A stretch of 64,000 nt of DNA from Helicobacteraceae bacterium (lineage in GTDB: Bacteria > Campylobacterota > Campylobacteria > Campylobacterales > Sulfurimonadaceae). The notes below the pieces were generated by a model. The model made no database searches, was not told the origin of the DNA, and saw nothing but the letters and a program-made list of their open reading frames with translations. This document shows positions 1-64,000 of this stretch, piece after piece. Location of the stretch: positions 1 through 64,000 of the forward strand of contig CANMJR010000012.1 of NCBI GenBank assembly GCA_947498025.1, written 5' to 3'. Both the position numbers and the translations under genes were made by a program. Numbering within the stretch: the stretch's first letter is position 1; each line of letters begins with the position of its first letter.

Positions 1-430
1 CTTCAGGACCACCAGACTTAAGTGCTTTTTTGATGTTGAATTCCATCTCATCAAAAGCTCTTTCCCATGAAACCGGAGCAAATTTACCCTTCTTGTCAAA
101 TTTACCATCCGCATCAACTCTAAGCAGCGGCTGAGTAAGTCTGTCAGCACCATACATAATTTTAGCATTAAAGTAACCCTTAATACAGTTAAGACCTCTG
201 TTTACCGGTGCCGCAGGATCCCCCTTTACAGCAACAATTTTGCCATCTTTTGTAGCCATCATAATACCACAACCAGTACCACAAAAGCGACAAGCCGCTT
301 TATCCCATCTCCAGTTACTCTCAGCAGTCTCTGCTGCAGCCTGCAATTGCGCAGGTACTGTCATACCCATCGCCGCTGCTGCAGAAGCTGCTGCTGAACT
401 CTTAAGAAATTCTCTTCTCGAAAGTGACAT
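1..430 (-). CDS. napA: Periplasmic nitrate reductase catalytic subunit NapA, N-terminal part (runs off the window)
   Basis: This is the first 143 codons of the molybdopterin enzyme that reduces nitrate to nitrite in the periplasm. The protein opens with a twin-arginine signal, [16 protein letters not shown], followed by an alanine-rich stretch. A 4Fe-4S site follows with the spacing expected for NapA: Cys47, Cys50, Cys54 and Cys82 (CRFCGTGC, then NRGLNC). The start is ATG at 430, with AGGAGA just upstream. The 3' end is cut by the window edge. Upstream lie a solo NarX-like sensor and a Crp/Fnr regulator read in the same direction, and a perfect FNR-type box sits 114 to 129 bases before the start. 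The gene is very likely expressed under nitrate-respiring or oxygen-limited conditions; that last point is inference from the box. Confidence 0.95.
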
Positions 431-516
431 ATATTCTCCTATTTGATAATCTATAAAATTAAACAAATGTTAAATTTATTTAATTTCAACTTTGTTAAGG
501 TGTTTATAACAGCTAA

Positions 517-559
517 ATAGTATCACTTTGGAAATATAAATAACTTGATTAACATCAAG
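517..559 (-). promoter_or_regulatory. FNR/Crp-type operator with candidate nap promoter
   Basis: Positions 544-559 read CTTGATTAACATCAAG, a perfect TTGAT-N4-ATCAA palindrome matching the FNR consensus. On the minus strand a TACTAT -10-like hexamer lies at 517-522. This puts the likely transcription start near 510 and the operator centre close to -41.5, the class II activator position. The site lies between the sensor gene stop and napA. The Crp/Fnr protein encoded two genes upstream carries an FNR-like recognition helix and is the natural candidate to bind here. Confidence 0.7.
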
Positions 560-603
560 TGTTCTGTCGGTTTAATGTAAGTGTCTATAAAAGTAATATT
601 TTG

Positions 604-1617
604 TTATATTTTATGTATTTTGCAGCTTTTAGTGAGTTCTTCCAGCTCAAGTTTTAAATTTTGCAATCTTTTTGTTGCATTAAACAAGCCCTCGGTGGAT
701 TCAATAATAATATCCTCACTGTTTTCTAAATGTTTTGCAACCAAAGAGGTATCCTCGAGTTCATGCAATATAGTGTCAAATTCATCCGTCAGCTCTTCTA
801 GCTTTTCTGAAGCTTGCTGAGATTGAAGCAGGGCTTCATTGGAATAATCTATGGCAGAATTTATCTTATCAATAAAGCAGTTTATGGTATCACTTACTTC
901 AATTATCTCTCTTTCGTTTTGTGTTTCAATATTTATAGGCTCTATTTTAATTCCGTTTTTGTCATTCGCAAGCTTTTTTGAGTAGTTTATAAACTCATCT
1001 ACATGTGACTCAATAGATTTTAGCTGAAGGAGTGAATAAATGAGCAGTATCAAAAGCAGTGTCGCTACCGAGTACTGAAAAGTTTTGATATACTCAGTTT
1101 TATTTTCACTGTAGTTGGTGTAGAGAGTAACCAGCTTATCGACATTGTCTAGCAAAATAGTGTTTTTTTCATAGATGCTGTTTACTATCTTATTTAGTTC
1201 TACCTCGCTACTTGCATCATTGGAATGAATTAAGAGCTCAAATTTTTGAATATCTCTGTAAAAATTATCCCAAAGAAGAGTTACCTCTTGCAACTGCACT
1301 GATATTTTTTGTGTCGGCACTGAGGCAATACCTTTTTTTGTGTCTCCATCTTTTAAAATATTTAAGCCTCCGATAAACTCAGCAGTTGCTGAACGCAGTT
1401 CTTGAAAATCTTGATTTGAACCGTAGTGTATGTAAAAAATACTTTTAGCAATCTTCTGAGTCAGCATTCTCTGTTTTCCAACAATATTGACGACCAAAGC
1501 ATCTTTAGCGTTTTGGTGATTCAGGTAGATGGTTGTGCTTAGTGCACTTAACATTAAAAATATAAGTAAAGCGCCCAGTAGCTTAATTTTTGTACTAATC
1601 TTAGTTGTTTTTTTCAT
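604..1617 (-). CDS. Solo NarX/PilJ-type sensor domain membrane protein, no kinase
   Basis: A 337-residue membrane protein with a TM segment at about residues 12-31, a periplasmic helical domain, and a second TM at about 181-198. Residues 44-60 (NIVGKQRMLTQKIAKSI) resemble the P-box of NarX/NarQ nitrate sensors and the PilJ-type N-terminal domain of chemoreceptors (known family signature GxQRMLxQ). After TM2 there is only a HAMP-like stretch and a glutamate-rich coiled coil to the C-terminus. There is no HisKA, HATPase, MCP hairpin or GGDEF domain. It lies 5 bases downstream of a Crp/Fnr gene and upstream of napA. A role in nitrate or nitrite sensing is inferred from the P-box and the location; how a signal would leave the protein is not apparent. 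Confidence 0.75.
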   Translation of the reverse strand: MKKTTKISTKIKLLGALLIFLMLSALSTTIYLNHQNAKDALVVNIVGKQRMLTQKIAKSIFYIHYGSNQDFQELRSATAEFIGGLNILKDGDTKKGIASVPTQKISVQLQEVTLLWDNFYRDIQKFELLIHSNDASSEVELNKIVNSIYEKNTILLDNVDKLVTLYTNYSENKTEYIKTFQYSVATLLLILLIYSLLQLKSIESHVDEFINYSKKLANDKNGIKIEPINIETQNEREIIEVSDTINCFIDKINSAIDYSNEALLQSQQASEKLEELTDEFDTILHELEDTSLVAKHLENSEDIIIESTEGLFNATKRLQNLKLELEELTKSCKIHKI

Positions 1618-1622
1618 AAATT

Positions 1623-2282
1623 TTAGCCTCTATAGATTTTTTGAAGTGATTCATAATCTGCAATAGTTATATTTGAGTTCTCAATCTCAATAATATTATT
1701 TCTTTTTAACTTTTTTAAGACACGAGAGAGAGTCTCCGGCTGGATATGAAGCATAAAAGAGATCTCTTGTCTTTGAAGAGTATTAAACATTTTTAAATCA
1801 TCATGCAGCATGTATGCAACCTTCGCAGTTGCATCAAATACCAGCTCCCTGTTTACAACACAGTGCAGCTGTTGCGTCTTAAAAAGTACTTCGTTTATAA
1901 ACTCCGTATTTAATCTATTGTTAGATGAGAGCAGTTTCTTTAACTCTATAAAATCCACTTCCAAAATAATACTATCTTCCATAAATTCGGCATTTGAGAA
2001 ACACTGTATAGAGTTGTTGTTTAAAGTTGTAAGTTCTGAAATAAGCGAGCTCTCCTGTATGTTGTATAAAAAAATCTCATTGTCAAATTTATCTATTTTA
2101 TAAACTTTCAAAAGCCCAGAAATTAAAAAAAATATTTTATTATGTGAATCGTTCTCATAATAGAGTATAGATTTTTGAGGGTATTTGATTATATTGGAGA
2201 TTGTATCTACTATCTTAATCTCTTCTCTCTTTAAAGATTTGAAAAAATTTATTTTTTTTATATAGTCTAGTTTTTCATTCAT
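1623..2282 (-). CDS. Crp/Fnr family transcriptional regulator next to nap
   Basis: A 219-residue regulator with an N-terminal cNMP-binding-like beta barrel (about residues 15-120), a dimer helix (about 125-150) and a C-terminal winged helix (about 160-219). The recognition helix contains ETLSR at 183-187, matching the E..SR residues that FNR uses to read TTGAT half sites, and such a box lies upstream of napA. The protein has only two cysteines (94 and 141), so the 4Fe-4S cluster of classical FNR is not expected; the effector is unknown. Functionally it may correspond to NssR or NarR-type regulators of Campylobacterota, but no orthology is claimed. It is probably co-transcribed with the sensor that follows. 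Confidence 0.85.
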   Translation of the reverse strand: MNEKLDYIKKINFFKSLKREEIKIVDTISNIIKYPQKSILYYENDSHNKIFFLISGLLKVYKIDKFDNEIFLYNIQESSLISELTTLNNNSIQCFSNAEFMEDSIILEVDFIELKKLLSSNNRLNTEFINEVLFKTQQLHCVVNRELVFDATAKVAYMLHDDLKMFNTLQRQEISFMLHIQPETLSRVLKKLKRNNIIEIENSNITIADYESLQKIYRG

Positions 2283-2442
2283 ATAAACACCAAATTTTTT
2301 TATATCTATTAACTGTTTAATTTTATTTGTGACATTTCAATTTGCCAAATTTTTTAATAGTTTCATAATTTTAGCATAAAATGATTTTTACAATAGAAAT
2401 GGCATAGAACATGCTTTAAAAAAGTAATAGATAGGGAGTCCC

Positions 2443-3717
2443 ATGAAGTTTATAGAAGCTTTGAAGCTTAAAAGCAAGTTATTTTTTCTTTTTTTACTTA
2501 TTACCCTAGGTCTTGTTGCCGTTGGGATTATGGGAACAATCAATATTAATTCTATGAAAAAAAAGCTGGATTCTCTTTATTTTGGCTCTTTGGTGCCGGT
2601 TACAGAACTCAATGAAATTTTGCAGACATACCATGGAAGTATTACTGCTACATTTTACAGAGCTAAAGATTTGGAGCTTAGTCCAAATGAGACTTTCTTA
2701 TATGTAGAATCTTCACTTATAAAGATAGATAAATTATGGGAAAGTTACGAGAAACATTTTAAAAGAGACAATGAGATGGAATATATTGAGTATGTTTCAT
2801 CAGAGATAAAAGCGACAAACAACTATTTTTCAAAACTCTTAGAGGTACACAAAGCTGAAAATGAGCTAAAAGTTGTTGATACAACCTCTATAGAAAAAGA
2901 GATAGCACATATAGATGTAATTATTCAAAAGTTGATTAATTATGAGGTCGGTGTTGCTAAGTTTGAGAGAACAAAATTTTTGCAACTCTACAACTCTACA
3001 ATTTTGCAGGTGGGTATTGTGTTATTACTCATAATTCTCGGTGTTTTATTTATATCCTATCAGGTCTTTGCAAGTATTCAGAAAGACCAAACAGAGCTTG
3101 AAAATGTAACCAAAAAACTAAGAGGTGCAAATAAAAAGCTTGAAACAGTTTCATACACTGATTCACTTACAACTCTGCATAATAGAAGATATTTTAATCT
3201 TGTATATGAAAGAGAGATAAAAAGAGCAAAACGAACACACTCACACATAACATTTATGATGCTAGATATAGATTACTTTAAGCAATATAATGACACTTAT
3301 GGTCACATCGAGGGAGACTATGCACTGAAATCAGTTGCAAAGGTTTTAAAAGATACATTGCAAAGAGCAGGAGATTTTATTTTTAGACTCGGAGGAGAGG
3401 AGTTCGGTGTTTTGCTCACTCAAACAGATTTTCAAAATAGTGCGATGCTAGCTCAATCTCTCTGTACTGCCGTAAAAGATAGAAATATAAAACATGAAAC
3501 ATCCAAAGCGAGTGAGTTTTTAACAATATCCATAGGGGTCGTGAGTTGCATAGCCGATGATGCCCTAGATGAAAATATTTTGATTTCACATGCAGATAAG
3601 ATGCTTTACATGGCAAAAGAGGGCGGAAGAAACCGTTATGTGATGGACTCTACTATCGGTGAGAGTAAAATATCAAACGACGCTTGGAGCGTTGTAGAGG
3701 TTAGTGTTGAGGTCTGA
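2443..3717 (+). CDS. Membrane diguanylate cyclase (GGEEF) with four-helix sensory domain
   Basis: A 424-residue c-di-GMP synthase. TM segments lie at about 12-32 and 188-207 and enclose a periplasmic region of about 155 residues that looks like a four-helix-bundle chemoreceptor-type sensor. A short coiled coil (about 212-235) leads into the GGDEF domain, whose active-site loop is GGEEF at 317-321. An RAGD sequence at 308-311 fits the allosteric inhibitory I-site (RxxD), so product inhibition is likely. No EAL domain is present. The start is ATG at 2443 with AGGGAG upstream. The 3' end overlaps the convergent SUI1-like gene by 17 bases. Confidence 0.9.
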   Translation: MKFIEALKLKSKLFFLFLLITLGLVAVGIMGTININSMKKKLDSLYFGSLVPVTELNEILQTYHGSITATFYRAKDLELSPNETFLYVESSLIKIDKLWESYEKHFKRDNEMEYIEYVSSEIKATNNYFSKLLEVHKAENELKVVDTTSIEKEIAHIDVIIQKLINYEVGVAKFERTKFLQLYNSTILQVGIVLLLIILGVLFISYQVFASIQKDQTELENVTKKLRGANKKLETVSYTDSLTTLHNRRYFNLVYEREIKRAKRTHSHITFMMLDIDYFKQYNDTYGHIEGDYALKSVAKVLKDTLQRAGDFIFRLGGEEFGVLLTQTDFQNSAMLAQSLCTAVKDRNIKHETSKASEFLTISIGVVSCIADDALDENILISHADKMLYMAKEGGRNRYVMDSTIGESKISNDAWSVVEVSVEV

Positions 3718-4045
3718 ATCTAAATCCCTCTTCGACCAAAATAGCTCTAATCTTATCTTTAATTTCGCCCTGAAATTCCATCCAGCACTCTTTGTAGGCT
3801 CCGCCGCATCCGAGCCTCTTTTTTATGGTTTGCAGAAGTGCGGTTACATCTGTGGTCGGCATGTGAAACTCTCCGACGAGGGTGACAATTTTGCCTCTTC
3901 TCTTCTCTTTTTTAAAAAATAAAAAGTGTTTATTCGGCTCTAAAATTTCATCTGAGACGGTAGTTTTTCTATCCGTATCAACAACCGCCCAGCCACTCTC
4001 TATCTCGGAGCCGATGAAAATATCCAGCTTTTTGCCTCTGCTCAA
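3701..4045 (-). CDS. SUI1/eIF1-like translation factor (YciH family)
   Basis: A 114-residue protein whose second half carries the SUI1 fold signature: GKIVTLVGEF, then a lysine-rich helix, KKRLGCGGAYKE, and MEFQGEIKDKI. This is the bacterial YciH/eIF1-like family, which can influence start-codon fidelity in E. coli. The start is a TTG at 4045, with AGG eight bases upstream; no ATG fits the conserved length. It follows the DUF5718-like gene by 9 bases, so the two are probably co-transcribed. Its end overlaps the convergent diguanylate cyclase. Confidence 0.8.
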   Translation of the reverse strand: MSRGKKLDIFIGSEIESGWAVVDTDRKTTVSDEILEPNKHFLFFKKEKRRGKIVTLVGEFHMPTTDVTALLQTIKKRLGCGGAYKECWMEFQGEIKDKIRAILVEEGFRFRPQH

Positions 4046-4054
4046 TTTTTTTGC

Positions 4055-4912
4055 CTAGAGTACTTTTTGCGAGAGAACACTCATGTTGCGCGTATCGTAA
4101 GAGCTATTTTTTACACACTCTAAAACAGCATCTTGGCTTAGATTTTTAGAGTTGTAAACTACTACAACTACTTCATCATGCAGCTTTAAAAAAGTCTTCT
4201 CTCCGTACTCGGTATATCTTGTAGCACCTATGCTGATGAGAGCCTCTTTAGGATTTCCACATGCTAAAATATACTCTTCAATCGCTTCAAGTGGACCGAA
4301 ATCTTCTTGTGTGGTTATCTGATTTAACATCCAATCAAGAAGTTTTTCATAAAAGTAGCTGTATCCGCTCAGCCTAACATCTTCGCCATATGCGTGTATC
4401 TCTCCATCACGGCGTAAAAAGCTTGCAATTGAGTAGTTGTCCATGACTCCACCCTCTTCAAATTTATCGATTGGAATGAGCGTGTTGCTAAAGCCTTTTG
4501 TGTCTTCGCCCCAGTTCTTTTTGTCACTTATTTTTTCTGCTCCATCTACACGGATTGAATAGTCATTATAAGCCCCAAAGTAGGTAGGTGTGATTTTTGA
4601 GAGTTTGCCTGCCGTATATTCAAGGTCACAAATAAGCCCTACTTCAGGTTCTGCTTGAACATTAAAACTCTCTTTAGGCAATCTTATAATTGAAGAGGAG
4701 AGAGGATAGGTGCTTAAAATATCTTTTGCATGAAGAAAAAGCCCATCTATGGGAAAGTTTGGTTTTGGCAGGAAAAAAGGAAACATCCCCTTGGGTGCCG
4801 CTTCTTCTGCTGTTTTAATATCTTTAAAATACTCCAACTCACCGGCCTGAGCCAAATGAAGTGCAAAGTTGCCTGCGATTCCAAGTCCTAAAAATTTCTC
4901 ATATTTTGGCAT
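4055..4912 (-). CDS. DUF5718-like protein, related to fumarylacetoacetate hydrolases
   Basis: A 285-residue cytoplasmic protein. The opening (MPKYEKFLGLGIAGNFALHL) and the central EVGLICDLEY and FGAYNDYSIR segments are as I recall them from the DUF5718 family of Campylobacterota. That core resembles the fold of fumarylacetoacetate hydrolase-like enzymes. No reaction can be assigned. It lies between the ABC-F ATPase and the SUI1-like gene on the same strand, 37 bases after the ABC-F stop. The family name is from memory and should be confirmed by an HMM search. Confidence 0.6.
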   Translation of the reverse strand: MPKYEKFLGLGIAGNFALHLAQAGELEYFKDIKTAEEAAPKGMFPFFLPKPNFPIDGLFLHAKDILSTYPLSSSIIRLPKESFNVQAEPEVGLICDLEYTAGKLSKITPTYFGAYNDYSIRVDGAEKISDKKNWGEDTKGFSNTLIPIDKFEEGGVMDNYSIASFLRRDGEIHAYGEDVRLSGYSYFYEKLLDWMLNQITTQEDFGPLEAIEEYILACGNPKEALISIGATRYTEYGEKTFLKLHDEVVVVVYNSKNLSQDAVLECVKNSSYDTRNMSVLSQKVL

Positions 4913-4949
4913 ATTATTGTTCCCCTTTGAATCTTAAATAGAATAACTG

Positions 4950-6554
4950 TTAGATATGCCCGTTATGCTTAGCTTCTGCAAACTCTTCATAACTTCCTTT
5001 GAAGTCAACATAAGTTCCGTCTGCACGAAGCTCTATGATACGATTAGCAAAAGCGTCAAGAAGTTCACGGTCATGGGAGACACAGATTACATTTCCTTTG
5101 AAGTTGTAAAGTGCCTCACCAAGAGCTACGATAGCCTCAAGGTCAAGGTGGTTTGAGGGCTCATCTAAAAGCAGAAAGTTTCCGCCCTCTAGCATCATTT
5201 TACTCAGCATCATTCTATGTTTTTCTCCACCCGAGATACTGATAACTGATTTTTCTTGCTGTTCGCCATTAAAGAGCATGCGTCCAAGACAGTTTCTAAT
5301 CTCTGCAATGTCTCCCTTAGGATTAAATGATTTTAGCCAATCATAAAGAGTTCCGTCGCCTTGAATAATATCTGCCGTATCTTGAGGGAAATAACTATTT
5401 TCGATTGTAGCTCCCCAATGAATTTCGCCCGATGTTGGCTTTATCTCTTCCATGATTATTTTCATGAGAGTTGTTTTACCTGCACCGTTTGGACCGATGA
5501 GAGCCACTTTTTCATCCGGAACAAATTTAAGATTAATGTTTTTTAAAACCTCATTATTTCCATACGAGTGATTTATATTTATCAGATTGAGTGCTTCATC
5601 ACCCATAGTTCTTTTTGGTTTGAAAACTATGCTTGGATCTCGGCGAGAGGAGGGTTTTATATCTTCGATTACAAGTTTATCAAGCTGTTTTTGTCTTGAA
5701 GTTGCCTGTTTCGCTTTAGAAGCATTTGCCGAGAATCTTCTAACGAAAGCTTCAAGTTGGTCTTTCTCTTTCTCTTGTTTCGCGTTGTTAAGCTCATTTT
5801 GTTTTGCAATAACATTTGCCGCTATATACCAATCATCAAAGTTACCGGTGAATTCACGGATATTTTGATAATCAACATCCAAAATATTTGTGACAACGGC
5901 ATTTAAAAAGTGTCTGTCATGCGAGATAACAACCATTGTACCTTCATGTCTTTGAAGCTCGTTTTCTAGCCAACTGATTGTTTCAATATCTTGATTATTT
6001 GTAGGCTCATCAAGGAACAAAACATCGGGTCTCGGATATAAAACCTGAGCTAAAAGAACCTTAAATTTATCCGCACTATCGAGTGTGCTCATAAGTTGAT
6101 TGTGATCTTCGGCAGGAATTCCGACATTCTCCAATATCTTTGCAATATTTACATCATACTCGTAAGTTGGATCTTCTTCAACACAAATAACTTCCAAATC
6201 TGCTAAGCGATTATTTACCGCATCATCTTCAAAATCGCCCGTTGCATAGAGAATTTCTTTCTCTTTTATAGCGTCATATAGTCTTTTGTTGCCGTATAAA
6301 ACAGCATCCATGATTGTGAAATCTTCGTAAGCATATTGATTTTGCCCTAAAACACCGACTTTAAGACCTGTTCCGATACGAATATCACCTTCATACTCCG
6401 CTATTTGTCCACTTAGAATCTTTAAAAAAGTTGTTTTACCCGCACCATTCGCGCCGATAAGTCCGTATCTTTTATGACGGTCTAATTTAAGATTTATGTT
6501 TTCAAACAGAACTCTGTTCCCAAAACGCATAGTTAATTTTTGTACAGTTACCAT
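4950..6554 (-). CDS. ABC-F family ATPase, YbiT-like
   Basis: A 534-residue soluble protein with two ABC ATPase domains and no membrane segment, the layout of ribosome-associated ABC-F factors. The Walker A motifs are GANGAGKTT (about residue 37) and GPNGAGKTT (about residue 355). Signature and Walker B motifs are present in both halves; the second reads SGGEKHRMMLSKM and LLLDEPSNHLD. The linker between the domains contains SANASKAKQATSRQKQLDKL, which closely matches the E. coli YbiT linker. These proteins modulate translating ribosomes by binding the E-site. The first-domain D-loop region reads TNNQD rather than the usual TNNLD or TNHLD. Confidence 0.9.
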   Translation of the reverse strand: MVTVQKLTMRFGNRVLFENINLKLDRHKRYGLIGANGAGKTTFLKILSGQIAEYEGDIRIGTGLKVGVLGQNQYAYEDFTIMDAVLYGNKRLYDAIKEKEILYATGDFEDDAVNNRLADLEVICVEEDPTYEYDVNIAKILENVGIPAEDHNQLMSTLDSADKFKVLLAQVLYPRPDVLFLDEPTNNQDIETISWLENELQRHEGTMVVISHDRHFLNAVVTNILDVDYQNIREFTGNFDDWYIAANVIAKQNELNNAKQEKEKDQLEAFVRRFSANASKAKQATSRQKQLDKLVIEDIKPSSRRDPSIVFKPKRTMGDEALNLININHSYGNNEVLKNINLKFVPDEKVALIGPNGAGKTTLMKIIMEEIKPTSGEIHWGATIENSYFPQDTADIIQGDGTLYDWLKSFNPKGDIAEIRNCLGRMLFNGEQQEKSVISISGGEKHRMMLSKMMLEGGNFLLLDEPSNHLDLEAIVALGEALYNFKGNVICVSHDRELLDAFANRIIELRADGTYVDFKGSYEEFAEAKHNGHI

Positions 6555-6662
6555 TGTATTATCACTTGTTTAGGTGCATTATAAGCACCTATTATTTTTT
6601 GGAATTATATCGAAGGGATGTTTAAAAGTTGATTATTAACTTTTGCATGTATATTTGTTTTT

Positions 6663-7439
6663 TTATTCTCTGCTTGCTCGTTTATTTATATACATGAATC
6701 GGTCTGCTTCTTCTGTAATCTCTTCCACTTTAGCACCATTTGTAAACGAAGCTATTCCATATGAAAAGTCAACTTTAAATTCTTTATCGGCAACTTTAAA
6801 ATTGACTTTATGAAAATAGACCAAAAGAGCCTCTAATTTATCTTCTATTTGTTTGAGTGTAAGCGTATTGTCAAAGATTAAGATAAATTCATCACCGCCA
6901 TAACGGACAACGTTTTCATTGGCTTGTCGAAGTTTTTGGGCTACTCTTGTCAGTACTTTATCTCCTATATTATGACCATATGTATCGTTGATTTGTTTAA
7001 ATTTATTTATATCAATCATGACAATTGCCCCATCTCCGCGGAAATGTAGTTTATCATTGTCGAGTAGTTTATCTTCAAACCATTTACGATTATAGCTTTT
7101 GGTAAGGGCATCTTCATAAATAATTTTTTGGAGTTCATTAATCTCATCCTGAAGCTTCTTACTTTTAATCAAGACAGTGTTTAAGAGAGCTTTATCTTCA
7201 TTTTCTATTGCACTTATTGCTTCATCTGTGCATTCAGAGAGTGTAATAATGTGTCGTACCATTTTTTCATCAAGCATCTCTCGGTTGACAAGTTCTTCAG
7301 GTTTAAGGTGAATGTCCTTTGAGCCGGCAACCTGCGTGTAAAGTTCACCATAGTAGGCAGGAAAAACGATTTTATGAGAAGAGATTATCTCCTTTACCTC
7401 ATTTGTTATATCAAAATGTATATCAGATATTTGTTTCAT
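6663..7439 (-). CDS. Soluble diguanylate cyclase (GGDEF)
   Basis: A 258-residue protein with no membrane segment. Residues 1-95 are a helical N-terminal region of unknown fold, and 96-108 form a short coiled coil. The GGDEF domain follows, with MIDINKFKQINDTYGH at 141-156 and the active loop GGDEF at 181-185. There is no RxxD I-site at the expected place (the equivalent residues read ANEN), so feedback inhibition of the usual kind is unlikely. A 223-base intergenic region separates it from the NifX-like gene upstream. Function: synthesis of c-di-GMP; the input signal is unknown. Confidence 0.88.
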   Translation of the reverse strand: MKQISDIHFDITNEVKEIISSHKIVFPAYYGELYTQVAGSKDIHLKPEELVNREMLDEKMVRHIITLSECTDEAISAIENEDKALLNTVLIKSKKLQDEINELQKIIYEDALTKSYNRKWFEDKLLDNDKLHFRGDGAIVMIDINKFKQINDTYGHNIGDKVLTRVAQKLRQANENVVRYGGDEFILIFDNTLTLKQIEDKLEALLVYFHKVNFKVADKEFKVDFSYGIASFTNGAKVEEITEEADRFMYINKRASRE

Positions 7440-7583
7440 ATTGCTCCATTCCAGTGCCTTTTCTAAACTAATACTTCAGCAAGTACCCTTGTACTGTTTT
7501 GAAATTACCGGTAATTGTATCACAATTAGCAACATAAGTATCTTGACCTTTGACACAAAACACTTCAGAAGTAATACAACGAT

Positions 7584-7982
7584 TTAGTTTAAAAACTGTG
7601 AAGACATCTCTCTTAAAACAGTCTCAGCTTTTAAAGATTCACCGCTGTACTTTAAAATTTTAACTCCATGAGAAGTAATAGCATTCGCGGTGTTCTTGCA
7701 TGCTTTTTTAACAACAATGTAGTCACAACCATCCAGTGCTACTCCCATTTTGTTATGTTGCGCTATATGTTCCGCATCATCAGCATTATGGTCACACTGA
7801 TGATCTTCCTCTGCATGTTCATGGTCTAAGTCGGTTCTTGGGTTGTTTTTTAGAGAATCTAACTTAAACGATTTAAACATTCCTGTTCCGCTCATCACAA
7901 ATATAGCAAATTGAGGCGTGTGCCCTGCATTGCCGAAAAATGTTAAACTCTCATCTTTTACCGGGATAGCTATTTTCATCAT
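7584..7982 (-). CDS. NifX/NifB-type FeMo-cofactor-binding domain protein
   Basis: A 132-residue protein of the dinitrogenase iron-molybdenum cofactor-binding fold: MKIAIPVKD at the start, FGNAGHTPQFAIF, and the C-terminal AITSHGVKILKYSG segment. A histidine- and aspartate-rich insert (about residues 52-75, with DHEHAEEDHQCDHNADDAEH) could bind metal. Many such proteins occur outside nitrogen-fixation loci and bind iron-sulfur or Mo clusters, so nitrogenase work cannot be concluded here. No nif genes are adjacent. ATG at 7982 begins the gene; AAGGAAT lies upstream. Confidence 0.8.
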   Translation of the reverse strand: MMKIAIPVKDESLTFFGNAGHTPQFAIFVMSGTGMFKSFKLDSLKNNPRTDLDHEHAEEDHQCDHNADDAEHIAQHNKMGVALDGCDYIVVKKACKNTANAITSHGVKILKYSGESLKAETVLREMSSQFLN

Positions 7983-8194
7983 TTATTCCTTAAGAAATTT
8001 TTATGGGATTGTAGCAGTTTTAGTTGTATTGTAAAATTAGTTTTAAAATGATTCTGGATTTATAAACAAAAGGTTATTATAAAATGAGTTTTTTTGAAAA
8101 AGTGCTATTTTGCATTAGGCTTTTTAAAGAGGGTAAAAATGAGTTTATTGTTATTTAGGAATGCACGGCAGAAGTGATGTAAAAGGTAGTTTTT

Positions 8195-9946
8195 TTAGCT
8201 GAAGAGTTCCAATGCCTCTTTTAGTTTTTCCGAATTTTCATCTATATTTAGGGCAGCCTCTCTAACCTTTTTACTTGTTTCTCTATTGTTTTTTGATAAA
8301 TTTATTGTTTTTTGCATCTGCTCTATAAGTGTTTTAGTCTGTTTTGAGATATGTGCGTTTATATCCATGATAGTTGATGAGACTTTTACAGAATCAACTA
8401 TTTTATACTCTGTTTGTTTGGCATAATTGATTAAATCTGAAGCTGTTTTAGAAACTTGCAACATATCATCACTCACATGTGAAATAGCACTATTATTTTG
8501 ATGGATGCCCTGAAGTATAATATTTATGATTACATCTATGTCGTGGAGGCTTGCATGCGTTTTTTCGGCCAATTTTCGCACTTCATCCGCTACAACAGCA
8601 AAACCGCGACCATGTTCTCCAGCCCTTGCTGCTTCGATGGCAGCATTGAGGGCAAGTAGGTTTGTCTGATTGGCAATATCTCCGATAATACTCAATACAT
8701 CTTTTGTTTGTGAAGCTTGAGCGGTGAGTTCACTCATGTCTTTTGAGAGTTGGATTTGTTTGTCCGCACTCATCGTTACGGTTTTTACAACATCTTCGAG
8801 ATTATCTGAAAATGTCTCCATCGCCTCTTTGTTTAATTTTAAATCTTTATGGGTGGTAACAGACATCTCCTCCGCATCATCAAGGTTTTTCACAACATCC
8901 AAGATTAAGAGGTCAATATTTTCAATATTTTGTTTTTGCTCTTTAATGGTAGCCGCCAGTTCAAATGAAGCAGTTTTTAAAATATCGCTTGTTTGTACAT
9001 TTTTATTTGCACTGATAGATGCTTGCAGAATGGTATGGTTTAAAACTTCAAAAATATTATTTAAGGCTTTTGATATGATAGAGATTTCATCTTTTGAGGT
9101 TTCATCGTATTCTATTGAACAATTTAAATCTATTTTATCATCCTTCACTAAATTTTTTAAAAGGTTTACAATCTTATTAAATTTTGATGAAAAAGTTTTT
9201 AGTAAAATGGATGTGAGAACTATCATAAAAATGAGGATAAACATTGCAATTGCAACAACCATAACTATAGATTTAGACAAAGAGACTATATCCGCTCTTT
9301 TTTTATTCTCTTCTTCTATAGAAAGTAAATTAGTTTCCAATAAGCTATTCACTAAACTTATCTGTTCATTAGCATTTTTCATCAAAGATGAAAACTTTCC
9401 ATTCTCCTCCATCGCTCTATAAATAATGGTGCTTGAAATATCCTGTATAGTCTCTTGAATGTCAACCGCAGTTAAGGGACTAGGATTTTCAAGAAAAACT
9501 GCTGCTTGGATTTTTAACTGTTCTGCTTTTGGAGAGATATGTTCATTTTTTGATGCAGGAGAACTCTCAGACCACTTTAGAATCTCGTTTGCAACCCTTT
9601 GTATTTTTCTATTTTCATGCTCTTTGAAAGTAAAAAGAGATATCTGGTCGCCTAGTTTTCTTAAATTTGACAAATCCTCATAAAAAACAGATATGTCACC
9701 GCTTATGTTTGTTATCTGCATAAAAATATTTTCAGTCTCTTTATTGGAGAGATTGATGTAGGAAATATTCTCTTTTAAAAGATTAGAGTTTATCGCATTG
9801 CTAGATTGTGAGTTTATCATGTAAGAACTATAAACATAAAACGATACCGCAACAGCTAAAAAACTAACTGCAATTAAGGACATGGAGATAAAAAATTTAT
9901 TTACAAATGTGATGTTTTTTATAAGCTGTGTGAATTTTAATGGCAA
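8195..9946 (-). CDS. Methyl-accepting chemotaxis protein
   Basis: A transmembrane chemoreceptor of about 583 residues. TM segments lie at about 20-40 and 227-249 and bound a helical periplasmic domain. The cytoplasmic signalling hairpin is unmistakable: [40 protein letters not shown] (about residues 423-463). No CheR-binding pentapeptide is seen at the C-terminus. I prefer the TTG at 9946 because AGGGG lies seven bases upstream; the frame stays open to another TTG at 9970 without a clear ribosome binding site. The ligand is unknown. It is a single gene with non-coding DNA on both sides. Confidence 0.9.
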
Positions 9947-10087
9947 GTTAGACCCCTGAATAATTTCCAAAAGTTTATAAAAATTATATTACGATATGAA
10001 GACAGGGTTCGGCAGTGCTGTGGGCAAAGCGAGGAAATACTTTTGGGGTATGGATTTGGCTAAAAGCCAACAAGTTAGCTTTTAGCT

Positions 10088-10116
10088 ATCTAAATTAAAA
10101 TTTAGATTGTTTTTTA
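10088..10116 (+). terminator. Hairpin with T-rich tail in the 9947-10179 intergenic region
   Basis: ATCTAAATT-AA-AATTTAGAT is a perfect 9-bp stem at 10088-10107, followed by TGTTTTTT, which resembles a weak rho-independent terminator on the plus strand. No plus-strand gene precedes it. A second inverted repeat, GCTAAAAGC ... GCTTTTAGC, lies just to its left (about 10060-10086). The rest of the 233-base gap shows nothing recognisable. Confidence 0.3.
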
Positions 10117-10179
10117 GAGAATTAGAAATTCCCTTTCATGGATGTGATTTCAAAGGAATATGTAGTTTTTGATACCCAA

Positions 10180-11706
10180 TTATGGCAATCCAAGAAGTTC
10201 TAATTCAGTGGGAGAAAATATAATAAAATTATTTCCACCATAAACCACTTGTGAAATAATTATTGAATCAACAAAAAGCTTTTTTAGTGACTCAAACTTA
10301 TATAAAAGTTGTGGACTTCTTATATGATATATAACAGTTCTAACATCTTTAGTATCTTCTACTATACACTTCTTTAAATCACTTCTCATAGATTCATATA
10401 AAAAATCTTCATTTACAAAAGCATCATTAAAACCTCCTGTACCATCATTAATACCTATTTTTAAAAACTTTTTATTTGATTTTTCATACTCAAAGCTTGA
10501 AATATTTATTATTAACATCAAATCACCTATTACTTTAGAAATCTCATCATTTTCATATGGTAGTTTTCTCATCCCATTCCAAATTAGATTTGAATGTTTT
10601 TCAAATCTCTTTTCAAGTTCACTATTATTTTCATTATCTTTAATAGTAAAATTTATTGCTTTTTTTCTAATATCTTTATCAGTATTTAACAAATGAATCA
10701 TTTGTTTATATGCCATTATTTTGTTTTCATCAACATTTTTAAAAGAATCTATTCTAAATACAATTTTTTCAGTCGTATATATATCTTTAAACTTTTCAAT
10801 GATTCTATTTTCCCATACTTCTAAATCTTTTTGTTCCCATTTATGTTTAAGCAATCTTTCTTCAATTACAAATTCCTTAATATAAAGTTCATTTTCAGTT
10901 TTAAGCACTTCTATATGCATCCCTGCTTTTTTCAACTCCTCCATAAAACTATAAGTTCGTTTTAAATTTTCTCTTGTCTTTTCATGTAAAATAAATCCAT
11001 CCAACCTCTCTTCCAAAGGACTTTTTACTTGAGGGTATATATATGATTCATCAAAAAGTTTAATATCATTTTCTTTAACTTTAAAAACTATTCTGTGCAA
11101 AGAATGAAACCAATCCAAATTCACAATAGGCTGATACATAAACTTACCTTGTTGAGCTTCTAGTCTCCAAAGATTATCCACTTCAATATCAATAAGCCTA
11201 GGATAATCAGGTAGTTTTGGAAAAACTTTTTTTATAATCTCTATAGATTCATTAAAGTCTTGAGTATTTAAGCAATAAATACAACTATATTCATATCCTT
11301 TATAATTAATTTTATCAGATGCAAAATATGCTGCAACTTTTGGATCTACTGTAAAATCGATGAACATTGTTTCCAATTTATGATGTTGTGCTATAGCTTC
11401 TGAAGAATCAAAATTTTTAAACAATTTATTTTTATACGCCCAATTATCAAATCTTTTTAATTTCTCTTCTGCTTTATTTCTTTCTTCATCATTCAATCTA
11501 TTAGCACTAGAAATTAAAGGCCAGATTCCAGTTTGACCTCTGAACCAGTCATATTTACCAGATTCTTTATAGTTTTCTGCTAATTTCAGGGCTTCTTCTA
11601 AACTATCAACAACTATATCTTTATATTTTAACTCTTTGATATATTCTTTACTATAAGCATCTACATCAATATTTTTAGTAGTAATGCCGTCTTCGTATTG
11701 TTTCAT
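10180..11706 (-). CDS. FRG-domain protein
   Basis: A 508-residue soluble protein. Residues about 40-130 match the FRG domain: DWFRGQ at 53-58, and AIAQHHKLETMFIDFTVDP at 104-122 followed by KVAAYFA, equivalent to the common LAQHHGLPTRLLDWT..P..A..FA pattern. The remaining 370 residues are rich in lysine and glutamate and carry no motif I recognise. FRG proteins often occur in accessory and defence regions, but their biochemistry is poorly known. ATG at 11706 has GGAGA upstream. The neighbours are a gene remnant and a toxin-antitoxin pair, so the islet looks acquired; its base composition is AT-richer than the surroundings. Confidence 0.75.
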   Translation of the reverse strand: MKQYEDGITTKNIDVDAYSKEYIKELKYKDIVVDSLEEALKLAENYKESGKYDWFRGQTGIWPLISSANRLNDEERNKAEEKLKRFDNWAYKNKLFKNFDSSEAIAQHHKLETMFIDFTVDPKVAAYFASDKINYKGYEYSCIYCLNTQDFNESIEIIKKVFPKLPDYPRLIDIEVDNLWRLEAQQGKFMYQPIVNLDWFHSLHRIVFKVKENDIKLFDESYIYPQVKSPLEERLDGFILHEKTRENLKRTYSFMEELKKAGMHIEVLKTENELYIKEFVIEERLLKHKWEQKDLEVWENRIIEKFKDIYTTEKIVFRIDSFKNVDENKIMAYKQMIHLLNTDKDIRKKAINFTIKDNENNSELEKRFEKHSNLIWNGMRKLPYENDEISKVIGDLMLIINISSFEYEKSNKKFLKIGINDGTGGFNDAFVNEDFLYESMRSDLKKCIVEDTKDVRTVIYHIRSPQLLYKFESLKKLFVDSIIISQVVYGGNNFIIFSPTELELLGLP

Positions 11707-11808
11707 CAGATTTTCTCCTAATTTTAACTTTTAGTAATTTCTGTATAAAACCTTCAAGAGCTTTTTCAAAAATTACATCCTTGAATTACACCCAATGAGA
11801 ATTAATCT

Positions 11809-11955
11809 CTACTTTTGTGATATACATTGCGCCTTATCCCAACACCCCTCCAATCTATTCAAAATATCAAAACTCTTCATCTCAAACTTAGAAAAAGCGA
11901 ACCATTCTTTGCCTAAATCTTTGAGACTTGCTCCTATGTCCTGACTTGCAAACAT
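11809..11955 (-). pseudogene. Short remnant ORF between the FRG gene and the toxin-antitoxin pair
   Basis: In the 366-base gap before the antitoxin, the minus strand carries a 48-codon frame from ATG at 11955 to TAG at 11809. The frame is open further upstream to a TGA near 11992. The product would begin MFASQDIGASLKDLGKEWFA and end WDKAQCISQK. It reads like the C-terminal end of a longer protein rather than random sequence, and there is no ribosome binding site at the ATG. I cannot name the family. The rest of the gap holds the toxin-antitoxin promoter. Confidence 0.3.
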
Positions 11956-12015
11956 TTCATTAAAATCAAATATAAAATAACCTAAATAAGCTCATATTTT
12001 ATAGCTTAAATTAAC

Positions 12016-12043
12016 TTGATATTCACTTGTGGTTTGTTACAAT
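12016..12043 (+). promoter_or_regulatory. Candidate sigma-70 promoter of the toxin-antitoxin operon
   Basis: TTGATA at 12016-12021 and TACAAT at 12038-12043 are separated by 16 bases. The transcript would start near 12050, about 20 bases before the antitoxin ATG, which has GGAG at 12063-12066. Confidence 0.5.
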
Positions 12044-12072
12044 TAGGCAGATAAAAATTATTGGAGAATCGT

Positions 12073-12318
12073 ATGAAAACATTAACAATTCAGGTGGAAG
12101 ATAATTTTATGAATGACTTTTTAAATTTTGTCGGTAGTTGTAAAGATAAAATCAAAATTACAAAAGACAAAAATTTGGAGTATGACCCTTATTTTTATGA
12201 GAGACAAGCGGAGTTACAACAAATCCGGGATGATATTAAAAGCGGTAAAGCTGAGATGATAAATGACAAAGAGTTTTGGGAAGATATTGATGTTTATGTA
12301 AGCTCATTGCAAAAATGA
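12073..12318 (+). CDS. Type II antitoxin, partner of the RelE/ParE-like toxin
   Basis: An 81-residue acidic protein beginning MKTLTIQVEDNFMNDFLNFV, the short beta-strand-plus-helix start common to ribbon-helix-helix-like antitoxins. Residues about 48-70 (RQAELQQIRDDIKSGKAEMI) form the amphipathic helix that typically wraps the toxin. The start is ATG at 12073 with GGAG at the right distance; a TTG at 12061 is in frame but lies on the ribosome binding site. It overlaps the toxin gene by four bases (ATGA), so translation is likely coupled. It should bind its own promoter and neutralise the toxin; this is known for the family and not shown here. Confidence 0.75.
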   Translation: MKTLTIQVEDNFMNDFLNFVGSCKDKIKITKDKNLEYDPYFYERQAELQQIRDDIKSGKAEMINDKEFWEDIDVYVSSLQK

Positions 12319-12596
12319 ACATAATACAAAATCAAATCTTTTCAAAAGAGTTAAAAGATATTTTGAAATATATTTCTATGGATAAACCGTTAGCGAGTTT
12401 AAATTTTAAAGACGAGCTGAAATTTAAAATTAGAGAACTTCCTGCCAACCCCTACAAATATAAACAATCACTCTATTTTAATGACAAAAATATCAGAGAT
12501 ATGACATATAAAACTTACACACTCATTTATGAGATAAATTTTGAAAAAGATTCTATTGAAATTTTAAAAATATTTAACAAAAACAAGCCTTCATAA
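12315..12596 (+). CDS. RelE/ParE-family toxin
   Basis: A 93-residue basic protein with the RelE/ParE fold pattern: an N-terminal helix pair (FSKELKDILKYISMDKPLAS), a middle segment FKIRELPANPYKYKQSLYF, and two terminal strands (RDMTYKTYTLIYEINFEK, then DSIEILKIFNKNK). Family members either cut mRNA on the ribosome or poison DNA gyrase, and the sequence does not decide between them. The ATG overlaps the antitoxin stop by four bases. The gene is convergent with gltA. Confidence 0.75.
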   Translation: MNIIQNQIFSKELKDILKYISMDKPLASLNFKDELKFKIRELPANPYKYKQSLYFNDKNIRDMTYKTYTLIYEINFEKDSIEILKIFNKNKPS

Positions 12597-12600
12597 ACCC

Positions 12601-12625
12601 AAAAAGGGAACTATTTAGTTCCCTT
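12601..12625 (-). terminator. Rho-independent terminator of gltA
   Basis: A perfect 10-bp stem, AAGGGAACTA / TAGTTCCCTT, with a two-base loop overlaps the gltA stop codon. On the minus strand it is followed by TTTTT. On the plus strand it lies eight bases after the toxin stop but lacks a T-run there. Confidence 0.7.
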
Positions 12626-13904
12626 ACTTCCCAACATAAAGCTGTCTCGGTCGCGTAATTTTTGCTTTTTTGTCTTTTTTGAACTCTATCCATTGTGTTA
12701 TCCAGCCGACTGTTCTGCCTATTACAAAAATCGGGGTGAACATCGATTTTGGGATTTTTAGGGCTGTTAAAATTACTCCTGAGTAGAAGTCGATGTTAGG
12801 GTAGAGTTTTCTACTTATGAAATAGTCGTCGCTTAGGGCAATCTCTTCGATTCTGCTTGCGATTGCCATAAGGTGTGAATTAAGATTCAGTTCATCTTTG
12901 AGCTGGTCTTGCAGCTCTTTTAAAATCTTTGCTCTTGGGTCGAAGTTTTTATAAACTCTGTGTCCAAATCCCATGAGTTTGAAGTCGTCATTGGGGTCTT
13001 TTGCACGAGCAATAAATTTGTCCACATTCTCAATGCTTCCTATCATTTCAAGTTGGGCGATAACCGACTCATTTGCTCCGCCATGTGCTCTTCCCCAAAG
13101 TGCAGAAATGCCCGCACTGATGGCTACATAAGGGTGTGCGCCCGTGGAAGCGACATCCCGTACCGTTGTTGTAGAGGCATTTTGTTCATGGTCGGCATGG
13201 AGGGTGAAGATGGTGTCGAGGGCTTTGATTTCTATCTCCCTTATTCTATCTTCGCCGTTGATATTTCTGTGCATTTTTCCACCCGGATAAGCGCGCAGCA
13301 TGTAGAGAAAATTCTCCGTAAAACTTCTGTCGATGTCGGGCTGAATAAACGGTGCACCGATGGAGTAGCGGTAGGCAAAAGCCGCAACCGTAGGCATTTT
13401 TGCAATGATTCTTCTTGCCATTTCCTGATACTCGGCTTCGTTGTTTATGTCCAAATGGTCAAAATAAAACGATGAAAGAGCACAAGTTGCAGACGCTAAA
13501 GTAGCCATGGGGTGTGCGTTGGATGGAAAAGCAAAAAACAGATTTTTTAACCCCTCATGTAAAAAGGATCTGTGGCGAAGTTCCAAATCAAAATCATGAA
13601 GCTCCTCTTTAGTCGGAAGTTTTGAGTTTAAAAGAAGGTAACATGTCTCTAAATAGCTGTGATTTAAAGCCAGTTCACTTATGTCATATCCGCGATACCG
13701 TAGCTCTCCTTTGTCTCCGTCTATGTAGGTAATATCCGACTTACAGCTTGCCGTTGAAGTGTATCCTTGGTCGTAGGTAAACATGCCTGTTTCGGCATAA
13801 AATGTTGAGATGTCAACTACACTCGGACCTCTTGAACCGTCGAGAATATTGAATTCGTATGATTTATTTGTACGGTTGTCTGTTATGGTTACGCTATTTT
13901 TCAC
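12624..13904 (-). CDS. gltA: Citrate synthase
   Basis: A 426-residue type II citrate synthase, which condenses oxaloacetate and acetyl-CoA in the cytoplasm. Visible conserved segments are GDKGELRYRGYDISELA near residue 64, LHADHEQNAST (active-site histidine region), and GFGHRVYKNFDPRAKIL, which carries the catalytic His and an Arg. The length matches the hexameric bacterial form. The gene starts 11 bases inside the end of the malate:quinone oxidoreductase gene, so the enzyme that makes oxaloacetate and the one that consumes it are translationally linked. A terminator hairpin overlaps the stop. Confidence 0.95.
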   Translation of the reverse strand: MKNSVTITDNRTNKSYEFNILDGSRGPSVVDISTFYAETGMFTYDQGYTSTASCKSDITYIDGDKGELRYRGYDISELALNHSYLETCYLLLNSKLPTKEELHDFDLELRHRSFLHEGLKNLFFAFPSNAHPMATLASATCALSSFYFDHLDINNEAEYQEMARRIIAKMPTVAAFAYRYSIGAPFIQPDIDRSFTENFLYMLRAYPGGKMHRNINGEDRIREIEIKALDTIFTLHADHEQNASTTTVRDVASTGAHPYVAISAGISALWGRAHGGANESVIAQLEMIGSIENVDKFIARAKDPNDDFKLMGFGHRVYKNFDPRAKILKELQDQLKDELNLNSHLMAIASRIEEIALSDDYFISRKLYPNIDFYSGVILTALKIPKSMFTPIFVIGRTVGWITQWIEFKKDKKAKITRPRQLYVGK

Positions 13905-15228
13905 CTGTTAACTCCTGATTGAATTTTTTTGTATCAAATTTTGCACCCAAAAATGCACAGATAAGTTCCGCATCTTTGTAGGCATTCCCTAAACAGCTTG
14001 TTGCCCCTGGGGAAGGGGTCATGTTAAAAACTATCCCCTCTCCCGTCTCTATTTTTGCTTCGCCTAAAAAAAGTTTTTTTGTTTTTTTGTCTATTACTTG
14101 TGGTCGTAATCCGCCGATTCCTTCAGCAAACTCTATATCATTTTCAGTCATAAAAGGCACGATTTTTTGTACCTCTTTGGCAAAGAGTTTGGTTCGGATG
14201 CCGGGAACTTCATACAAAAAGTTTTTGATAGCGTACGCTCTGATGTCGTCGTCATGTAAAAGGTCGTAAAATACCTCAATAACCTCAGAAGAGGGAGCCA
14301 TGGTCTCTAAAAAATCCAAAAAGTGCGCATGGTGGTATCGCTCCAATTTTGGAAGTACGATAGCCGTTGGGCCGAAACGGATTGTGTTGCCATGCACAAT
14401 GTCAGGGTCGCCATGGATCGCCGCAAAAGGGAGTTTAGGGTTTTGGATGGTATAAACTTTTGATTTAAGAGAATCTACTTTAGAATAGTAAAAACTCCCA
14501 CCCACAGGAAGACAAGAAAAATCTTCTCCATGCCCCATTTTGTGAGCAAAAAGGAGTGAATGCGCACCGGCATCTACAACAACATAATCGGCAAAGTAAT
14601 GCTTTCCCTCTACCGTAACTTCAAATTTATCACCGATTTTTCTGATGTTTTCTACCTCTTTTGAGAGATGAACCTCTATATCCGGATTTTCTATTTTGGC
14701 ATTTCTTACAAAACTTTTAGCTATTTCGCCAAAGTTTATGGCGCTCCATCTTTTGTCGGTTCCCATAGCGGCGATGTCTTCGTTTTCATCTCTTCCTTTT
14801 AAAAGTGCAGGTTCAACTTCTGCAAGTTTAGCCTTGTCCCAATACTCCATGTACGGGAAAGCCTCTTTAAACTGTTCAAATCTCTCTTTGATAAAAGCAA
14901 CCTCTTTATCGCCGACTCCAAGAGCCATTTTAGGGATTTTAAACATATATTTGTTTTCATAACCGTAAAGTTTGCCGTAGTTTTCAACCATAGTTGCAGT
15001 TTTGTTTGTTTTGATGGCTTTTTCTAAAGTGTAGTTTGTTTCAATATCGCCACAGTGAAGGGTCTGCGAGTTCCCTTTTGCATTAGAATTGAGCGTAGCG
15101 ATATCGTCATATTTTTCAAACAAACCTATACTTTTTATGTCAGTATATTTAGAAAGTGTGTAGAGTAGGGCAGTTCCGGAGATTCCCCCGCCGACTATTA
15201 TTACATTGTAGTAGTGATTATCCGTCAT
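13894..15228 (-). CDS. mqo: Malate:quinone oxidoreductase, FAD-dependent
   Basis: A 444-residue flavoprotein that oxidises malate to oxaloacetate and passes electrons to the quinone pool at the inner membrane. The FAD-binding Rossmann motif is at the N-terminus (VIIVGGGISGTALLYTLSK, residues about 9-27). Other conserved segments are NSNAKGNSQTLHCGDIETNY near residue 50 and GGLRPQVIDK in the C-terminal third. It overlaps the start of gltA. Mqo commonly replaces NAD malate dehydrogenase in Campylobacterota. A dispersed hairpin repeat fills much of the gap to the divergent phosphomannomutase gene. Confidence 0.85.
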   Translation of the reverse strand: MTDNHYYNVIIVGGGISGTALLYTLSKYTDIKSIGLFEKYDDIATLNSNAKGNSQTLHCGDIETNYTLEKAIKTNKTATMVENYGKLYGYENKYMFKIPKMALGVGDKEVAFIKERFEQFKEAFPYMEYWDKAKLAEVEPALLKGRDENEDIAAMGTDKRWSAINFGEIAKSFVRNAKIENPDIEVHLSKEVENIRKIGDKFEVTVEGKHYFADYVVVDAGAHSLLFAHKMGHGEDFSCLPVGGSFYYSKVDSLKSKVYTIQNPKLPFAAIHGDPDIVHGNTIRFGPTAIVLPKLERYHHAHFLDFLETMAPSSEVIEVFYDLLHDDDIRAYAIKNFLYEVPGIRTKLFAKEVQKIVPFMTENDIEFAEGIGGLRPQVIDKKTKKLFLGEAKIETGEGIVFNMTPSPGATSCLGNAYKDAELICAFLGAKFDTKKFNQELTGEK

Positions 15229-15284
15229 TCAATCGTCCTTATGTCAGCTTTCGAAGATTGTAGTAGATTATCACTTATTATTAT

Positions 15285-15445
15285 CTGATGTTACGCACTT
15301 TTTCTTCTCAAAAAACAGAGTTTTTTCTAAAGAAACATTTTCGCTATGCGAAAAACGATTCTCTTGTTTTGTAGCTTTAGGGGTTGTAGGGATATCTTGT
15401 CCCTGCCATCTAAACGGACGCGTTCGTTTAGATGCATAATATTAG
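15285..15445 (+). repeat. Dispersed hairpin repeat, copy 1 (both termini present)
   Basis: This copy begins CTGATGTTACGCAC (15285-15298) and ends GATGCATAATATTAG, the degenerate inverted copy of that terminus. Inside are the stem CAAAAAAC/GTTTTTT, a second stem TTTTCGC/GCGAAAA, the conserved core GTAGCTTTAGGGGTTGTAGG, the GGGATATCTTGTCCC stem, and the terminal stem ATCTAAACG/CGTTTAGAT. It lies between the divergent mqo and phosphomannomutase genes. Confidence 0.8.
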
Positions 15446-15501
15446 TATTAAGCCTTTTAGTGTAAAATAGGAAATTAAAAATTATTAAAAAGGTGGCAGT
15501 T

Positions 15502-16860
15502 ATGAGTATTTATAGAGAGTATGACATTAGAGGTATTTATGAAAAAGAGTTGAATGAATTAAGTGTTACTCGTATCGGGTATGCTTTGGCTTCTAAGATT
15601 GATGGCGATTATGTTGCGGTTGGTTACGACGCGAGAAGTCACTCTCCTATTCTTTTTGAATACCTTGTCGCAGGGCTTAATGCCGGCGGTAAAAAGGTCT
15701 TAAATATGGGGCTTGTTCCTACTCCCGTGAACTACTTTTGTAACTACAATGAGTTTGACGGTATTCTTGTTTCAGCTTCTGTAATGATTACAGGTTCACA
15801 CAATCCGAGTGAGTATAACGGCTTTAAAATTACAATCGATAAAGCACCATTTTTTGGTGAAGACATTTATGCTTTAGGTCGTGAGTGTGAGGCTATGGGC
15901 GCAATACAGCATGTTACAAGAAATGTAAAAGAGATTGATGCGGTTACGCGCTATGTTGACTTTCTGGTCGGCGAATTTCAACACCTCAAAGGGATGCCGA
16001 CAAAAATCGTTTACGATTGCGGAAACGGTGTTGCGGGTGTCGTAACGGAGAGAATTTTCTCCGGCTTAAATCTTCATACAAAAGGGCTTTTTGTTGACCC
16101 TGACGGCACTTTTCCAAATCATCACCCTGACCCTTCAGATGAGCATAACCTTGAAGATATTAAAAAGCTTTTGGCAACCGACGGAGACATTGCATTTGCC
16201 TATGACGGGGATGCCGACAGAATAGCTGTTTTAACGCACAAAAACAATATTAAGGGCGACATGATGGCTCTTTTGTTTGCCATGAAGATGGACAAACCGA
16301 TTGTTGTCGGTGAGGTGAAATGTTCGCAAGTCATGTACGATGAACTCGAAAAGCGCGGTGCTACGGCAATCATGTACAAAACAGGACACTCGAACCTCAA
16401 AGTGAAGATGAAAGAAGTCAATGCAGATTTGGCATGTGAAGTGAGCGGACATGTGTTTTTTAAAAACCGTTACTTCGGTTACGACGATGCAATTTATGCG
16501 ACGCTTAGAATGTTAGAGCTTGTGCATGACGGGATTGATTTGGACGCAGAGTTGGCAAAACTCCCTCTCGTTTTCTCAACAGAAGAGATAAAAGTAAAAA
16601 CAACAGACTCTGAGAAGTTTAAAATTATAGATAAAGTAAAAGAGCTGCTTAAAAATCCGGATGCAAGTTTCCCGACTATCCGAAACATTATAGATGTGGA
16701 CGGCGTTCGCATCAACTTTGAAAACGGCTGGGGACTCGTGCGTGCGAGTAACACAACGCCTATTTTGGTAACGCGTTTTGAGTCCACTTCTAAAGAAAAT
16801 GCTAAAGTGTATGAAGATGCGGTGAATGGATTAATAGAAAAAGCAAAAGAGTTACTGTAA
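15502..16860 (+). CDS. Phosphomannomutase/phosphoglucomutase
   Basis: A 452-residue alpha-D-phosphohexomutase interconverting hexose 1- and 6-phosphates for envelope polysaccharide precursors. Motifs in order: YREYDIRGIY at the N-terminus, the phosphoserine loop TGSHNPSEYNG at about residue 97, the metal-binding loop AYDGDADR at about 237, the sugar-binding loop CEVSGHVFF at about 314, and the phosphate-binding RASNTTP in domain 4. ATG at 15502 is chosen because AGGTGG precedes it by six bases; a GTG at 15493 lies inside that ribosome binding site. It is AlgC/ManB-like. The gene is followed after 35 bases by a hybrid kinase. Confidence 0.9.
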   Translation: MSIYREYDIRGIYEKELNELSVTRIGYALASKIDGDYVAVGYDARSHSPILFEYLVAGLNAGGKKVLNMGLVPTPVNYFCNYNEFDGILVSASVMITGSHNPSEYNGFKITIDKAPFFGEDIYALGRECEAMGAIQHVTRNVKEIDAVTRYVDFLVGEFQHLKGMPTKIVYDCGNGVAGVVTERIFSGLNLHTKGLFVDPDGTFPNHHPDPSDEHNLEDIKKLLATDGDIAFAYDGDADRIAVLTHKNNIKGDMMALLFAMKMDKPIVVGEVKCSQVMYDELEKRGATAIMYKTGHSNLKVKMKEVNADLACEVSGHVFFKNRYFGYDDAIYATLRMLELVHDGIDLDAELAKLPLVFSTEEIKVKTTDSEKFKIIDKVKELLKNPDASFPTIRNIIDVDGVRINFENGWGLVRASNTTPILVTRFESTSKENAKVYEDAVNGLIEKAKELL

Positions 16861-16895
16861 AATAAAAAAATAATTGAGCATAGTTAAGGTGAAGA

Positions 16896-18926
16896 ATGAT
16901 AAATATAAATGATAAAAAACCGCTTGGTATTTATGACAACTTATCTATACTTTACGCACAGCACACTGAAGAGAGCCATTTTAATAAAAAAATATTGAGT
17001 GCTATGTCGAAAATATTTCACAGTTCTCTAGGGCTGGAAGATACTTTAAATAAATATCTGAACTTTAAAGAGATTAACGGCTTCTTTTTCGATTTGATTA
17101 TTATTGACAATAGATTCGGACTTGATATCTGCCATAAAATTTTAGAGATAAATCCCGCTCAAAAAATCATTATAAAAGTGAGATTAGATAGCAATCAATA
17201 TCTGTCGAGCTTTTATATAAATGGGTTTGATGACTTTATTTATGAGCCGCTGAGCAAGCTCTCGATTGAAAAAACAATCAATGCCATACAAAAAAAAGAA
17301 TCTAATCCTCTTTTAGTCGACAATAAAGAAGATATAAATATTTCCAATATAGTCTCCATGTATGAAGATAAACTTTATGACATGCAAAGAAAACTTGAAC
17401 AGAGAAGTGAATTTTTTGCGAGTATGAGTCATGAGATACGAACGCCTATGAACGCAATTATAGGGCTGAGTCAGACACTTTTGCAAGATAGCACTCTCAG
17501 CAGAGAGCAGCAGGAGACCGTAAAAACAATCCATCAATCTTCAAACATGTTACTTACCATCATAAACGATATTTTGGATTTCTCAAAAATAGAGGCCGGC
17601 AAAATCTCTCTTGAAAAAACATCCTTTGACTTAAATATGATTCTCAGTTATTTGGCAGACATGATGAGTCTCAAAGCAAAAGAAAAGGGTATAAAACTAA
17701 CATTTGTCATAGATCACAACATCGGCAAAAATTATCTCGGCGACCCTTTGCGTATCTCTCAGGTGCTGCTAAATTTACTAAGTAATGCTGTAAAGTTTAC
17801 CAACGAGGGAGGAGTAACGCTTCGCATTAAAACAGTGGACAGCGCTGAGGAAAGCTCCACTATCGAGTTTGAAGTGAGCGATACGGGAATAGGTTTAAAA
17901 GAGGAAGAGATTCAAAATCTTTTTCAAAGCTACTCACAAGCATCTTCGCAAACAAGCCGTAAATATGGCGGAACGGGCTTGGGACTGACAATATCTAAAA
18001 AACTCGTTGAGATTATGAACGGAAAAATTTGGGTGAAGAGCGAATTTGGCAAGGGTTCATCCTTTTTTGTCAGCCTTACTTTGGACACAGATAAAGATAA
18101 AAGAAAATATCGTCTCCCTTCAAAAGATATAATGCAGATGAGAGTCTTGATTATTGACTCAGATGTAGAGTCTGTTGATTCGCTGACAAATTTAATAGGA
18201 TACTTCCACATGCCTGTGCAGAGCGCCGCGAATATGGAGGATGCCAAAGAGTTGATGGCAAAGAATGGGTTTGATATTTTATTTATAGATAAAGATTTAT
18301 TCGATTTATTGGATGTCAAGTCATACAAATTAGAGAAGAAGTCGCATATAGTTTTGATAGAGTGTTGGGCGAATATATTAAGAAATGAAAAAATTGATTA
18401 TTCGACTGTGGATGAACTCCTAAAGAAGCCTTTTCATCAACAAAGAATTTTTGAAATACTTTCGAGTTTATACAATATAAACGGTATTCCAAATAATACG
18501 GCACAGATAGACAAATATAATAAAGATAGTGTTAGAGCTCTAGGTTTTCACAAAATACTCATAGCAGAAGACAATAAAATCAATCAAAAAGTGATGAGCG
18601 GGCTTCTTCGCGGCACAGAGATAGAGATTGAATTTGCAGATGACGGGCAAGAAGCTTTAAATAAGTTAGAGACATACAGTGTGCCCTATGAACTCATTTT
18701 TATGGATATAAACATGCCCAATATGGATGGACTCATGGCTTCTCAAATAATCAGAAAAAAGAGTCTGTTTGACAACATACCGATTGTTGGATTGAGCGGA
18801 TATGGAAGTGAAAAAGACACAGAGCAGGCAAAAAATGCAGGCATGCAAGAGTATCTGTTCAAACCAATTGATGTAAAAGCGCTCTACGAGGTGTTGAATA
18901 AATATTTAAGTGATTCAAAAAACTAA
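16896..18926 (+). CDS. Cytoplasmic hybrid histidine kinase with three receiver-like domains
   Basis: A 676-residue protein with no membrane segment. Residues about 15-130 look like a degenerate receiver (FDLIIIDNRFG). HisKA follows with MSHEIRTPMNAI, phospho-accepting His179, then a full HATPase domain (NLLSNAVKFT, DTGIGL, KYGGTGLGLTIS). Residues about 408-505 form a second degenerate receiver (VLIIDSDVESVDS, LFIDKDLFDLLD). The C-terminal receiver at about 548-670 is intact (ILIAEDNKINQKVM, LIFMDINMPNMDG, KP). The layout is of the BarA/ArcB phosphorelay type without an Hpt domain. Partner and signal are unknown. AAGGTGA precedes the ATG. Confidence 0.88.
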   Translation: MININDKKPLGIYDNLSILYAQHTEESHFNKKILSAMSKIFHSSLGLEDTLNKYLNFKEINGFFFDLIIIDNRFGLDICHKILEINPAQKIIIKVRLDSNQYLSSFYINGFDDFIYEPLSKLSIEKTINAIQKKESNPLLVDNKEDINISNIVSMYEDKLYDMQRKLEQRSEFFASMSHEIRTPMNAIIGLSQTLLQDSTLSREQQETVKTIHQSSNMLLTIINDILDFSKIEAGKISLEKTSFDLNMILSYLADMMSLKAKEKGIKLTFVIDHNIGKNYLGDPLRISQVLLNLLSNAVKFTNEGGVTLRIKTVDSAEESSTIEFEVSDTGIGLKEEEIQNLFQSYSQASSQTSRKYGGTGLGLTISKKLVEIMNGKIWVKSEFGKGSSFFVSLTLDTDKDKRKYRLPSKDIMQMRVLIIDSDVESVDSLTNLIGYFHMPVQSAANMEDAKELMAKNGFDILFIDKDLFDLLDVKSYKLEKKSHIVLIECWANILRNEKIDYSTVDELLKKPFHQQRIFEILSSLYNINGIPNNTAQIDKYNKDSVRALGFHKILIAEDNKINQKVMSGLLRGTEIEIEFADDGQEALNKLETYSVPYELIFMDINMPNMDGLMASQIIRKKSLFDNIPIVGLSGYGSEKDTEQAKNAGMQEYLFKPIDVKALYEVLNKYLSDSKN

Positions 18927-18980
18927 GGTTTAAATCTTATTTTGATACAATTTAAAAATCTTAAAATCAAAAAAAGTGTT

Positions 18981-19015
18981 CAAACGGACGCGTTCGTTTG
19001 AGTGCGTAACATCAG
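18981..19015 (+). repeat. Dispersed hairpin repeat, copy 2 (solo terminal hairpin)
   Basis: Only the right end is present: the stem TTCAAACG/CGTTTGAG around GACGCGTT, then TGCGTAACATCAG. It sits between the hybrid kinase stop and the pyrC start, immediately before the pyrC ribosome binding site, and so could affect pyrC mRNA folding. Confidence 0.65.
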
Positions 19016-19032
19016 TAATTACAAGGAAAAAC

Positions 19033-20040
19033 ATGAAAACTCATACACTTCTAATGCCTCTTGACATGCACCTTCATCTCCGTGACGGGGTTATGCTTGA
19101 GACCGTTGCTCCGCTTTCTGCTTATAGTTATAGCGGTGCTATTGTTATGCCGAATTTAGTTCCGCCGGTTGAAACACTCGAAGATGTGAAGGCGTATAAA
19201 CAACGCATTATGGCAGCCGTTCCGAACGACTTCTTTGAGCCTTACATGACCCTTTTTTACAAAAACTATGACAAGGCATTTTTAAAGAGCGTTGCCGATG
19301 AAATCATCGCAATAAAACTCTATCCTGCCGGAATTACGACAAACTCTGAGGGTGGCGTCTCTTCGTTTAATATTGAAGAGATGCGAGAGACTCTGCAGAC
19401 CATGAGCGACCTTGCGATTCCTCTTTGTGTGCATGGTGAAACGGACGGTTTTGTTATGGACAGAGAGGCTGAGTTTATGGGCATCTATGAACTTTTAGCA
19501 ACCTCATTTCCAAAACTAAAAATTATTATGGAGCATATCACGACAAAAGCAGCGGTTGAAATGCTCGATAAGCACGAAAATCTTTACGCAACCATTACCG
19601 TGCATCACCTTATCTTAACGCTCGATGATGTTGTAGGAGGCATGATGAAACCGCATCTCTTTTGCAAGCCGATTGCAAAACGACCGGAAGATTTGGATGC
19701 GCTTTTAACCGTGGCACTCGAAGCGCACCCTAAAGTTATGTTCGGTTCGGACTCAGCGCCGCACCCAAAAGAGAAAAAAGAGTCATGCGGATGTGCGGCG
19801 GGAGTTTTTACGGCACCGATTTCTTTACAATTGCTGTGTGAAATATTCGAGCAGTATGATAAACTCCACAATCTTCAGGCTTTTGTGAGCGATAATGCGC
19901 AGAATATCTATGGAATATGTGCAGAATTCAAAGAGGTTACCCTTGAAAAACGCCCGTTTGTAGTGCCAGAGACTTATGGTTCCGTTGTTCCTATGTATGC
20001 CGGCGAAATCATTGCATGGGCGATTGAGAGTGTCGATTAA
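19033..20040 (+). CDS. pyrC: Dihydroorotase
   Basis: A 335-residue zinc enzyme of pyrimidine biosynthesis that cyclises carbamoyl aspartate to dihydroorotate. The metal-binding HxH is in [10 protein letters not shown] (residues about 10-19). The carboxylated lysine lies in AIKLYPAG, further histidine ligands lie in LCVHGE and ITVHHL, and the catalytic Asp is in FGSDSAPHP. This is the short class II (E. coli PyrC) type. ATG at 19033 has AAGGA upstream; an in-frame upstream start (18976) would translate the repeat copy and is rejected. The end overlaps the following response regulator gene by 11 bases. Confidence 0.93.
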
Positions 20041-20686
20041 AATTTTACTCCTAGAAGATGACCGGCTTTTTGCAGAGACTCTTACAGATTTACTTGAAGA
20101 GAGCGGCTTCGAGGTCACACATGTTCCAAACGGTCAGGATGCTTTAGATGCAACATTTGACAAAAAGTTTGACATCTATCTGCTTGATATCAATGTGCCG
20201 CTTCTGAGTGGAATCACACTTTTACAAGAGCTTCGAGATTCAAACGACACTACACCGGCTATATTTTTAACATCCAACAAAGATAAAGAGATGTTAAAAA
20301 ACGGCTTTTTAAGCGGAGCAGATGACTACATTGCAAAACCCTTCGACAGTGATGAGCTTTTGCTGAGAGTAGAGGCACTGCTAAGACGAACAAAAGCAAA
20401 TAAAGCAAAATGCGTAAAACTCCTTTGCCACGACGAATTGCACCAAAGATTTTTTTATGACTCTGTTGAGATGGATTTGTCAAAAAAAGAGTATGAACTG
20501 CTGCTACTTCTTATGCGGCATGCGGATAATGCAGTTCCAAAAGAGCTCATTTTAGATGAACTTTGGAGTTCCTCAGAGTCGGGGAGTGACGGAGCGATTA
20601 GGGTTTACATCAACCGCATTAAACAGCTTCTTCCGCAGATGGAGATACAAAATATTCGCGGTATCGGCTATAAGCTTGTTTCGTAA
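20030..20686 (+). CDS. OmpR-family response regulator
   Basis: A 218-residue regulator with a receiver domain ([15 protein letters not shown], the phospho-acceptor Asp in [13 protein letters not shown], and the lysine in YIAKPFDS) and an OmpR/PhoB winged helix ([14 protein letters not shown], ending [11 protein letters not shown]). I choose GTG at 20030, which overlaps the pyrC stop and places the receiver at the N-terminus as in the family; the frame is open upstream, but the extra residues are not receiver-like. It overlaps the histidine kinase gene by 11 bases, forming a standard pair. The regulon is unknown. Confidence 0.85.
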
Positions 20687-21506
20687 TCTTCGTATAAATA
20701 TTTTTGTTTACTACTTTTTAACAGTACTCACTTTTTTGGGAATTTTGTACTACTTTTTGGCTGTTACAGATACTAAAAATATTTTTTTACTGGCTGTTGT
20801 GATGCTCTGTTTTGTAACTCTTTCGGGTGTTTTTATCTCTAAGCTCTCTATTGACCCCTTAGAAGAGCATGTGCAGAATCTGCAAAACCTCTCAAAAGAG
20901 ACACTCCATGAGCTGAATCTTCCAATCAGCACTATAATGACTAACTCCCACTTGCTTAAAAAAAACATGACAAACGAAAAGGATTTAAAACGGATGCAGA
21001 GGATAGAGAGTGCCTGTGCCATGCTTCAAGAGCGATATAATGAACTCGATTACATGATAAAAACACAAACGCAAAAAATAATAAAAGAGAGTTTTGAGTT
21101 AAGCGAGCTTGTACAAAAAAGAGTTGATTTTTTGGAGTCTCTTTATCCGCATGCTACTTTTACTACAGAGCTTCAAACTACTCAGATAATCGGCGATAGA
21201 ATCGGTCTTGCAAAGATTGTTGACAACATCATCGATAATGGTGTAAAATACTCGCCAAATAGCCCGAAAATAGAGATAAAGTTAAATAATTTTGAGCTTC
21301 ATATCCAAGACAGCGGTGCCGGCATGGATGAAGTTGAACTTTTACAAATTTTTGACAACTACTATCAGAGCAATACGAACATGCAAGGTTTTGGAATAGG
21401 ACTGAGTATGGTAAAAAGATTTTGCGATAGACATGGTATTGGACTCAATTTCAAATCCAAAAAAAATACAGGAACAACTGTAACACTTAAATTTAAGGAA
21501 AATTAA
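20676..21506 (+). CDS. Membrane histidine kinase, partner of the OmpR-type regulator
   Basis: A 276-residue kinase starting at TTG 20676, inside the regulator gene. Two TM segments (about residues 8-29 and 34-55) leave almost no periplasmic domain, so the sensor is probably intramembrane. The phospho-accepting histidine is His78 in KETLHELNLPIS, which is the divergent H-box common in Campylobacterota. The ATPase domain shows DNIIDNGVKYS, DSGAGMDE and GFGIGLSMV. The stop overlaps the exbB ATG by one base (TAATG). An upstream ATG at 20556 would run through the regulator and is not credible. Confidence 0.8.
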   Translation: MFRNLRINIFVYYFLTVLTFLGILYYFLAVTDTKNIFLLAVVMLCFVTLSGVFISKLSIDPLEEHVQNLQNLSKETLHELNLPISTIMTNSHLLKKNMTNEKDLKRMQRIESACAMLQERYNELDYMIKTQTQKIIKESFELSELVQKRVDFLESLYPHATFTTELQTTQIIGDRIGLAKIVDNIIDNGVKYSPNSPKIEIKLNNFELHIQDSGAGMDEVELLQIFDNYYQSNTNMQGFGIGLSMVKRFCDRHGIGLNFKSKKNTGTTVTLKFKEN

Positions 21507-21955
21507 TGCAAACAGAAAATTTGCTTCTTTACGCAGAAAACGCTCTCGACTACGGAGTTATCGGTCTTTTGATACTTATGAGTATTATCACTTTATGGTT
21601 ATTTATAGAGAGAATGATGTTTTTTGCAACGGTTAGAATAGAAGACTACACACATAGAGATACGCTTGAAATAGATTTAACCGACAACTTAAGCATAATC
21701 AGTGCGATAGGTTCCAATGCCCCTTATGTAGGACTTTTGGGTACAGTTATCGGGATAATGCTTACATTTTACACTATGGGCGATGTTGGTGCGGTGGATG
21801 CAAAAAAAATCATGGTAGGACTCGCTATGGCACTCAAAGCAACGGCTATGGGGCTTGTTGTAGCGATGCCGGCAATTGTTACCTATACGATTTTGCTTAG
21901 AAAAGTTGAAAAGATTTTGACCGTTTTTGATGTAAAAAACGACAAAAAAAGCTGA
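21506..21955 (+). CDS. exbB: ExbB/TolQ/MotA-type proton channel subunit
   Basis: A 149-residue inner-membrane protein with three TM segments (about residues 15-36, 65-90 and 105-130). The conserved channel region reads SNAPYVGLLGTVIGIMLTFY and MALKATAMGLVVAMPAI. It is of the short ExbB type that energises TonB-dependent uptake by proton flow. It shares one base with the histidine kinase stop and is followed after 8 bases by exbD. No tonB is visible nearby. Confidence 0.88.
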   Translation: MQTENLLLYAENALDYGVIGLLILMSIITLWLFIERMMFFATVRIEDYTHRDTLEIDLTDNLSIISAIGSNAPYVGLLGTVIGIMLTFYTMGDVGAVDAKKIMVGLAMALKATAMGLVVAMPAIVTYTILLRKVEKILTVFDVKNDKKS

Positions 21956-21963
21956 GCACTCCC

Positions 21964-22350
21964 ATGCTGCGAAAAAACAGAAAAAGATTTGATGAGATAA
22001 ATGTAATCCCTTTTATAGACATCATGCTTGTTCTTTTGGTAATGGTTTTGACAACTGCCACATTTATCAAGCAGGGAGTTATTCCGGTGGAACTTCCTGA
22101 GGCAAAAACTACCACAAAAGAGGATGTAAAAAAAGAGGTTACGGTCTATGTGAACGCTAAAGGTGAGATGTTTTTTGAAAAGGAAAAAGTTGAACTAAAA
22201 GCACTCGAGGAAAAACTCTCAAAAATTCCAAAAGAGCAGACCGTTGTTTTAAGAAGTGACAAAGAGTCAAGATTTCAAGATTTTGTAAGCGTTATGGATA
22301 TACTTAAAAGATTAGGGCATGAGCAGCTTTACATAGTTACTAAAGAGTAG
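21964..22350 (+). CDS. exbD: ExbD/TolR-type biopolymer transport protein
   Basis: A 128-residue protein with a single N-terminal TM segment (about residues 14-35). The motif NVIPFIDIMLVLLVMVLTTA contains the conserved proton-carrying aspartate. A periplasmic domain of about 90 residues ends with KRLGHEQLYIVTKE. It works with ExbB. It is the last gene of the pyrC - regulator - kinase - exbB - exbD chain; a dispersed repeat copy begins within 15 bases of its stop. Confidence 0.88.
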   Translation: MLRKNRKRFDEINVIPFIDIMLVLLVMVLTTATFIKQGVIPVELPEAKTTTKEDVKKEVTVYVNAKGEMFFEKEKVELKALEEKLSKIPKEQTVVLRSDKESRFQDFVSVMDILKRLGHEQLYIVTKE

Positions 22351-22360
22351 TAAAACTCCT

Positions 22361-22461
22361 TGTAATTCTCGAAAAACAAAGTTTTCGTAGCTTTAGGGGG
22401 TTGTAGGGACATTTGTCCCTGCCACTAAAACGGACGAGTTCGTTTTAGTGCGTAACATCAG
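22361..22461 (+). repeat. Dispersed hairpin repeat, copy 3
   Basis: The copy contains CGAAAAACAAAGTTTTCG, the core GTAGCTTTAGGGGGTTGTAG, the stem GGGACATTTGTCCC, the terminal stem ACTAAAACG/CGTTTTAGT, then GCGTAACATCAG. It fills the space between the exbD stop and the stop of the convergent small membrane protein gene, ending exactly where that stop codon begins. Confidence 0.8.
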
Positions 22462-22695
22462 TTAGTACGCTTTTGGTAACAACTTTATCCCCGAAGAGTT
22501 CACCTCTTCAATATTTTTCATAGGTTTGTTGGTGTATGAGACCTCGTTCACGCTTGTGTCAAAAACCTTTTTATCTACACTCTCTACTTCATTAAAAAGC
22601 GTAGTCGCTATGAAAAAAAGTATCATAATAATCACCACGCTGACATATAAAAGTATATAGTTTTTAATGTGACCTGATTCGAAAGGATTTTCCAT
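22462..22695 (-). CDS. Small single-span membrane protein, unknown function
   Basis: A 77-residue protein with one TM segment at about residues 13-34 (ILLYVSVVIIMILFFIATTL) preceded by a short polar N-terminus and followed by a polar tail. No family is recognised. ATG at 22695 has GAG upstream at a suitable distance. It is convergent with exbD, with a hairpin repeat between the two stops, and divergent from tpx. The clear hydrophobic span and the codon use support a real gene. Confidence 0.5.
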   Translation of the reverse strand: MENPFESGHIKNYILLYVSVVIIMILFFIATTLFNEVESVDKKVFDTSVNEVSYTNKPMKNIEEVNSSGIKLLPKAY

Positions 22696-22803
22696 TTGAA
22701 CTCTTTGTATTTTTAAAAAGATTATATAGGAAGATAGCAGTAAATAAGATAAATTACACTCTTTTTATGATAACATAAGTCCAAAATTCTTTAAGGAAAC
22801 TTT

Positions 22804-23313
22804 ATGCAAACAACGATGTTTAAAGGCACAACTGTAAATTTGGCAGGCAATGCCGTTAATGTAGGAGACAAAGCTCCGGTTGTGAGTGCGGTTGGAATTG
22901 ACCTGAATGATGTTGAGATTGGCGGAGCTAAAGATAAAATACAGTTAATTGTTACTGTTCCTTCCCTAGAGACCAAAACATGTGCTGCTGAAACAAGAAG
23001 ATTTAACGAAGATGTAAACAACCTCGATATTTGTGAGACAACCGTTATCTCTATGGATTTACCTTTTGCATCGGAGCGTTTTTGTACCACAGAGGGTATA
23101 GAAAACTTAACAGTCGCTTCAGACTACATTGATAAAGCTGTAAGCAGAGCCTATGGTGTACTTATGGATGATAATAAATTAAAAGGCTTAAGTGCAAGAG
23201 CTGTTTTTGTTATTGACAGAAGCGGACATGTGGTTTATAAAGAGATAGTTTCTGAGGTAACGGCAGAGCCAAATTACACGGCAGCCCTCGATGCTATAAA
23301 AGAGGCTCGATAA
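22804..23313 (+). CDS. tpx: Thiol peroxidase
   Basis: A 169-residue atypical 2-Cys peroxiredoxin that reduces alkyl hydroperoxides using thioredoxin. The peroxidatic Cys60 is in VPSLETKTCAAETRRF and the resolving Cys94 in ERFCTTEG, as in E. coli Tpx. TTTKG-like residues at the N-terminus and the DRSGHVVYKEIV strand are also typical. ATG at 22804 has AAGGAA upstream. The stop is only three bases from that of the convergent sensor kinase gene. Confidence 0.93.
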   Translation: MQTTMFKGTTVNLAGNAVNVGDKAPVVSAVGIDLNDVEIGGAKDKIQLIVTVPSLETKTCAAETRRFNEDVNNLDICETTVISMDLPFASERFCTTEGIENLTVASDYIDKAVSRAYGVLMDDNKLKGLSARAVFVIDRSGHVVYKEIVSEVTAEPNYTAALDAIKEAR

Positions 23314-23316
23314 TTT

Positions 23317-25173
23317 TTACGACTTCTTCACAATTGGAATTGTAATAATAAACTCTGCACCTTTAAGAGTATGTCCCATATATTCATACTCTGCATTGTT
23401 TACTGATATGGTACCGCCAAACTGCTCTGTGATAATTCCATAAGTAATATACAAGCCCAAGCCGGTTCCTTTGGATTTGTGCTTTGTGGTGTAATATGGC
23501 TCAAAAATTTTTGACATACTCTTTCCATCAATTCCTCCACCAGAGTCTTTGAGTGTTATTATTACGCTGTTAGCATCACACTTGGCATCAACAAAAAAGT
23601 ACCTATAGATTGCTTCTTTCTCTATGATTGCTTGTATCGCATTATTGTAAATATTTAGGAGAGATTGAATGAAAAGACTCTCATTCTGAGCAAGTGAGCA
23701 ATCATCTACTGTCACAACAATCTCAATATGGCTATTATTGAATGTATCTTTGGTCAGTTTATTTAATTTTTGAATCGCATCTCTCAGATTAAATGGTGCC
23801 AAATCATCAACATTTGAATTGAAGTAGTTTTTAAAATCATCGATTGTCTGAGACAGATATTGGGATTGTCGATTAATTTCATCAGTTACTTCAAGCAAAT
23901 CTTCATTTGTCATCTTGTTCCCCAACAATATTGAAGTTTCAATTTTAACAGTGTTCAGAGAGATAATATTTAAAGGCTGTCGCCACTGATGTGCGATGTT
24001 GCTTAGCATCTCGCCTATTGCTGCCATTCTTGATTGCACCAAAATAAGTTTGTTTTGTTTCTCGATTTCCTTTTTCTGATTAACTATCTCTTTTTTGAGA
24101 TCACCTTTTGTATGAAGCCAATGCTTTTGAAAACTAATGAAGAGTATGCCAAAAGTAAGAATGACAAAAAAGACAACACTCAAAAGAGCAATGTGAAAAA
24201 TCTTATCATAACTAAGTTTGAATATAAGCTCTTTAGGATGATTATACTCATAGATAAAAGTATCTAAATCCACATCCTTTGAGGCAAGTCCCAATACTTT
24301 ATAAACCTTCACTATATCGCTTAATCGATTTATATCTAAATAACCAATAGTTTCATTTTTGATATACGCTAATCGTTTGAGAATTTCACCCTCTTTGATG
24401 AGCTGTATTAGCGTTTTATGTTGCGTATTATGGCGCTTATAGATAATTTCGGCCGTATGTGAAATATTTTCAAAAGCATATTCCCATCCTTTGATAGATG
24501 CCTCATAAAAATCTCTTGTTAATTTAGGATTCTTTTTTATAAAATCTGAAGAGGTGAAAAGAATATCACTATAGAACCCAAACCCATAATCTTTTGGGTG
24601 AAAAATCTTATATCCTATATCTCTGTCTTCCATAACTATCGGCTCATTAGAGATATAGCTTGCTACCGCGTCAACTTTCCTTTTGATAAGATCATCCAAA
24701 TTAAAACTGTGAGGAACTATTTCTATATCTTTTTGAGTTATGCCACTTGAAGAGAGCATCGCCATAACGGATGCTGTACTTTTAGCATCATCTGTAAGCA
24801 TAATTCGTTTGTTTTTTAAATCACTTAGTGAGCTTATATTACTGTCATCCCTAACTAAAAGCATTAATGGATCTTCCTGCAGAATAGCTCCCAATGCAAC
24901 AATATTCTTGCCGTTTATCTTATCTATCAACAGGGACGAACGACCAACCGCAAAGACGGCTCCGCCTTTTTCAATTACTGTAGATAAATCTATTTGATTA
25001 TTAAACTCTTTAATCTCAACATCAATGCCAACATCTTTATAATACCCCATCTCTTTAGCAACATAATACCCTGCAAACTGAAATTGATTGAGCCAATCAA
25101 GCTGTAACACAACCTTCTGATCCGCACATAGAGACATTGACGATAAGAATAATATTAAAATAAATTTTTTCAT
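23317..25173 (-). CDS. NMT1/THI5-like substrate-binding domain fused to a histidine kinase
   Basis: A 618-residue sensor kinase. A signal peptide (residues 1-17) leads into a periplasmic domain of the NMT1/THI5 solute-binding type (residues about 19-260, with VVLQLDWLNQFQFAGYYVAK and KGGAVFAVGRSSLL). A TM segment lies at about 326-347, then a coiled coil and the kinase: GEMLSNIAHQWRQPLNI with phospho-accepting His395, and ATPase motifs NIYNNAIQA, DSGGGI and KGTGLGLYI. The domain order implies that binding of a small periplasmic molecule, possibly a pyrimidine, sulfonate or similar ligand of this superfamily, is signalled to the cytoplasm. No response regulator is adjacent. The DUF1003 gene lies four bases upstream. 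Confidence 0.88.
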   Translation of the reverse strand: MKKFILILFLSSMSLCADQKVVLQLDWLNQFQFAGYYVAKEMGYYKDVGIDVEIKEFNNQIDLSTVIEKGGAVFAVGRSSLLIDKINGKNIVALGAILQEDPLMLLVRDDSNISSLSDLKNKRIMLTDDAKSTASVMAMLSSSGITQKDIEIVPHSFNLDDLIKRKVDAVASYISNEPIVMEDRDIGYKIFHPKDYGFGFYSDILFTSSDFIKKNPKLTRDFYEASIKGWEYAFENISHTAEIIYKRHNTQHKTLIQLIKEGEILKRLAYIKNETIGYLDINRLSDIVKVYKVLGLASKDVDLDTFIYEYNHPKELIFKLSYDKIFHIALLSVVFFVILTFGILFISFQKHWLHTKGDLKKEIVNQKKEIEKQNKLILVQSRMAAIGEMLSNIAHQWRQPLNIISLNTVKIETSILLGNKMTNEDLLEVTDEINRQSQYLSQTIDDFKNYFNSNVDDLAPFNLRDAIQKLNKLTKDTFNNSHIEIVVTVDDCSLAQNESLFIQSLLNIYNNAIQAIIEKEAIYRYFFVDAKCDANSVIITLKDSGGGIDGKSMSKIFEPYYTTKHKSKGTGLGLYITYGIITEQFGGTISVNNAEYEYMGHTLKGAEFIITIPIVKKS

Positions 25174-25177
25174 GTTG

Positions 25178-25900
25178 CTATTCTACCATATTTGCCCTGT
25201 TTTTTGCATATTCGCTCATCTCTGAAAGTTGTTCAATCTGAATCTCTTGTATTTGCATTAGTCTCTCCCACTGCTTAGATAAAAGGTGATCCAGCTTTTC
25301 ATGAATTTGTCTAATCTCTAATTCTGCTTTAAGATTTACTTTATAATCATGCTCAGATCTGATTCTATCTTTTGCCTCTTGGCGATTTTGACTCATCATA
25401 ATTATAGGTGCCTGAATGGCAGCTATACAGGAGAGTATTAAATTTAAAAAGATAAAGGGATAGGGGTCAAAAGGTGGACGAAGCAATAGAATAAATGTGT
25501 TTATTGCTATCCAAATAAATAAAAATAGAGTGAAACTGATAAGAAAAGACCAGCTTCCGCCGAATGATGCAATTTTATCTGCCAGCCTTTCACCGAATGT
25601 CCATTCTTGGCTAAATTCACTTTCCAAATTTTCTGAAATTAGTTCATGTTTCTCTAAGCTTTCCAATACCTCTTTATCAAGGCTTGAAAGTTCTCCTTTT
25701 TCAGATTCTAAAATAGCTTGCACATATTTGTTGCGGTAAACAGATAGGTCTGGGTGGCAGATATAACTTTCATCCGACCACTCAGGATAGTCATGTTTGA
25801 TAAGCTCATATAATGGCTCTCGCAACAGGTGAGCAGAAACAACATCGGATACACCAAATATTTTTTTGCAAACGTTGCACGCATATCTGTTCTTTTTCAT
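25178..25900 (-). CDS. DUF1003 membrane protein
   Basis: A 240-residue protein. The N-terminus has a C-x2-C pair (ACNVCKKIF) and a later CHPDL. The DUF1003 core follows, with two TM segments at about 117-138 and 147-170 around the conserved FDPYPFIFLNLILSCIAAIQ. A basic segment (NRQEAKDRIRSEHDYKVNLK) and a C-terminal coiled coil come last. Function is unknown for the family. It lies four bases upstream of the sensor kinase gene on the same strand. Confidence 0.8.
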   Translation of the reverse strand: MKKNRYACNVCKKIFGVSDVVSAHLLREPLYELIKHDYPEWSDESYICHPDLSVYRNKYVQAILESEKGELSSLDKEVLESLEKHELISENLESEFSQEWTFGERLADKIASFGGSWSFLISFTLFLFIWIAINTFILLLRPPFDPYPFIFLNLILSCIAAIQAPIIMMSQNRQEAKDRIRSEHDYKVNLKAELEIRQIHEKLDHLLSKQWERLMQIQEIQIEQLSEMSEYAKNRANMVE

Positions 25901-25957
25901 ATAGAAACTCCGAAGATTTCACATGCAAAGTTCTTTGACAAGTGAAACGCTTTTTAT

Positions 25958-27805
25958 TTATCGTACATGCTCATCTTCAGACATCTCATGCACATAGACA
26001 ACTATCTTATTTTTACCGGTTGTTTTAGCTTTATAGAGCGCCGTATCTGCGAACTTGATACATTTCCATATAGAGTCCCCATCAATAGGAAATTTAGATA
26101 CACCGATACTCATGGTTTTTTGCATCTTTTCACCATTCCCGACATCAAAAATAAGAGATGCAAAGCTAGAGTGAATTTTTTGAGCAACTTCCATTGCCCC
26201 TTCATCTGTTGCATTGTGAAGCATCACGACAAATTCCTCTCCACCATATCGAATGGCAAGATCTGAATTGCGGATATTATCTTTGAGAACATTTCCAATT
26301 GCAACGATTACTTTATCTCCCACATCATGCCCATAGGTGTCATTTACTTTTTTAAAAAAGTCAACATCAAGCATCATAACGCTGTAGGTCTCCTTTTCTC
26401 TTTGTGCCTGACCCATTATTTTATCTATAAACTCTTCTAAAAATCTTCTGTTATAAAGCCCTGTCATTCCATCTCGAAGGGAAGTGTCACGAAGCTTATC
26501 CATAAGTATTTTGCTCTCAATTACAGGTTTGGCCGCTTCAAGATAGTTTTTAATACTAAGGGAATGCGAGTTAATTCTGCTTAACTCCTCTTCATTTCTT
26601 GCAGTCATAGAGATAATAAGAGAGTTGTCGGCATTTATTGTAAACGGGATACAGGTATATTTCAGTTCGTTAGCATTGCATGTTTGACATAGATTTATAA
26701 ACTCCGTAGATATAACATCTGTTTTTGTTCTATGTGCTCTGCACTCTAAGGCACTTTTATCAACTGCATGAAAGCAGATGCTGTCGCTTTCACTGATATA
26801 TACCAATTTTCTCTCATTGATGAGGTTGTTGACTTCATAAAATGCAAAATGAGCAATTTCAAATTTTGTTTTTAAGATATCTGTTATTCTTACATAAACC
26901 ATATCTTTTGAAGAGTCTAGCTCTATAGTTTTTTTGAATTTATAAATATCTGAAAGCTCACCAATAATGGTTTTAGCTTCATGGAGAGGGTCGGTCGAAG
27001 AGACGCATCCATCAGGAATAAATGTAGCCAGATTATATTTTATATCACCAAAAGTCTCCTGCATTTTTCCAAAGAGTGTATTCATCTGGCTGATTATAAG
27101 CTTAGCATCACCGCCGACGGTAGTTGAAAACTTATGGGTAAAATCGCCGCTGTGAGCTTTTTTTATTCCCATTCGCAGGTTAGTAAATAGTTTTGTATAA
27201 GGGGTTATGTAGTGATTTAACAGGAAAAGAACCACAATAATAAAACCTAGATTGATACCTAGAATTTTTAAAATTGTAATTAAGCCGCTATTTCTAACGG
27301 CACTTACATCAAACTCCATACTAATAGCACCAAGAGTCTCTTCTCTTTGTACATCGTGACAGCTTAGGCAGTTTGGATTACCGCCGTTAGATTCTGCTTT
27401 ATAGGGAATAGTGATTCTTAAAAAAATCTGTTCTGCGTTTTCTTGTACCTCTTTTACCGTCTCACCACTCTTTAAAACTTGTGCATCAATGGCATCTCTT
27501 GCAGATTCACTATGCAATCCCTCTCCAAACTGTTTTGTAACACTCTCTGAACGCACAACCCATAAAGCTTTGACACCGTCATTTACAGAGACTTTATTCA
27601 TAAAGTACTCTCTTTTATCCATAATGCCATTGACCATGTGAGCAGTAAGGCCATCTTTTACAATGGTAGCAGTCATCTTGGCTTTATCTATAGCGCTGTT
27701 AATACTGTATTCTCTGAAGTTTAGAGATATGTTTACAATAGTTGCCATCGTTATCCCCAAAAGCATAACAGCAACTATAATGAGAAGCTTTGACTTAGTA
27801 TTCAT
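25958..27805 (-). CDS. Membrane diguanylate cyclase with a periplasmic c-type heme motif
   Basis: A 615-residue protein. TM segments lie at about 6-28 and 178-198. The periplasmic domain contains NPNCLSCHD with a CxxCH heme c attachment motif at 146-150, then ETLGAISMEFD, as in Tll0287/DUF3365-type heme sensors. A HAMP-like linker (about 200-250) follows, then a GAF-like domain (about 290-430) with a cysteine cluster at 344, 355, 373, 376 and 385 (ECRAHRT, LCQTCNANELKYTC). The C-terminal GGDEF domain has the active loop GGEEF at 521-525 and an I-site RNSD at 512-515. It probably turns a redox or gas signal into c-di-GMP; the signal is inferred. Confidence 0.85.
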   Translation of the reverse strand: MNTKSKLLIIVAVMLLGITMATIVNISLNFREYSINSAIDKAKMTATIVKDGLTAHMVNGIMDKREYFMNKVSVNDGVKALWVVRSESVTKQFGEGLHSESARDAIDAQVLKSGETVKEVQENAEQIFLRITIPYKAESNGGNPNCLSCHDVQREETLGAISMEFDVSAVRNSGLITILKILGINLGFIIVVLFLLNHYITPYTKLFTNLRMGIKKAHSGDFTHKFSTTVGGDAKLIISQMNTLFGKMQETFGDIKYNLATFIPDGCVSSTDPLHEAKTIIGELSDIYKFKKTIELDSSKDMVYVRITDILKTKFEIAHFAFYEVNNLINERKLVYISESDSICFHAVDKSALECRAHRTKTDVISTEFINLCQTCNANELKYTCIPFTINADNSLIISMTARNEEELSRINSHSLSIKNYLEAAKPVIESKILMDKLRDTSLRDGMTGLYNRRFLEEFIDKIMGQAQREKETYSVMMLDVDFFKKVNDTYGHDVGDKVIVAIGNVLKDNIRNSDLAIRYGGEEFVVMLHNATDEGAMEVAQKIHSSFASLIFDVGNGEKMQKTMSIGVSKFPIDGDSIWKCIKFADTALYKAKTTGKNKIVVYVHEMSEDEHVR

Positions 27806-27879
27806 TTAAACCCACTTTAAAATTTTAATTAACGATAATATCTAATAATAAATAAATTTAAAGTGAAAAGTAAAAAAGA

Positions 27880-29694
27880 TTATTCTACTGTAACACTTTT
27901 TGCTAAATTTCGTGGCATGTCAACATCATTGCCAAGTCTAATGGAAATTTCAAGTGAAAGAAGCTGAACAACAACCATCATTTCAAAAAATTCTAACATA
28001 TAATCTTGACATGCAGAGATTTGAATAAAGTCATCTGCTTTATCAAATTCTACTGCGCTGATAACGCATATTGTAGAGTCTCTTGCACTTAGCTCTTCAA
28101 CATTGCTTTTTGCCTTTTCGTATAGTAAATGCTGCGGAAGCAAAGCAATTGTAAAGAGCTCTGGGTCGGCGAGAGCGATAGGTCCATGTTTCATCTCTCC
28201 ACTAGGATACCCCTCGGCATGGAGGTAGGAAATCTCTTTGAGTTTTAGTGCACCCTCTAGGGCAAGAGGATAGAATATATCTCTTCCGATAAAGAAAAAG
28301 CCATGCCCGTGAAGGTATCTTTTAGAGAGTCGTTTAATTCTCTCATGCATGGAGTCCGTTACTTTTACAGAAGCGGGTATTTCTCTAAGAAGTGCAATCT
28401 GTCTTGCTATTTCATCGCTAGCAAGTGAATTTTTTAGTTTTGCAACAAAGAGGGTAAGCATCCAAAAAACAGTAACCTGTGTTGCAAAAGCTTTTGTTGA
28501 GGCAACCCCTTTTTCTATTCCTGCTCTTGTTAATATGCTCGCATCGGCTAGGCGAACCATGGAGGAGTTGTCAACATTACAAATTACCAGCGTTTTAAGT
28601 CCAGCCTCTTTTGCCATTTTGAGCGTCTCTAGGGTGTCTGCCGTTTCACCGCTTTGGGAGATTACTACAAAAAGAGTATCTTTTGTCATGATGGGTTGGC
28701 GGTATCTAAACTCACTCGCCACTTCAACGGAAGTTTTGATTTTTGCGTATCGCTCAAAAAGGTAGGATGCACTCAGAGCGGAGTGGTAGGAAGTTCCGCA
28801 TGCACAAAGTTTTATCTCATTAATACCATCAAAAAGGGATGTGTCTATTTCATCAAACAGAACCTCACTCTCGCTGAGCCTTCCCATAAGCGTGTCGGCA
28901 ATTACGACGCTCTGCTCATAAATCTCCTTCTCCATAAAAAATCTGAAGCCATCTTTTTGGGCTGAAAGTTTATTTGTGGAGAGTTTAGAAAAATGTGGCT
29001 GTTTTTTGCTTCCCTCTTTGTCAACAATCACAATCTCGCTAAGATTCACATACCCAAAATCGCCGTCTTCAAAGTAGTTCACATCACTGCAATGACCGAT
29101 AAGCGGAGTGTCCGAAGAGGCAAAATATTTTTCATTTTCGCTGTTTCTACCAATAATCATGGGAGAACCATGTTTTGCAAAAAAGATAGAGTCCGGCTTT
29201 GATTTTGTAACCAAAAGAATGGCGTACGCACCTTTAAGTTCTTTAATGGTTTGGCTGAAAGCTTCAAAGGGAGTCGCATGCGTTTTGAGATTTTTTTCAA
29301 ACTGATGCACTATGACTTCCGTGTCTGTTTGGCTTAAAAATGTTACACCTTCACGCATCAGCTCTTTTTTTAACTCTGCATAATTTTCTATAATACCGTT
29401 GTGCACCACATAGGAACTCTCACCCAGATGCGGATGCGCGTTGAGCTCAGTCGGTTTTCCATGCGTTGCCCATCTTGTATGACCGATGCCCACAGCAAAA
29501 TTTAGCGTGACAAAATTTTTAGTCTTCTCTTCTAAGTTTACAAGTTTTCCGACTGCTTTGAAGCTCTCGAAATTCTCACCCTGAAGCACCGCGATGCCGG
29601 CAGAGTCATAACCTCTGTACTCTAACTCTTTAAGACCCTCAAGCAGAATCTCTTTTGTATTTTTATTTCCGATGTATCCGACGATTCCGCACAT
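27880..29694 (-). CDS. glmS: Glutamine--fructose-6-phosphate aminotransferase (isomerizing)
   Basis: A 604-residue enzyme making glucosamine 6-phosphate for cell wall and lipopolysaccharide. The N-terminal glutamine amidotransferase begins MCGIVGYIGNK, with catalytic Cys2, and contains GIGHTRWATHG. Two SIS isomerase domains follow (CGTSYHSALSAS, then ISQSGETADTLE), and the C-terminus ends MPRNLAKSVTVE as in the family. No ribozyme is visible upstream of the gene; the region upstream carries a hairpin repeat instead. It is probably transcribed alone or with glnD. Confidence 0.96.
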   Translation of the reverse strand: MCGIVGYIGNKNTKEILLEGLKELEYRGYDSAGIAVLQGENFESFKAVGKLVNLEEKTKNFVTLNFAVGIGHTRWATHGKPTELNAHPHLGESSYVVHNGIIENYAELKKELMREGVTFLSQTDTEVIVHQFEKNLKTHATPFEAFSQTIKELKGAYAILLVTKSKPDSIFFAKHGSPMIIGRNSENEKYFASSDTPLIGHCSDVNYFEDGDFGYVNLSEIVIVDKEGSKKQPHFSKLSTNKLSAQKDGFRFFMEKEIYEQSVVIADTLMGRLSESEVLFDEIDTSLFDGINEIKLCACGTSYHSALSASYLFERYAKIKTSVEVASEFRYRQPIMTKDTLFVVISQSGETADTLETLKMAKEAGLKTLVICNVDNSSMVRLADASILTRAGIEKGVASTKAFATQVTVFWMLTLFVAKLKNSLASDEIARQIALLREIPASVKVTDSMHERIKRLSKRYLHGHGFFFIGRDIFYPLALEGALKLKEISYLHAEGYPSGEMKHGPIALADPELFTIALLPQHLLYEKAKSNVEELSARDSTICVISAVEFDKADDFIQISACQDYMLEFFEMMVVVQLLSLEISIRLGNDVDMPRNLAKSVTVE

Positions 29695-29724
29695 GTTCTT
29701 AGCCTTGTGAAAAGTGTTAATTTA

Positions 29725-29868
29725 CTGAGGTTACGCACTCTTTCATAAAAGTGTATAACGCTCCTTATAAATCTCGAAAAACAAAGTTTTTCGTAGCTTT
29801 AGGGGGTTGTAGGGACAATTTGTCCCTGCCACTAAAACGGACGAGTTCGTTTTAGTGTGTAATATCAG
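29725..29868 (+). repeat. Dispersed hairpin repeat, copy 4 (both termini)
   Basis: This copy starts CTGAGGTTACGCAC, has the CGAAAAAC/GTTTTTCG stem, the GTAGCTTTAGGGGGTTGTAG core, GGGACAATTTGTCCC, the terminal stem ACTAAAACG/CGTTTTAGT, and ends GTGTGTAATATCAG. It lies between glmS and glnD. Its last 17 bases are the end of the glnD reading frame (residues DITH and the stop). Confidence 0.8.
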
Positions 29869-32365
29869 CTAATAATTTATAAATTTGCTCGACATTATTG
29901 CATATATCGTTTTGTTTCTCCATTAAGAAACTGTCTCTGACTCTGTTTTTTGTGGTGTGAATTTTGGCGGTAACTATGTTAATTTTCAGCTCTTCAAAAC
30001 AGTTCATGATGTATGCCAAAAGACCTCTTTGATTTGTTGTATGGACGGTGAGTTCGGCATGTGTGAGAGAGTGTTCACAATCTATATGTATCTCTTTTCT
30101 TGTTATTTTAATATTTTTTAGCTCCACATGCAAAGACATATCGAAGGCTTTTTTTATTATCTCTTCTACCTCTAAAAGCTCATCCCCCTCAACATTCTTA
30201 ACAAACTCAATTTTAAAATATTTCACATTGTCAAAGAGGGTGATAATCTCCATGGAACCGACATCAAGGTGTGCGAGAGTTGCAAGCAGATACCCTATGT
30301 TGAGAGGAATTTTTCTGTAAATCTCTATTGTTAGAGAATCAACTGCTTTGATGCTGTAGCTGTACTCTTTGGTCTCATTTGCCTTGGTCGCTATGCAGAT
30401 TATGTCGGGAATGGAGTGTTTAAAAAAGAAAAGATTTGATTCTATGCGTAAAACTTTAGTCTGTAAAAGTTTAGGAAGGGCTTTAAACTCCTCTTGGTGC
30501 TGCACTTTTTTTTCAATATTCAATCTTTTTGCAGCGTCCGTAATTCTGTCACTGTTTTGTGAAACTTCCAAGGCACTCTTGTACAAATCAAAAAGCAGTT
30601 TGGAGTTAAAAGAGTTATATGTATCGCCTGCCACTCCGTTTATATCGGCATAGGTAAGAATATAGAGAAGTTTCAGATTTTTGTCATCATGAATATTTGA
30701 CATGAAGTTGTAGAGTGTGTTTTCATTGTGAATATTCTCTTTAAAAGCGACACTGCTCATAAGAACATGCTGTTTTACAAGGGTAACGGCTCTCTCGATA
30801 GATTCCGGTTTGAGCTTTAAATGTTTTGCAAAAGGAACAATGAGCTTCGCACCTACTTCGCTGTGGTCTTGTTTGCGACCTTTTCCTGAGTCATGCAGCA
30901 GCACAGCCACTTTTAAAAGCAGTTTCTCCTCTTCGCTCATTTCGTCATAAAGTTTTTGAATGAAAGGCTCTTTGATATTCTCTAACGCTTCTACGCACTT
31001 TATGGAGTGAATATCCACAGGGTAGGTGTGGTAGCCGTCAAACTGCGGCAGGTGCATCACTTTTCTAAAGCTTGAAAATATCTCATGGAGTATGCCGGCA
31101 TCATAAAAAAGCTTCAAAAAGCAGTACATATTTTTTCTTTTTAGCAGTTCTTTTAGAAGCGTATATGTTTTTTGCTGGAGCGGATGAGCGATTTTTGTAT
31201 AGGTAAATTGGTTTAAAAAACCTGCATCAAAGTGGTACTCTCTGTCAGGGAGTGAAACTAAAAGCTCCAAAAGGGAGTTTATGGGTTGAATTTTGAGATT
31301 AAAAGAGGCAAAGAGCCTTGAATCATACTCATAAATCCCCTTTCTCAGGCGGTGTGACTTAAATTTACTGATATTTTGTTTTTCAACTATAAAAGGTCTT
31401 ACCATTTTCTTCACAAATATCTGCGTAAAGTTGCTTATGCGCCACTGCGCTTCAAGCACTTTGGAAGCCATTTTTTTCTCATCCCTGAAGCCTAGCATGG
31501 CACTCACTTGCGGCATGAGTTCAAAGAGAAGTCTATCCTCTTGTTTGTTTGTAATGAGATGTAAAGCACTCCGAACGCGAAAAAGAAGTTCAAGTGCAAT
31601 GCGGTACTCTTTGTACTCTTCATCGCTGAATAAAATCTGGCTTAACTCTCTTAGATTTGAAACTCCGTAAATTGTTTGTGCTACCCAAAATAGGAGCTGC
31701 GTGTCGCGAAGTCCGCCCACACTCTCTTTTATATTCGGCTGCATGGAGGTCGGGTATTTTTTTCTTCTAATCTGCGCCTCTTCAATTTTGGCGAGAATAA
31801 ACTCTTTTTGTTTGTAGAGACGAATTTTATTGAGTTGTTTTTGCGTTGCATGCCAAGCGTAGGGCGAACCTGTAATAAGTCTTGACTCCATCAAAGAGGT
31901 GCGGATGGTTATATCTTCATCGCTTGCTTTGAATAAATCGCTTATCTCATGAACTCTGTGCCCTAATTTTAGTCCTGCATCCAGTGCTAAATAGAAGAGT
32001 TTTTCTATGATGAGCTGTGTGTTGTAGCCATCCACTTTTTCATAAACTATGAGCAAATCTATGTCGCTGTGAACACACAACTGCTCCCGTCCATAGCTTC
32101 CGAGTGCAACAATGGCTATAGGAATCGAGCCGCTCATGGGAATATAATTTCCAAAAATTCTTCTAAGCGTTACTTTGTACATCAAAGAGATTATTGAATC
32201 TAGTTTTTTGGTGTGTTTTACCAAAAAATCTTTGCCTTGAGAACTCTCAAAAAGCTTTGGAAGTGAAGTTTTATACTCATTTATGTAGGCTTTAAAAAGC
32301 TTGGAAAGTTCAAAATCAGAGCCGTTTTTTTCTATAATATCTTCTATCTGCAGCAGTAAATCCAT
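29852..32365 (-). CDS. glnD: [Protein-PII] uridylyltransferase/uridylyl-removing enzyme
   Basis: An 837-residue bifunctional nitrogen sensor that modifies PII protein according to glutamine level. The nucleotidyltransferase motif is GSYGRE at 89-94, with metal aspartates in HSDIDLL (101 and 103). The HD-domain motif LLHDSGKG lies near residue 490 and carries the uridylyl-removing activity. A C-terminal ACT domain (AELTVHTTNQRGLLAYIMN) senses glutamine. I choose ATG at 32365, because the longer frame to 32440 translates a hairpin repeat. The last residues, DITH, and the TAA come from repeat copy 4. The protein is somewhat shorter than the E. coli enzyme (about 890 residues). Confidence 0.9.
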   Translation of the reverse strand: MDLLLQIEDIIEKNGSDFELSKLFKAYINEYKTSLPKLFESSQGKDFLVKHTKKLDSIISLMYKVTLRRIFGNYIPMSGSIPIAIVALGSYGREQLCVHSDIDLLIVYEKVDGYNTQLIIEKLFYLALDAGLKLGHRVHEISDLFKASDEDITIRTSLMESRLITGSPYAWHATQKQLNKIRLYKQKEFILAKIEEAQIRRKKYPTSMQPNIKESVGGLRDTQLLFWVAQTIYGVSNLRELSQILFSDEEYKEYRIALELLFRVRSALHLITNKQEDRLLFELMPQVSAMLGFRDEKKMASKVLEAQWRISNFTQIFVKKMVRPFIVEKQNISKFKSHRLRKGIYEYDSRLFASFNLKIQPINSLLELLVSLPDREYHFDAGFLNQFTYTKIAHPLQQKTYTLLKELLKRKNMYCFLKLFYDAGILHEIFSSFRKVMHLPQFDGYHTYPVDIHSIKCVEALENIKEPFIQKLYDEMSEEEKLLLKVAVLLHDSGKGRKQDHSEVGAKLIVPFAKHLKLKPESIERAVTLVKQHVLMSSVAFKENIHNENTLYNFMSNIHDDKNLKLLYILTYADINGVAGDTYNSFNSKLLFDLYKSALEVSQNSDRITDAAKRLNIEKKVQHQEEFKALPKLLQTKVLRIESNLFFFKHSIPDIICIATKANETKEYSYSIKAVDSLTIEIYRKIPLNIGYLLATLAHLDVGSMEIITLFDNVKYFKIEFVKNVEGDELLEVEEIIKKAFDMSLHVELKNIKITRKEIHIDCEHSLTHAELTVHTTNQRGLLAYIMNCFEELKINIVTAKIHTTKNRVRDSFLMEKQNDICNNVEQIYKLLADITH

Positions 32366-32385
32366 AATCTCAATCTTGTAATAAA

Positions 32386-32489
32386 TTTGTAATTCTCGAA
32401 AAACAGGGTTTTTCGTAGCTTTAGGGGGTTGTAGGGACATTTGTCCCTGCCATTCAAACGGACTTGTTCGTTTGAATGTGTAACATCAG
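32386..32489 (+). repeat. Dispersed hairpin repeat, copy 5
   Basis: The copy contains CGAAAAACAGGGTTTTTCG, the core GTAGCTTTAGGGGGTTGTAG, GGGACATTTGTCCC, and the terminal stem ATTCAAACG/CGTTTGAAT, where both arms differ from copies 3 and 4 and still pair. It ends GTGTAACATCAG. It lies between the divergent glnD and ABM genes. Confidence 0.8.
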
Positions 32490-32582
32490 ATGGTATTATA
32501 GTCAAAGTGAAGAAATTTGCTATAATCCAAAGATTAAAAAATGAACAATAGATTTCAGAGAAGTCTAATTTAGGAGTAAAAA

Positions 32583-32870
32583 ATGGCAATTACAAAAAGA
32601 GTGACTTTTATAGCAAAACCGGATGGGATACAGAAGATGAAAGAGCTTTTGAGTGCGATGGTAGCACCGAGCAAGGCGGAAGAGGGTTGTATTTTCTATG
32701 AAATTTTTCAGTATGAGAATAAGCCGCAAAAATTTATGGCGTATGAGAGTTGGTGCGATGAAAAAGCACTGGACGGACATAAAGCTTCAGCGCATTATGC
32801 GGTGTATAAATCAAGCTATGAGCCCTATTGCTTAGAAAAATATAGTGATGAACTTGAAGTTTTAGGATAA
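32583..32870 (+). CDS. ABM-family monooxygenase-like protein (YgiN/LsrG type)
   Basis: A 95-residue alpha/beta-barrel protein of the antibiotic biosynthesis monooxygenase family. Typical segments are KRVTFIAKPDGIQKMKELL, EEGCIFYEIFQYENKPQKF and MAYESWCDEKALDGHKASAH. The family includes quinol monooxygenase YgiN and the autoinducer-2-phosphate isomerase LsrG. The gene stands five bases before a class II aldolase and two genes before an LsrK-like kinase, which makes the LsrG comparison interesting but unproven. GGAG precedes the ATG. Confidence 0.75.
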   Translation: MAITKRVTFIAKPDGIQKMKELLSAMVAPSKAEEGCIFYEIFQYENKPQKFMAYESWCDEKALDGHKASAHYAVYKSSYEPYCLEKYSDELEVLG

Positions 32871-32874
32871 TCTT

Positions 32875-34056
32875 TTGAAAAATTTGTGGAACATTGATGT
32901 GGCAAAGAATTTTCAAACTGATTTAGAGTTACGCGTTTATACCTCCAATCTGCTTGGAAAAAGCGATGAACTTGTGCTTCATGGCGGAGGAAACACCTCT
33001 GTAAAAACCATGGTGGACGGTGAAGAGATACTCTTCGTAAAAGGAAGCGGTTGGGATTTGGTGAGCATAAAAGCGGAGGGTTTTTCGCCCGTAAAGATGA
33101 AAACCCTTCTGGAGATGTCACATTTAAAAGAGCTAAGTGACAGCGACATGGTAAGAGGACAGAAAGATGCCATGATTGATAAAACTGCTCCAAATCCGTC
33201 TGTTGAAGCAATCCTTCATGCACTTATTCCCTATAAATTTGTTGACCATACACATGCTGATGCGGTTGTAACAATCTCCAACTCGGTAAATGGAACTGAA
33301 AATATAAAAAAAGTATTTCCAAACTTTTTGATAGTTCCTTATGTTATGCCGGGGTTTATTTTGGCAAATACCATCTTTGAGATGACGCGGAGCGTGAACA
33401 GGTCGAAGATAGACGGAATTATTCTGCACAACCACGGCATCTTTACTTTTGATGATGATGCGAAAAAATCGTATGACAAAATGATTGAAGCAGTGACACA
33501 TGCCGAGGAGTTTTTAGAGCAAAATGCAAAAGTGGAGCTCACTCGCACAGTCGCGCCAAAGCCTGAGTTCTTTGATATCGACAAACTCCGACAACTCCTC
33601 TCAAAAGAGAAAGGGTATGAAGTGATTCTCAAAGAAAATGGAAGTGACTTGGCAAAAACCTACGCTTCGCAAGCAAACCTAAGAGAATTCGCAACAAGAG
33701 GCGTTTTAACTCCGGAACATATCATAAGAACAAAAAGAGTTCCCCTGATTTTAGAAGATGAGAACATTGAAGAAGCGATTGAAAACTACAAAAAAGAGTA
33801 TATAGAATATTTCAAAAATTTTAGAACAGATGAAATATGCCTCAACCCTGCACCAAACTACATAGTCGTAAAAAATTACGGAGTCCTGGCGTGCGCAAAT
33901 TCTGAACAAGAGGCAAACATTATAAACGACATTGTAGAACACACCATGCTAGCGGTGCTACGAGCCGATAAACTAGGCGGATACAAAAGCATAAGTATGA
34001 AAAAAAGTTTTGAGATGGAATATTGGGAATTGGAACAAGCGAAGTTGAAGAGATAA
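32875..34056 (+). CDS. Class II aldolase/adducin family protein
   Basis: A 393-residue protein with an N-terminal class II aldolase/adducin domain. The zinc-binding histidines are in VDHTHADAV (about residues 120-128) and ILHNHGIFTF (about 178-187). The substrate-binding loop VLHGGGNTSVK is near residue 34. About 160 extra C-terminal residues follow, as in the first part of rhamnulose-1-phosphate aldolase/SDR fusion proteins, but without the SDR domain. The start is TTG at 32875, seven bases after AGGA; no ATG fits. The substrate is unknown, perhaps a phosphorylated ketose. Confidence 0.8.
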   Translation: MKNLWNIDVAKNFQTDLELRVYTSNLLGKSDELVLHGGGNTSVKTMVDGEEILFVKGSGWDLVSIKAEGFSPVKMKTLLEMSHLKELSDSDMVRGQKDAMIDKTAPNPSVEAILHALIPYKFVDHTHADAVVTISNSVNGTENIKKVFPNFLIVPYVMPGFILANTIFEMTRSVNRSKIDGIILHNHGIFTFDDDAKKSYDKMIEAVTHAEEFLEQNAKVELTRTVAPKPEFFDIDKLRQLLSKEKGYEVILKENGSDLAKTYASQANLREFATRGVLTPEHIIRTKRVPLILEDENIEEAIENYKKEYIEYFKNFRTDEICLNPAPNYIVVKNYGVLACANSEQEANIINDIVEHTMLAVLRADKLGGYKSISMKKSFEMEYWELEQAKLKR

Positions 34057-34117
34057 AATAGGTAATACATGATAAATATCTTCATTTAATCTTCACTTTT
34101 AAGGCATATAATTACAA

Positions 34118-34567
34118 ATGGCTCAAAATATTATAATCATAGATGATAATCCGCATAATACTAAACTCGCTAGATTGGTACTTTCAAAAGAAGGTTACAA
34201 TGTATATTCAGAACTATCCGTTAAAGATGGATTAAAAATTATGAAAATGCATAAAATGTCACTTGTGTTGATGGATGTAATGATGCCGGGTATTGACGGA
34301 TTTGAAGGTGTAAAATTAATCAAGGAAGATGAAAATCTAAGACTTATTCCTATCATAATGGTTACAGCACTTTCAACAAAAGAGGATGTACTAAAAGCGC
34401 TTAAAGTAGGTGCTGATGATTACCTAGCTAAACCCTATAATATTAAAGATTTAGTAGCAAAAACAAAGCATTTAACCAGTATTAGTGCTTTTATTGAAAA
34501 ATGGTGTCCTCATGCTTCTGAAAACACTAATATAATCGACTTGATGGATTTGTCTTCCATCGATTGA
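34118..34567 (+). CDS. Single-domain response regulator (CheY-like)
   Basis: A 149-residue stand-alone receiver: NIIIIDDNPHNTKLARLVL at the N-terminus, the phospho-acceptor Asp in LVLMDVMMPGIDGFE (about residue 53), the threonine in IIMVTALST, and the lysine in DDYLAKPYN. About 25 residues follow the receiver without a recognisable output domain. It resembles the PleD-type receivers. No kinase gene is adjacent, so its partner is elsewhere. Confidence 0.85.
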   Translation: MAQNIIIIDDNPHNTKLARLVLSKEGYNVYSELSVKDGLKIMKMHKMSLVLMDVMMPGIDGFEGVKLIKEDENLRLIPIIMVTALSTKEDVLKALKVGADDYLAKPYNIKDLVAKTKHLTSISAFIEKWCPHASENTNIIDLMDLSSID

Positions 34568-34635
34568 ATTTCAACTTTTTAGATATACTTTTCCTTCAAT
34601 AAAAGAAAACTTTAATATTTTGGGGCATGTAAATA

Positions 34636-36198
34636 ATGCAATATCTAATGGCAATAGACGCAGGAACGGGAAGTATCCGTGCGGTGATTTTTGATACACT
34701 AGGAAACCAAATATCTGTAGCTCAGGAAGAGTGGACGCATTTGGAAGAGGTCGGCGTACCAAATAGTATGAGTTTTGATTGTGAAACGAACTGGGATGCT
34801 GCATGTAGATGTATTAGAGAGTCTCTGCAAAAAGCAAATCTGAGCGGCGATGATATAGTGGCTTTGAGTGCTACGAGCATGCGTGAGGGAATTGTGCTTT
34901 ATGATGCTGATGGTGTTGAGCTTTGGGCGGTTGCAAATGTGGATGCGAGAGCTTCACATGAGGTGAAATATCTTAAAGAAAATTTTGTCGGGATTGAAGA
35001 AGAATTTTATAAACTCTCTGGGCAAACATTTGCTTTAGGTGCAATTCCTCGGATTTTATGGCTCAAAAATAACAAACCTGAAATTTACGAGAGGGTTGCA
35101 AAAATCTCTATGATCGGCGATTGGATTTTGGCGAAACTCAGCGGCGTGATTGCGACAGATCCGAGTAACGGCGGTACGACGGGAATCTTCTCTTTGGCAA
35201 ATCGTGATTGGCATGCGAAGATGGCTACAAGAGTCGGTTTAAAAGATGATATTTTCCCTTCATGTCACGAAGTCGGTACGCTTTTAGGCACTGTGAACCA
35301 AAAGGCTTCGAGTGAAACAGGTTTGTCCATGCAAACAAAAGTGGTCATAGGCGGCGGCGATGTTGGGCTTGGAAGCATTGGTTTGGGAGTGGTTAAGCTT
35401 GGGCAAGTTGCAGTGTTGGGCGGTTCATTTTGGCAACAGGTGGTAAACATAAGAAGTGACACGCCTCCGCCACAAGATATGGGCATTCGTGTCAATCCAC
35501 ATGCCGTGCCAAATCTTTCTCAAGCAGAGGGAATCACTTTTTTTAGCGGTTTAGTGATGCGATGGTTTCGGGATGTCTTTTGTGAGATGGAGAAGCTTGA
35601 GGCAGAAAAAAGAGGCATCGACACTTATGAAGTGTTAGAGGAAAAAGCTTCCAAAGTGCCCGTTGGCTCCTATGGAATTATCCCGATATTTTCCGACTCT
35701 ATGAAGTATGGCAAGTGGTACCATGCAGCCCCTAGTTTTTTAAACCTTTCTCTCGACCCTAAAATCTGTAACCGTGCTTCAATGTTTAGAAGCCTTCAAG
35801 AAAACGCATGTATTGTCTCGTGCGTCAATCTTGAAAAAATCAAAGAGTTTACCGGCGTAGAAATAGACGAGATAGTTTTTGCAGGCGGTGCGAGCCGTGG
35901 TGTTTTGTGGTCTCAAATCTTGGCGGATGTGACAGGATGCCGTGTAAAAATTCCACGAGTTACAGAAGCAACGGCTCTGGGAACTGCCATAGCGGCGGGA
36001 GTGGGTGTCGGGATTTATAGCTCTATGCGCGAAGCCGCGAACAAGCTGGTGGTTTGGGAGAAAGAATATGTGCCGAATATGGAAAATTTTGTGAAGTATC
36101 AAGCAATAAAAGAGCGTTGGCAAAAAGCTTATGAAGTACAATTAAAGTTGGTAGATGATAATATCACGACCTCAATGTGGAAAGCACCGGGACTGTAA
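34636..36198 (+). CDS. lsrK: FGGY carbohydrate kinase, autoinducer-2 kinase (LsrK) type
   Basis: A 520-residue FGGY kinase that aligns by eye over its whole length with E. coli LsrK, which phosphorylates the quorum-sensing molecule DPD/AI-2. Shared segments include YLMAIDAGTGSIRAVIFD at the N-terminus, SMREGIVLYD, NVDARAS, IGDWILAKLSG, VVIGGGDVGLG, RWFRDVFC, PIFSDSMKYGKWYHAAPSF and the C-terminal TTSMWKAPGL. The length is about that of LsrK (530). No LsrACDB transporter, LsrR or LsrF is in the window. Substrate identity is inferred from similarity recalled from memory. Confidence 0.75.
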   Translation: MQYLMAIDAGTGSIRAVIFDTLGNQISVAQEEWTHLEEVGVPNSMSFDCETNWDAACRCIRESLQKANLSGDDIVALSATSMREGIVLYDADGVELWAVANVDARASHEVKYLKENFVGIEEEFYKLSGQTFALGAIPRILWLKNNKPEIYERVAKISMIGDWILAKLSGVIATDPSNGGTTGIFSLANRDWHAKMATRVGLKDDIFPSCHEVGTLLGTVNQKASSETGLSMQTKVVIGGGDVGLGSIGLGVVKLGQVAVLGGSFWQQVVNIRSDTPPPQDMGIRVNPHAVPNLSQAEGITFFSGLVMRWFRDVFCEMEKLEAEKRGIDTYEVLEEKASKVPVGSYGIIPIFSDSMKYGKWYHAAPSFLNLSLDPKICNRASMFRSLQENACIVSCVNLEKIKEFTGVEIDEIVFAGGASRGVLWSQILADVTGCRVKIPRVTEATALGTAIAAGVGVGIYSSMREAANKLVVWEKEYVPNMENFVKYQAIKERWQKAYEVQLKLVDDNITTSMWKAPGL

Positions 36199-36222
36199 AA
36201 TAAAGATAAATAGCGAGATTAA

Positions 36223-37284
36223 ATGAATTTGAACGAGAAAATAGCAGCAGGAAACAGAATAAATTTTGAAGAGGCTCTTGCTCTTTATGAGATGGACTTC
36301 TTTGAACTTGGCGAGCTGGCAGATGCAAAAAGAAAAGCATTACATGGCAAAAAAACATACTTTAATATCAATCGCCATATAAATCCTACTAATATCTGTG
36401 CAGATGTCTGCAAATTTTGCGCCTACTCAGCCAATAGAAAAAATCCAAACCCCTATACGATGAGCCATGAACAGATTATGGATATTGTTAAAGATATCGA
36501 GAGCCGTGGAATTAAAGAGGTGCATATTGTCTCTGCTCACAATCCTGATACGGGGCTTGAGTGGTATCTGGAAATATTTAAAAAGATAAAAACGGCATAT
36601 CCGCATCTGCATGTAAAAGCTTTGACTGCGGCTGAGGTAGATTTTTTGGCACGACACTATGGCAAAAGCTATGATGAGATACTTGATTTGATGGTGGAGA
36701 ACGGTGTAGATTCTATGCCGGGGGGCGGTGCCGAAATTTTTGATGAAACGGTACGAGATTACATCTGTAAGGGTAAAGTTACCTCAGATCAGTGGCTCGA
36801 AATTCATCAAAAGTGGCATGAACGAGGTAAAAAAAGCAATGTTACGATGCTTTTTGGGCATGTGGAAAGCAGAGCAAACCGTATCGACCATATGATGCGA
36901 ATCCGTGAGCTTCAAGATAAAACGGGCGGTTTCAACTGCTTTATCCCTCTTGTTTATCAGACGGAAAATAATTATCTTAAAATAGAAGCACCCATTACTG
37001 CAAATGAGATTTTAAAAACGATGGCGGTGAGTCGTATCGTTTTAGATAATGTCCCGCATCTCAAAGCGTACTGGGTGACTTCGACCGTAAATCTTGCTTT
37101 GGTTGCACAAGAGTTTGGGGCAAATGATTTGGATGGAACCATTGAAAAAGAGTCGATAAACTCCGCTGCAGGTGCAAAGAGTGCAAACGGTGTGAACCTT
37201 GAAGAGTTCGTTGGGTTAATCAAAAATAGCGGATTTACTCCCGTTGAGAGAGACAGTATTTATAACGAAATAAAGGTTTGGTAG
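36223..37284 (+). CDS. mqnE: Aminofutalosine synthase (radical SAM)
   Basis: A 353-residue radical SAM enzyme of the futalosine route to menaquinone. The cluster-binding motif CADVCKFC lies at about residues 56-63, within FNINRHINPTNICADVCKFC. MPGGGAEIFDETVRDYICKG and FNCFIPLVYQTENNYL are characteristic of MqnE rather than MqnC. Menaquinone made by this route is standard in Campylobacterota and serves nitrate respiration. The gene starts 24 bases after lsrK and stops three bases before a glycosyltransferase gene, so it may be in the same transcript. Confidence 0.85.
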   Translation: MNLNEKIAAGNRINFEEALALYEMDFFELGELADAKRKALHGKKTYFNINRHINPTNICADVCKFCAYSANRKNPNPYTMSHEQIMDIVKDIESRGIKEVHIVSAHNPDTGLEWYLEIFKKIKTAYPHLHVKALTAAEVDFLARHYGKSYDEILDLMVENGVDSMPGGGAEIFDETVRDYICKGKVTSDQWLEIHQKWHERGKKSNVTMLFGHVESRANRIDHMMRIRELQDKTGGFNCFIPLVYQTENNYLKIEAPITANEILKTMAVSRIVLDNVPHLKAYWVTSTVNLALVAQEFGANDLDGTIEKESINSAAGAKSANGVNLEEFVGLIKNSGFTPVERDSIYNEIKVW

Positions 37285-37287
37285 CGG

Positions 37288-38106
37288 ATGGATATAACGG
37301 TTGTAATTCCGACTTATAACCGTTATGAGATTCTAAAAAGAGCTTTAATCTCGGTTTACTCACAATCTTACATGCCAAAAGAGGTCATCATAATCGATGA
37401 CGGATCTACCGATAATACCTCACAAATCACAAAACAATTTCCACATGTCAAGTACATTTACCAAAAAAACTCCGGTGTTTCGTCTGCACGAAATTTAGGC
37501 ATAAAAAACTCCATGAGCGAGTGGATTGCATTTTTAGATTCGGATGATACGTGGCATGTGGATAAACTCAAATGTCAAGCGGAGTTTCATGAGCAAAATC
37601 CAAAATACCTTATGAGTTACACGGATGAGAAGTGGATAAGAGATGGCATCGAGGTGAAGATGGCTAAGAAGTTTCATAAGGTGGGCGGAAATATTTTTAC
37701 CGAGTGCCTCTCTCACTGCATTATCGCTCCATCTGCTACTTTAGTTCATAAAAGATTATTGGATGAAGTGGGGCTTTTTGATAAAAATTTAGAAGTCTGT
37801 GAAGATTACGATTTGTGGCTGAGAGTGGCATGTGCAAATCCAATCGGGCTGATTGATGAAAAACTTATTACTAAATATGGCGGAAATGATGACCAATTGA
37901 GTGCGAAACATTGGGGCATGGATAGGTTTAGAGTTGTTGCTTTGGAAAAACTTTTGGAGATAGAAGTTGCAAAAAAAGAGTTGATTATTGAAACAATTTT
38001 ACACAAATATAAGCTACTCTTCAAGGGGGCGCTCAAGCATGAGAAACTCTTAGATTCAAAAATGTATAATGAAAAAATAAAATTTTATGAAGCCCTAAAG
38101 GATTAA
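37288..38106 (+). CDS. Family 2 glycosyltransferase
   Basis: A 272-residue GT-A fold glycosyltransferase: VVIPTYNRYEILKRALISVY at the start, VIIIDDGSTDNTSQI, SARNLGIKNS, and the metal-binding AFLDSDDTWH. The acceptor-side motif CEDYDLWLRVA is also present. There is no membrane segment. It stands three bases before the oligosaccharyltransferase gene and probably adds a sugar to the lipid-linked glycan that PglB transfers; the sugar is unknown. Confidence 0.85.
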   Translation: MDITVVIPTYNRYEILKRALISVYSQSYMPKEVIIIDDGSTDNTSQITKQFPHVKYIYQKNSGVSSARNLGIKNSMSEWIAFLDSDDTWHVDKLKCQAEFHEQNPKYLMSYTDEKWIRDGIEVKMAKKFHKVGGNIFTECLSHCIIAPSATLVHKRLLDEVGLFDKNLEVCEDYDLWLRVACANPIGLIDEKLITKYGGNDDQLSAKHWGMDRFRVVALEKLLEIEVAKKELIIETILHKYKLLFKGALKHEKLLDSKMYNEKIKFYEALKD

Positions 38107-38109
38107 AAG

Positions 38110-40227
38110 TTGAATACTATTTCAAAAGAGACAAGGCTCACCCTTGCGTATATATTTATTGCATTTCTATTTTCGGTTGCCGTGCGTATGATTTGGGCGT
38201 ACCAGTTTGGCGATGTGGAAGCCTTTAAATTTAATGGGCAGTTTATGATTAACACGAATGACGGTTACTATTATGCTGAGGGTGCTAGAGATATTTTTAG
38301 CAAAATACATCAAGCAAACGACCTCTCTCCTATTGACAATGCAACTTCCATTCTCACTGCTTTTTTTGCGAAGATTTTGCCACTCTCTTTTGAGACAATT
38401 ATTTTTTACATGCCGATTTTTTTAAGCTCTTTAATAGTTGTCCCAGTTATCTTGATTGCTAAAAGCATCGACAATTTAGAGATGGGTTTTATTGCAGCAC
38501 TTCTCGCCTCTATCGCCAACAGCTACTACAACCGTACCATGATTGGCTACTATGATACCGACATGCTTAACATTGTTTTGCCGATGTTTTTGCTTTGGTC
38601 GATTATTTGGGCTATAAAAACGAATGAAAATAAATATCTGCTTATAACGGCACTTGATATTTTACTTTATAGATGGTGGTATGCTCAAAGTTACTCTTTA
38701 GAATTTTCGTTTTTTGGTTTAATACTTCTTTTTACGTTAGTTTATGAGAGAAAAAATTTATACAACTATAAACTTCTGGCAATTATGATGTTTGCCATGA
38801 TAAATTTGGATCTTTTTATTAGATTTCCTCTTGTTTTAGCAGCTTTTTTCTTCTTTAAAGAGGAGAGGTTTCAAAAATATGTTTACCCTATTTTAGCTAT
38901 TTCAGTCGTAGCATTTTTTGCAACCGGCGGATTTGACCCGATATGGCATCAGTTAAAAGGGTATGTTTTCAAAGATGCGGTGAGCGTTGCAGATACGGGG
39001 CTTAAACTTCACTTTTTCTCTGTCATGCAGACGGTTCGTGAAGCCGGGCAGATTCCATTTAGTACATTTGCAGATCGAATAAGTGGGCATGTTTTAACTT
39101 TTATTCTCTCTACTCTTGGCTTTGTTTATTTGGCATACAGACATAAAATTATGCTTTTTGCTCTTCCTATGATAGGGCTTGGCTTTTTGGCGAGCGTGGG
39201 CGGACTGAGATTTACTATCTATGCAGTTCCGGTTTTGGCTTTTGGAGTGGCGTTTCTTATCACTGAACTTTCACAAAAAATACCCAATGCAAAACTGAGA
39301 TATTTGAGCATGGCAGCTTTTACGCTGGCTATTTTATATCCAAATATCGAGCATGTAAACTCCTATAAAGTTCCGACCGTTTTTAATGCAGATGAAGTGA
39401 AAGTTTTGGATAAACTAAAAACAAAGCTAGATAGAGAAGATTATATAATTTCTTGGTGGGATTATGGTTATCCTCTAAGATACTACTCGGATGTAAAAAC
39501 ACTTATTGACGGCGGAAAACATGGAGGTGAGTCAAACTTTCCAGTTAGTTTTATGCTCTCTAACCCTCAGCAAATTTCAGCAAAAATGGCAAGACTTGAT
39601 GTTGAATACACAGAAAAAACATTCAAATTGGCAGAAGAGTCTAAAGATAAGAATTTGACAATATTCACAAACATTGAGCAGATGACAAAAGATTATGGAT
39701 TTAAAGACACGAATGATTTTTTAGCTTCACTCTCCACTGATATTCATCTGCCGGAGAAAACGCATGATATCTACTTCTATCTGCCATATAGAATGTTAGA
39801 TATTTACCCGACTGTAACAGCTTTTTCGTATATAAATTTAATGAATGGAGAAAAGCAGGCTGCACCCTTTTTCTTTATAAGCAGAGGGTTTTCTGAAACA
39901 CAAAATGCGATAGAGTTAGGAAGTGGAATATCTCTTAGTAAAAAAGAGTCGAGTATAAAAATTGGGAACAAAAGTGTTCCGGTAAAAAGGTTCGTAAAAA
40001 CTTCTTATGATACGAATATGGAGCTTCAAAAAAGCGTTCAAATGTTAGATTACAATGGGTATTTGAATGTGATTTACATGGCAGATTACAAAACTTTTTT
40101 AGTGATAGATGATAAAACATACAATTCCCTTTATATACAGTTGACGGTCTTAGAAGAGTATGATAAGACACTTTTTGAAAAGGTTATTGCAACTCCGCAT
40201 GCCAAGGTGTATAAACTCAAGGTATAA
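38110..40227 (+). CDS. pglB: PglB/STT3-type oligosaccharyltransferase
   Basis: A 705-residue integral membrane enzyme that transfers glycan from a lipid carrier to asparagine in periplasmic proteins. The N-terminal part has about a dozen TM segments, with the acidic motif NTNDGYYYAEGARD near residue 50 and the second acidic site GYYDTDMLN near 147. The signature WWDYG lies near residue 455 in YIISWWDYGYPLRYYSD. A C-terminal periplasmic domain of about 250 residues follows. TTG at 38110 is the start, with AAAGG upstream. The length matches Campylobacter PglB (713). Confidence 0.92.
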   Translation: MNTISKETRLTLAYIFIAFLFSVAVRMIWAYQFGDVEAFKFNGQFMINTNDGYYYAEGARDIFSKIHQANDLSPIDNATSILTAFFAKILPLSFETIIFYMPIFLSSLIVVPVILIAKSIDNLEMGFIAALLASIANSYYNRTMIGYYDTDMLNIVLPMFLLWSIIWAIKTNENKYLLITALDILLYRWWYAQSYSLEFSFFGLILLFTLVYERKNLYNYKLLAIMMFAMINLDLFIRFPLVLAAFFFFKEERFQKYVYPILAISVVAFFATGGFDPIWHQLKGYVFKDAVSVADTGLKLHFFSVMQTVREAGQIPFSTFADRISGHVLTFILSTLGFVYLAYRHKIMLFALPMIGLGFLASVGGLRFTIYAVPVLAFGVAFLITELSQKIPNAKLRYLSMAAFTLAILYPNIEHVNSYKVPTVFNADEVKVLDKLKTKLDREDYIISWWDYGYPLRYYSDVKTLIDGGKHGGESNFPVSFMLSNPQQISAKMARLDVEYTEKTFKLAEESKDKNLTIFTNIEQMTKDYGFKDTNDFLASLSTDIHLPEKTHDIYFYLPYRMLDIYPTVTAFSYINLMNGEKQAAPFFFISRGFSETQNAIELGSGISLSKKESSIKIGNKSVPVKRFVKTSYDTNMELQKSVQMLDYNGYLNVIYMADYKTFLVIDDKTYNSLYIQLTVLEEYDKTLFEKVIATPHAKVYKLKV

Positions 40228-40278
40228 TAATTTAGATATAATAATAAACCGAATCATTCAAACAATTAAGGATAAACA

Positions 40279-41118
40279 GTGCCAAAAGATATAAAAACAG
40301 TTAGAAAATGTCTCTTCCCGGCTGCAGGCTATGGAACAAGATTTTTACCGGCTACCAAAGCGATTCCTAAGGAAATGCTACCGGTTCTTACAAAACCGCT
40401 TTTGCAGTATGGAGTTGAAGAGGCTATTAGTGCCGGATTAGACACAATGGCAATAGTAACAGGTCGCGGTAAAAGAGCAATTGAAGATCATTTTGACATC
40501 TCTTATGAACTTGAGCACCAGATAAAAGGGACTTCAAAAGAGCATTATTTAACAGAAATAAGAAAAGTTATAACAAGTTGTACTTTTTCGTACACTAGAC
40601 AGATAGAGATGAAGGGACTAGGTCATGCTATCCTTTGCGGAGAAACACTTATAGGAAATGAGCCGTTTGCCGTTATTTTGGCAGACGATTTGTGCGATAA
40701 TGAGGGCGGTGACTCAGTTTTGGCTCAAATGGTTGCGCTGTACGAAAAATACAAATGCTCAATCGTAGCAGTTGAAGAGATACCGATGCAAGACAGTAAT
40801 AAATACGGTGTAATTGCAGGAGAAGAGATAGAAAAAGGAATTGTGAGAGTAACAGACATGGTTGAAAAACCAGAACCTGCAGATGCTCCATCCAATCTAG
40901 CCATTATTGGAAGATACATCTTAACTCCTGATATATTTGACATCATTAGGGAGACAAAACCTGGCAAAGGTGGAGAGATTCAGATAACAGATGCACTTCT
41001 TGCTCAGGCAAAAAAAGGCAATGTAATAGCCTATAAATTTAAGGGTAAAAGATTTGACTGTGGAAGCGTAGATGGCTTTGTAGAGGCTACAAACTACTTT
41101 TATAATAAAGTAAAATAA
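40279..41118 (+). CDS. galU: UTP--glucose-1-phosphate uridylyltransferase
   Basis: A 279-residue nucleotidyltransferase making UDP-glucose. The nucleotide-binding signature is PAAGYGTRFLPATKAIPKEM at residues about 13-32, followed by VILADDLCDNE and the C-terminal GKRFDCGSVDGFVEA. GTG at 40279 is the start, with AAGGAT upstream. It lies between pglB and pgi and supplies sugar nucleotide for surface glycans. Confidence 0.93.
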   Translation: MPKDIKTVRKCLFPAAGYGTRFLPATKAIPKEMLPVLTKPLLQYGVEEAISAGLDTMAIVTGRGKRAIEDHFDISYELEHQIKGTSKEHYLTEIRKVITSCTFSYTRQIEMKGLGHAILCGETLIGNEPFAVILADDLCDNEGGDSVLAQMVALYEKYKCSIVAVEEIPMQDSNKYGVIAGEEIEKGIVRVTDMVEKPEPADAPSNLAIIGRYILTPDIFDIIRETKPGKGGEIQITDALLAQAKKGNVIAYKFKGKRFDCGSVDGFVEATNYFYNKVK

Positions 41119-41159
41119 ATATTTTCAATTTTTACATATGCTAAAATCAAGGAGAATAC

Positions 41160-42365
41160 ATGAACTATCAGCACAACTTTAACCCGACTATATCAGACAC
41201 ACACCTCTTTGATGAGATAACAAAAGAGAAAGAAGAGATTGGTTATTACAACCTTGTTCATCAAGATACAACCGAGTTTAAAGCGTATGCAAAAACCGTT
41301 AAACAGAAGAATATTGTAGTAATCGGCATAGGGGGTAGTACTCTTGGAACTTATGCCATATATAAATTTTTAAAACACTCAAAACCACTCGGTAAAAAAC
41401 TCTATTTTTTAGAGACTACAGACCCTATTGATATAAAAGCAAAAATTAATACTATTGACTTAGAAGATACTCTTTTTGTAGTTATCTCAAAATCAGGCAC
41501 TACGATAGAGACAGTCTCTATATTTAAATACATCCACTCGCTTGTGAAGTGTGATAAAAATAATACTTTAGTAATAACAGAGAGCGACTCAAAGTTAAAT
41601 GAGTATGCACAAACCAATGGTATAAAAAGTTTTGAAGTTCCAAAAAATGTGGGTGGAAGATTTTCTGTTTTCAGTGCCGTTGGGCTCGTTCCTCTTGCAA
41701 TAGTCGGGCTAGATATTGATGAGCTTTTAAGAGGTACGAAAGAGATTCATGATTCATTTTTTAGCAAAGGGGTGGAGTATGAAAGAGTGTTTCAAAAGGC
41801 AAGATTTTTTACAGAGTATAAAAGCGTATTCAATATAAATGTTGTTTTTTCATACTCATCAAGATTAGAGGGATTTAACAAGTGGTATGTCCAACTATGG
41901 GGAGAGTCTCTCGGTAAGATAGACATAAAAAAAACGAGACAGGGGCTTACTCCAATCGGTATTATCGGACCAATAGACCAACACTCTTTTTTACAACTTG
42001 TTGTGGAAGGCAGAAGAGACAAAACCGTAACGGTAGTAAAAGTGAATGATTTTCATAGCAAGCTTGCCATTCCGCATGTCAAACTAGAGGGTTTAGAAGA
42101 GCTTGATTATATTGACGGGTTAGAGTTCTCAACGCTCATTAACATGCAAGCAGATGCCACGATAGAATCTTTAAATAATCTAGGTGATATTCCATGTGAT
42201 GTTATAACAATAGACGGTGTGAGTGAAAGCAGCATAGCAAGTTTGATGTACGAATATGAACTTTTAACATCTGTTTGCGCAAAGCTTATGTACATAAATG
42301 CATATGATCAACCGGGTGTTGAAGCTGGAAAGATAATACTTAAAAGTAAGTTGAAAAATAAATAA
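41160..42365 (+). CDS. pgi: Glucose-6-phosphate isomerase
   Basis: A 401-residue SIS-fold isomerase interconverting glucose and fructose 6-phosphates. Visible motifs are VIGIGGSTLGTYAIYKF, FVVISKSGTTIETVSIF, GGRFSVFSAVGLVPLAI and the C-terminal INAYDQPGVEAGK. This is the short form usual in Campylobacterota, compared with about 550 residues in E. coli. AAGGAGA precedes the ATG. It lies 41 bases after galU and 41 before the dehydratase gene. Confidence 0.93.
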   Translation: MNYQHNFNPTISDTHLFDEITKEKEEIGYYNLVHQDTTEFKAYAKTVKQKNIVVIGIGGSTLGTYAIYKFLKHSKPLGKKLYFLETTDPIDIKAKINTIDLEDTLFVVISKSGTTIETVSIFKYIHSLVKCDKNNTLVITESDSKLNEYAQTNGIKSFEVPKNVGGRFSVFSAVGLVPLAIVGLDIDELLRGTKEIHDSFFSKGVEYERVFQKARFFTEYKSVFNINVVFSYSSRLEGFNKWYVQLWGESLGKIDIKKTRQGLTPIGIIGPIDQHSFLQLVVEGRRDKTVTVVKVNDFHSKLAIPHVKLEGLEELDYIDGLEFSTLINMQADATIESLNNLGDIPCDVITIDGVSESSIASLMYEYELLTSVCAKLMYINAYDQPGVEAGKIILKSKLKNK

Positions 42366-42406
42366 TTTTTTTGGGTAAACCATAAACAGTTTTAAGAGGA
42401 AGGTGT

Positions 42407-44206
42407 GTGAATATAGATAAAAGAGTTCTAAACTTTTTAGTAATTATACTCCTCTCTTTTGCAACATTTTGGTGGACTTTTTTTATCTTCCACCTGCCAT
42501 TCGATTTAACAATAGTTGCAACTATTGTACTTATTCGTATTGCCGCTTCATTTCTTTTATTTCAAGATTACTCACTTTCATGGTCAAAAGCATCTCCAAA
42601 AACATTTCTTATAAAAAGTTTTGTTTATATAGCCGCTTTTTTTGTATATGCACCAATATTTTACGGAAAAATTTGGCTCTTCTTTTTAGCCTCGGAACTA
42701 TTTTTATATATTTTTTCTATAAATTTTGCCATGTACTTTTACTACTATTTAATCAATAGAAGCAGAGTCGTAAAAACAAAATCAATAGTGATTTACGGTG
42801 CAGGAAAAGCTGGAATAAAGCTTGAATCCGAATTTTCCAATAGTGAATATAGAGTAAAATATTACATCGATGATGACAAAATCATACAAAACCGCTCCAT
42901 TGATTCTATAAAAGTTATATCGCAAGAGAAGTTAAAAGAGAGTATCGGTGCGCATAAATTTGACCTGCTTGTAATAGCCATGCCATCGGCTCCAAAAATG
43001 AAAATAAAAGAGATTTACAATAATTTGAGCGAATATTTTAAAGAGATACAGATATTGCCGTCTATAGATGAGATTTTAAGTGATAGGGAGTTTTCGGCTC
43101 AGCTTAAAGATATCTCTCTGGAAGATTTACTTGCACGCAATCCACAAGATTTGGACAAAGAGAAGATAAAAGAGTTTATAAAAGATAAAACTATTTTAAT
43201 AACGGGGGCAGGCGGAAGCATAGGGAGTGAGATATGCAGGCAGTGCGAAAAGTTCGGTGCAAAGAAACTGATTCTTTTGGATCACAGTGAATACAACCTA
43301 TATACGATTAGCGAAGAGCTTAAGGGCGTAGCGACTGTTTTAGTGATGCAGAGTGTTGTTGAAAAAGATTTAATGGATATTACATTTAAAACACACATGC
43401 CGGATATTGTTATCCATGCAGCGGCTTATAAACATGTGCCTCTTGTTGAAGCAAATATATGTGAGACGATAATGAATAATATTATCGGTACAAAAAATGT
43501 GATAGACACCTCTATAAAATACGGTGTTGAAAAGTTTGTGATGATTTCAACCGATAAAGCCGTCCGACCGACGAATGTCATGGGAACAACAAAGAGAATC
43601 TGTGAACTTTATGCACAGAATATTGAAGCAGATAAGACTGAAATAGTAGCTGTAAGATTTGGTAATGTTCTTGGAAGCAGCGGAAGCGTAATTCCTAAAT
43701 TTAGAACTCAAATTGAAAATGGACAAAATCTTACTGTTACGCATCCTGATATCACAAGATATTTTATGCTTATTCCCGAGGCATGTGAGCTTGTTCTCCA
43801 AGCCGGAGCAATTGGGAGCGGCGGTGAGATATTTATACTAGATATGGGTGAGCCTATAAAAATAGTTGATTTGGCAAGAAAGATGATAGAGCTTAGCAAT
43901 AGAGATGATATAGGCATAGAGTTTACAGGTCTTCGCATGGGTGAAAAACTTTATGAAGAGCTGCTTATGGATGAGGATGATGCAAAAACAGATTATGATT
44001 CCATAACTGTAGCTTCGCCGACACACTACGACATAGAAAAATTAAACAGAGAGATAGAAGAGCTATTAGTATGCGAAGACAAGCTCGCAAAACTAAAAGC
44101 AATTGTTCCTGAGTTTAATCATCAATTGAATTTAAACTCTGATGTTACGCACTTTATGAGCGAAGCCCATAAAGTGGCAGGGACAAATGTCCCTACAACC
44201 CCCTAA
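42407..44206 (+). CDS. pglF: PglF/WbpM-type membrane nucleotide-sugar 4,6-dehydratase with a repeat-derived C-terminus
   Basis: A 599-residue membrane enzyme of the FlaA1/WbpM/PglF family, probably converting UDP-GlcNAc to its 4-keto-6-deoxy form. Four TM segments lie in residues about 8-115. A CoA-binding-like Rossmann domain (VIYGAGKAGIKLE) and the catalytic SDR domain (ILITGAGGSIGSEICRQ, AAAYKHVPL, STDKAVRPTNVMGTTKR) follow. GTG at 42407 has GAGGAAGG upstream. The natural family end is near VPEFNHQLN. The final residues from DVTHFMSEAHKVAG to the stop are encoded by hairpin repeat copy 6, which has replaced the original 3' end. Confidence 0.88.
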   Translation: MNIDKRVLNFLVIILLSFATFWWTFFIFHLPFDLTIVATIVLIRIAASFLLFQDYSLSWSKASPKTFLIKSFVYIAAFFVYAPIFYGKIWLFFLASELFLYIFSINFAMYFYYYLINRSRVVKTKSIVIYGAGKAGIKLESEFSNSEYRVKYYIDDDKIIQNRSIDSIKVISQEKLKESIGAHKFDLLVIAMPSAPKMKIKEIYNNLSEYFKEIQILPSIDEILSDREFSAQLKDISLEDLLARNPQDLDKEKIKEFIKDKTILITGAGGSIGSEICRQCEKFGAKKLILLDHSEYNLYTISEELKGVATVLVMQSVVEKDLMDITFKTHMPDIVIHAAAYKHVPLVEANICETIMNNIIGTKNVIDTSIKYGVEKFVMISTDKAVRPTNVMGTTKRICELYAQNIEADKTEIVAVRFGNVLGSSGSVIPKFRTQIENGQNLTVTHPDITRYFMLIPEACELVLQAGAIGSGGEIFILDMGEPIKIVDLARKMIELSNRDDIGIEFTGLRMGEKLYEELLMDEDDAKTDYDSITVASPTHYDIEKLNREIEELLVCEDKLAKLKAIVPEFNHQLNLNSDVTHFMSEAHKVAGTNVPTTP

Positions 44207-44281
44207 AGCTACCCATATCTGTCGGATATGGGAGAAAAACTGACACTTTATGTTCTCTATGACAAAAGTGCGTAAGGACAG
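44139..44281 (-). repeat. Dispersed hairpin repeat, copy 6 (inverted, overlaps the pglF end)
   Basis: On the plus strand it starts CTGATGTTACGCAC (44139-44152) and ends GTGCGTAAGGACAG at 44281. Read on the minus strand it has the stem CCCATATC/GATATGGG, the core GTAGCTTTAGGGGGTTGTAG, GGGACATTTGTCCC, and a terminal stem ACTTTATG/CATAAAGT. Two stems have wholly different sequence from the other copies yet remain paired. It covers the last 68 bases of the pglF frame and abuts the stop codon of the convergent gene at 44282. Confidence 0.8.
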
Positions 44282-45460
44282 TTAAACTAATACATGCCCC
44301 ACAAATTTACTCATGTTGTTCATGATTTCTGAACCTTTTCTAAAACTCATTCCACAAGCCTCATAGGCAAAGAAAATACCCGCTTGGTATTTTGCTCCAT
44401 CTGCATCTTTTGGAAATGCTACATACTCTTGATACACTTTTTTGTAGTTGCCGTAGGGACCTTCGAGTTGTTCCAAAACAGTGCCGTTTGCATCTATGAT
44501 TTTAGTATTTGCACCCTCTCTTCCAAAGACTGTTTTTTCTACATGTTTGATGCCTTCGAGTGGCTCGAAAGAGGTCTTCAGCAGATAGGGCGAATCAGGA
44601 AAAAGGTCGCATAAAATTTTCATTATCCCTTTTGATTGGAAGAGCAAGGTATATGCCGGATTGAGAATAATCGCTTTTTGATTTTTTATAATATTTGTGA
44701 GAGTCGTCGCCAATTCCGGTTCATCAGTTGCAATATCTTCCCATGGATAGAGTTTAAACCAGTACTCATACTCATTATTGTCGGCATCGAATATACCATC
44801 TTCGCTAAACTTTACATGTTGCAGATACTCAAAACCTGTATTAAACCCTGCATCTGCCGCCATTTGTTGAAGAAGTTTTGTTGTAGCCTCCTCTTCATCA
44901 TTTCCTTCAACCGATGAGAAGAGTATTTTCCAGCCATCATATCTCTCATCAAAAGCATCAGTGTCATCAAAGAGAGTGATGAGTCTCTTGAAGTTTTCAC
45001 TAATCGCAGCATACACATTGTTGAATTGCTTCTCTTCATCCATTTTGTTATGTTTGAGCATTCCCCATTGGAGCAGGGCAGTCTCAAAGAGTGCCGTTGG
45101 CGTATCTGCATTGAACTCTATCAGTTTTATAGGCTGATTATCCACTCCGCCTGCCAAATCAAAACGACCGTAAAGATGCCAATGGACATCATTTTCCCAA
45201 CTCTTTTTGATGGTTTCAATAAGATTAAACGGGATACCTAAGTCAAAAAAAAGATTGTTCTCTATGACATATCCTGCTGCTTCAGCGTACATGTCATATA
45301 TCTCATTTACAGCCTCATAGTATGCTTCTGCTTCTTGCGCGGTTACTTTAACCAATGCATTGCTTATATATTTAGTTCCATCTCTGTCTGTATGCCAACT
45401 AAAGCCTAACTCTTCAAGTGATTTGTCATCGAGCGGATTGATTTTTTGTAGTGTTATCAT
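44282..45460 (-). CDS. Glutathionylspermidine-synthase-like ATP-grasp protein
   Basis: A 392-residue protein of the glutathionylspermidine synthase preATP-grasp family (E. coli YgiC/YjfC type, Campylobacter Cj0372 type). Visible family segments are YGRFDLAGG, LIEFNADTPTALFETALLQW, FSSVEGNDEEEATTKLLQQM, KAIILNPAYTLLFQSKGIM, LKTSFEPL and VFGREGANTKII. It lacks the amidase domain of true glutathionylspermidine synthetase, and the substrate is unknown. It directly follows the UPF0323 lipoprotein gene (gap of 2), a pairing seen in Campylobacter. Confidence 0.82.
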   Translation of the reverse strand: MITLQKINPLDDKSLEELGFSWHTDRDGTKYISNALVKVTAQEAEAYYEAVNEIYDMYAEAAGYVIENNLFFDLGIPFNLIETIKKSWENDVHWHLYGRFDLAGGVDNQPIKLIEFNADTPTALFETALLQWGMLKHNKMDEEKQFNNVYAAISENFKRLITLFDDTDAFDERYDGWKILFSSVEGNDEEEATTKLLQQMAADAGFNTGFEYLQHVKFSEDGIFDADNNEYEYWFKLYPWEDIATDEPELATTLTNIIKNQKAIILNPAYTLLFQSKGIMKILCDLFPDSPYLLKTSFEPLEGIKHVEKTVFGREGANTKIIDANGTVLEQLEGPYGNYKKVYQEYVAFPKDADGAKYQAGIFFAYEACGMSFRKGSEIMNNMSKFVGHVLV

Positions 45461-45462
45461 AA

Positions 45463-46089
45463 TTAACTCCCATAACTTGAACTGGATGTGCTGCTTTTTG
45501 TTGCACTTGAAGAAGCACTTGAAGCACTATTACCTCCAAAAAAACTTTTTTTGGGTGCGGTTGAAGAAGCGGTTGCTGAAGACCCTCCGGTAGAAGTACC
45601 CCCTGCAGAAGGAGCTGAACGGCTATAGGCACTTTGGTTTGCTGAAGCAGCATTTCTTGAAAAGTTTTTATTATTCATCAACGAATTTGCAATCATATTT
45701 CCCATGAGAGCTCCGCCCGCCGCTGCGAGTATGGTTCCGGCAAGCCCCATTCCTCCGCCGCTTTGATTGTTTGAAACAGTTTCAGATGTTCCATTTTCAA
45801 CTTTTTTGTACTCCTCACTTGCGAGAGCCTTCATCTCCTCTTCGTTTAAAATTCTCTCGGTAACTTTTCCATCGGCATCTTTTTCGCGGATAATTGCACG
45901 GCTGGGTCCATCTGTTGGCATCTCTTCAACTATAGTGTATTTTCCATCTATTTGTTGTTCTATGATTAAAAATTTATTTTGTTGTTTCTGCTCTTCATGC
46001 TTAGATTCACAGCCGCTTATAAGGCTCATCATAATCAGACCTGCGCTTCCTAGCGCTACACCACCGGCTATTGAAGAAATATGTTTCAT
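45463..46089 (-). CDS. UPF0323-type lipoprotein
   Basis: A 208-residue lipoprotein. A signal sequence ends in the lipobox LISGCESK, with the lipidated Cys at about 27. The middle part is charged (FLIIEQQIDGKYTIVEEMPT, AIIREKDADGKVTERIL), and the second half has a glycine-rich membrane-like stretch (MGLAGTILAAAGGALMGNMI) and a long Ser/Ala-rich tail. It resembles Campylobacter Cj0371, which is also next to an ATP-grasp gene. It overlaps the Sua5-like gene upstream by four bases. Function is unknown. Confidence 0.75.
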   Translation of the reverse strand: MKHISSIAGGVALGSAGLIMMSLISGCESKHEEQKQQNKFLIIEQQIDGKYTIVEEMPTDGPSRAIIREKDADGKVTERILNEEEMKALASEEYKKVENGTSETVSNNQSGGGMGLAGTILAAAGGALMGNMIANSLMNNKNFSRNAASANQSAYSRSAPSAGGTSTGGSSATASSTAPKKSFFGGNSASSASSSATKSSTSSSSYGS

Positions 46090-46517
46090 CGTATCTTTTT
46101 CCTTTTAACATGGTTTATTTTAATAAGGTTCGAAGAACCACTCTCATGTAATCCATTTTTATCTTCTATGATTATATCCGCTTTACTCTCACAAAACTCT
46201 CTGTCAAACTCTCTGTTGGATTCATTTGCTGAGGTTGAAAAGTACCAAGTGGAGTTTCGAAGTATATTGGAATCAAGTAAACTTTTAGCAACTCTAAATG
46301 CCTTGTTTTTTACAATAAATGTTGTTTTTTTGGAGCGGCGAACTCTATTTTTTTGGCTTGAGGGGACTCTAATTTGCTCAAATAACAAATCTCTAAAACT
46401 AGAGTAAACTTTTATAAAAGGTTTTGATTCTTTTCTAGACTTTATCTCATAAAGCCTAGATTCATTTTGAGAGAGAAAACCGACGGTAGTGTCGGTTTGC
46501 ATAAGTATTACGCTCAT
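46086..46517 (-). CDS. Short Sua5/YciO/YrdC-like protein
   Basis: A 143-residue protein whose N-terminus, ILMQTDTTVGFLSQNESRLYEIKSRKESKPF, follows the YrdC/Sua5 pattern TDTVYGL...L..IK.R....P. It is much shorter than threonylcarbamoyl-AMP synthase (about 190-200 residues), and the middle is divergent and basic (RRSKKTTFIVKNKAFRVAKS). A degenerate YrdC-fold protein that binds RNA or nucleotide is likely; enzyme activity is uncertain. It lies four bases after carB and overlaps the lipoprotein gene (ATGA), so it is probably in the carB transcript. Confidence 0.65.
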   Translation of the reverse strand: MSVILMQTDTTVGFLSQNESRLYEIKSRKESKPFIKVYSSFRDLLFEQIRVPSSQKNRVRRSKKTTFIVKNKAFRVAKSLLDSNILRNSTWYFSTSANESNREFDREFCESKADIIIEDKNGLHESGSSNLIKINHVKRKKIR

Positions 46518-46520
46518 AAC

Positions 46521-49500
46521 TCAAGCTAAAAAATCTTGAAGTGCTTGCACATCCGACCAAGAGTCATCGCCCATCTCATCGAGGGCAAGAATCACCGCTC
46601 GTGCAGCACTGAGCGTTGTAAAATAGGGAATATTTTTTCTAAGTACCTCTTGACGAATAACAACCGCATCTTTTTTAGAGGTGTTATTATCTGAGGTGTT
46701 GATTGCCATATGAATCTCATCGTTTTTCATGCTGTCTTCTATATTTGGACGACCCTCGGAGATTTTAAATACTCTCTCACATGGAACTCCGGCTGCTTCG
46801 ATAATTGCTTGCGTGCCTTTTGTTGCAACAAGTTTAAAGCCGTGTCTATGAAGACCTTTCGCAATCTCAGGTGCATGAGTTTTGTCTGTATCGATAAAAG
46901 AGAGAAAGCACGTACCGCTTGTCGGAATTTTATTTCCGGCAGAGATTTGAGCTTTTGCAAAACTGATACCGAAGTTTGAGCTGATACCCATAACTTCGCC
47001 CGTTGATTTCATCTCTGGGCTTAGAGTTAAATCTGCACCATAGAGTTTATGAAATGGAAATACTGCTTCTTTTACAGATACATGGTCTTTAAGAAGAGGT
47101 TTTAAAAGCCCATTCTCTTCTGTCACAATATTGTAGTTATCATAGTATTTTAGGGCACTTCTAAGCGTCTCTCCAACCATGACGCGTGTTGCAACTTTTG
47201 CTAATGGCATACCGGTAGCTTTACTTACAAACGGAACAGTTCTACTTGCTCTTGGATTTACTTCGATAAGATAAATCTCGTTTTGAAAAATAGCGTATTG
47301 AACATTCATAAGCCCAACTACGCCAAGTCCGAGCGCAATAGTTTTAGTCTGCTGCTCTACATTCGCAATCATCTCTTTTGAAAGATTTACGGGAGGAAGA
47401 GAACATGCGCTGTCACCTGAGTGAATTCCAGCTTCTTCAATGTGCTGCATGACAGAGCCGATATAAACATCCACCCCATCACAAATGGCATCTACATCAA
47501 GCTCTATTGCCTGATCTAAAAATTTGTCTATTAAAACCGGAGCATCGTTACTTACGGAAATTGCCAAGTCCATGTACTGCTTGAGCTCACTTTCCGAGTA
47601 AACGATACGCATACCTCGACCACCAAGAACGAAAGAGGGGCGAACAAGTACAGGATATCCCAATCTCTCAGCTATTACATAGGACTCCTCTTTTGTTCTA
47701 GCAAGTCCATTTTCCGGTTGTTTCAGTCCATATGCAATAACAAAGTCAGAAAATTTTTCTCTATCTTCCGCTAAGTCGATTACAGCAGAAGGAGTTCCAG
47801 AGATTTTTGCACCAATCTCTGTGAGAGCATTTGCAAGTTTGAGTGGAGTTTGTCCGCCAAAGTGAACAATAATTCCATCCGGATTTTCATTTTCAATGAC
47901 TGCTCTTACATGCTCAAAGTCTATCGGCTCAAAGTAGAGAACATCCGAAGTATCGTAGTCTGTTGAGACCGTTTCAGGATTACAGTTGTACATGATTGTC
48001 TCAATATCCATCTCTTTTAGTGCAAAAGCGGCATGAACGCAGCAGTAGTCAAACTCAATTCCTTGTCCAATTCTGTTTGGTCCACCGCCTAGAATAAGAA
48101 CTTTTTTCTTATCGCTTATACGGTTTTTTACATTTGGCAATTTTGTTATGTTTGTTGTTGAGTAGAGGTAGGGAGTAAGTGCTTCAAACTCTGCCGAACA
48201 TGTATCCACTTCATTATACTCAAAATTTACACCTAGCTCTTTTCTAGCTTTGTAAACATCATTTTCGCTTACTTTTTTACTTGAATTTTTTGCGATAAGT
48301 TGAGAGATGCGTTTGTCAGAAAAACCATCCACTTTCAGGCTTCTCATAAACTCTTCATCTGTTAAAGCTTTATCTGTGATTGTACTCTCAGATTTTATAA
48401 TCTCTTCAAGTTGGTATAAAAACCAAGGGTCAATCTGGCATGTGGAGAACATCTCCTCAACGCTCATACCGCGGCGAAAGCCCTCAGCTACATAAAGAAT
48501 GCGGTCTGCATTTGGACGGCGAATCTCATGTTGCACGAATTCTGTCTCGGCATCTATCTCATCGAAGCCGCACAATCCGGTCTCTAATGAGCAAAGAGCT
48601 TTTTGAATAGACTCTTTAAAAGTTCGACCTATTGCCATTACTTCACCGACTGATTTCATACTTGTACTGAGTGTATTTTCGGCTTCCGGAAATTTCTCAA
48701 ATGTAAAGCGAGGAATTTTTGTAACAATATAATCTATAACCGGCTCAAAAGAGGCAGGTGTTCCCGTGATGTCGTTCGTAATCTCATCAAGGGTAAAGCC
48801 GACAGCCAAAAGCGTCGCAACTTTTGCAATTGGGTAGCCGGTAGCTTTAGATGCAAGAGCAGAAGAGCGGCTTACACGAGGATTCATCTCAATTACAATC
48901 ATTCTTCCTGTTTTTGGGTCGATTGAGAACTGAACATTGCTCCCTCCCGTATCGACACCAATCTCTCTTAAAATATCAAAAGATGCATTACGCATTCTCT
49001 GATACTCTTTATCGGTTAAAGTAAGGGCAGGGGCGACAGTAATGCTGTCTCCTGTATGAACGCCCATAGGATCGAAGTTTTCTATGGCACATACAATGAT
49101 GCAGTTATCCGCTTTGTCACGAATAACCTCCATTTCATACTCTTTCCACCCAAGAAGAGATTCTTCAATTAGAATTTCACTCACAGGAGATTCATCTAAT
49201 CCGCGAGCTGCAAGTTTTTTAAACTCATCCATGTTGTACGCAACACCGCTTCCGCCGCCTGCAAGTGTAAATGAGGCTCTGATAATTATAGGGAAACCTA
49301 TCTCATTTGCGGCTTCGAGCGCATCATCCATATTGTAGGCATACTTTGAAAATGGCAAATCCATGCCGATTTTTATCATGGCATCTTTGAATGCAAGACG
49401 GTCTTCGCCTTTGTGGATAGCTTCAGGAGTTGCACCCAAAAATTCTATCCCCTCAAGCATCCCTTTGTTATACATGCTCGTTGCTACATTGAGTGCTGTC

Positions 49501-49778
49501 TGCCCACCCATCGTAGGTAAAATAGCATCAACATTCTCTTTTTTTATGATTCTTGCAATTACATCTTCTTTGATTGGTTCTATGTAAGTTCTATCAGCAA
49601 ACTCTGGGTCTGTCATAATAGTTGCGGGATTTGAGTTTATAAGAACTACGCGATAGCCCAACTCTTTTAATGTTTTAACTGCTTGTGTTCCTGAGTAGTC
49701 AAACTCACATGCCTGTCCAATTATAATTGGACCGGAGCCAATGAGTAAAATCGTCTTAATATCGGTGCGTTTTGGCAT
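46521..49778 (-). CDS. carB: Carbamoyl phosphate synthase large subunit
   Basis: A 1085-residue enzyme with two homologous ATP-grasp halves that makes carbamoyl phosphate for arginine and pyrimidines. The first half opens with [20 protein letters not shown]. The second half opens near residue 563 with [20 protein letters not shown]. Each carries the glycine-rich ATP-grasp loop ([19 protein letters not shown]). The C-terminal domain from about 945 on is the allosteric MGS-like domain. The length matches E. coli CarB (1073). No carA is adjacent. pyrC is in the same window but far away. Confidence 0.96.
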
Positions 49779-49862
49779 TTTTTACCTTTTAAATATATAT
49801 AAAAAAATTTGTTTATTATAGATAAAAGGCACTTAAAATTTGATGAGTTTTTACCTTTTTTT

Positions 49863-50597
49863 TTAATATTTAAAGGTGTATATAAGAGAAACTAATCCTG
49901 AATAAATATAATCATCTTCGACTATCGGACTTTTTATAGCCTGGATAGGAAGTTTTTCTGCTTTTATATTCATAAACGCCGACAGGTTGCCTACGAGAGG
50001 ATATTTTATATAAGTTTGTGCTCCATATTGAATAGAATTATCTATGCTATATGCGGGTCTTGATGCTGTAGCTTCGCTAGGTGAAACTCCATAGTAGTAA
50101 TCCATGAAATTGGATGAATTATATGTTAGTATTAGGCTAGGATAGAAGGTGATATTATTATGTTCAAATTGATACCCGACTTCTGATTTTACAATCCAAG
50201 TGTTATGGCGAGATAGCACATCAGTTAACGCTAAGACTTCAATATATGCATCATAAAAATTAGCACTGAATGCTGTTCCACCCTCGATTGAACTCTCTCT
50301 GTCTTGCATGCCTATGAGATAAATAGAATCTGTCGCTCTGTATTGATTTACTCTAGGTTCGGCTGTCAAGGAGAATCCCCATCCGTAATCTTCTCCTTTG
50401 CTACCCAAAAAGTAGGCTCCGACTCTTGTCCATTTAACATAAAAAGTTGAGTTATCAAAGAAGATAACGGGTGAAGGCGTTACTATTGAACCAACATCTT
50501 TGTAAGGCTGTGTCTGCATGTATGCACCGGCACCTAAGGTTAGTTTCTCTGCCATTAAAGTAGAAATCAACACAACTAAAAAAATAATATATCTCAT
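49863..50597 (-). CDS. MipA/OmpV-family outer membrane protein
   Basis: A 244-residue predicted beta-barrel with a signal peptide (residues 1-16, RYIIFLVVLISTLMA) and a terminal aromatic residue (IYTFKY) as outer-membrane proteins have. The sequence alternates in short strands (GWGFSLTAEPRVNQY, TWIVKSEVGYQFEHNNITFY, YSGLVSLIYTFKY). MipA/OmpV proteins include murein-hydrolase scaffold proteins, fitting the neighbouring mreC and mreB. It overlaps mreC by four bases. Confidence 0.75.
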   Translation of the reverse strand: MRYIIFLVVLISTLMAEKLTLGAGAYMQTQPYKDVGSIVTPSPVIFFDNSTFYVKWTRVGAYFLGSKGEDYGWGFSLTAEPRVNQYRATDSIYLIGMQDRESSIEGGTAFSANFYDAYIEVLALTDVLSRHNTWIVKSEVGYQFEHNNITFYPSLILTYNSSNFMDYYYGVSPSEATASRPAYSIDNSIQYGAQTYIKYPLVGNLSAFMNIKAEKLPIQAIKSPIVEDDYIYSGLVSLIYTFKY

Positions 50598-51355
50598 CGA
50601 ACACTCCGAATCATGTGAAAATAGTTAGGGTCATTAGCCCTATAGTATGGCTGTATAACAGCATCCTGATACCCCTGTGATTTTGTCACGGAGAGTACTT
50701 TGCCAACTTTTAAACCTTTAAAAAATATATTGTCCAATCCTGAGCTGATTACTTCATCCCCCTCTTTTATATTAAACCATGCAGGTATAAATTTGACAAC
50801 TAAAAATTCAGAGTTATTTCCATGCGCAATTCCCGGTGCCAAATTTTCTCCTACGAAAACGGCGTATGAACTTTTTACATCTTTGTTTAAAAGACCTAAA
50901 GGTTTCCCATTCTTGGGCACAACAATTCCTGCAACAAGTTCATTGTGCGTTAATCCATATATTTTTGAAGGGTCATAGTTTTTTACATCTAACCAAACTC
51001 TGTTTAAATCTCCGAACTCTTCATAAGAGAGTGTTCTGACAAGTTCAACTTCAGGATTGGTTTTTAGGGTAGAATTATTCTCCTTGAGTAGATCATTTAC
51101 CTCAGAAGCTAATTGCTGCATGACAAGGTGATTATTTTCATACTGTTTTAAATTCTTCTCAAGAAGTGCTATCTGCTCTGCTTGAAAAGTGTGTTTATGG
51201 ATTTTTTTTTCTGCAAACTCTACGGCATTATGATAGTTTGATTTAAGGTAGTTAAGTGATGAGATAATTGGCGCTTGAATAGCGTCACTATAATAAAGCG
51301 CACCCATAAAGAGTGCAGCAAATATAAATATAAAGCTAAATAGCTTCTTACTCAT
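50594..51355 (-). CDS. mreC: Rod shape-determining protein MreC
   Basis: A 253-residue bitopic membrane protein: a TM segment at about residues 5-23, a coiled coil (about 55-95, IALLEKNLKQYENNHLVMQQ), and the periplasmic beta-rich MreC domain. The domain carries VAGIVVPKNGKPLGLLNKDV and VISSGLDNIFFKGLKVGKV. It links MreB filaments to cell wall synthesis. It overlaps mreB by eight bases and mipA by four, so the three are translated from one message. No mreD is seen next to it. Confidence 0.9.
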   Translation of the reverse strand: MSKKLFSFIFIFAALFMGALYYSDAIQAPIISSLNYLKSNYHNAVEFAEKKIHKHTFQAEQIALLEKNLKQYENNHLVMQQLASEVNDLLKENNSTLKTNPEVELVRTLSYEEFGDLNRVWLDVKNYDPSKIYGLTHNELVAGIVVPKNGKPLGLLNKDVKSSYAVFVGENLAPGIAHGNNSEFLVVKFIPAWFNIKEGDEVISSGLDNIFFKGLKVGKVLSVTKSQGYQDAVIQPYYRANDPNYFHMIRSVR

Positions 51356-52385
51356 TTTCGAATAGTTCTTGTAGGAGGTCTATCTCTTCAAGTGCACGAC
51401 CGGTTCCTCGTGCTACGGCTAGCAGTGGCTCATCTGCGACATATACAGGAATTCTTACGATATCGGATAGGTATTTGTCCAATTGACGAATAAGTGCTCC
51501 ACCGCCGGTTAGGATGATGCCGTGATTTACAATATCTCCTGCCAAGTCAGGAGGCATTTTTTCAAGTACATCTCTTAGTGCTTCAGCTATCTCTTTGAGT
51601 GGCTCAATCATAGCTTCTCGTGCGTCTTCACTTGTTAACTCTACAGTGCTAAGAAGACCTTCTACCTGATCTCTTCCGTTTACTACCATTGTGAGCTCTA
51701 CATCAAGAGTAACAGCAGTACCTATATTTATCTTAATCTCTTCTGCTACTCGTTCGCCTATAAGCAAGTTGTACTTTTTTCTAACATAGTTGATTATGCC
51801 TTGGTCGATTTTATCACCGGCAGTACGAATAGATTTTGAGAGAACAAGTCCACCGAGAGATACAACCCCGATTTCAGTTGTTCCTCCACCGATGTCAACA
51901 ACTAAGTTACCCTGAGGCTCACGGATATCAATACCTGCACCGATAGCCGCTGCCATTGGCTCTTCAATAAGAAAAACCTCTCTAGCTCCGGCACTAAGAG
52001 CAGATTCACGAACAGCTTTTCTCTCAACCTGCGTCAGTCCGTAAGGTACACAGATGATAATTCTAGGACTAATAAGGGAGCTTCTTCCATGCGCTTTTTC
52101 GATAAATTTTCTAATCATCTTCTCAGTCATATCAAAGTCGGCAATTACCCCATCTCTCATAGGACGAATAGCTTTTATATTGCCGGGAGTTTTCCCGACC
52201 ATATCTTTTGCTTCTTGTCCAACTGCCAAAACCCTCTGCTGACCATGCTTTTCAGTTTTTACTGCTACAACCGACGGCTCATTAATGATGATACCTCTCC
52301 CTTTAGCTATAACAATTGTATTTGCCGTTCCTAAATCTATTGATAAATCGTTTGAAAAAAGCCCTATTAATTTATTGAATATCAT
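51348..52385 (-). CDS. mreB: Rod shape-determining protein MreB
   Basis: A 345-residue bacterial actin. ATP-binding motifs: DLGTANTIVIAKGRGI (phosphate 1), VVDIGGGTTEIGVVSL (phosphate 2) and ILTGGGALIRQL (adenosine). The loop EEPMAAAIGAGIDI is also characteristic. It directs rod-shape wall growth under the inner membrane. It follows clpX by 13 bases and overlaps mreC. Confidence 0.96.
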   Translation of the reverse strand: MIFNKLIGLFSNDLSIDLGTANTIVIAKGRGIIINEPSVVAVKTEKHGQQRVLAVGQEAKDMVGKTPGNIKAIRPMRDGVIADFDMTEKMIRKFIEKAHGRSSLISPRIIICVPYGLTQVERKAVRESALSAGAREVFLIEEPMAAAIGAGIDIREPQGNLVVDIGGGTTEIGVVSLGGLVLSKSIRTAGDKIDQGIINYVRKKYNLLIGERVAEEIKINIGTAVTLDVELTMVVNGRDQVEGLLSTVELTSEDAREAMIEPLKEIAEALRDVLEKMPPDLAGDIVNHGIILTGGGALIRQLDKYLSDIVRIPVYVADEPLLAVARGTGRALEEIDLLQELFENE

Positions 52386-52398
52386 CTATTTATCTACC

Positions 52399-53643
52399 TT
52401 ATGCTATTTTTTTTGTTGATTTTTTAATATATACCGGACTCTCGTTGTTCTCAATTACCTCTTTGGTGATTAAAACTTCATAACCGCTGTACTCTGGAAG
52501 TTCATACATAATATCTATCATATTTTCTTCCAAAATTGCACGAAGTCCACGAGCTCCTGTTTTTCTTTTAATAGCTTTTTTCGCAATTGCTTTAATTGCA
52601 TCCTCTTCAAAGTTTAACTCAACTTCATCAATTGAAAATAATTTTTTATACTGTCTAATGAGGGAGTTCTTTGGTTCTGTAAGTATGCGAACCATGTCCT
52701 CTTCCGTAATCTCATTGAGGGAGGCAATAATAGGTAATCTTCCGACAAGTTCAGGAATAAGTCCAAAACTTACTAAGTCATGAGGCTCCACCATATCATA
52801 TGTCGTCTTCTGCTCCTCTTTTGTCTTTTTATCATGACCAAAGCCGAGTACATTCTCACCCTGCTTTTTCTTGAGAATTTCATCAAGTCCATCAAATGCT
52901 CCGCCACAAATAAATAGTATTCCTGTTGTATCGATAGCCGTAAAATCTTGGTTAGGATGTTTTCTTCCGCCTTTTGGGGGAATATTTACGGATGAGCCTT
53001 CGATTATTTTTAAGAGTGCTTGTTGAACGCCTTCTCCTGAAACATCACGAGTGATAGAGCGATTTTCACTCATTCTTGCAATTTTATCAACTTCATCTAT
53101 AAAAACTATTCCTTGCTCAGCTCTTTTAACATCTCCGTCTGCCGCTTGAAGAAGTTTTGTAAGAATATTTTCAACATCCTCTCCGACATATCCGGCTTCT
53201 GTTAAGCTTGTAGCATCCGCTATGGCAATAGGAACATTGAGAACTCTAGCAATTGTTTGTGCCATCAGCGTTTTACCGCTTCCTGTCGGTCCAATAAGCA
53301 GAACATTGGATTTTGCTATTTCCGTATCATCCTCTACTATATTTTTGCCTTTAAAAATTCTTTTATAGTGGTTATAAACAGCTACGCTCAAAAGTTTTCT
53401 AGCTCTCTCTTGCCCGATTATATAATCGCCCAAAAATTTATCTAACTCTTTGGGAGTCATTAACTCGTTCACTGCATTAACGAGATGCTCTTCTTTTGAG
53501 TCATGTGCCGTATGCTCATCTCCAAACATAATTTTATACGCTGAAGTTACACAGTTTTTACAGATGTAAACACCGTTTCCGGCAATAAGTGGATTAATCT
53601 CACTCTCTCTGGCATCACAAAAGCTACAATGTCTATGTGTCAT
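52399..53643 (-). CDS. clpX: ATP-dependent Clp protease ATP-binding subunit ClpX
   Basis: A 414-residue AAA+ unfoldase. The N-terminal zinc domain has two CxxC pairs (HCSFCDARE and YICKNCVTS). The Walker A motif is [12 protein letters not shown], the Walker B is [12 protein letters not shown], and the pore loop [15 protein letters not shown] follows. The C-terminal lid contains [20 protein letters not shown]. The order lpxA-clpX-mreB-mreC is common in Campylobacterota. Confidence 0.97.
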
Positions 53644-53710
53644 ATATTTTTCCTATTATCAATTCTTACGGTATCGGAAATAATTCCGCTACCTGCGTTA
53701 ACACTTGGTT

Positions 53711-53748
53711 TTCTTCGGCAGAAGACCCAAGGCACTAGTGCCTTTTTT
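53711..53748 (+). terminator. Tandem hairpins with T-run between lpxA and clpX
   Basis: GGTTTTCT-TCGGC-AGAAGACC is followed by the perfect palindrome GGCACTAGTGCC at 53731-53742 and six Ts. This is a textbook terminator on the plus strand, but both neighbouring genes are read on the minus strand. On that strand the hairpins have no T-run after them. Confidence 0.5.
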
Positions 53749-53757
53749 GAGATATAT

Positions 53758-54546
53758 TTATACATTTTTTCGCTCATATGGAATTCCGCGTTTTGTTTTT
53801 AGTACGAAGTTACAAAGGTTGTGGACTAAATGGTTCTGTGTATTTTCTATTAGTTCATTAGCAATATCTTTGAGTGGTTTTCCTGATTCAAAAAGTTCTC
53901 TGTATGCAACTTTTAATTCATCTATCTCATCTCTTTTTAGGTTTCTTCTAAGACCTGTTAAGTTTAGACCTCTCAGATAGGCACGATTTCCCTCAGCTAA
54001 ACAAAAAGGAGGAACATCTTGGGCAAGTGCCGAAGCACCGGCTATCATGGCATAATCGCCAATATGGACAAACTGATGAATAGGAGTCATTCCGCCGATA
54101 ACCGCATAATCCCCCATCTCAACATGTCCGGCGAGCGTTGCAGCATTTGCTAAAATACAGTGATTTCCTATAATTACATCATGTCCGATGTGAACGTAAC
54201 CCATAAAAAGATTATGAGAGCCGATGATAGTTTTTCCGCCACCGCCCTTTGTTCCTGGGTTAAAAAGTGTAAACTCTCTTATTATGTTGAAATCGCCTAT
54301 CACAAGCTCAACATCTTCGCCTGCAAATTTTAAATCTTGCGGTACAGAACCGATAACGGCATGGGAATATATATGATTACTTTTGCCGATAGTTGTTTTT
54401 CCGTAGATTGCCGTACTTTGCTCAATCTTGGTTCCATCACCTATTGTTGTTTGTGATGAGATGAGACAGTATGCTCCAATCTCTACATCTTTTCCGATAA
54501 TAGCACCATCTTCAATGATAGCTAGTGGAGAAATTTTATAACTCAA
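53758..54546 (-). CDS. lpxA: UDP-N-acetylglucosamine O-acyltransferase
   Basis: A 262-residue left-handed beta-helix enzyme that starts lipid A synthesis. Hexapeptide repeats fill residues about 5-185 (ISPLAIIEDGAIIGKDVEIG, IGKSNHIYSHAVIGS, FMGYVHIGHDVIIGNHCIL with the catalytic histidine region). A helical C-terminal domain follows. It stands 11 bases after fabZ, the usual pairing for acyl-chain supply to lipid A. Confidence 0.95.
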   Translation of the reverse strand: MSYKISPLAIIEDGAIIGKDVEIGAYCLISSQTTIGDGTKIEQSTAIYGKTTIGKSNHIYSHAVIGSVPQDLKFAGEDVELVIGDFNIIREFTLFNPGTKGGGGKTIIGSHNLFMGYVHIGHDVIIGNHCILANAATLAGHVEMGDYAVIGGMTPIHQFVHIGDYAMIAGASALAQDVPPFCLAEGNRAYLRGLNLTGLRRNLKRDEIDELKVAYRELFESGKPLKDIANELIENTQNHLVHNLCNFVLKTKRGIPYERKNV

Positions 54547-54557
54547 TATTTTTCCTT

Positions 54558-55007
54558 TTACTTATCAACTATCATAGCTTTGAGTTCAGCCTGAGAGACC
54601 AAATTGTCATCTACGAAAGCTTTTCCGTCAAGTACCCAAATAGAGCCTTTGCGTTTTATAACGCTTATTCTATACTCTAATCTATCACCCGGTTTCACAG
54701 GAGCACGAAATTTTGCGTTGTCGATGCTCATAAAATAGACAACTTTTTTAGCAGCTTCTTCTTCCGTCATGTCATCCATGCTTTTAAATGCCAGAATGCC
54801 GCCAGCCTGAGCCATTCCTTCTAAAATCATAACACCCGGGTAAATTGGATGCCCCGGAAAGTGACCTTGAAATACATTGTCGCCGATAGTTACATTTTTA
54901 AAACCTACTAAAGTTTCATTTTTGACAATATCCGTAACCCGGTCTAGAAGTAAAAAAGGATAACGATGAGGTATGATTTTTTGAATTTCGACGACATCCA
55001 TAGTCAT
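54558..55007 (-). CDS. fabZ: 3-hydroxyacyl-ACP dehydratase FabZ
   Basis: A 149-residue hot-dog-fold dehydratase of fatty acid synthesis. The N-terminal [17 protein letters not shown] and the catalytic segment [20 protein letters not shown], with active-site His and Glu, are clear. It overlaps no gene and lies 49 bases after queH. With lpxA it sets the balance between fatty acids and lipid A. Confidence 0.96.
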
Positions 55008-55056
55008 GAGTAAAAGCCTTGTATGATTAATTTTGGCTATTTTACCCGAACTTTCA

Positions 55057-56139
55057 TTATAGAAATATTAGTTTTTCTCTTACATCTTCGTAAGTTTTTG
55101 CATCAAGCTCAATCGTGAGCTTGGCATGTGGAATTTCTGTTGTGATTATAATCGGAGTTAAATCGTAATTTCCACATACCAAGCTATTTCTGAATTTTAG
55201 TTCTTTATTAAAGCTAGGGGGATTAAAAATAAGTTCATTGATGCTTTTGTATTCAAATCCACATGTCAAGTTAAAGTGCGCAAGAGTTACAAATTTTATC
55301 TCTTCGCGAGAGAAATAATGTATATTTTTATCTTCAAATTCTATGATGCCTTGAGCTTTTTTTCGCTGTAGTGTAGAGTAGGAAAGGGCATGTGCCGGGA
55401 TGAGTTGATTTTTGTTGTCTGTTACTCTGAAGCTGAGTTGACGATAGTTTAAAAATTTCTCTTTTATGATTTTGTACTCAATATTTTCATCTTCAAGTTG
55501 CATCCGTTTTTTGTACATCTCTAATCGCTCTTCAATGGAAGAGGGGAGTGTCGTTTTTGAAAGTGGAGAAAACATCTCATCCATTAAACGATGTTGCTGC
55601 TCTCTTTGCATGGTGAGTCCATAAATACAGCCGCAATAATCCTGACGGTAGAGCTTCTCCTCTTTGGTAACTCTACTTTGAAGTTCTGTTCCGCCGCCGC
55701 TTCTGTAGTCAACGGCTATAAATTTTACATCATGCTTTTTCTCGAAAATATCGCCGCTCTTTTTGAGCTGCTCTTGTGATTTGAGTGGGCTAACAAGAAG
55801 GGTTGTCGTCATGGTTTTTTCGCCAAGTTCTAGCGCTTTTTTTGCACTTACTTCAAAGCGTTTATCAAAACAAACTTTGCATCTTGCACCCTTTTCCGGT
55901 TCATTTTCAAGCCCTTTTACAGCTTCCATCCAAGCTTCAAAATCATATTCGCCTTCAATCAAATCGATGCCGAGTTTTTTGCATGAGCGTTGTACATCAA
56001 GAAAACGGAGTTGATACTCTGAATAGGGGTGAATGTTGGGGTCATAAAAAAAACCTGTAAGTTTTTCTTGTGGAAAATCGGTTTGAAGTTTTTGCAAAAA
56101 GAAGTGTGAATCAACACTGCAGCAGATGTGGACTAAGAT
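55057..56139 (-). CDS. queH: Epoxyqueuosine reductase QueH with an apparent ATC start
   Basis: A 360-residue QueH (DUF208) enzyme, which reduces epoxyqueuosine in tRNA. Cysteine motifs: the N-terminal [12 protein letters not shown] (about residue 89) and DYCGCIYG (about residue 172). The first standard start codon in frame is TTG at 56097, but it lies after the essential Cys-Cys pair. The frame upstream reads (ATC)[14 protein letters not shown], the expected N-terminus of this family, and AGAAGGA stands six bases before that ATC at 56139. No ATG, GTG or TTG exists between the ATC and the TGA five codons upstream. Either ATC initiates, or ATG has mutated and the gene is impaired, or the base is a sequence error. 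About 150 residues follow the reductase domain. Confidence 0.8.
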
Positions 56140-56163
56140 GTGAAATCCTTCTTTTCAAAAAAA

Positions 56164-56279
56164 GTGTGTAAAATACTTTCTAATTCTCAAAAAACAAAGT
56201 TTTTTGTAGCTTTAGGGGGTTGTAGGGACATCTGCAGCAGCCACTAAAACGGACGCGTTCGTTTTAGTGTGTGACATCA
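56164..56279 (+). repeat. Dispersed hairpin repeat, copy 7
   Basis: The copy has CAAAAAACAAAGTTTTTTG (outer pair changed on both sides relative to copies 3-5), the core GTAGCTTTAGGGGGTTGTAG, a damaged second stem (GGGACATCTGCAGCAG), the terminal stem ACTAAAACG/CGTTTTAGT, and GTGTGTGACATCAA. It fills the gap between queH and the cyclophilin gene and ends one base before the cyclophilin stop codon. Confidence 0.8.
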
Positions 56280-56280
56280 A

Positions 56281-56784
56281 TTATTTACTCTCTAAAATCT
56301 CAATAGTTGTGATTTCATCTTGATTCTTAATGCTGTCTAAAACTTTAAAGCTCTCGGCGTCATCCTCTTCAATTGCTCCAAAAACAGTGTGAACACCGTC
56401 CAAATGCGGAGTACTTGCAAAACAGATGAAAAACTGGCTTCCGCCTGTATTTGGTCCTGCATGTGCCATAGAGAGAGAACCGCGTCTGTGACGAGATTTG
56501 TTGAGTGCAGTTTCACATGGAATAGACCAGCCCGGTCCGCCGGTTCCTGTGCCATGCGGACAACCGCCTTGCGCCATAAAACCTGGGATTACACGGTGAA
56601 AACTAAGATCATTATAAAAGCCCGTATTTGCTAAATGTGCAAAGTTTGCAACTGTATTTGGAGTCTCTTCATTAAAAAGTTTAATGTAAATCACACCTTT
56701 TGGAGTCGTTACTTTTGCCCACTGAAGCTTTGCTAACTCCTCTTTGCTTAAATCATAAATTTTTAACTCTTTTTTACCAAACAT
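56281..56784 (-). CDS. Cyclophilin-type peptidyl-prolyl cis-trans isomerase
   Basis: A 167-residue cytoplasmic cyclophilin without a signal peptide. Conserved core segments are FHRVIPGFMAQGGCP, GTGTGGPGWSIPCE, LSMAHAGPNTGGSQFFICF and HLDGVHTVFG, containing the catalytic arginine and the binding-pocket residues. It assists folding around proline bonds. AAAGGAAT precedes the ATG. A hairpin repeat lies immediately downstream. Confidence 0.92.
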   Translation of the reverse strand: MFGKKELKIYDLSKEELAKLQWAKVTTPKGVIYIKLFNEETPNTVANFAHLANTGFYNDLSFHRVIPGFMAQGGCPHGTGTGGPGWSIPCETALNKSRHRRGSLSMAHAGPNTGGSQFFICFASTPHLDGVHTVFGAIEEDDAESFKVLDSIKNQDEITTIEILESK

Positions 56785-56895
56785 CGTATTCCTTTTGTGA
56801 ATAATTTGCGAAATTATAGTTAAATTTTTTAAATAGAGTAAAATAAAAGAGATATAATCTTTTTTATCTATTTTTTTTAAAGGTTTTAATGCAAC

Positions 56896-58143
56896 ATGTT
56901 AAGCTTTGCTCATAAAATATACCGATATTTTTTACTTAAAATAAACTCTATCACTATAAATCAAGCAAATATTTTTACTACTTTGACAATATTCTTGTTC
57001 ACTATTATATTCGCATATCTTCTTATTAAAGAGAACTATTATGATTACGAAAGAGCTTTGTTAAAAGAGCAACAAACCACTGTTTTACGAGAGATAACGC
57101 AAGAAGAAAAGCATGCAGAGAATCAAAAAAAATTAAAAACTCTTCTAATTAAAAATACAATTGCCATAGCAACTTTAGCTTTTATTCTTTTTGCAATCGT
57201 GCTTGGGCTTTATAAAATTCTCAACACTTTACTCAAAAGAGATATTGAGGCATTCCTAGATTTTTTTAGTGAAACTGCACATCATGAGAGAGTATTAAAT
57301 TCACAAGCCATCTTTTTTAAAGAGTTTAAGGTGATGGCGGGTTTTGCAAATAACATGGTAAGTACAATAAGTGAGCAGAAATCTACACTTAAAGAGTTGA
57401 ATTTGGGGCTTGAAGACAAGGTTCGACTCAAAACTGCGGCTCTGCAAACCATAAATGAGAATTTAGTACAAGAGAAAAAACTAAGAGATGAAATGATGCT
57501 CTCCCAAAAAGAGTTTTTAAGATATACGGTGCATGAAACAAATACCCCTCTGAGTGTTATTTTAACAAGTATTGAGCTATTTGTAATGAAAAACGGCAAA
57601 GATAGGCAGCTCTCAAAAATAGAAGCAGCGGTTAAAAATATTTTTAATATTTATGACGATTTGAGCTATTTAGTTAAAAAAGACCAAGTTGATTACCCTA
57701 AAGCAGCGATTGAAATAGACGTATTTTTGAACAGTCGAATCGATTTTTTTAGGGAAGTTGCAGAGATGTCGAAGGTAAGTTTTAGTTACATTCTAGACGC
57801 TAAGAGTGTCTTTGTCTATTTTAATGAAACAAAGCTCCAAAGGGTGATAGATAATACAATTACAAATGCCATAAAATATACTCTAGCCCTAGAGATAATA
57901 TTTGTAACTTTGAGTGTGAGCGGAACTTTTGTAGATATTTCTGTGGGAAGTAAATCAAAACAGATAAAAGATGCAGATAAAATATTTGAAGCCTTTTACA
58001 GAGAAGAGAACAAGGAAAATGGCTTTGGACTTGGGCTAAGACTTGTGAAGAGTATTTGCGATGAGGATGGTGTTTTGATTTCGCTCAGCTCAAGTGATGA
58101 GAGAAATACATTTACATATAGATTTAAGATGATGGGTGAATAA
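56896..58143 (+). CDS. Membrane sensor histidine kinase
   Basis: A 415-residue kinase with TM segments at about 25-45 and 86-108 and a short periplasmic loop between them. A coiled-coil linker follows. The phospho-acceptor is His213 in LRYTVHETNTPLSVIL, the divergent H-box of Campylobacterota kinases. The ATPase domain contains VIDNTITNAIKYT and GFGLGLRLVKSIC. The stop overlaps the regulator ATG by one base. A run of T and A precedes the gene; AAAGG lies 12 bases before the ATG, which is longer than usual. Confidence 0.88.
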   Translation: MLSFAHKIYRYFLLKINSITINQANIFTTLTIFLFTIIFAYLLIKENYYDYERALLKEQQTTVLREITQEEKHAENQKKLKTLLIKNTIAIATLAFILFAIVLGLYKILNTLLKRDIEAFLDFFSETAHHERVLNSQAIFFKEFKVMAGFANNMVSTISEQKSTLKELNLGLEDKVRLKTAALQTINENLVQEKKLRDEMMLSQKEFLRYTVHETNTPLSVILTSIELFVMKNGKDRQLSKIEAAVKNIFNIYDDLSYLVKKDQVDYPKAAIEIDVFLNSRIDFFREVAEMSKVSFSYILDAKSVFVYFNETKLQRVIDNTITNAIKYTLALEIIFVTLSVSGTFVDISVGSKSKQIKDADKIFEAFYREENKENGFGLGLRLVKSICDEDGVLISLSSSDERNTFTYRFKMMGE

Positions 58144-58799
58144 TGAAGATACTGCTGCTTGAAGATGAGGTAATGCTAAATGAGTCTATTGCGGAATATT
58201 TGGAGGAAAACGGGCATAAAATAGACTCTTTTTTTGATGGAATGGAAGCATACAATGCCATGCGAGACTCCTCTTATGATTTGTTTATTCTTGATATAAA
58301 TGTTCCAAATATGGATGGACTGACACTTTTAGAAAAGATACATGCATTAAAAATACACACTCCCACTATTTATATAAGTGCTTTGGTGGACATAGAAGAT
58401 ATTTCACGCGCGTACAATCTTGGCTGTTACGACTATCTGAAAAAACCGTTTCATCTCAAAGAGCTCTCTCTGCGGCTGGACAGAATTATTCTCTCTCATG
58501 AGGTGCCGCGAGTGCATCTAAGACTCTCAAAAAATTACAGTTATGACCAAGAACACAGCACGCTTTTTTTTAACTCTCTGCCTCAAACGCTCACAAAAAG
58601 ACAGTCGCAAATAATGGACTTGTTAGCCAGAAACAGAAGCAGAGTCGTTGATTTTGAACAGTTTAGAATTTATGTTTGGGATGAGCAAATTGTTGACAAT
58701 GCTACAATTCGTGCAGAAATTAACAGACTCAAAAAGTTTTTGCAAGAGGATATTATCCAAAATATCCGAGGAATGGGGTATATGATAGAGAAGCCTTAA
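58143..58799 (+). CDS. OmpR-family response regulator
   Basis: A 218-residue regulator: receiver domain (KILLLEDEVMLNESIAEYL, phospho-acceptor in LFILDINVPNMDG, YDYLKKPFH) and a C-terminal winged helix (LTKRQSQIMDLLARN, ending NIRGMGYMIEKP). It is the partner of the preceding kinase, with coupled translation (TAATG). The regulon is unknown. A 205-base AT-rich gap with no feature I recognise follows. Confidence 0.9.
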   Translation: MKILLLEDEVMLNESIAEYLEENGHKIDSFFDGMEAYNAMRDSSYDLFILDINVPNMDGLTLLEKIHALKIHTPTIYISALVDIEDISRAYNLGCYDYLKKPFHLKELSLRLDRIILSHEVPRVHLRLSKNYSYDQEHSTLFFNSLPQTLTKRQSQIMDLLARNRSRVVDFEQFRIYVWDEQIVDNATIRAEINRLKKFLQEDIIQNIRGMGYMIEKP

Positions 58800-59004
58800 T
58801 GGTTTTTTAATACTTGAGGGCAAAAATTTTATCACTCAATTCTGTATATATAACAGTAATAAATAATAAATAGTAAAATAATATAAATTTAGTTATTTTT
58901 AGGTAGTATGCACAGGAGTGACTATATTTTTATATAAAAGAAGCATTATAAAATTTTTCTTTTTACAGAAATATAATCATTAAAAAATAAAAGGAGACAA
59001 AACT

Positions 59005-59730
59005 ATGAAAAAATGGATACTCATTTCACTCCTCACTCTATCACTCTTTGGAGATGATTTTAAAGAGGGAGTTTGTGAATACAACAAAGGCAATAAAACC
59101 AAAGCAGTGGAATTTTTGAAAAAAGCTTGTGATAGTGGAGTTGCCGAGAGTTGTAATAATCTTGGAAATATCTATGATAATGGAGCGGGTGTTAAACAAG
59201 ATAAATTTAAAGCAGTAAAACTCTACAAAATAGCTTGTGATGGTGGAATAACTAATGGTTGTTCCAATCTTGGACTTATGTACTTCAATGGAGAGGGTGT
59301 CAAACAAGATAAAGTTAAAGCAGCAGAACTCTTGAAAAAAGCTTGTGATTGTGGAAGTGTTAGGAGTTGTGAAAATGTTGGATTGATGTATGCCAATGGA
59401 GAGGGTGTCAAACAAGATAAAGTTAAAGCAGCAGAACTCTTAGAAAAAGCTTGTGATGGTGGAAATGCTAATAGTTGTTCTAATATTGGGCTCATGTATT
59501 TCAATGGAGAGGGTGTCAAACAAGATAAGAGTAAAGCAGCAGAACTCTTAAAAATAGCTTGTGATTGTGGAAATACCGGGGGTTGTTTTAACCTTGGAGT
59601 GATGTACGGCAATGGAGAAGGTGTCAAACAAGATAAAAAAATAGCCAAATATTTTTTTGGTGAAGCTTGTTATGGTGGAAGTATTGGGAGTTGTAAAAAT
59701 TATAAAATCCTAAGTGAACAAGGATTTTAA
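59005..59730 (+). CDS. Secreted cysteine-rich Sel1-repeat protein (Hcp type)
   Basis: A 241-residue protein with a signal peptide (MKKWILISLLTLSLFG) followed by six Sel1-like repeats of 36 residues. Each has the form ..LLKKACDxGxxxSCxNLGxMYxNGEGVKQDKxKA. Two cysteines per repeat, spaced to bridge paired helices, match the Helicobacter cysteine-rich proteins (HcpA family). The repeats are also near-identical at DNA level with a 108-base period, so copy number may vary. Location is probably periplasmic or secreted; the partner is unknown. AAAGGAGA precedes the ATG. Confidence 0.85.
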   Translation: MKKWILISLLTLSLFGDDFKEGVCEYNKGNKTKAVEFLKKACDSGVAESCNNLGNIYDNGAGVKQDKFKAVKLYKIACDGGITNGCSNLGLMYFNGEGVKQDKVKAAELLKKACDCGSVRSCENVGLMYANGEGVKQDKVKAAELLEKACDGGNANSCSNIGLMYFNGEGVKQDKSKAAELLKIACDCGNTGGCFNLGVMYGNGEGVKQDKKIAKYFFGEACYGGSIGSCKNYKILSEQGF

Positions 59731-59773
59731 AGTTTATTGTATTGTAATTTAACAATCCTTATTTAGATAATGT

Positions 59774-60169
59774 TTGATAATCATACTCAAATACCAAAAA
59801 TCAATCATCGCTTCGGCCGGAGGCGGTGCAATAAACTATGAAATCGATTTAACTTCTTTGGTTGTAGATAAGCAACTGTTAGATCATATAAATAGCAGCT
59901 ACAAATATACTGACGTCTTACAGGTGTTTGGAGACTCCATGGAGCCTGATATCAAAGACGGAAGTTTAGTGTTTGTGGATAAAAGTCAGGTGGACATAAA
60001 TAGACCAGGTGTTTATCTACTTCATACTCCAGACGGTTTACATATAAAGAGAATAAAAGCTCAAGGTACGCATCATTACATGTCAAGTATTAACGAGCAG
60101 TACTGTGATGTGAAGTTGGATGAATTCCAAGTGATAGGAGAGGTAAAAGGGTTGTTTCAAAAGTTTTAG
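59774..60169 (+). pseudogene. 5'-truncated S24 phage-type repressor
   Basis: This 131-codon frame matches residues about 87-200 of the repressor at 61712, starting at LKYQKSIIASAGGGAINYE. It keeps the autocleavage region ASAGGG, the catalytic serine in FGDSMEPDI, and the catalytic lysine in GLHIKRI. The helix-turn-helix N-terminus is missing, and the only start is an internal TTG without a good ribosome binding site. Unlike the other copy, its C-terminus is intact (FQVIGEVKGLFQKF). It looks like the remaining right end of an earlier integrated element. Confidence 0.8.
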
Positions 60170-60171
60170 TT

Positions 60172-60242
60172 TTGCTTATGAAATGTGAGTGAAATCGTGT
60201 AAAAACAGCTTATTTCTTTGCGTACTAACATTTCATAAGCAA
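60172..60242. repeat. 15-bp perfect inverted repeat at element end A
   Basis: TTGCTTATGAAATGT at 60172-60186 and ACATTTCATAAGCAA at 60228-60242 are perfect inverted copies. They flank 41 bases just after the repressor fragment. The element end B at 63408-63478 has the right arm intact and the left arm decayed. They could be recombinase or excisionase sites; this is inference. Confidence 0.65.
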
Positions 60243-60271
60243 ATAATTAACATTTTAAAAGCGTTTGTACA
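60222..60271 (+). repeat. 50-bp element-end repeat, copy A
   Basis: GTACTAACATTTCATAAGCA and the following 30 bases, ending GCGTTTGTACA, are identical to 63457-63506 except for one base. Directly after it stand three GGGCACA direct repeats at 60275, 60285 and 60296, spaced 10-11 bases apart, resembling integrase arm sites. The 370-base stretch 60170-60539 holds these repeats, an att-like tRNA fragment, and the region upstream of the MNT gene; no other gene is seen. Confidence 0.8.
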
Positions 60272-60354
60272 CTTGGGCACAAATGGGCACAATGTGGGCA
60301 CAGTAAGAGGGATTTATGGTTAAAACACCCGTATTTAAGGGGTTTTAATTGTTG

Positions 60355-60372
60355 TGGCTCCGAATACTGGAT
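60355..60372 (-). repeat. att-like copy of the tRNA-Asn 3' end (left)
   Basis: TGGCTCCGAATACTGGAT on the plus strand is the exact complement of the last 18 bases of the tRNA-Asn gene at 63693. It lies 3.3 kb away in the same orientation. This is what integration into a tRNA 3' end leaves at the far end of an element. Confidence 0.8.
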
Positions 60373-60539
60373 GCCTTAAATTAATCTTAAATAGCCTATA
60401 ATAGCCACTTTGAAAACTCTAATCTATCAAAGAAAGACATTCAAAGACATGCATTTAGCTACTCGGTAGCTAAAGTGAAATTTATAGGCAGTTTTCACAA
60501 TAACATAAAAAATGATATGAATATGATAAAATACATCCT

Positions 60540-60839
60540 ATGAACACACAATACGAAATAATAAATTTTTTACAAAATAATCGTAAGCTTTTACTAGAAA
60601 AATATCATGTCACTAAGATAGGTCTCTTTGGTTCATTCGCACGAAATGAACAAAAAGAAAATAGTGATGTTGATTTATTGATAGAGCTTGAAGATGGTAC
60701 ACAAAATATTTATGATTTAAAAGATTCTCTGAAACAATTTCTCTCTTCTTCTTTCAATCGTAGCGTTGATATAGCTCGTGAAAAATATTTAAAACCTTAT
60801 GCAAAAGAACAAATTTTAAAAGATACTTTGTATGTATGA
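60540..60839 (+). CDS. MNT-type nucleotidyltransferase antitoxin
   Basis: A 99-residue minimal nucleotidyltransferase. The motif is GLFGSFARNEQKENSDVDLL (about residues 28-47), with the GS and DxD residues of the fold. In MNT/HEPN pairs this protein adds AMP to the HEPN toxin and inactivates it (known for the family). It overlaps the HEPN gene by eight bases. ATG at 60540 has no strong ribosome binding site. Confidence 0.85.
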   Translation: MNTQYEIINFLQNNRKLLLEKYHVTKIGLFGSFARNEQKENSDVDLLIELEDGTQNIYDLKDSLKQFLSSSFNRSVDIAREKYLKPYAKEQILKDTLYV

Positions 60840-61167
60840 CAATATAACTTTTAATCTTCAAGCTTTGATTGAGTCTATTGAAAAGATAGAACTTTATTCA
60901 AAAGATTTTGATGATGCAGATAAATTTTATCATGACCAAAAAAGTTTTGATGCCTCGATGATGCAATTTGTAGTAATCGGCGAAATCATCTCTCGACTAG
61001 ATGAAAAATTTAAAACCTCTCATAGTGAAATTCCTTGGCAAAAAATCAAAGACTTTAGAAATATTATCGCACATGATTATTTTGGTATTGATGCAGATGA
61101 GATTTGGGATATTATTAACAATAAGCTTTTGCCATTAAAAAATGATATTAATGGGTTATTAGATTAG
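60832..61167 (+). CDS. HEPN-domain toxin
   Basis: A 111-residue helical protein of the HEPN (DUF86) family. The ribonuclease motif RxxxxH is present as FRNIIAHDYFG (about residues 82-92), and a Tyr follows the His, which is the usual AMPylation site in MNT/HEPN systems. It forms a type VII-like toxin-antitoxin pair with the preceding gene. Stop at 61167 is followed by the methylase remnant. Confidence 0.85.
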   Translation: MYDNITFNLQALIESIEKIELYSKDFDDADKFYHDQKSFDASMMQFVVIGEIISRLDEKFKTSHSEIPWQKIKDFRNIIAHDYFGIDADEIWDIINNKLLPLKNDINGLLD

Positions 61168-61180
61168 CTTTATCATTTAA

Positions 61181-61699
61181 AAGATTGGTTATGATATACG
61201 ACACAAAAAATTAAAGCCAAAAAACAAGATTGAAGCAGCTGCTTTTTATCTCTACCAGCTGACGCAAAGTTTTGGTTCTAAGGGCGATAATTTTGCTATG
61301 AGTGCAAAGTCCGGACGCAGACCAAAAGACATATATAAGTCTTACAAAAAGTGGTCAACCAGACTAAAAGGCGTGACAATTGAAAACAAATCTTTTCAAG
61401 AACTCATACCACTCTACGATAAAAAAGAAGCATTTTTCTATGTTGACCCTCCCTATGTTTCAACTGAGAGTTACTATAAAAATACAGGTGGATTTGGAGT
61501 AGAAGAGCACAAACAGCTGGCAGCGCTTTTGTCTAATGTGAAAGGTAAGTTTTTACTCTCATACAATGATTGTGAGCTAGTTAGAGAGCTGTACAAGGAG
61601 TTTAATATAAGAGCTACAAAAGAGATTGAATATACTCTTGGTAAGAATGTGCATGGAAAAAATAAGAGTATGAGAGAGGTGATTATTACTAACTATTGA
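61181..61699 (+). pseudogene. 5'-truncated D12-class DNA adenine methylase
   Basis: The frame is open from 61181 and encodes the C-terminal part of a Dam-like adenine methyltransferase: AAAFYLYQLTQSFGSKGDNF, SGRRPKDI, FFYVDPPYVSTESYY with the catalytic DPPY motif, and LLSYNDCELVREL. The N-terminal S-adenosylmethionine motif (FxGxG) and about 90 residues are missing. The first ATG (61298) is internal. With no N-terminus it should be inactive. It ends 12 bases before the repressor start. Confidence 0.8.
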
Positions 61700-61711
61700 A
61701 TATAATTTTGG

Positions 61712-62314
61712 ATGATAAAAATTGATGAAATTATAGAAAAACTAAAAGACATCTTGTCCCAAGAACTTGGCAATAAAAAGATATTAGACAAGGATATTGC
61801 CAAAGCTCTTGAGATAGATTATGACAGATTTAGAAAACTAAAGAGCCGCGATGGTTCAGTTCCATACCCAGAGATAATGATATTTTTGGCAAAAAGAAAA
61901 ATATCTATAAACTGGTTCTTCTTCAATCAACTGCCAGAAACTCTTATCGAAGCCACATCAGATTACATCATACTCAAGTATCAAAAATCAATCATCGCTT
62001 CAGCTGGAGGCGGTGCGATAAACTATGAAATAGATTTAACCTCTTTGGTCGTAGATAAGCATCTGCTAGATTATATAAATAGCAGCTACAAATATACTGA
62101 AGTTTTGCAGGTGTTTGGTGAGAGTATGGAACCGAACATTAAAGATGGAAGCTTGGTGTTTGTGGATAGAAGTCAGGTAAATATATATAAAGAAGGCATC
62201 TATGTAGTTAATACTGTAGATGGGCTATTCGTCAAAGAGATTGAACTAAAAGATGATAAAATTACTCTTAAATCTACAAATAAAAGCTTTATAGATTATA
62301 GAAGTAAATACTGA
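61712..62314 (+). CDS. S24-family phage-type repressor with late frameshift
   Basis: A 200-residue repressor. A helix-turn-helix lies in residues about 25-55 (DKDIAKALEIDYDRFRKLKS). The S24 peptidase domain has a cleavage region ASAGGG near residue 100, catalytic Ser in FGESMEPNI, and catalytic Lys in GLFVKEI. The frame stops at TGA 62312, but the +1 frame continues from 62313 with DDVNIIGQVCGVFLKV and stops at 62363, matching the end of the truncated paralogue. So about 17 residues are lost by a one-base shift. This removes the last strands and may weaken the protein. The natural stop would lie two bases before the next gene. Confidence 0.85.
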   Translation: MIKIDEIIEKLKDILSQELGNKKILDKDIAKALEIDYDRFRKLKSRDGSVPYPEIMIFLAKRKISINWFFFNQLPETLIEATSDYIILKYQKSIIASAGGGAINYEIDLTSLVVDKHLLDYINSSYKYTEVLQVFGESMEPNIKDGSLVFVDRSQVNIYKEGIYVVNTVDGLFVKEIELKDDKITLKSTNKSFIDYRSKY

Positions 62315-62365
62315 TGATGTTAATATTATTGGGCAAGTTTGTGGGGTATTTTTAAAGGTTTAATA

Positions 62366-63397
62366 ATGAAGACACAATTAGATAAAGACAGTAATCATGC
62401 AGTTGCTTTGTCCAAGAAAGAAGTATCTCCTGTATATATGAGAGTAGATGGCAAATTAGTTAGAAAAGAAAATGATATACGTGATCCAATGAGAAGATAT
62501 GGTGCGATTAATAATATTAATGTCGAATTCACAGATGAAGAAGAAGCTGAAGCTGACCTAAGAGAAGCTAAATGGTTAGAAGAAGCGCCATTACGAAAAA
62601 AACAAGAAGAGGAAAATCATCGTAAAGAGGAAGAATTTATAGCGTCATTGAAATATGAAACTAGGTATGTAGGTTTTTTTGATATTTTAGGATGGTCTGA
62701 TGCAGTTAAGAATTCTGGGAATAATATAGAGATGCAGAAAAAATTGGGACTAGCCTCTAGTGCTATGCGTTCACATACTAAAATGAATGAATGGAAACAG
62801 CAAGTTTCAAATAATCAATGGTCTGGCGATGCACAAATAATTCATTTTTCAGATTCTTTAATTGTATCAACTTCTGCTGATACCCATGGTAGATTAGAAA
62901 TTACTTCAACTTTATCTTTTTTATCAGATGTTTTATTACAGCATGGCTTTCTTTTACGAGGAGGTGTCACCAAAGGAAAGCTTTATCATAAAGATTCATT
63001 AGTGTATGGACCAGCTTTTGATAGAGCCTATGAACTGGAAAATAAGAGTGCTATTTTTCCTAGAGTTATTTTAGATTACTCTTTAGGTGCTGAATGGGGA
63101 CAAGGGTATAATTACATAGAGGATGATAAGATAATTGGACAGGATAAAACTTGGCGTTTAAGTAATGATGGCTTTCGCTTTTTTGATTTTCTACAGCCAT
63201 TTGGTGGTTCTTATGGTTTTTCTGATACTAACTTATTACATTTAAATTTGACAAAGATGCATTCATTTATACATGAACGTTTAATTGAGCATCAAAAAAA
63301 TCTAACAGTTCTACCAAAATATATCTGGTTAGCAGGCTATTTTAATGAAGTTCTAAAGGAATCTGATATTCATGATATTGAATATATATCGATATAA
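62366..63397 (+). CDS. Class III nucleotidyl-cyclase-like protein, unknown function
   Basis: A 343-residue soluble protein. The first 95 residues include a highly charged helix (DEEEAEADLREAKWLEE). Residues about 100-240 follow the class III cyclase pattern: YVGFFDILGWSD with Asp106, IIHFSDSLIVS with Asp163, FLLRGGVTKGKLYH, and LVYGPAFDRAYELE. The two aspartates correspond to the metal ligands of adenylyl and guanylyl cyclases. The end, SAIFPRVILD, is common to a family of uncharacterised proteins. ATG at 62366 with AAAGG upstream is preferred over TTG 62339. It lies two bases after the original stop of the S24 repressor. Enzymatic activity and product are unknown. Confidence 0.6.
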   Translation: MKTQLDKDSNHAVALSKKEVSPVYMRVDGKLVRKENDIRDPMRRYGAINNINVEFTDEEEAEADLREAKWLEEAPLRKKQEEENHRKEEEFIASLKYETRYVGFFDILGWSDAVKNSGNNIEMQKKLGLASSAMRSHTKMNEWKQQVSNNQWSGDAQIIHFSDSLIVSTSADTHGRLEITSTLSFLSDVLLQHGFLLRGGVTKGKLYHKDSLVYGPAFDRAYELENKSAIFPRVILDYSLGAEWGQGYNYIEDDKIIGQDKTWRLSNDGFRFFDFLQPFGGSYGFSDTNLLHLNLTKMHSFIHERLIEHQKNLTVLPKYIWLAGYFNEVLKESDIHDIEYISI

Positions 63398-63456
63398 AGA
63401 TAATATTTGCTTTTAAAATGTGAGTGATTTAGCCATATAAAGGGTTATTTTGTTGT

Positions 63457-63506
63457 GTACTAACATTTCATAAGCAAATAATTAACATTCTAAAAGCGTT
63501 TGTACA
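63457..63506 (+). repeat. 50-bp element-end repeat, copy B
   Basis: This copy is identical to 60222-60271 but for one base (C for T). It is preceded by a decayed left arm of the 15-bp inverted repeat. The following DNA differs from copy A and has irregular GCAC repeats (about 63529-63570). The 295-base gap 63398-63692 carries no gene. Confidence 0.8.
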
Positions 63507-63692
63507 AAAAGAGCTGTATTTTTAAATGATACCGTTGCACTAAATAGCACCGATACGGCACCGAGTAAATTTAAGGTCAGTTAACAGAGATTTTAAGTAT
63601 TTGAAAAATTTATAGTAAGATTTTTTGTATTTGATTGGCACCAAATGACACTTTAAGTTAAAAAGTGGCTTGAAAGTACGCAATTTAGGGGG

Positions 63693-63767
63693 TGGCTCCG
63701 AATACTGGATTCGAACCAGTGACCAAGTGATTAACAGTCACCTACTCTACCGCTGAGCTAATTCGGA
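63693..63767 (-). tRNA. tRNA-Asn (anticodon GTT)
   Basis: A complete 75-base cloverleaf including an encoded CCA. The acceptor stem TCCGAAT pairs with ATTCGGA. The anticodon arm reads GGTGA-CTGTTAA-TCACT with GTT at the centre, and the T arm contains GGTTCGAATCC. The 3' end is the attachment site of the element to its left. A 22-base copy of its 3' end also stands upstream of its 5' end. Confidence 0.95.
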
Positions 63768-63799
63768 ATATGATAAAAATGTCGAAAGTTTCAAATAAA

Positions 63800-63821
63800 T
63801 GGCTCCGAATACTGGATTCGA
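63800..63821 (-). repeat. att-like copy of the tRNA-Asn 3' end (right)
   Basis: TGGCTCCGAATACTGGATTC plus two bases complements the last 22 bases of tRNA-Asn, 33 bases upstream of the intact gene's 5' end. It is followed by unrelated sequence, so it is a tRNA fragment. The remaining 179 bases to the window end show no gene. Confidence 0.8.
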
Positions 63822-64000
63822 GAAAAAATCTTTCAAAACATCGTAAATTAGGGACTCTAATTTTTTGTCGTCGAAGTTTTGTATCACAGATTTTCCTTAA
63901 AGTATCATATACCTTTTGAACTCGGGAATTGTACATAAAAAATTATTAATAATTTATTAAATCAATTTTATTTACATATCACTACCAAAATATTTTTCTC

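What the first reader, a model, noticed from the sequence alone, without database searches (positions are those of the whole stretch)
62366..63397. Cyclase-like protein coupled to a LexA/S24-type repressor in a tRNA island
The protein has both metal-binding aspartates of class III cyclases (FFDILGW, FSDSLIVS) and the RGG..G and GPA..AYELE blocks, with a charged N-terminal helix. It lies two bases behind the natural stop of a repressor that is expected to self-cleave after DNA damage. A damage-induced nucleotide-signal enzyme on a mobile element would resemble the cyclase-based anti-phage systems (Pycsar, CBASS) in logic, but this family is distinct, has no evident effector gene beside it, and to my knowledge is uncharacterised.
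Basis: partly seen in the sequence, partly recalled or inferred. Interest (0 to 1): 0.7.

Follow-up and report, generated by a model that had tools for sequence, protein, structure and literature searches.

The report
Phage-borne cyclase-fold toxin-like cargo gene
A leftover piece of a bacterial virus in a Sulfurimonas genome carries a gene for a protein folded like a cyclic-nucleotide-making enzyme; it belongs to a large unstudied family whose known phage relative appears to be a growth-stopping toxin, so it is most likely a defence or conversion gene the virus carried, not a damage-switched signalling system.

Summary
The ORF is real (62366-63397, 343 aa). Residues ~92-283 have the class III nucleotide-cyclase fold (AF2 pLDDT 90; Z 15 to Rv1625c). 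D106 and D163 are invariant in 104 relatives, so neither refutation test fires. However, the canonical base-selecting Lys and the transition-state Asn/Arg are not kept in the family, so 'cyclase' is a fold, not a shown activity. The family is widespread and mobile (plasmids, phages, many phyla) and has no recurrent effector gene. Its coupling to an S24 repressor was seen only in this window, and that repressor is frameshifted. Comparison with sister genomes shows why the two are neighbours: the region is a decayed tRNA-Asn prophage end (Dam, S24 repressor, tRNA). The slot behind the repressor is empty in four related copies and holds different cargo in two others, one RES-toxin-like. Two phage or prophage relatives sit directly behind a Panacea antitoxin gene. 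One of these, in a P2-like Burkholderia phage, fits the described PanT 'putative nucleotide cyclase' toxin of phage phi52237. Best reading: a stand-alone cyclase-fold, toxin-like phage-exclusion cargo gene of a temperate phage. The SOS-signal/Pycsar reading is not supported.

The parts
62366..63397 (+). Cyclase-fold protein, 343 aa plus stop (P0001); the cargo gene
   Evidence: ORF; phrog_23933 E 9.5e-29 and phrog_21097 E 7.6e-10; AF2 pLDDT 90, pTM 0.82; class III cyclase fold
62366..62644 (+). N-terminal extension (residues 1-93): strands 23-54, then charged helices 57-93; N-terminal extensions also occur in the closest clade (L058-L064)
   Evidence: alignment; secondary structure
62681..62683 (+). 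D106, first metal-binding Asp
   Evidence: 104/104 in family; aligned with the first metal Asp of PF00211 cyclases
62852..62854 (+). D163, second metal-binding Asp
   Evidence: 104/104 in family; aligned at the GD motif of PF00211 cyclases
62957..63040 (+). RGG...G to GPA...AYELE block (residues 198-225); D219 and E223 sit where cyclases have transition-state Asn and Arg
61712..62314 (+). S24/CI-type repressor ORF, stopped early by a frameshift
   Evidence: PF00717 E 5.8e-15; tail comparison
62313..62363 (+). Displaced C-terminal tail of the repressor in the +1 frame (DDVNIIGQVCGVFLKV, then TAA)
61191..61699 (+). Dam-type adenine methyltransferase, C-terminal remnant of the phage gene
   Evidence: PF02086 E 1.6e-15; full-length homologue in the sister prophage
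63406..63506 (+). Conserved right-end flank of the element; follows the repressor stop directly in empty copies
   Evidence: 83% to 60171-60271
63693..63767 (-). tRNA-Asn (GTT), inferred integration site
   Evidence: att-like repeats
59774..60169 (+). Second, N-terminally truncated copy of the repressor, without cargo (empty-site copy)
   Evidence: 83% over 257 nt to 61967-62223; PF00717
60171..60271 (+). Right-end flank of the empty copy
60355..60371 (+). att-like remnant TGGCTCCGAATACTGG of the tRNA-Asn 3' end

Best explanation
It is a cargo gene of a temperate phage that integrates at tRNA-Asn. It sits in the variable slot between the phage's right-end S24 repressor and the attachment site, and was probably read through from the repressor transcript. 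It encodes a stand-alone enzyme with the class III nucleotide-cyclase fold and a two-Asp metal site, but with a rebuilt base and transition-state site. The most likely action is intracellular toxicity (growth arrest through an unusual nucleotide product or nucleotide consumption), held in check in the lysogen and released on infection by another phage, as in PanAT-type toxin-antitoxin or lambda-Rex-like exclusion. Shown here: fold, invariant Asps, family spread, cargo slot, Panacea-linked relatives. Inferred: catalysis, toxicity of this member, anti-phage role, expression in the lysogen.
For: Fold: Foldseek E 6.5e-6 and VIA Z 15.0 (rmsd 3.2, 161 residues) to class III cyclases, on a model of pLDDT 90. 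Metal site: D106 and D163 invariant in 104 sequences, with profile-profile support. Phage setting: sister genomes carry tail sheath, tape measure, Dam and S24 repressor in order, and the repressor runs into tRNA-Asn. Variable slot: empty in four copies; cyclase-like, RES-like (E 0.0012, below cut-off) or 176-aa cargo in three; sequence similarity stops inside the repressor 3' end and resumes at the flank. Mobility: 52 plasmids, 26 viral contigs, 13 of 299 genomes of the order. Toxin link: SocA_Panacea genes 5 and 16 nt upstream of relatives in L051 and L117; L051 is a P2-like Burkholderia phage and matches phrog_21097 at 698 bits, to which the window protein also matches (E 7.6e-10). PMC8832971 shows a PanA-paired 'putative nucleotide cyclase' toxin from Burkholderia prophage phi52237. 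Selection: mostly dN/dS 0.1-0.25. No + strand promoter-like or terminator-like site lies between the repressor body and the ORF.
Against: The window copy has no Panacea or other recognised antitoxin. Most relatives stand alone (32 of 102 have a close upstream and 14 of 102 a close downstream same-strand gene, with no recurrent partner), so the toxin reading rests on two linked relatives and a published toxin whose sequence I could not fetch. The family is not in PADLOC. The sister prophage has a second CI-like repressor near its integrase, so expression in the lysogen is not certain. The host prophage is decayed.
Confidence: 0.5

Rival explanations
1. SOS-induced nucleotide-signal enzyme, Pycsar-like: repressor self-cleavage after DNA damage turns on the cyclase, whose cyclic nucleotide activates an effector.
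For: Class III cyclase fold with both metal Asps, like PycC (PMC11224242); the repressor keeps an Ala-Gly site and Ser/Lys residues.
Against: No effector gene beside it and no recurrent partner in 102 loci; no PADLOC match; repressor pairing found only here; repressor ORF frameshifted.
Confidence: 0.1
2. The S24 repressor variant is itself the antitoxin or regulator of the cargo, forming an HTH-repressor/toxin pair, as HTH antitoxins precede RES toxins.
For: Cargo-bearing repressors share a different C-terminal tail (VCGxxxK), and the similarity break lies inside the repressor gene, so repressor 3' end and cargo move together. Another cargo in the slot is RES-like.
Against: The repressor N-terminus is shared with cargo-free copies; no other relative of the cyclase-like protein has such a neighbour; the window copy is frameshifted yet the downstream ORF is intact.
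Confidence: 0.15
3. Non-catalytic nucleotide-binding sensor: the fold is kept for ligand binding, and catalysis was lost with the transition-state Asn/Arg.
For: Positions 219 and 223 are I/V/N/L and E/T/D/Q, and the base-Lys position is T/S.
Against: Both metal Asps are invariant over 104 sequences, plus near-invariant R198, E225, R233 and K318, which argues for metal-dependent chemistry. Some established cyclases also lack the Asn (PMC4886424).
Confidence: 0.15
4. Housekeeping or conversion gene with no defence role, carried passively in a decaying prophage.
For: The prophage is a remnant, with truncated Dam, truncated repressor copy and frameshifted repressor.
Against: ORF intact; the family is sparse (4% of the order's genomes), mobile and under purifying selection, and its neighbours include restriction-modification, AbiEii and Panacea genes.
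Confidence: 0.1

Closest known systems
PanT of Burkholderia prophage phi52237 (PanAT toxin-antitoxin; YP_293707.1, PMC8832971)
   Same: Predicted class III cyclase-like; phage-borne; the L051 homologue sits behind a Panacea gene in a P2-like Burkholderia phage and matches phrog_21097, as the window protein does more weakly
Class III nucleotide cyclases (PF00211; Rv1625c, CyaC)
   Same: Fold, order of motifs, both metal Asps
   Different: No Pfam match; base-Lys and transition-state Asn/Arg replaced; extra conserved R233, K318, W321; N-terminal helices
DUF2652 cyclase-like proteins (PMC4886424)
   Same: Distant class III cyclase-like family with metal Asps kept and transition-state residues altered
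   Different: Separate family; no DUF2652 match
Pycsar PycC
   Same: Cyclase fold with two metal Asps, mobile setting
   Different: No PADLOC match and no effector gene
Lambda rexAB / CarolAnn gp43-44 repressor-linked exclusion genes (PMC6426606)
   Same: Cargo beside and in line with a phage repressor gene
   Different: Unrelated proteins; exclusion not tested here

Membership tests
Class III nucleotide cyclase | Catalytic-domain fold | tested here: met
   Z 15.0 to Rv1625c; the top Foldseek and VIA rows are class III cyclases
Class III nucleotide cyclase | Two metal-binding Asps | tested here: met
   D106 and D163 invariant, 104/104
Class III nucleotide cyclase | Purine-specifying Lys (and partner) | tested here: not met
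   Position four before D163 is I here and T/S in the family
Class III nucleotide cyclase | Transition-state Asn and Arg | tested here: not met
   Aligned positions 219 (I/V/N/L, D here) and 223 (E/T/D/Q)
Class III nucleotide cyclase | Cyclic nucleotide synthesis | not testable with these tools
   needs an enzyme assay
PanAT toxin (PanT cyclase type) | Sequence relation to the phage cyclase-like family | tested here: inconclusive
   phrog_21097 E 7.6e-10 for P0001 and 698 bits for the Panacea-linked L051 protein, but YP_293707.1 itself could not be compared
PanAT toxin (PanT cyclase type) | Adjacent Panacea (PF13274) antitoxin | tested here: not met
   Neighbouring ORFs in the window are S24, Dam remnant and MNT/HEPN; found only in L051 and L117 among loci searched
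PanAT toxin (PanT cyclase type) | Toxic on expression, neutralised by PanA | not testable with these tools
   published for phi52237 PanT (PMC8832971)
Pycsar | PycC-type cyclase by profile | tested here: not met
   no PADLOC match at E up to 1
Pycsar | Adjacent cyclic-nucleotide-gated effector | tested here: not met
   none in the window; no recurrent partner in 102 loci by clustering
SOS-inducible gene under a LexA/S24 repressor | Intact self-cleaving repressor | tested here: inconclusive
   Ala-Gly site, Ser and Lys present but the ORF is frameshifted before its last segment
SOS-inducible gene under a LexA/S24 repressor | Conserved pairing with the repressor | tested here: not met
   adjacent only in the window's own loci among those fetched

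The most novel reading that the evidence does not exclude
A widespread family of stand-alone class III cyclase-fold enzymes, with the metal site kept but base and transition-state residues rebuilt, makes an unrecognised nucleotide product or consumes nucleotides. It would act as a one-gene abortive-infection toxin that phages and plasmids carry as cargo, with Panacea as antitoxin in only some lineages.
Probability: 0.3. Interest if true: 0.75.

Novelty: new variant of a known kind. Interest (0 to 1): 0.5.

Why it matters
The family is large, mobile and unnamed in Pfam, NCBIfam and PADLOC, yet it has an invariant metal site. If it is toxic or anti-phage, a whole class of 'hypothetical proteins' on plasmids and prophages becomes a nucleotide-based defence family without a partner gene, which partner-based searches for Pycsar or CBASS would miss. 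The repressor-to-tRNA slot gives a concrete place in Sulfurimonas prophages to look for more such cargo.

Tried and rejected
Single-sequence search of viral contigs and PDB with P0001 found nothing; tblastn against phage records found none. A 15-sequence alignment was too diverse for locus search, so a five-sequence one was used. phi52237 records were not in the collections under the accessions tried. Searching phages with the L051 and L117 proteins gave no match. A conserved effector or operon partner was looked for by clustering 868 neighbours: only mobile-element and other unrelated genes recurred, in at most 6 loci. The N-terminal extension gave no significant family. The profile search of PDB gave only weak adenylate cyclase hits (E 0.5-1.8), aligned at the first Asp, behind designed proteins. 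The BFVD search gave one clear match, a giant-virus protein. Related viral copies beyond L051 were not found with the L051 protein, and plasmid relatives of L117 were the family members already seen.

Full report
What was claimed and what is there. It has no match in Pfam above cut-off, NCBIfam, PADLOC or PDB, but matches two phage families of unknown function, phrog_23933 (E 9.5e-29) and phrog_21097 (E 7.6e-10). The window lies in a Sulfurimonas genome: the match in a same-genus genome, G023 (contig of 4464 bases), corresponds to a contig of the same length titled Sulfurimonas sp..

Fold and active site. An AlphaFold2 model built on an alignment of 104 sequences has mean pLDDT 90 and pTM 0.82. 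Foldseek's best matches are class III adenylyl and guanylyl cyclases (best E 6.5e-6). VIA-align gives Z 15.0, rmsd 3.2 over 161 residues, to Rv1625c, spanning model residues 92-283. D106 and D163 are invariant in 104 sequences; R198, G204, G215, A221, E225, P232, R233 and K318 are nearly so. A profile-profile comparison with 18 PF00211 cyclases (E 2e-4, probability only 47%) puts D106 on the first metal Asp and the GPAFDRAYELE block on WGxxVNxASRxE. The transition-state Asn and Arg therefore fall on positions 219 and 223, which are I/V/N/L and E/T/D/Q in the family. The base-selecting Lys position is T or S. So this is a cyclase-fold protein family with the metal site kept and the rest of the pocket rebuilt; cyclase activity is inferred, not shown. 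PMC4886424 describes a comparable case, DUF2652, and notes that some established cyclases lack the Asn.

Family spread. Relatives occur on 52 plasmid records, in 26 viral contigs, in 13 of 299 genomes of the order, and in 262 confirmed stretches of bacterial and archaeal genomes, of which 80 were kept. Close pairs show mostly dN/dS 0.1-0.25, one 0.46. The closest clade (Thiobacillus, Sulfuritalea, Nitrospinota, Rhodospirillales and others; 31-39% identity) mostly has N-terminal extensions, but none of its members has an S24 neighbour.

Neighbourhoods. Among 102 loci, 32 have a same-strand gene within 60 nt upstream and 14 downstream, with no recurrent partner; the largest recurrent groups (4-6 loci) include recombinases, ParA-like ATPases, integrases and HsdM. 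Operon-linked neighbours include restriction-modification genes, AbiEii and, in two loci, Panacea antitoxin genes. Those two are L051, 5 nt upstream in a P2-like Burkholderia phage whose head genes are 85-87% identical to KL3 and related phages, and L117, 16 nt upstream beside phage genes in Novispirillum. Kurata and colleagues showed that a PanA-paired toxin of Burkholderia prophage phi52237, predicted by HHpred to be a nucleotide cyclase, stops growth, mainly blocks transcription, and raises ppGpp through RelA (PMC8832971). phrog_21097 fits the L051 protein at 698 bits, which makes it very likely that this PHROG and phi52237 PanT are the same family. I could not fetch YP_293707.1 to prove it.

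Why a repressor is next door. The window holds two copies of the end of one kind of element. Copy 1 is a truncated S24 repressor (59774-60169), directly followed by a conserved flank (60171-60271) and a tRNA-Asn-end remnant (60355-60371). Copy 2 is a Dam remnant, the S24 repressor, the cyclase-like gene, the same flank (63406-63506) and tRNA-Asn. In a sister genome, G372, with the same chromosomal neighbours, late-region genes, Dam and a related S24 repressor run into tRNA-Asn. In G025 the same repressor follows tail sheath, tape measure and Dam genes. The slot between repressor stop and flank is empty in four copies (window copy 1, two in G372, one in G025). In the other three it holds the cyclase-like gene (window), a RES-like gene (G409, Pfam E 0.0012, below cut-off) and a 176-aa gene (G025). 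Similarity between window copies 1 and 2 stops at 62223 inside the repressor and resumes at the flank, and cargo-bearing repressors share a different tail. The cassette thus seems to be repressor 3' end plus cargo.

Mechanism. The neighbour is explained by phage cargo exchange, not by a conserved damage circuit. No promoter-like site on the + strand or terminator-like site lies between the repressor body and the ORF, so read-through from the repressor is plausible. Genes placed so are known lysogen-expressed exclusion genes (lambda rexAB; CarolAnn gp43/44, PMC6426606), 434 Hex is another repressor-linked lysogen gene (PMC3564112, abstract), and P2-like phages carry hotspots of anti-phage genes (PMC9122126, abstract). 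I therefore favour a stand-alone, toxin-like, phage-exclusion cargo enzyme. The caveats are that the sister prophage has a second CI-like repressor near its integrase, that the window prophage is decayed and its repressor frameshifted, and that toxicity of this member is untested.

Verdict. The DNA-damage signalling story is not supported. The family is more interesting than this copy.

Noticed in passing
window 60540-61167: A minimal-nucleotidyltransferase/HepT (MNT-HEPN) toxin-antitoxin pair lies between the att-like remnant and the Dam remnant.
   Followed up: partly
window 63800-63821 and L176 about 2145-3109: A second, truncated tRNA-Asn end lies just beyond the first; the contig continues with a C5-type DNA methyltransferase that looks frameshifted, whereas sister G372 has two tRNA-Asn and then groES/groEL, so another element seems to have entered there.
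   Followed up: partly
L171 8324-8965 and L172 6838-7479: Sister genome G372 has two S24 repressor copies about 40 kb apart, at the ends of what looks like a prophage, plus a further CI-like repressor near an integrase.
   Followed up: partly
window 59005-59730: Sel1-repeat protein with 108-nt (36-aa) repeats beside the prophage site, kept in sister genomes.
   Followed up: no
L050 1310-2026 and L085 7944-9797: Family members sit beside or inside type I restriction-modification genes; L085 carries two tandem family members.
   Followed up: no
L175 3914-4828: A RES-domain-like gene (Pfam E 0.0012, below cut-off) occupies the same slot behind the repressor in another Sulfurimonas genome.
   Followed up: partly
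L068 7090-7941, L019 5043-5960, L009 3144-3857: AbiEii-type nucleotidyltransferase toxin genes lie at or near three family members.
   Followed up: no
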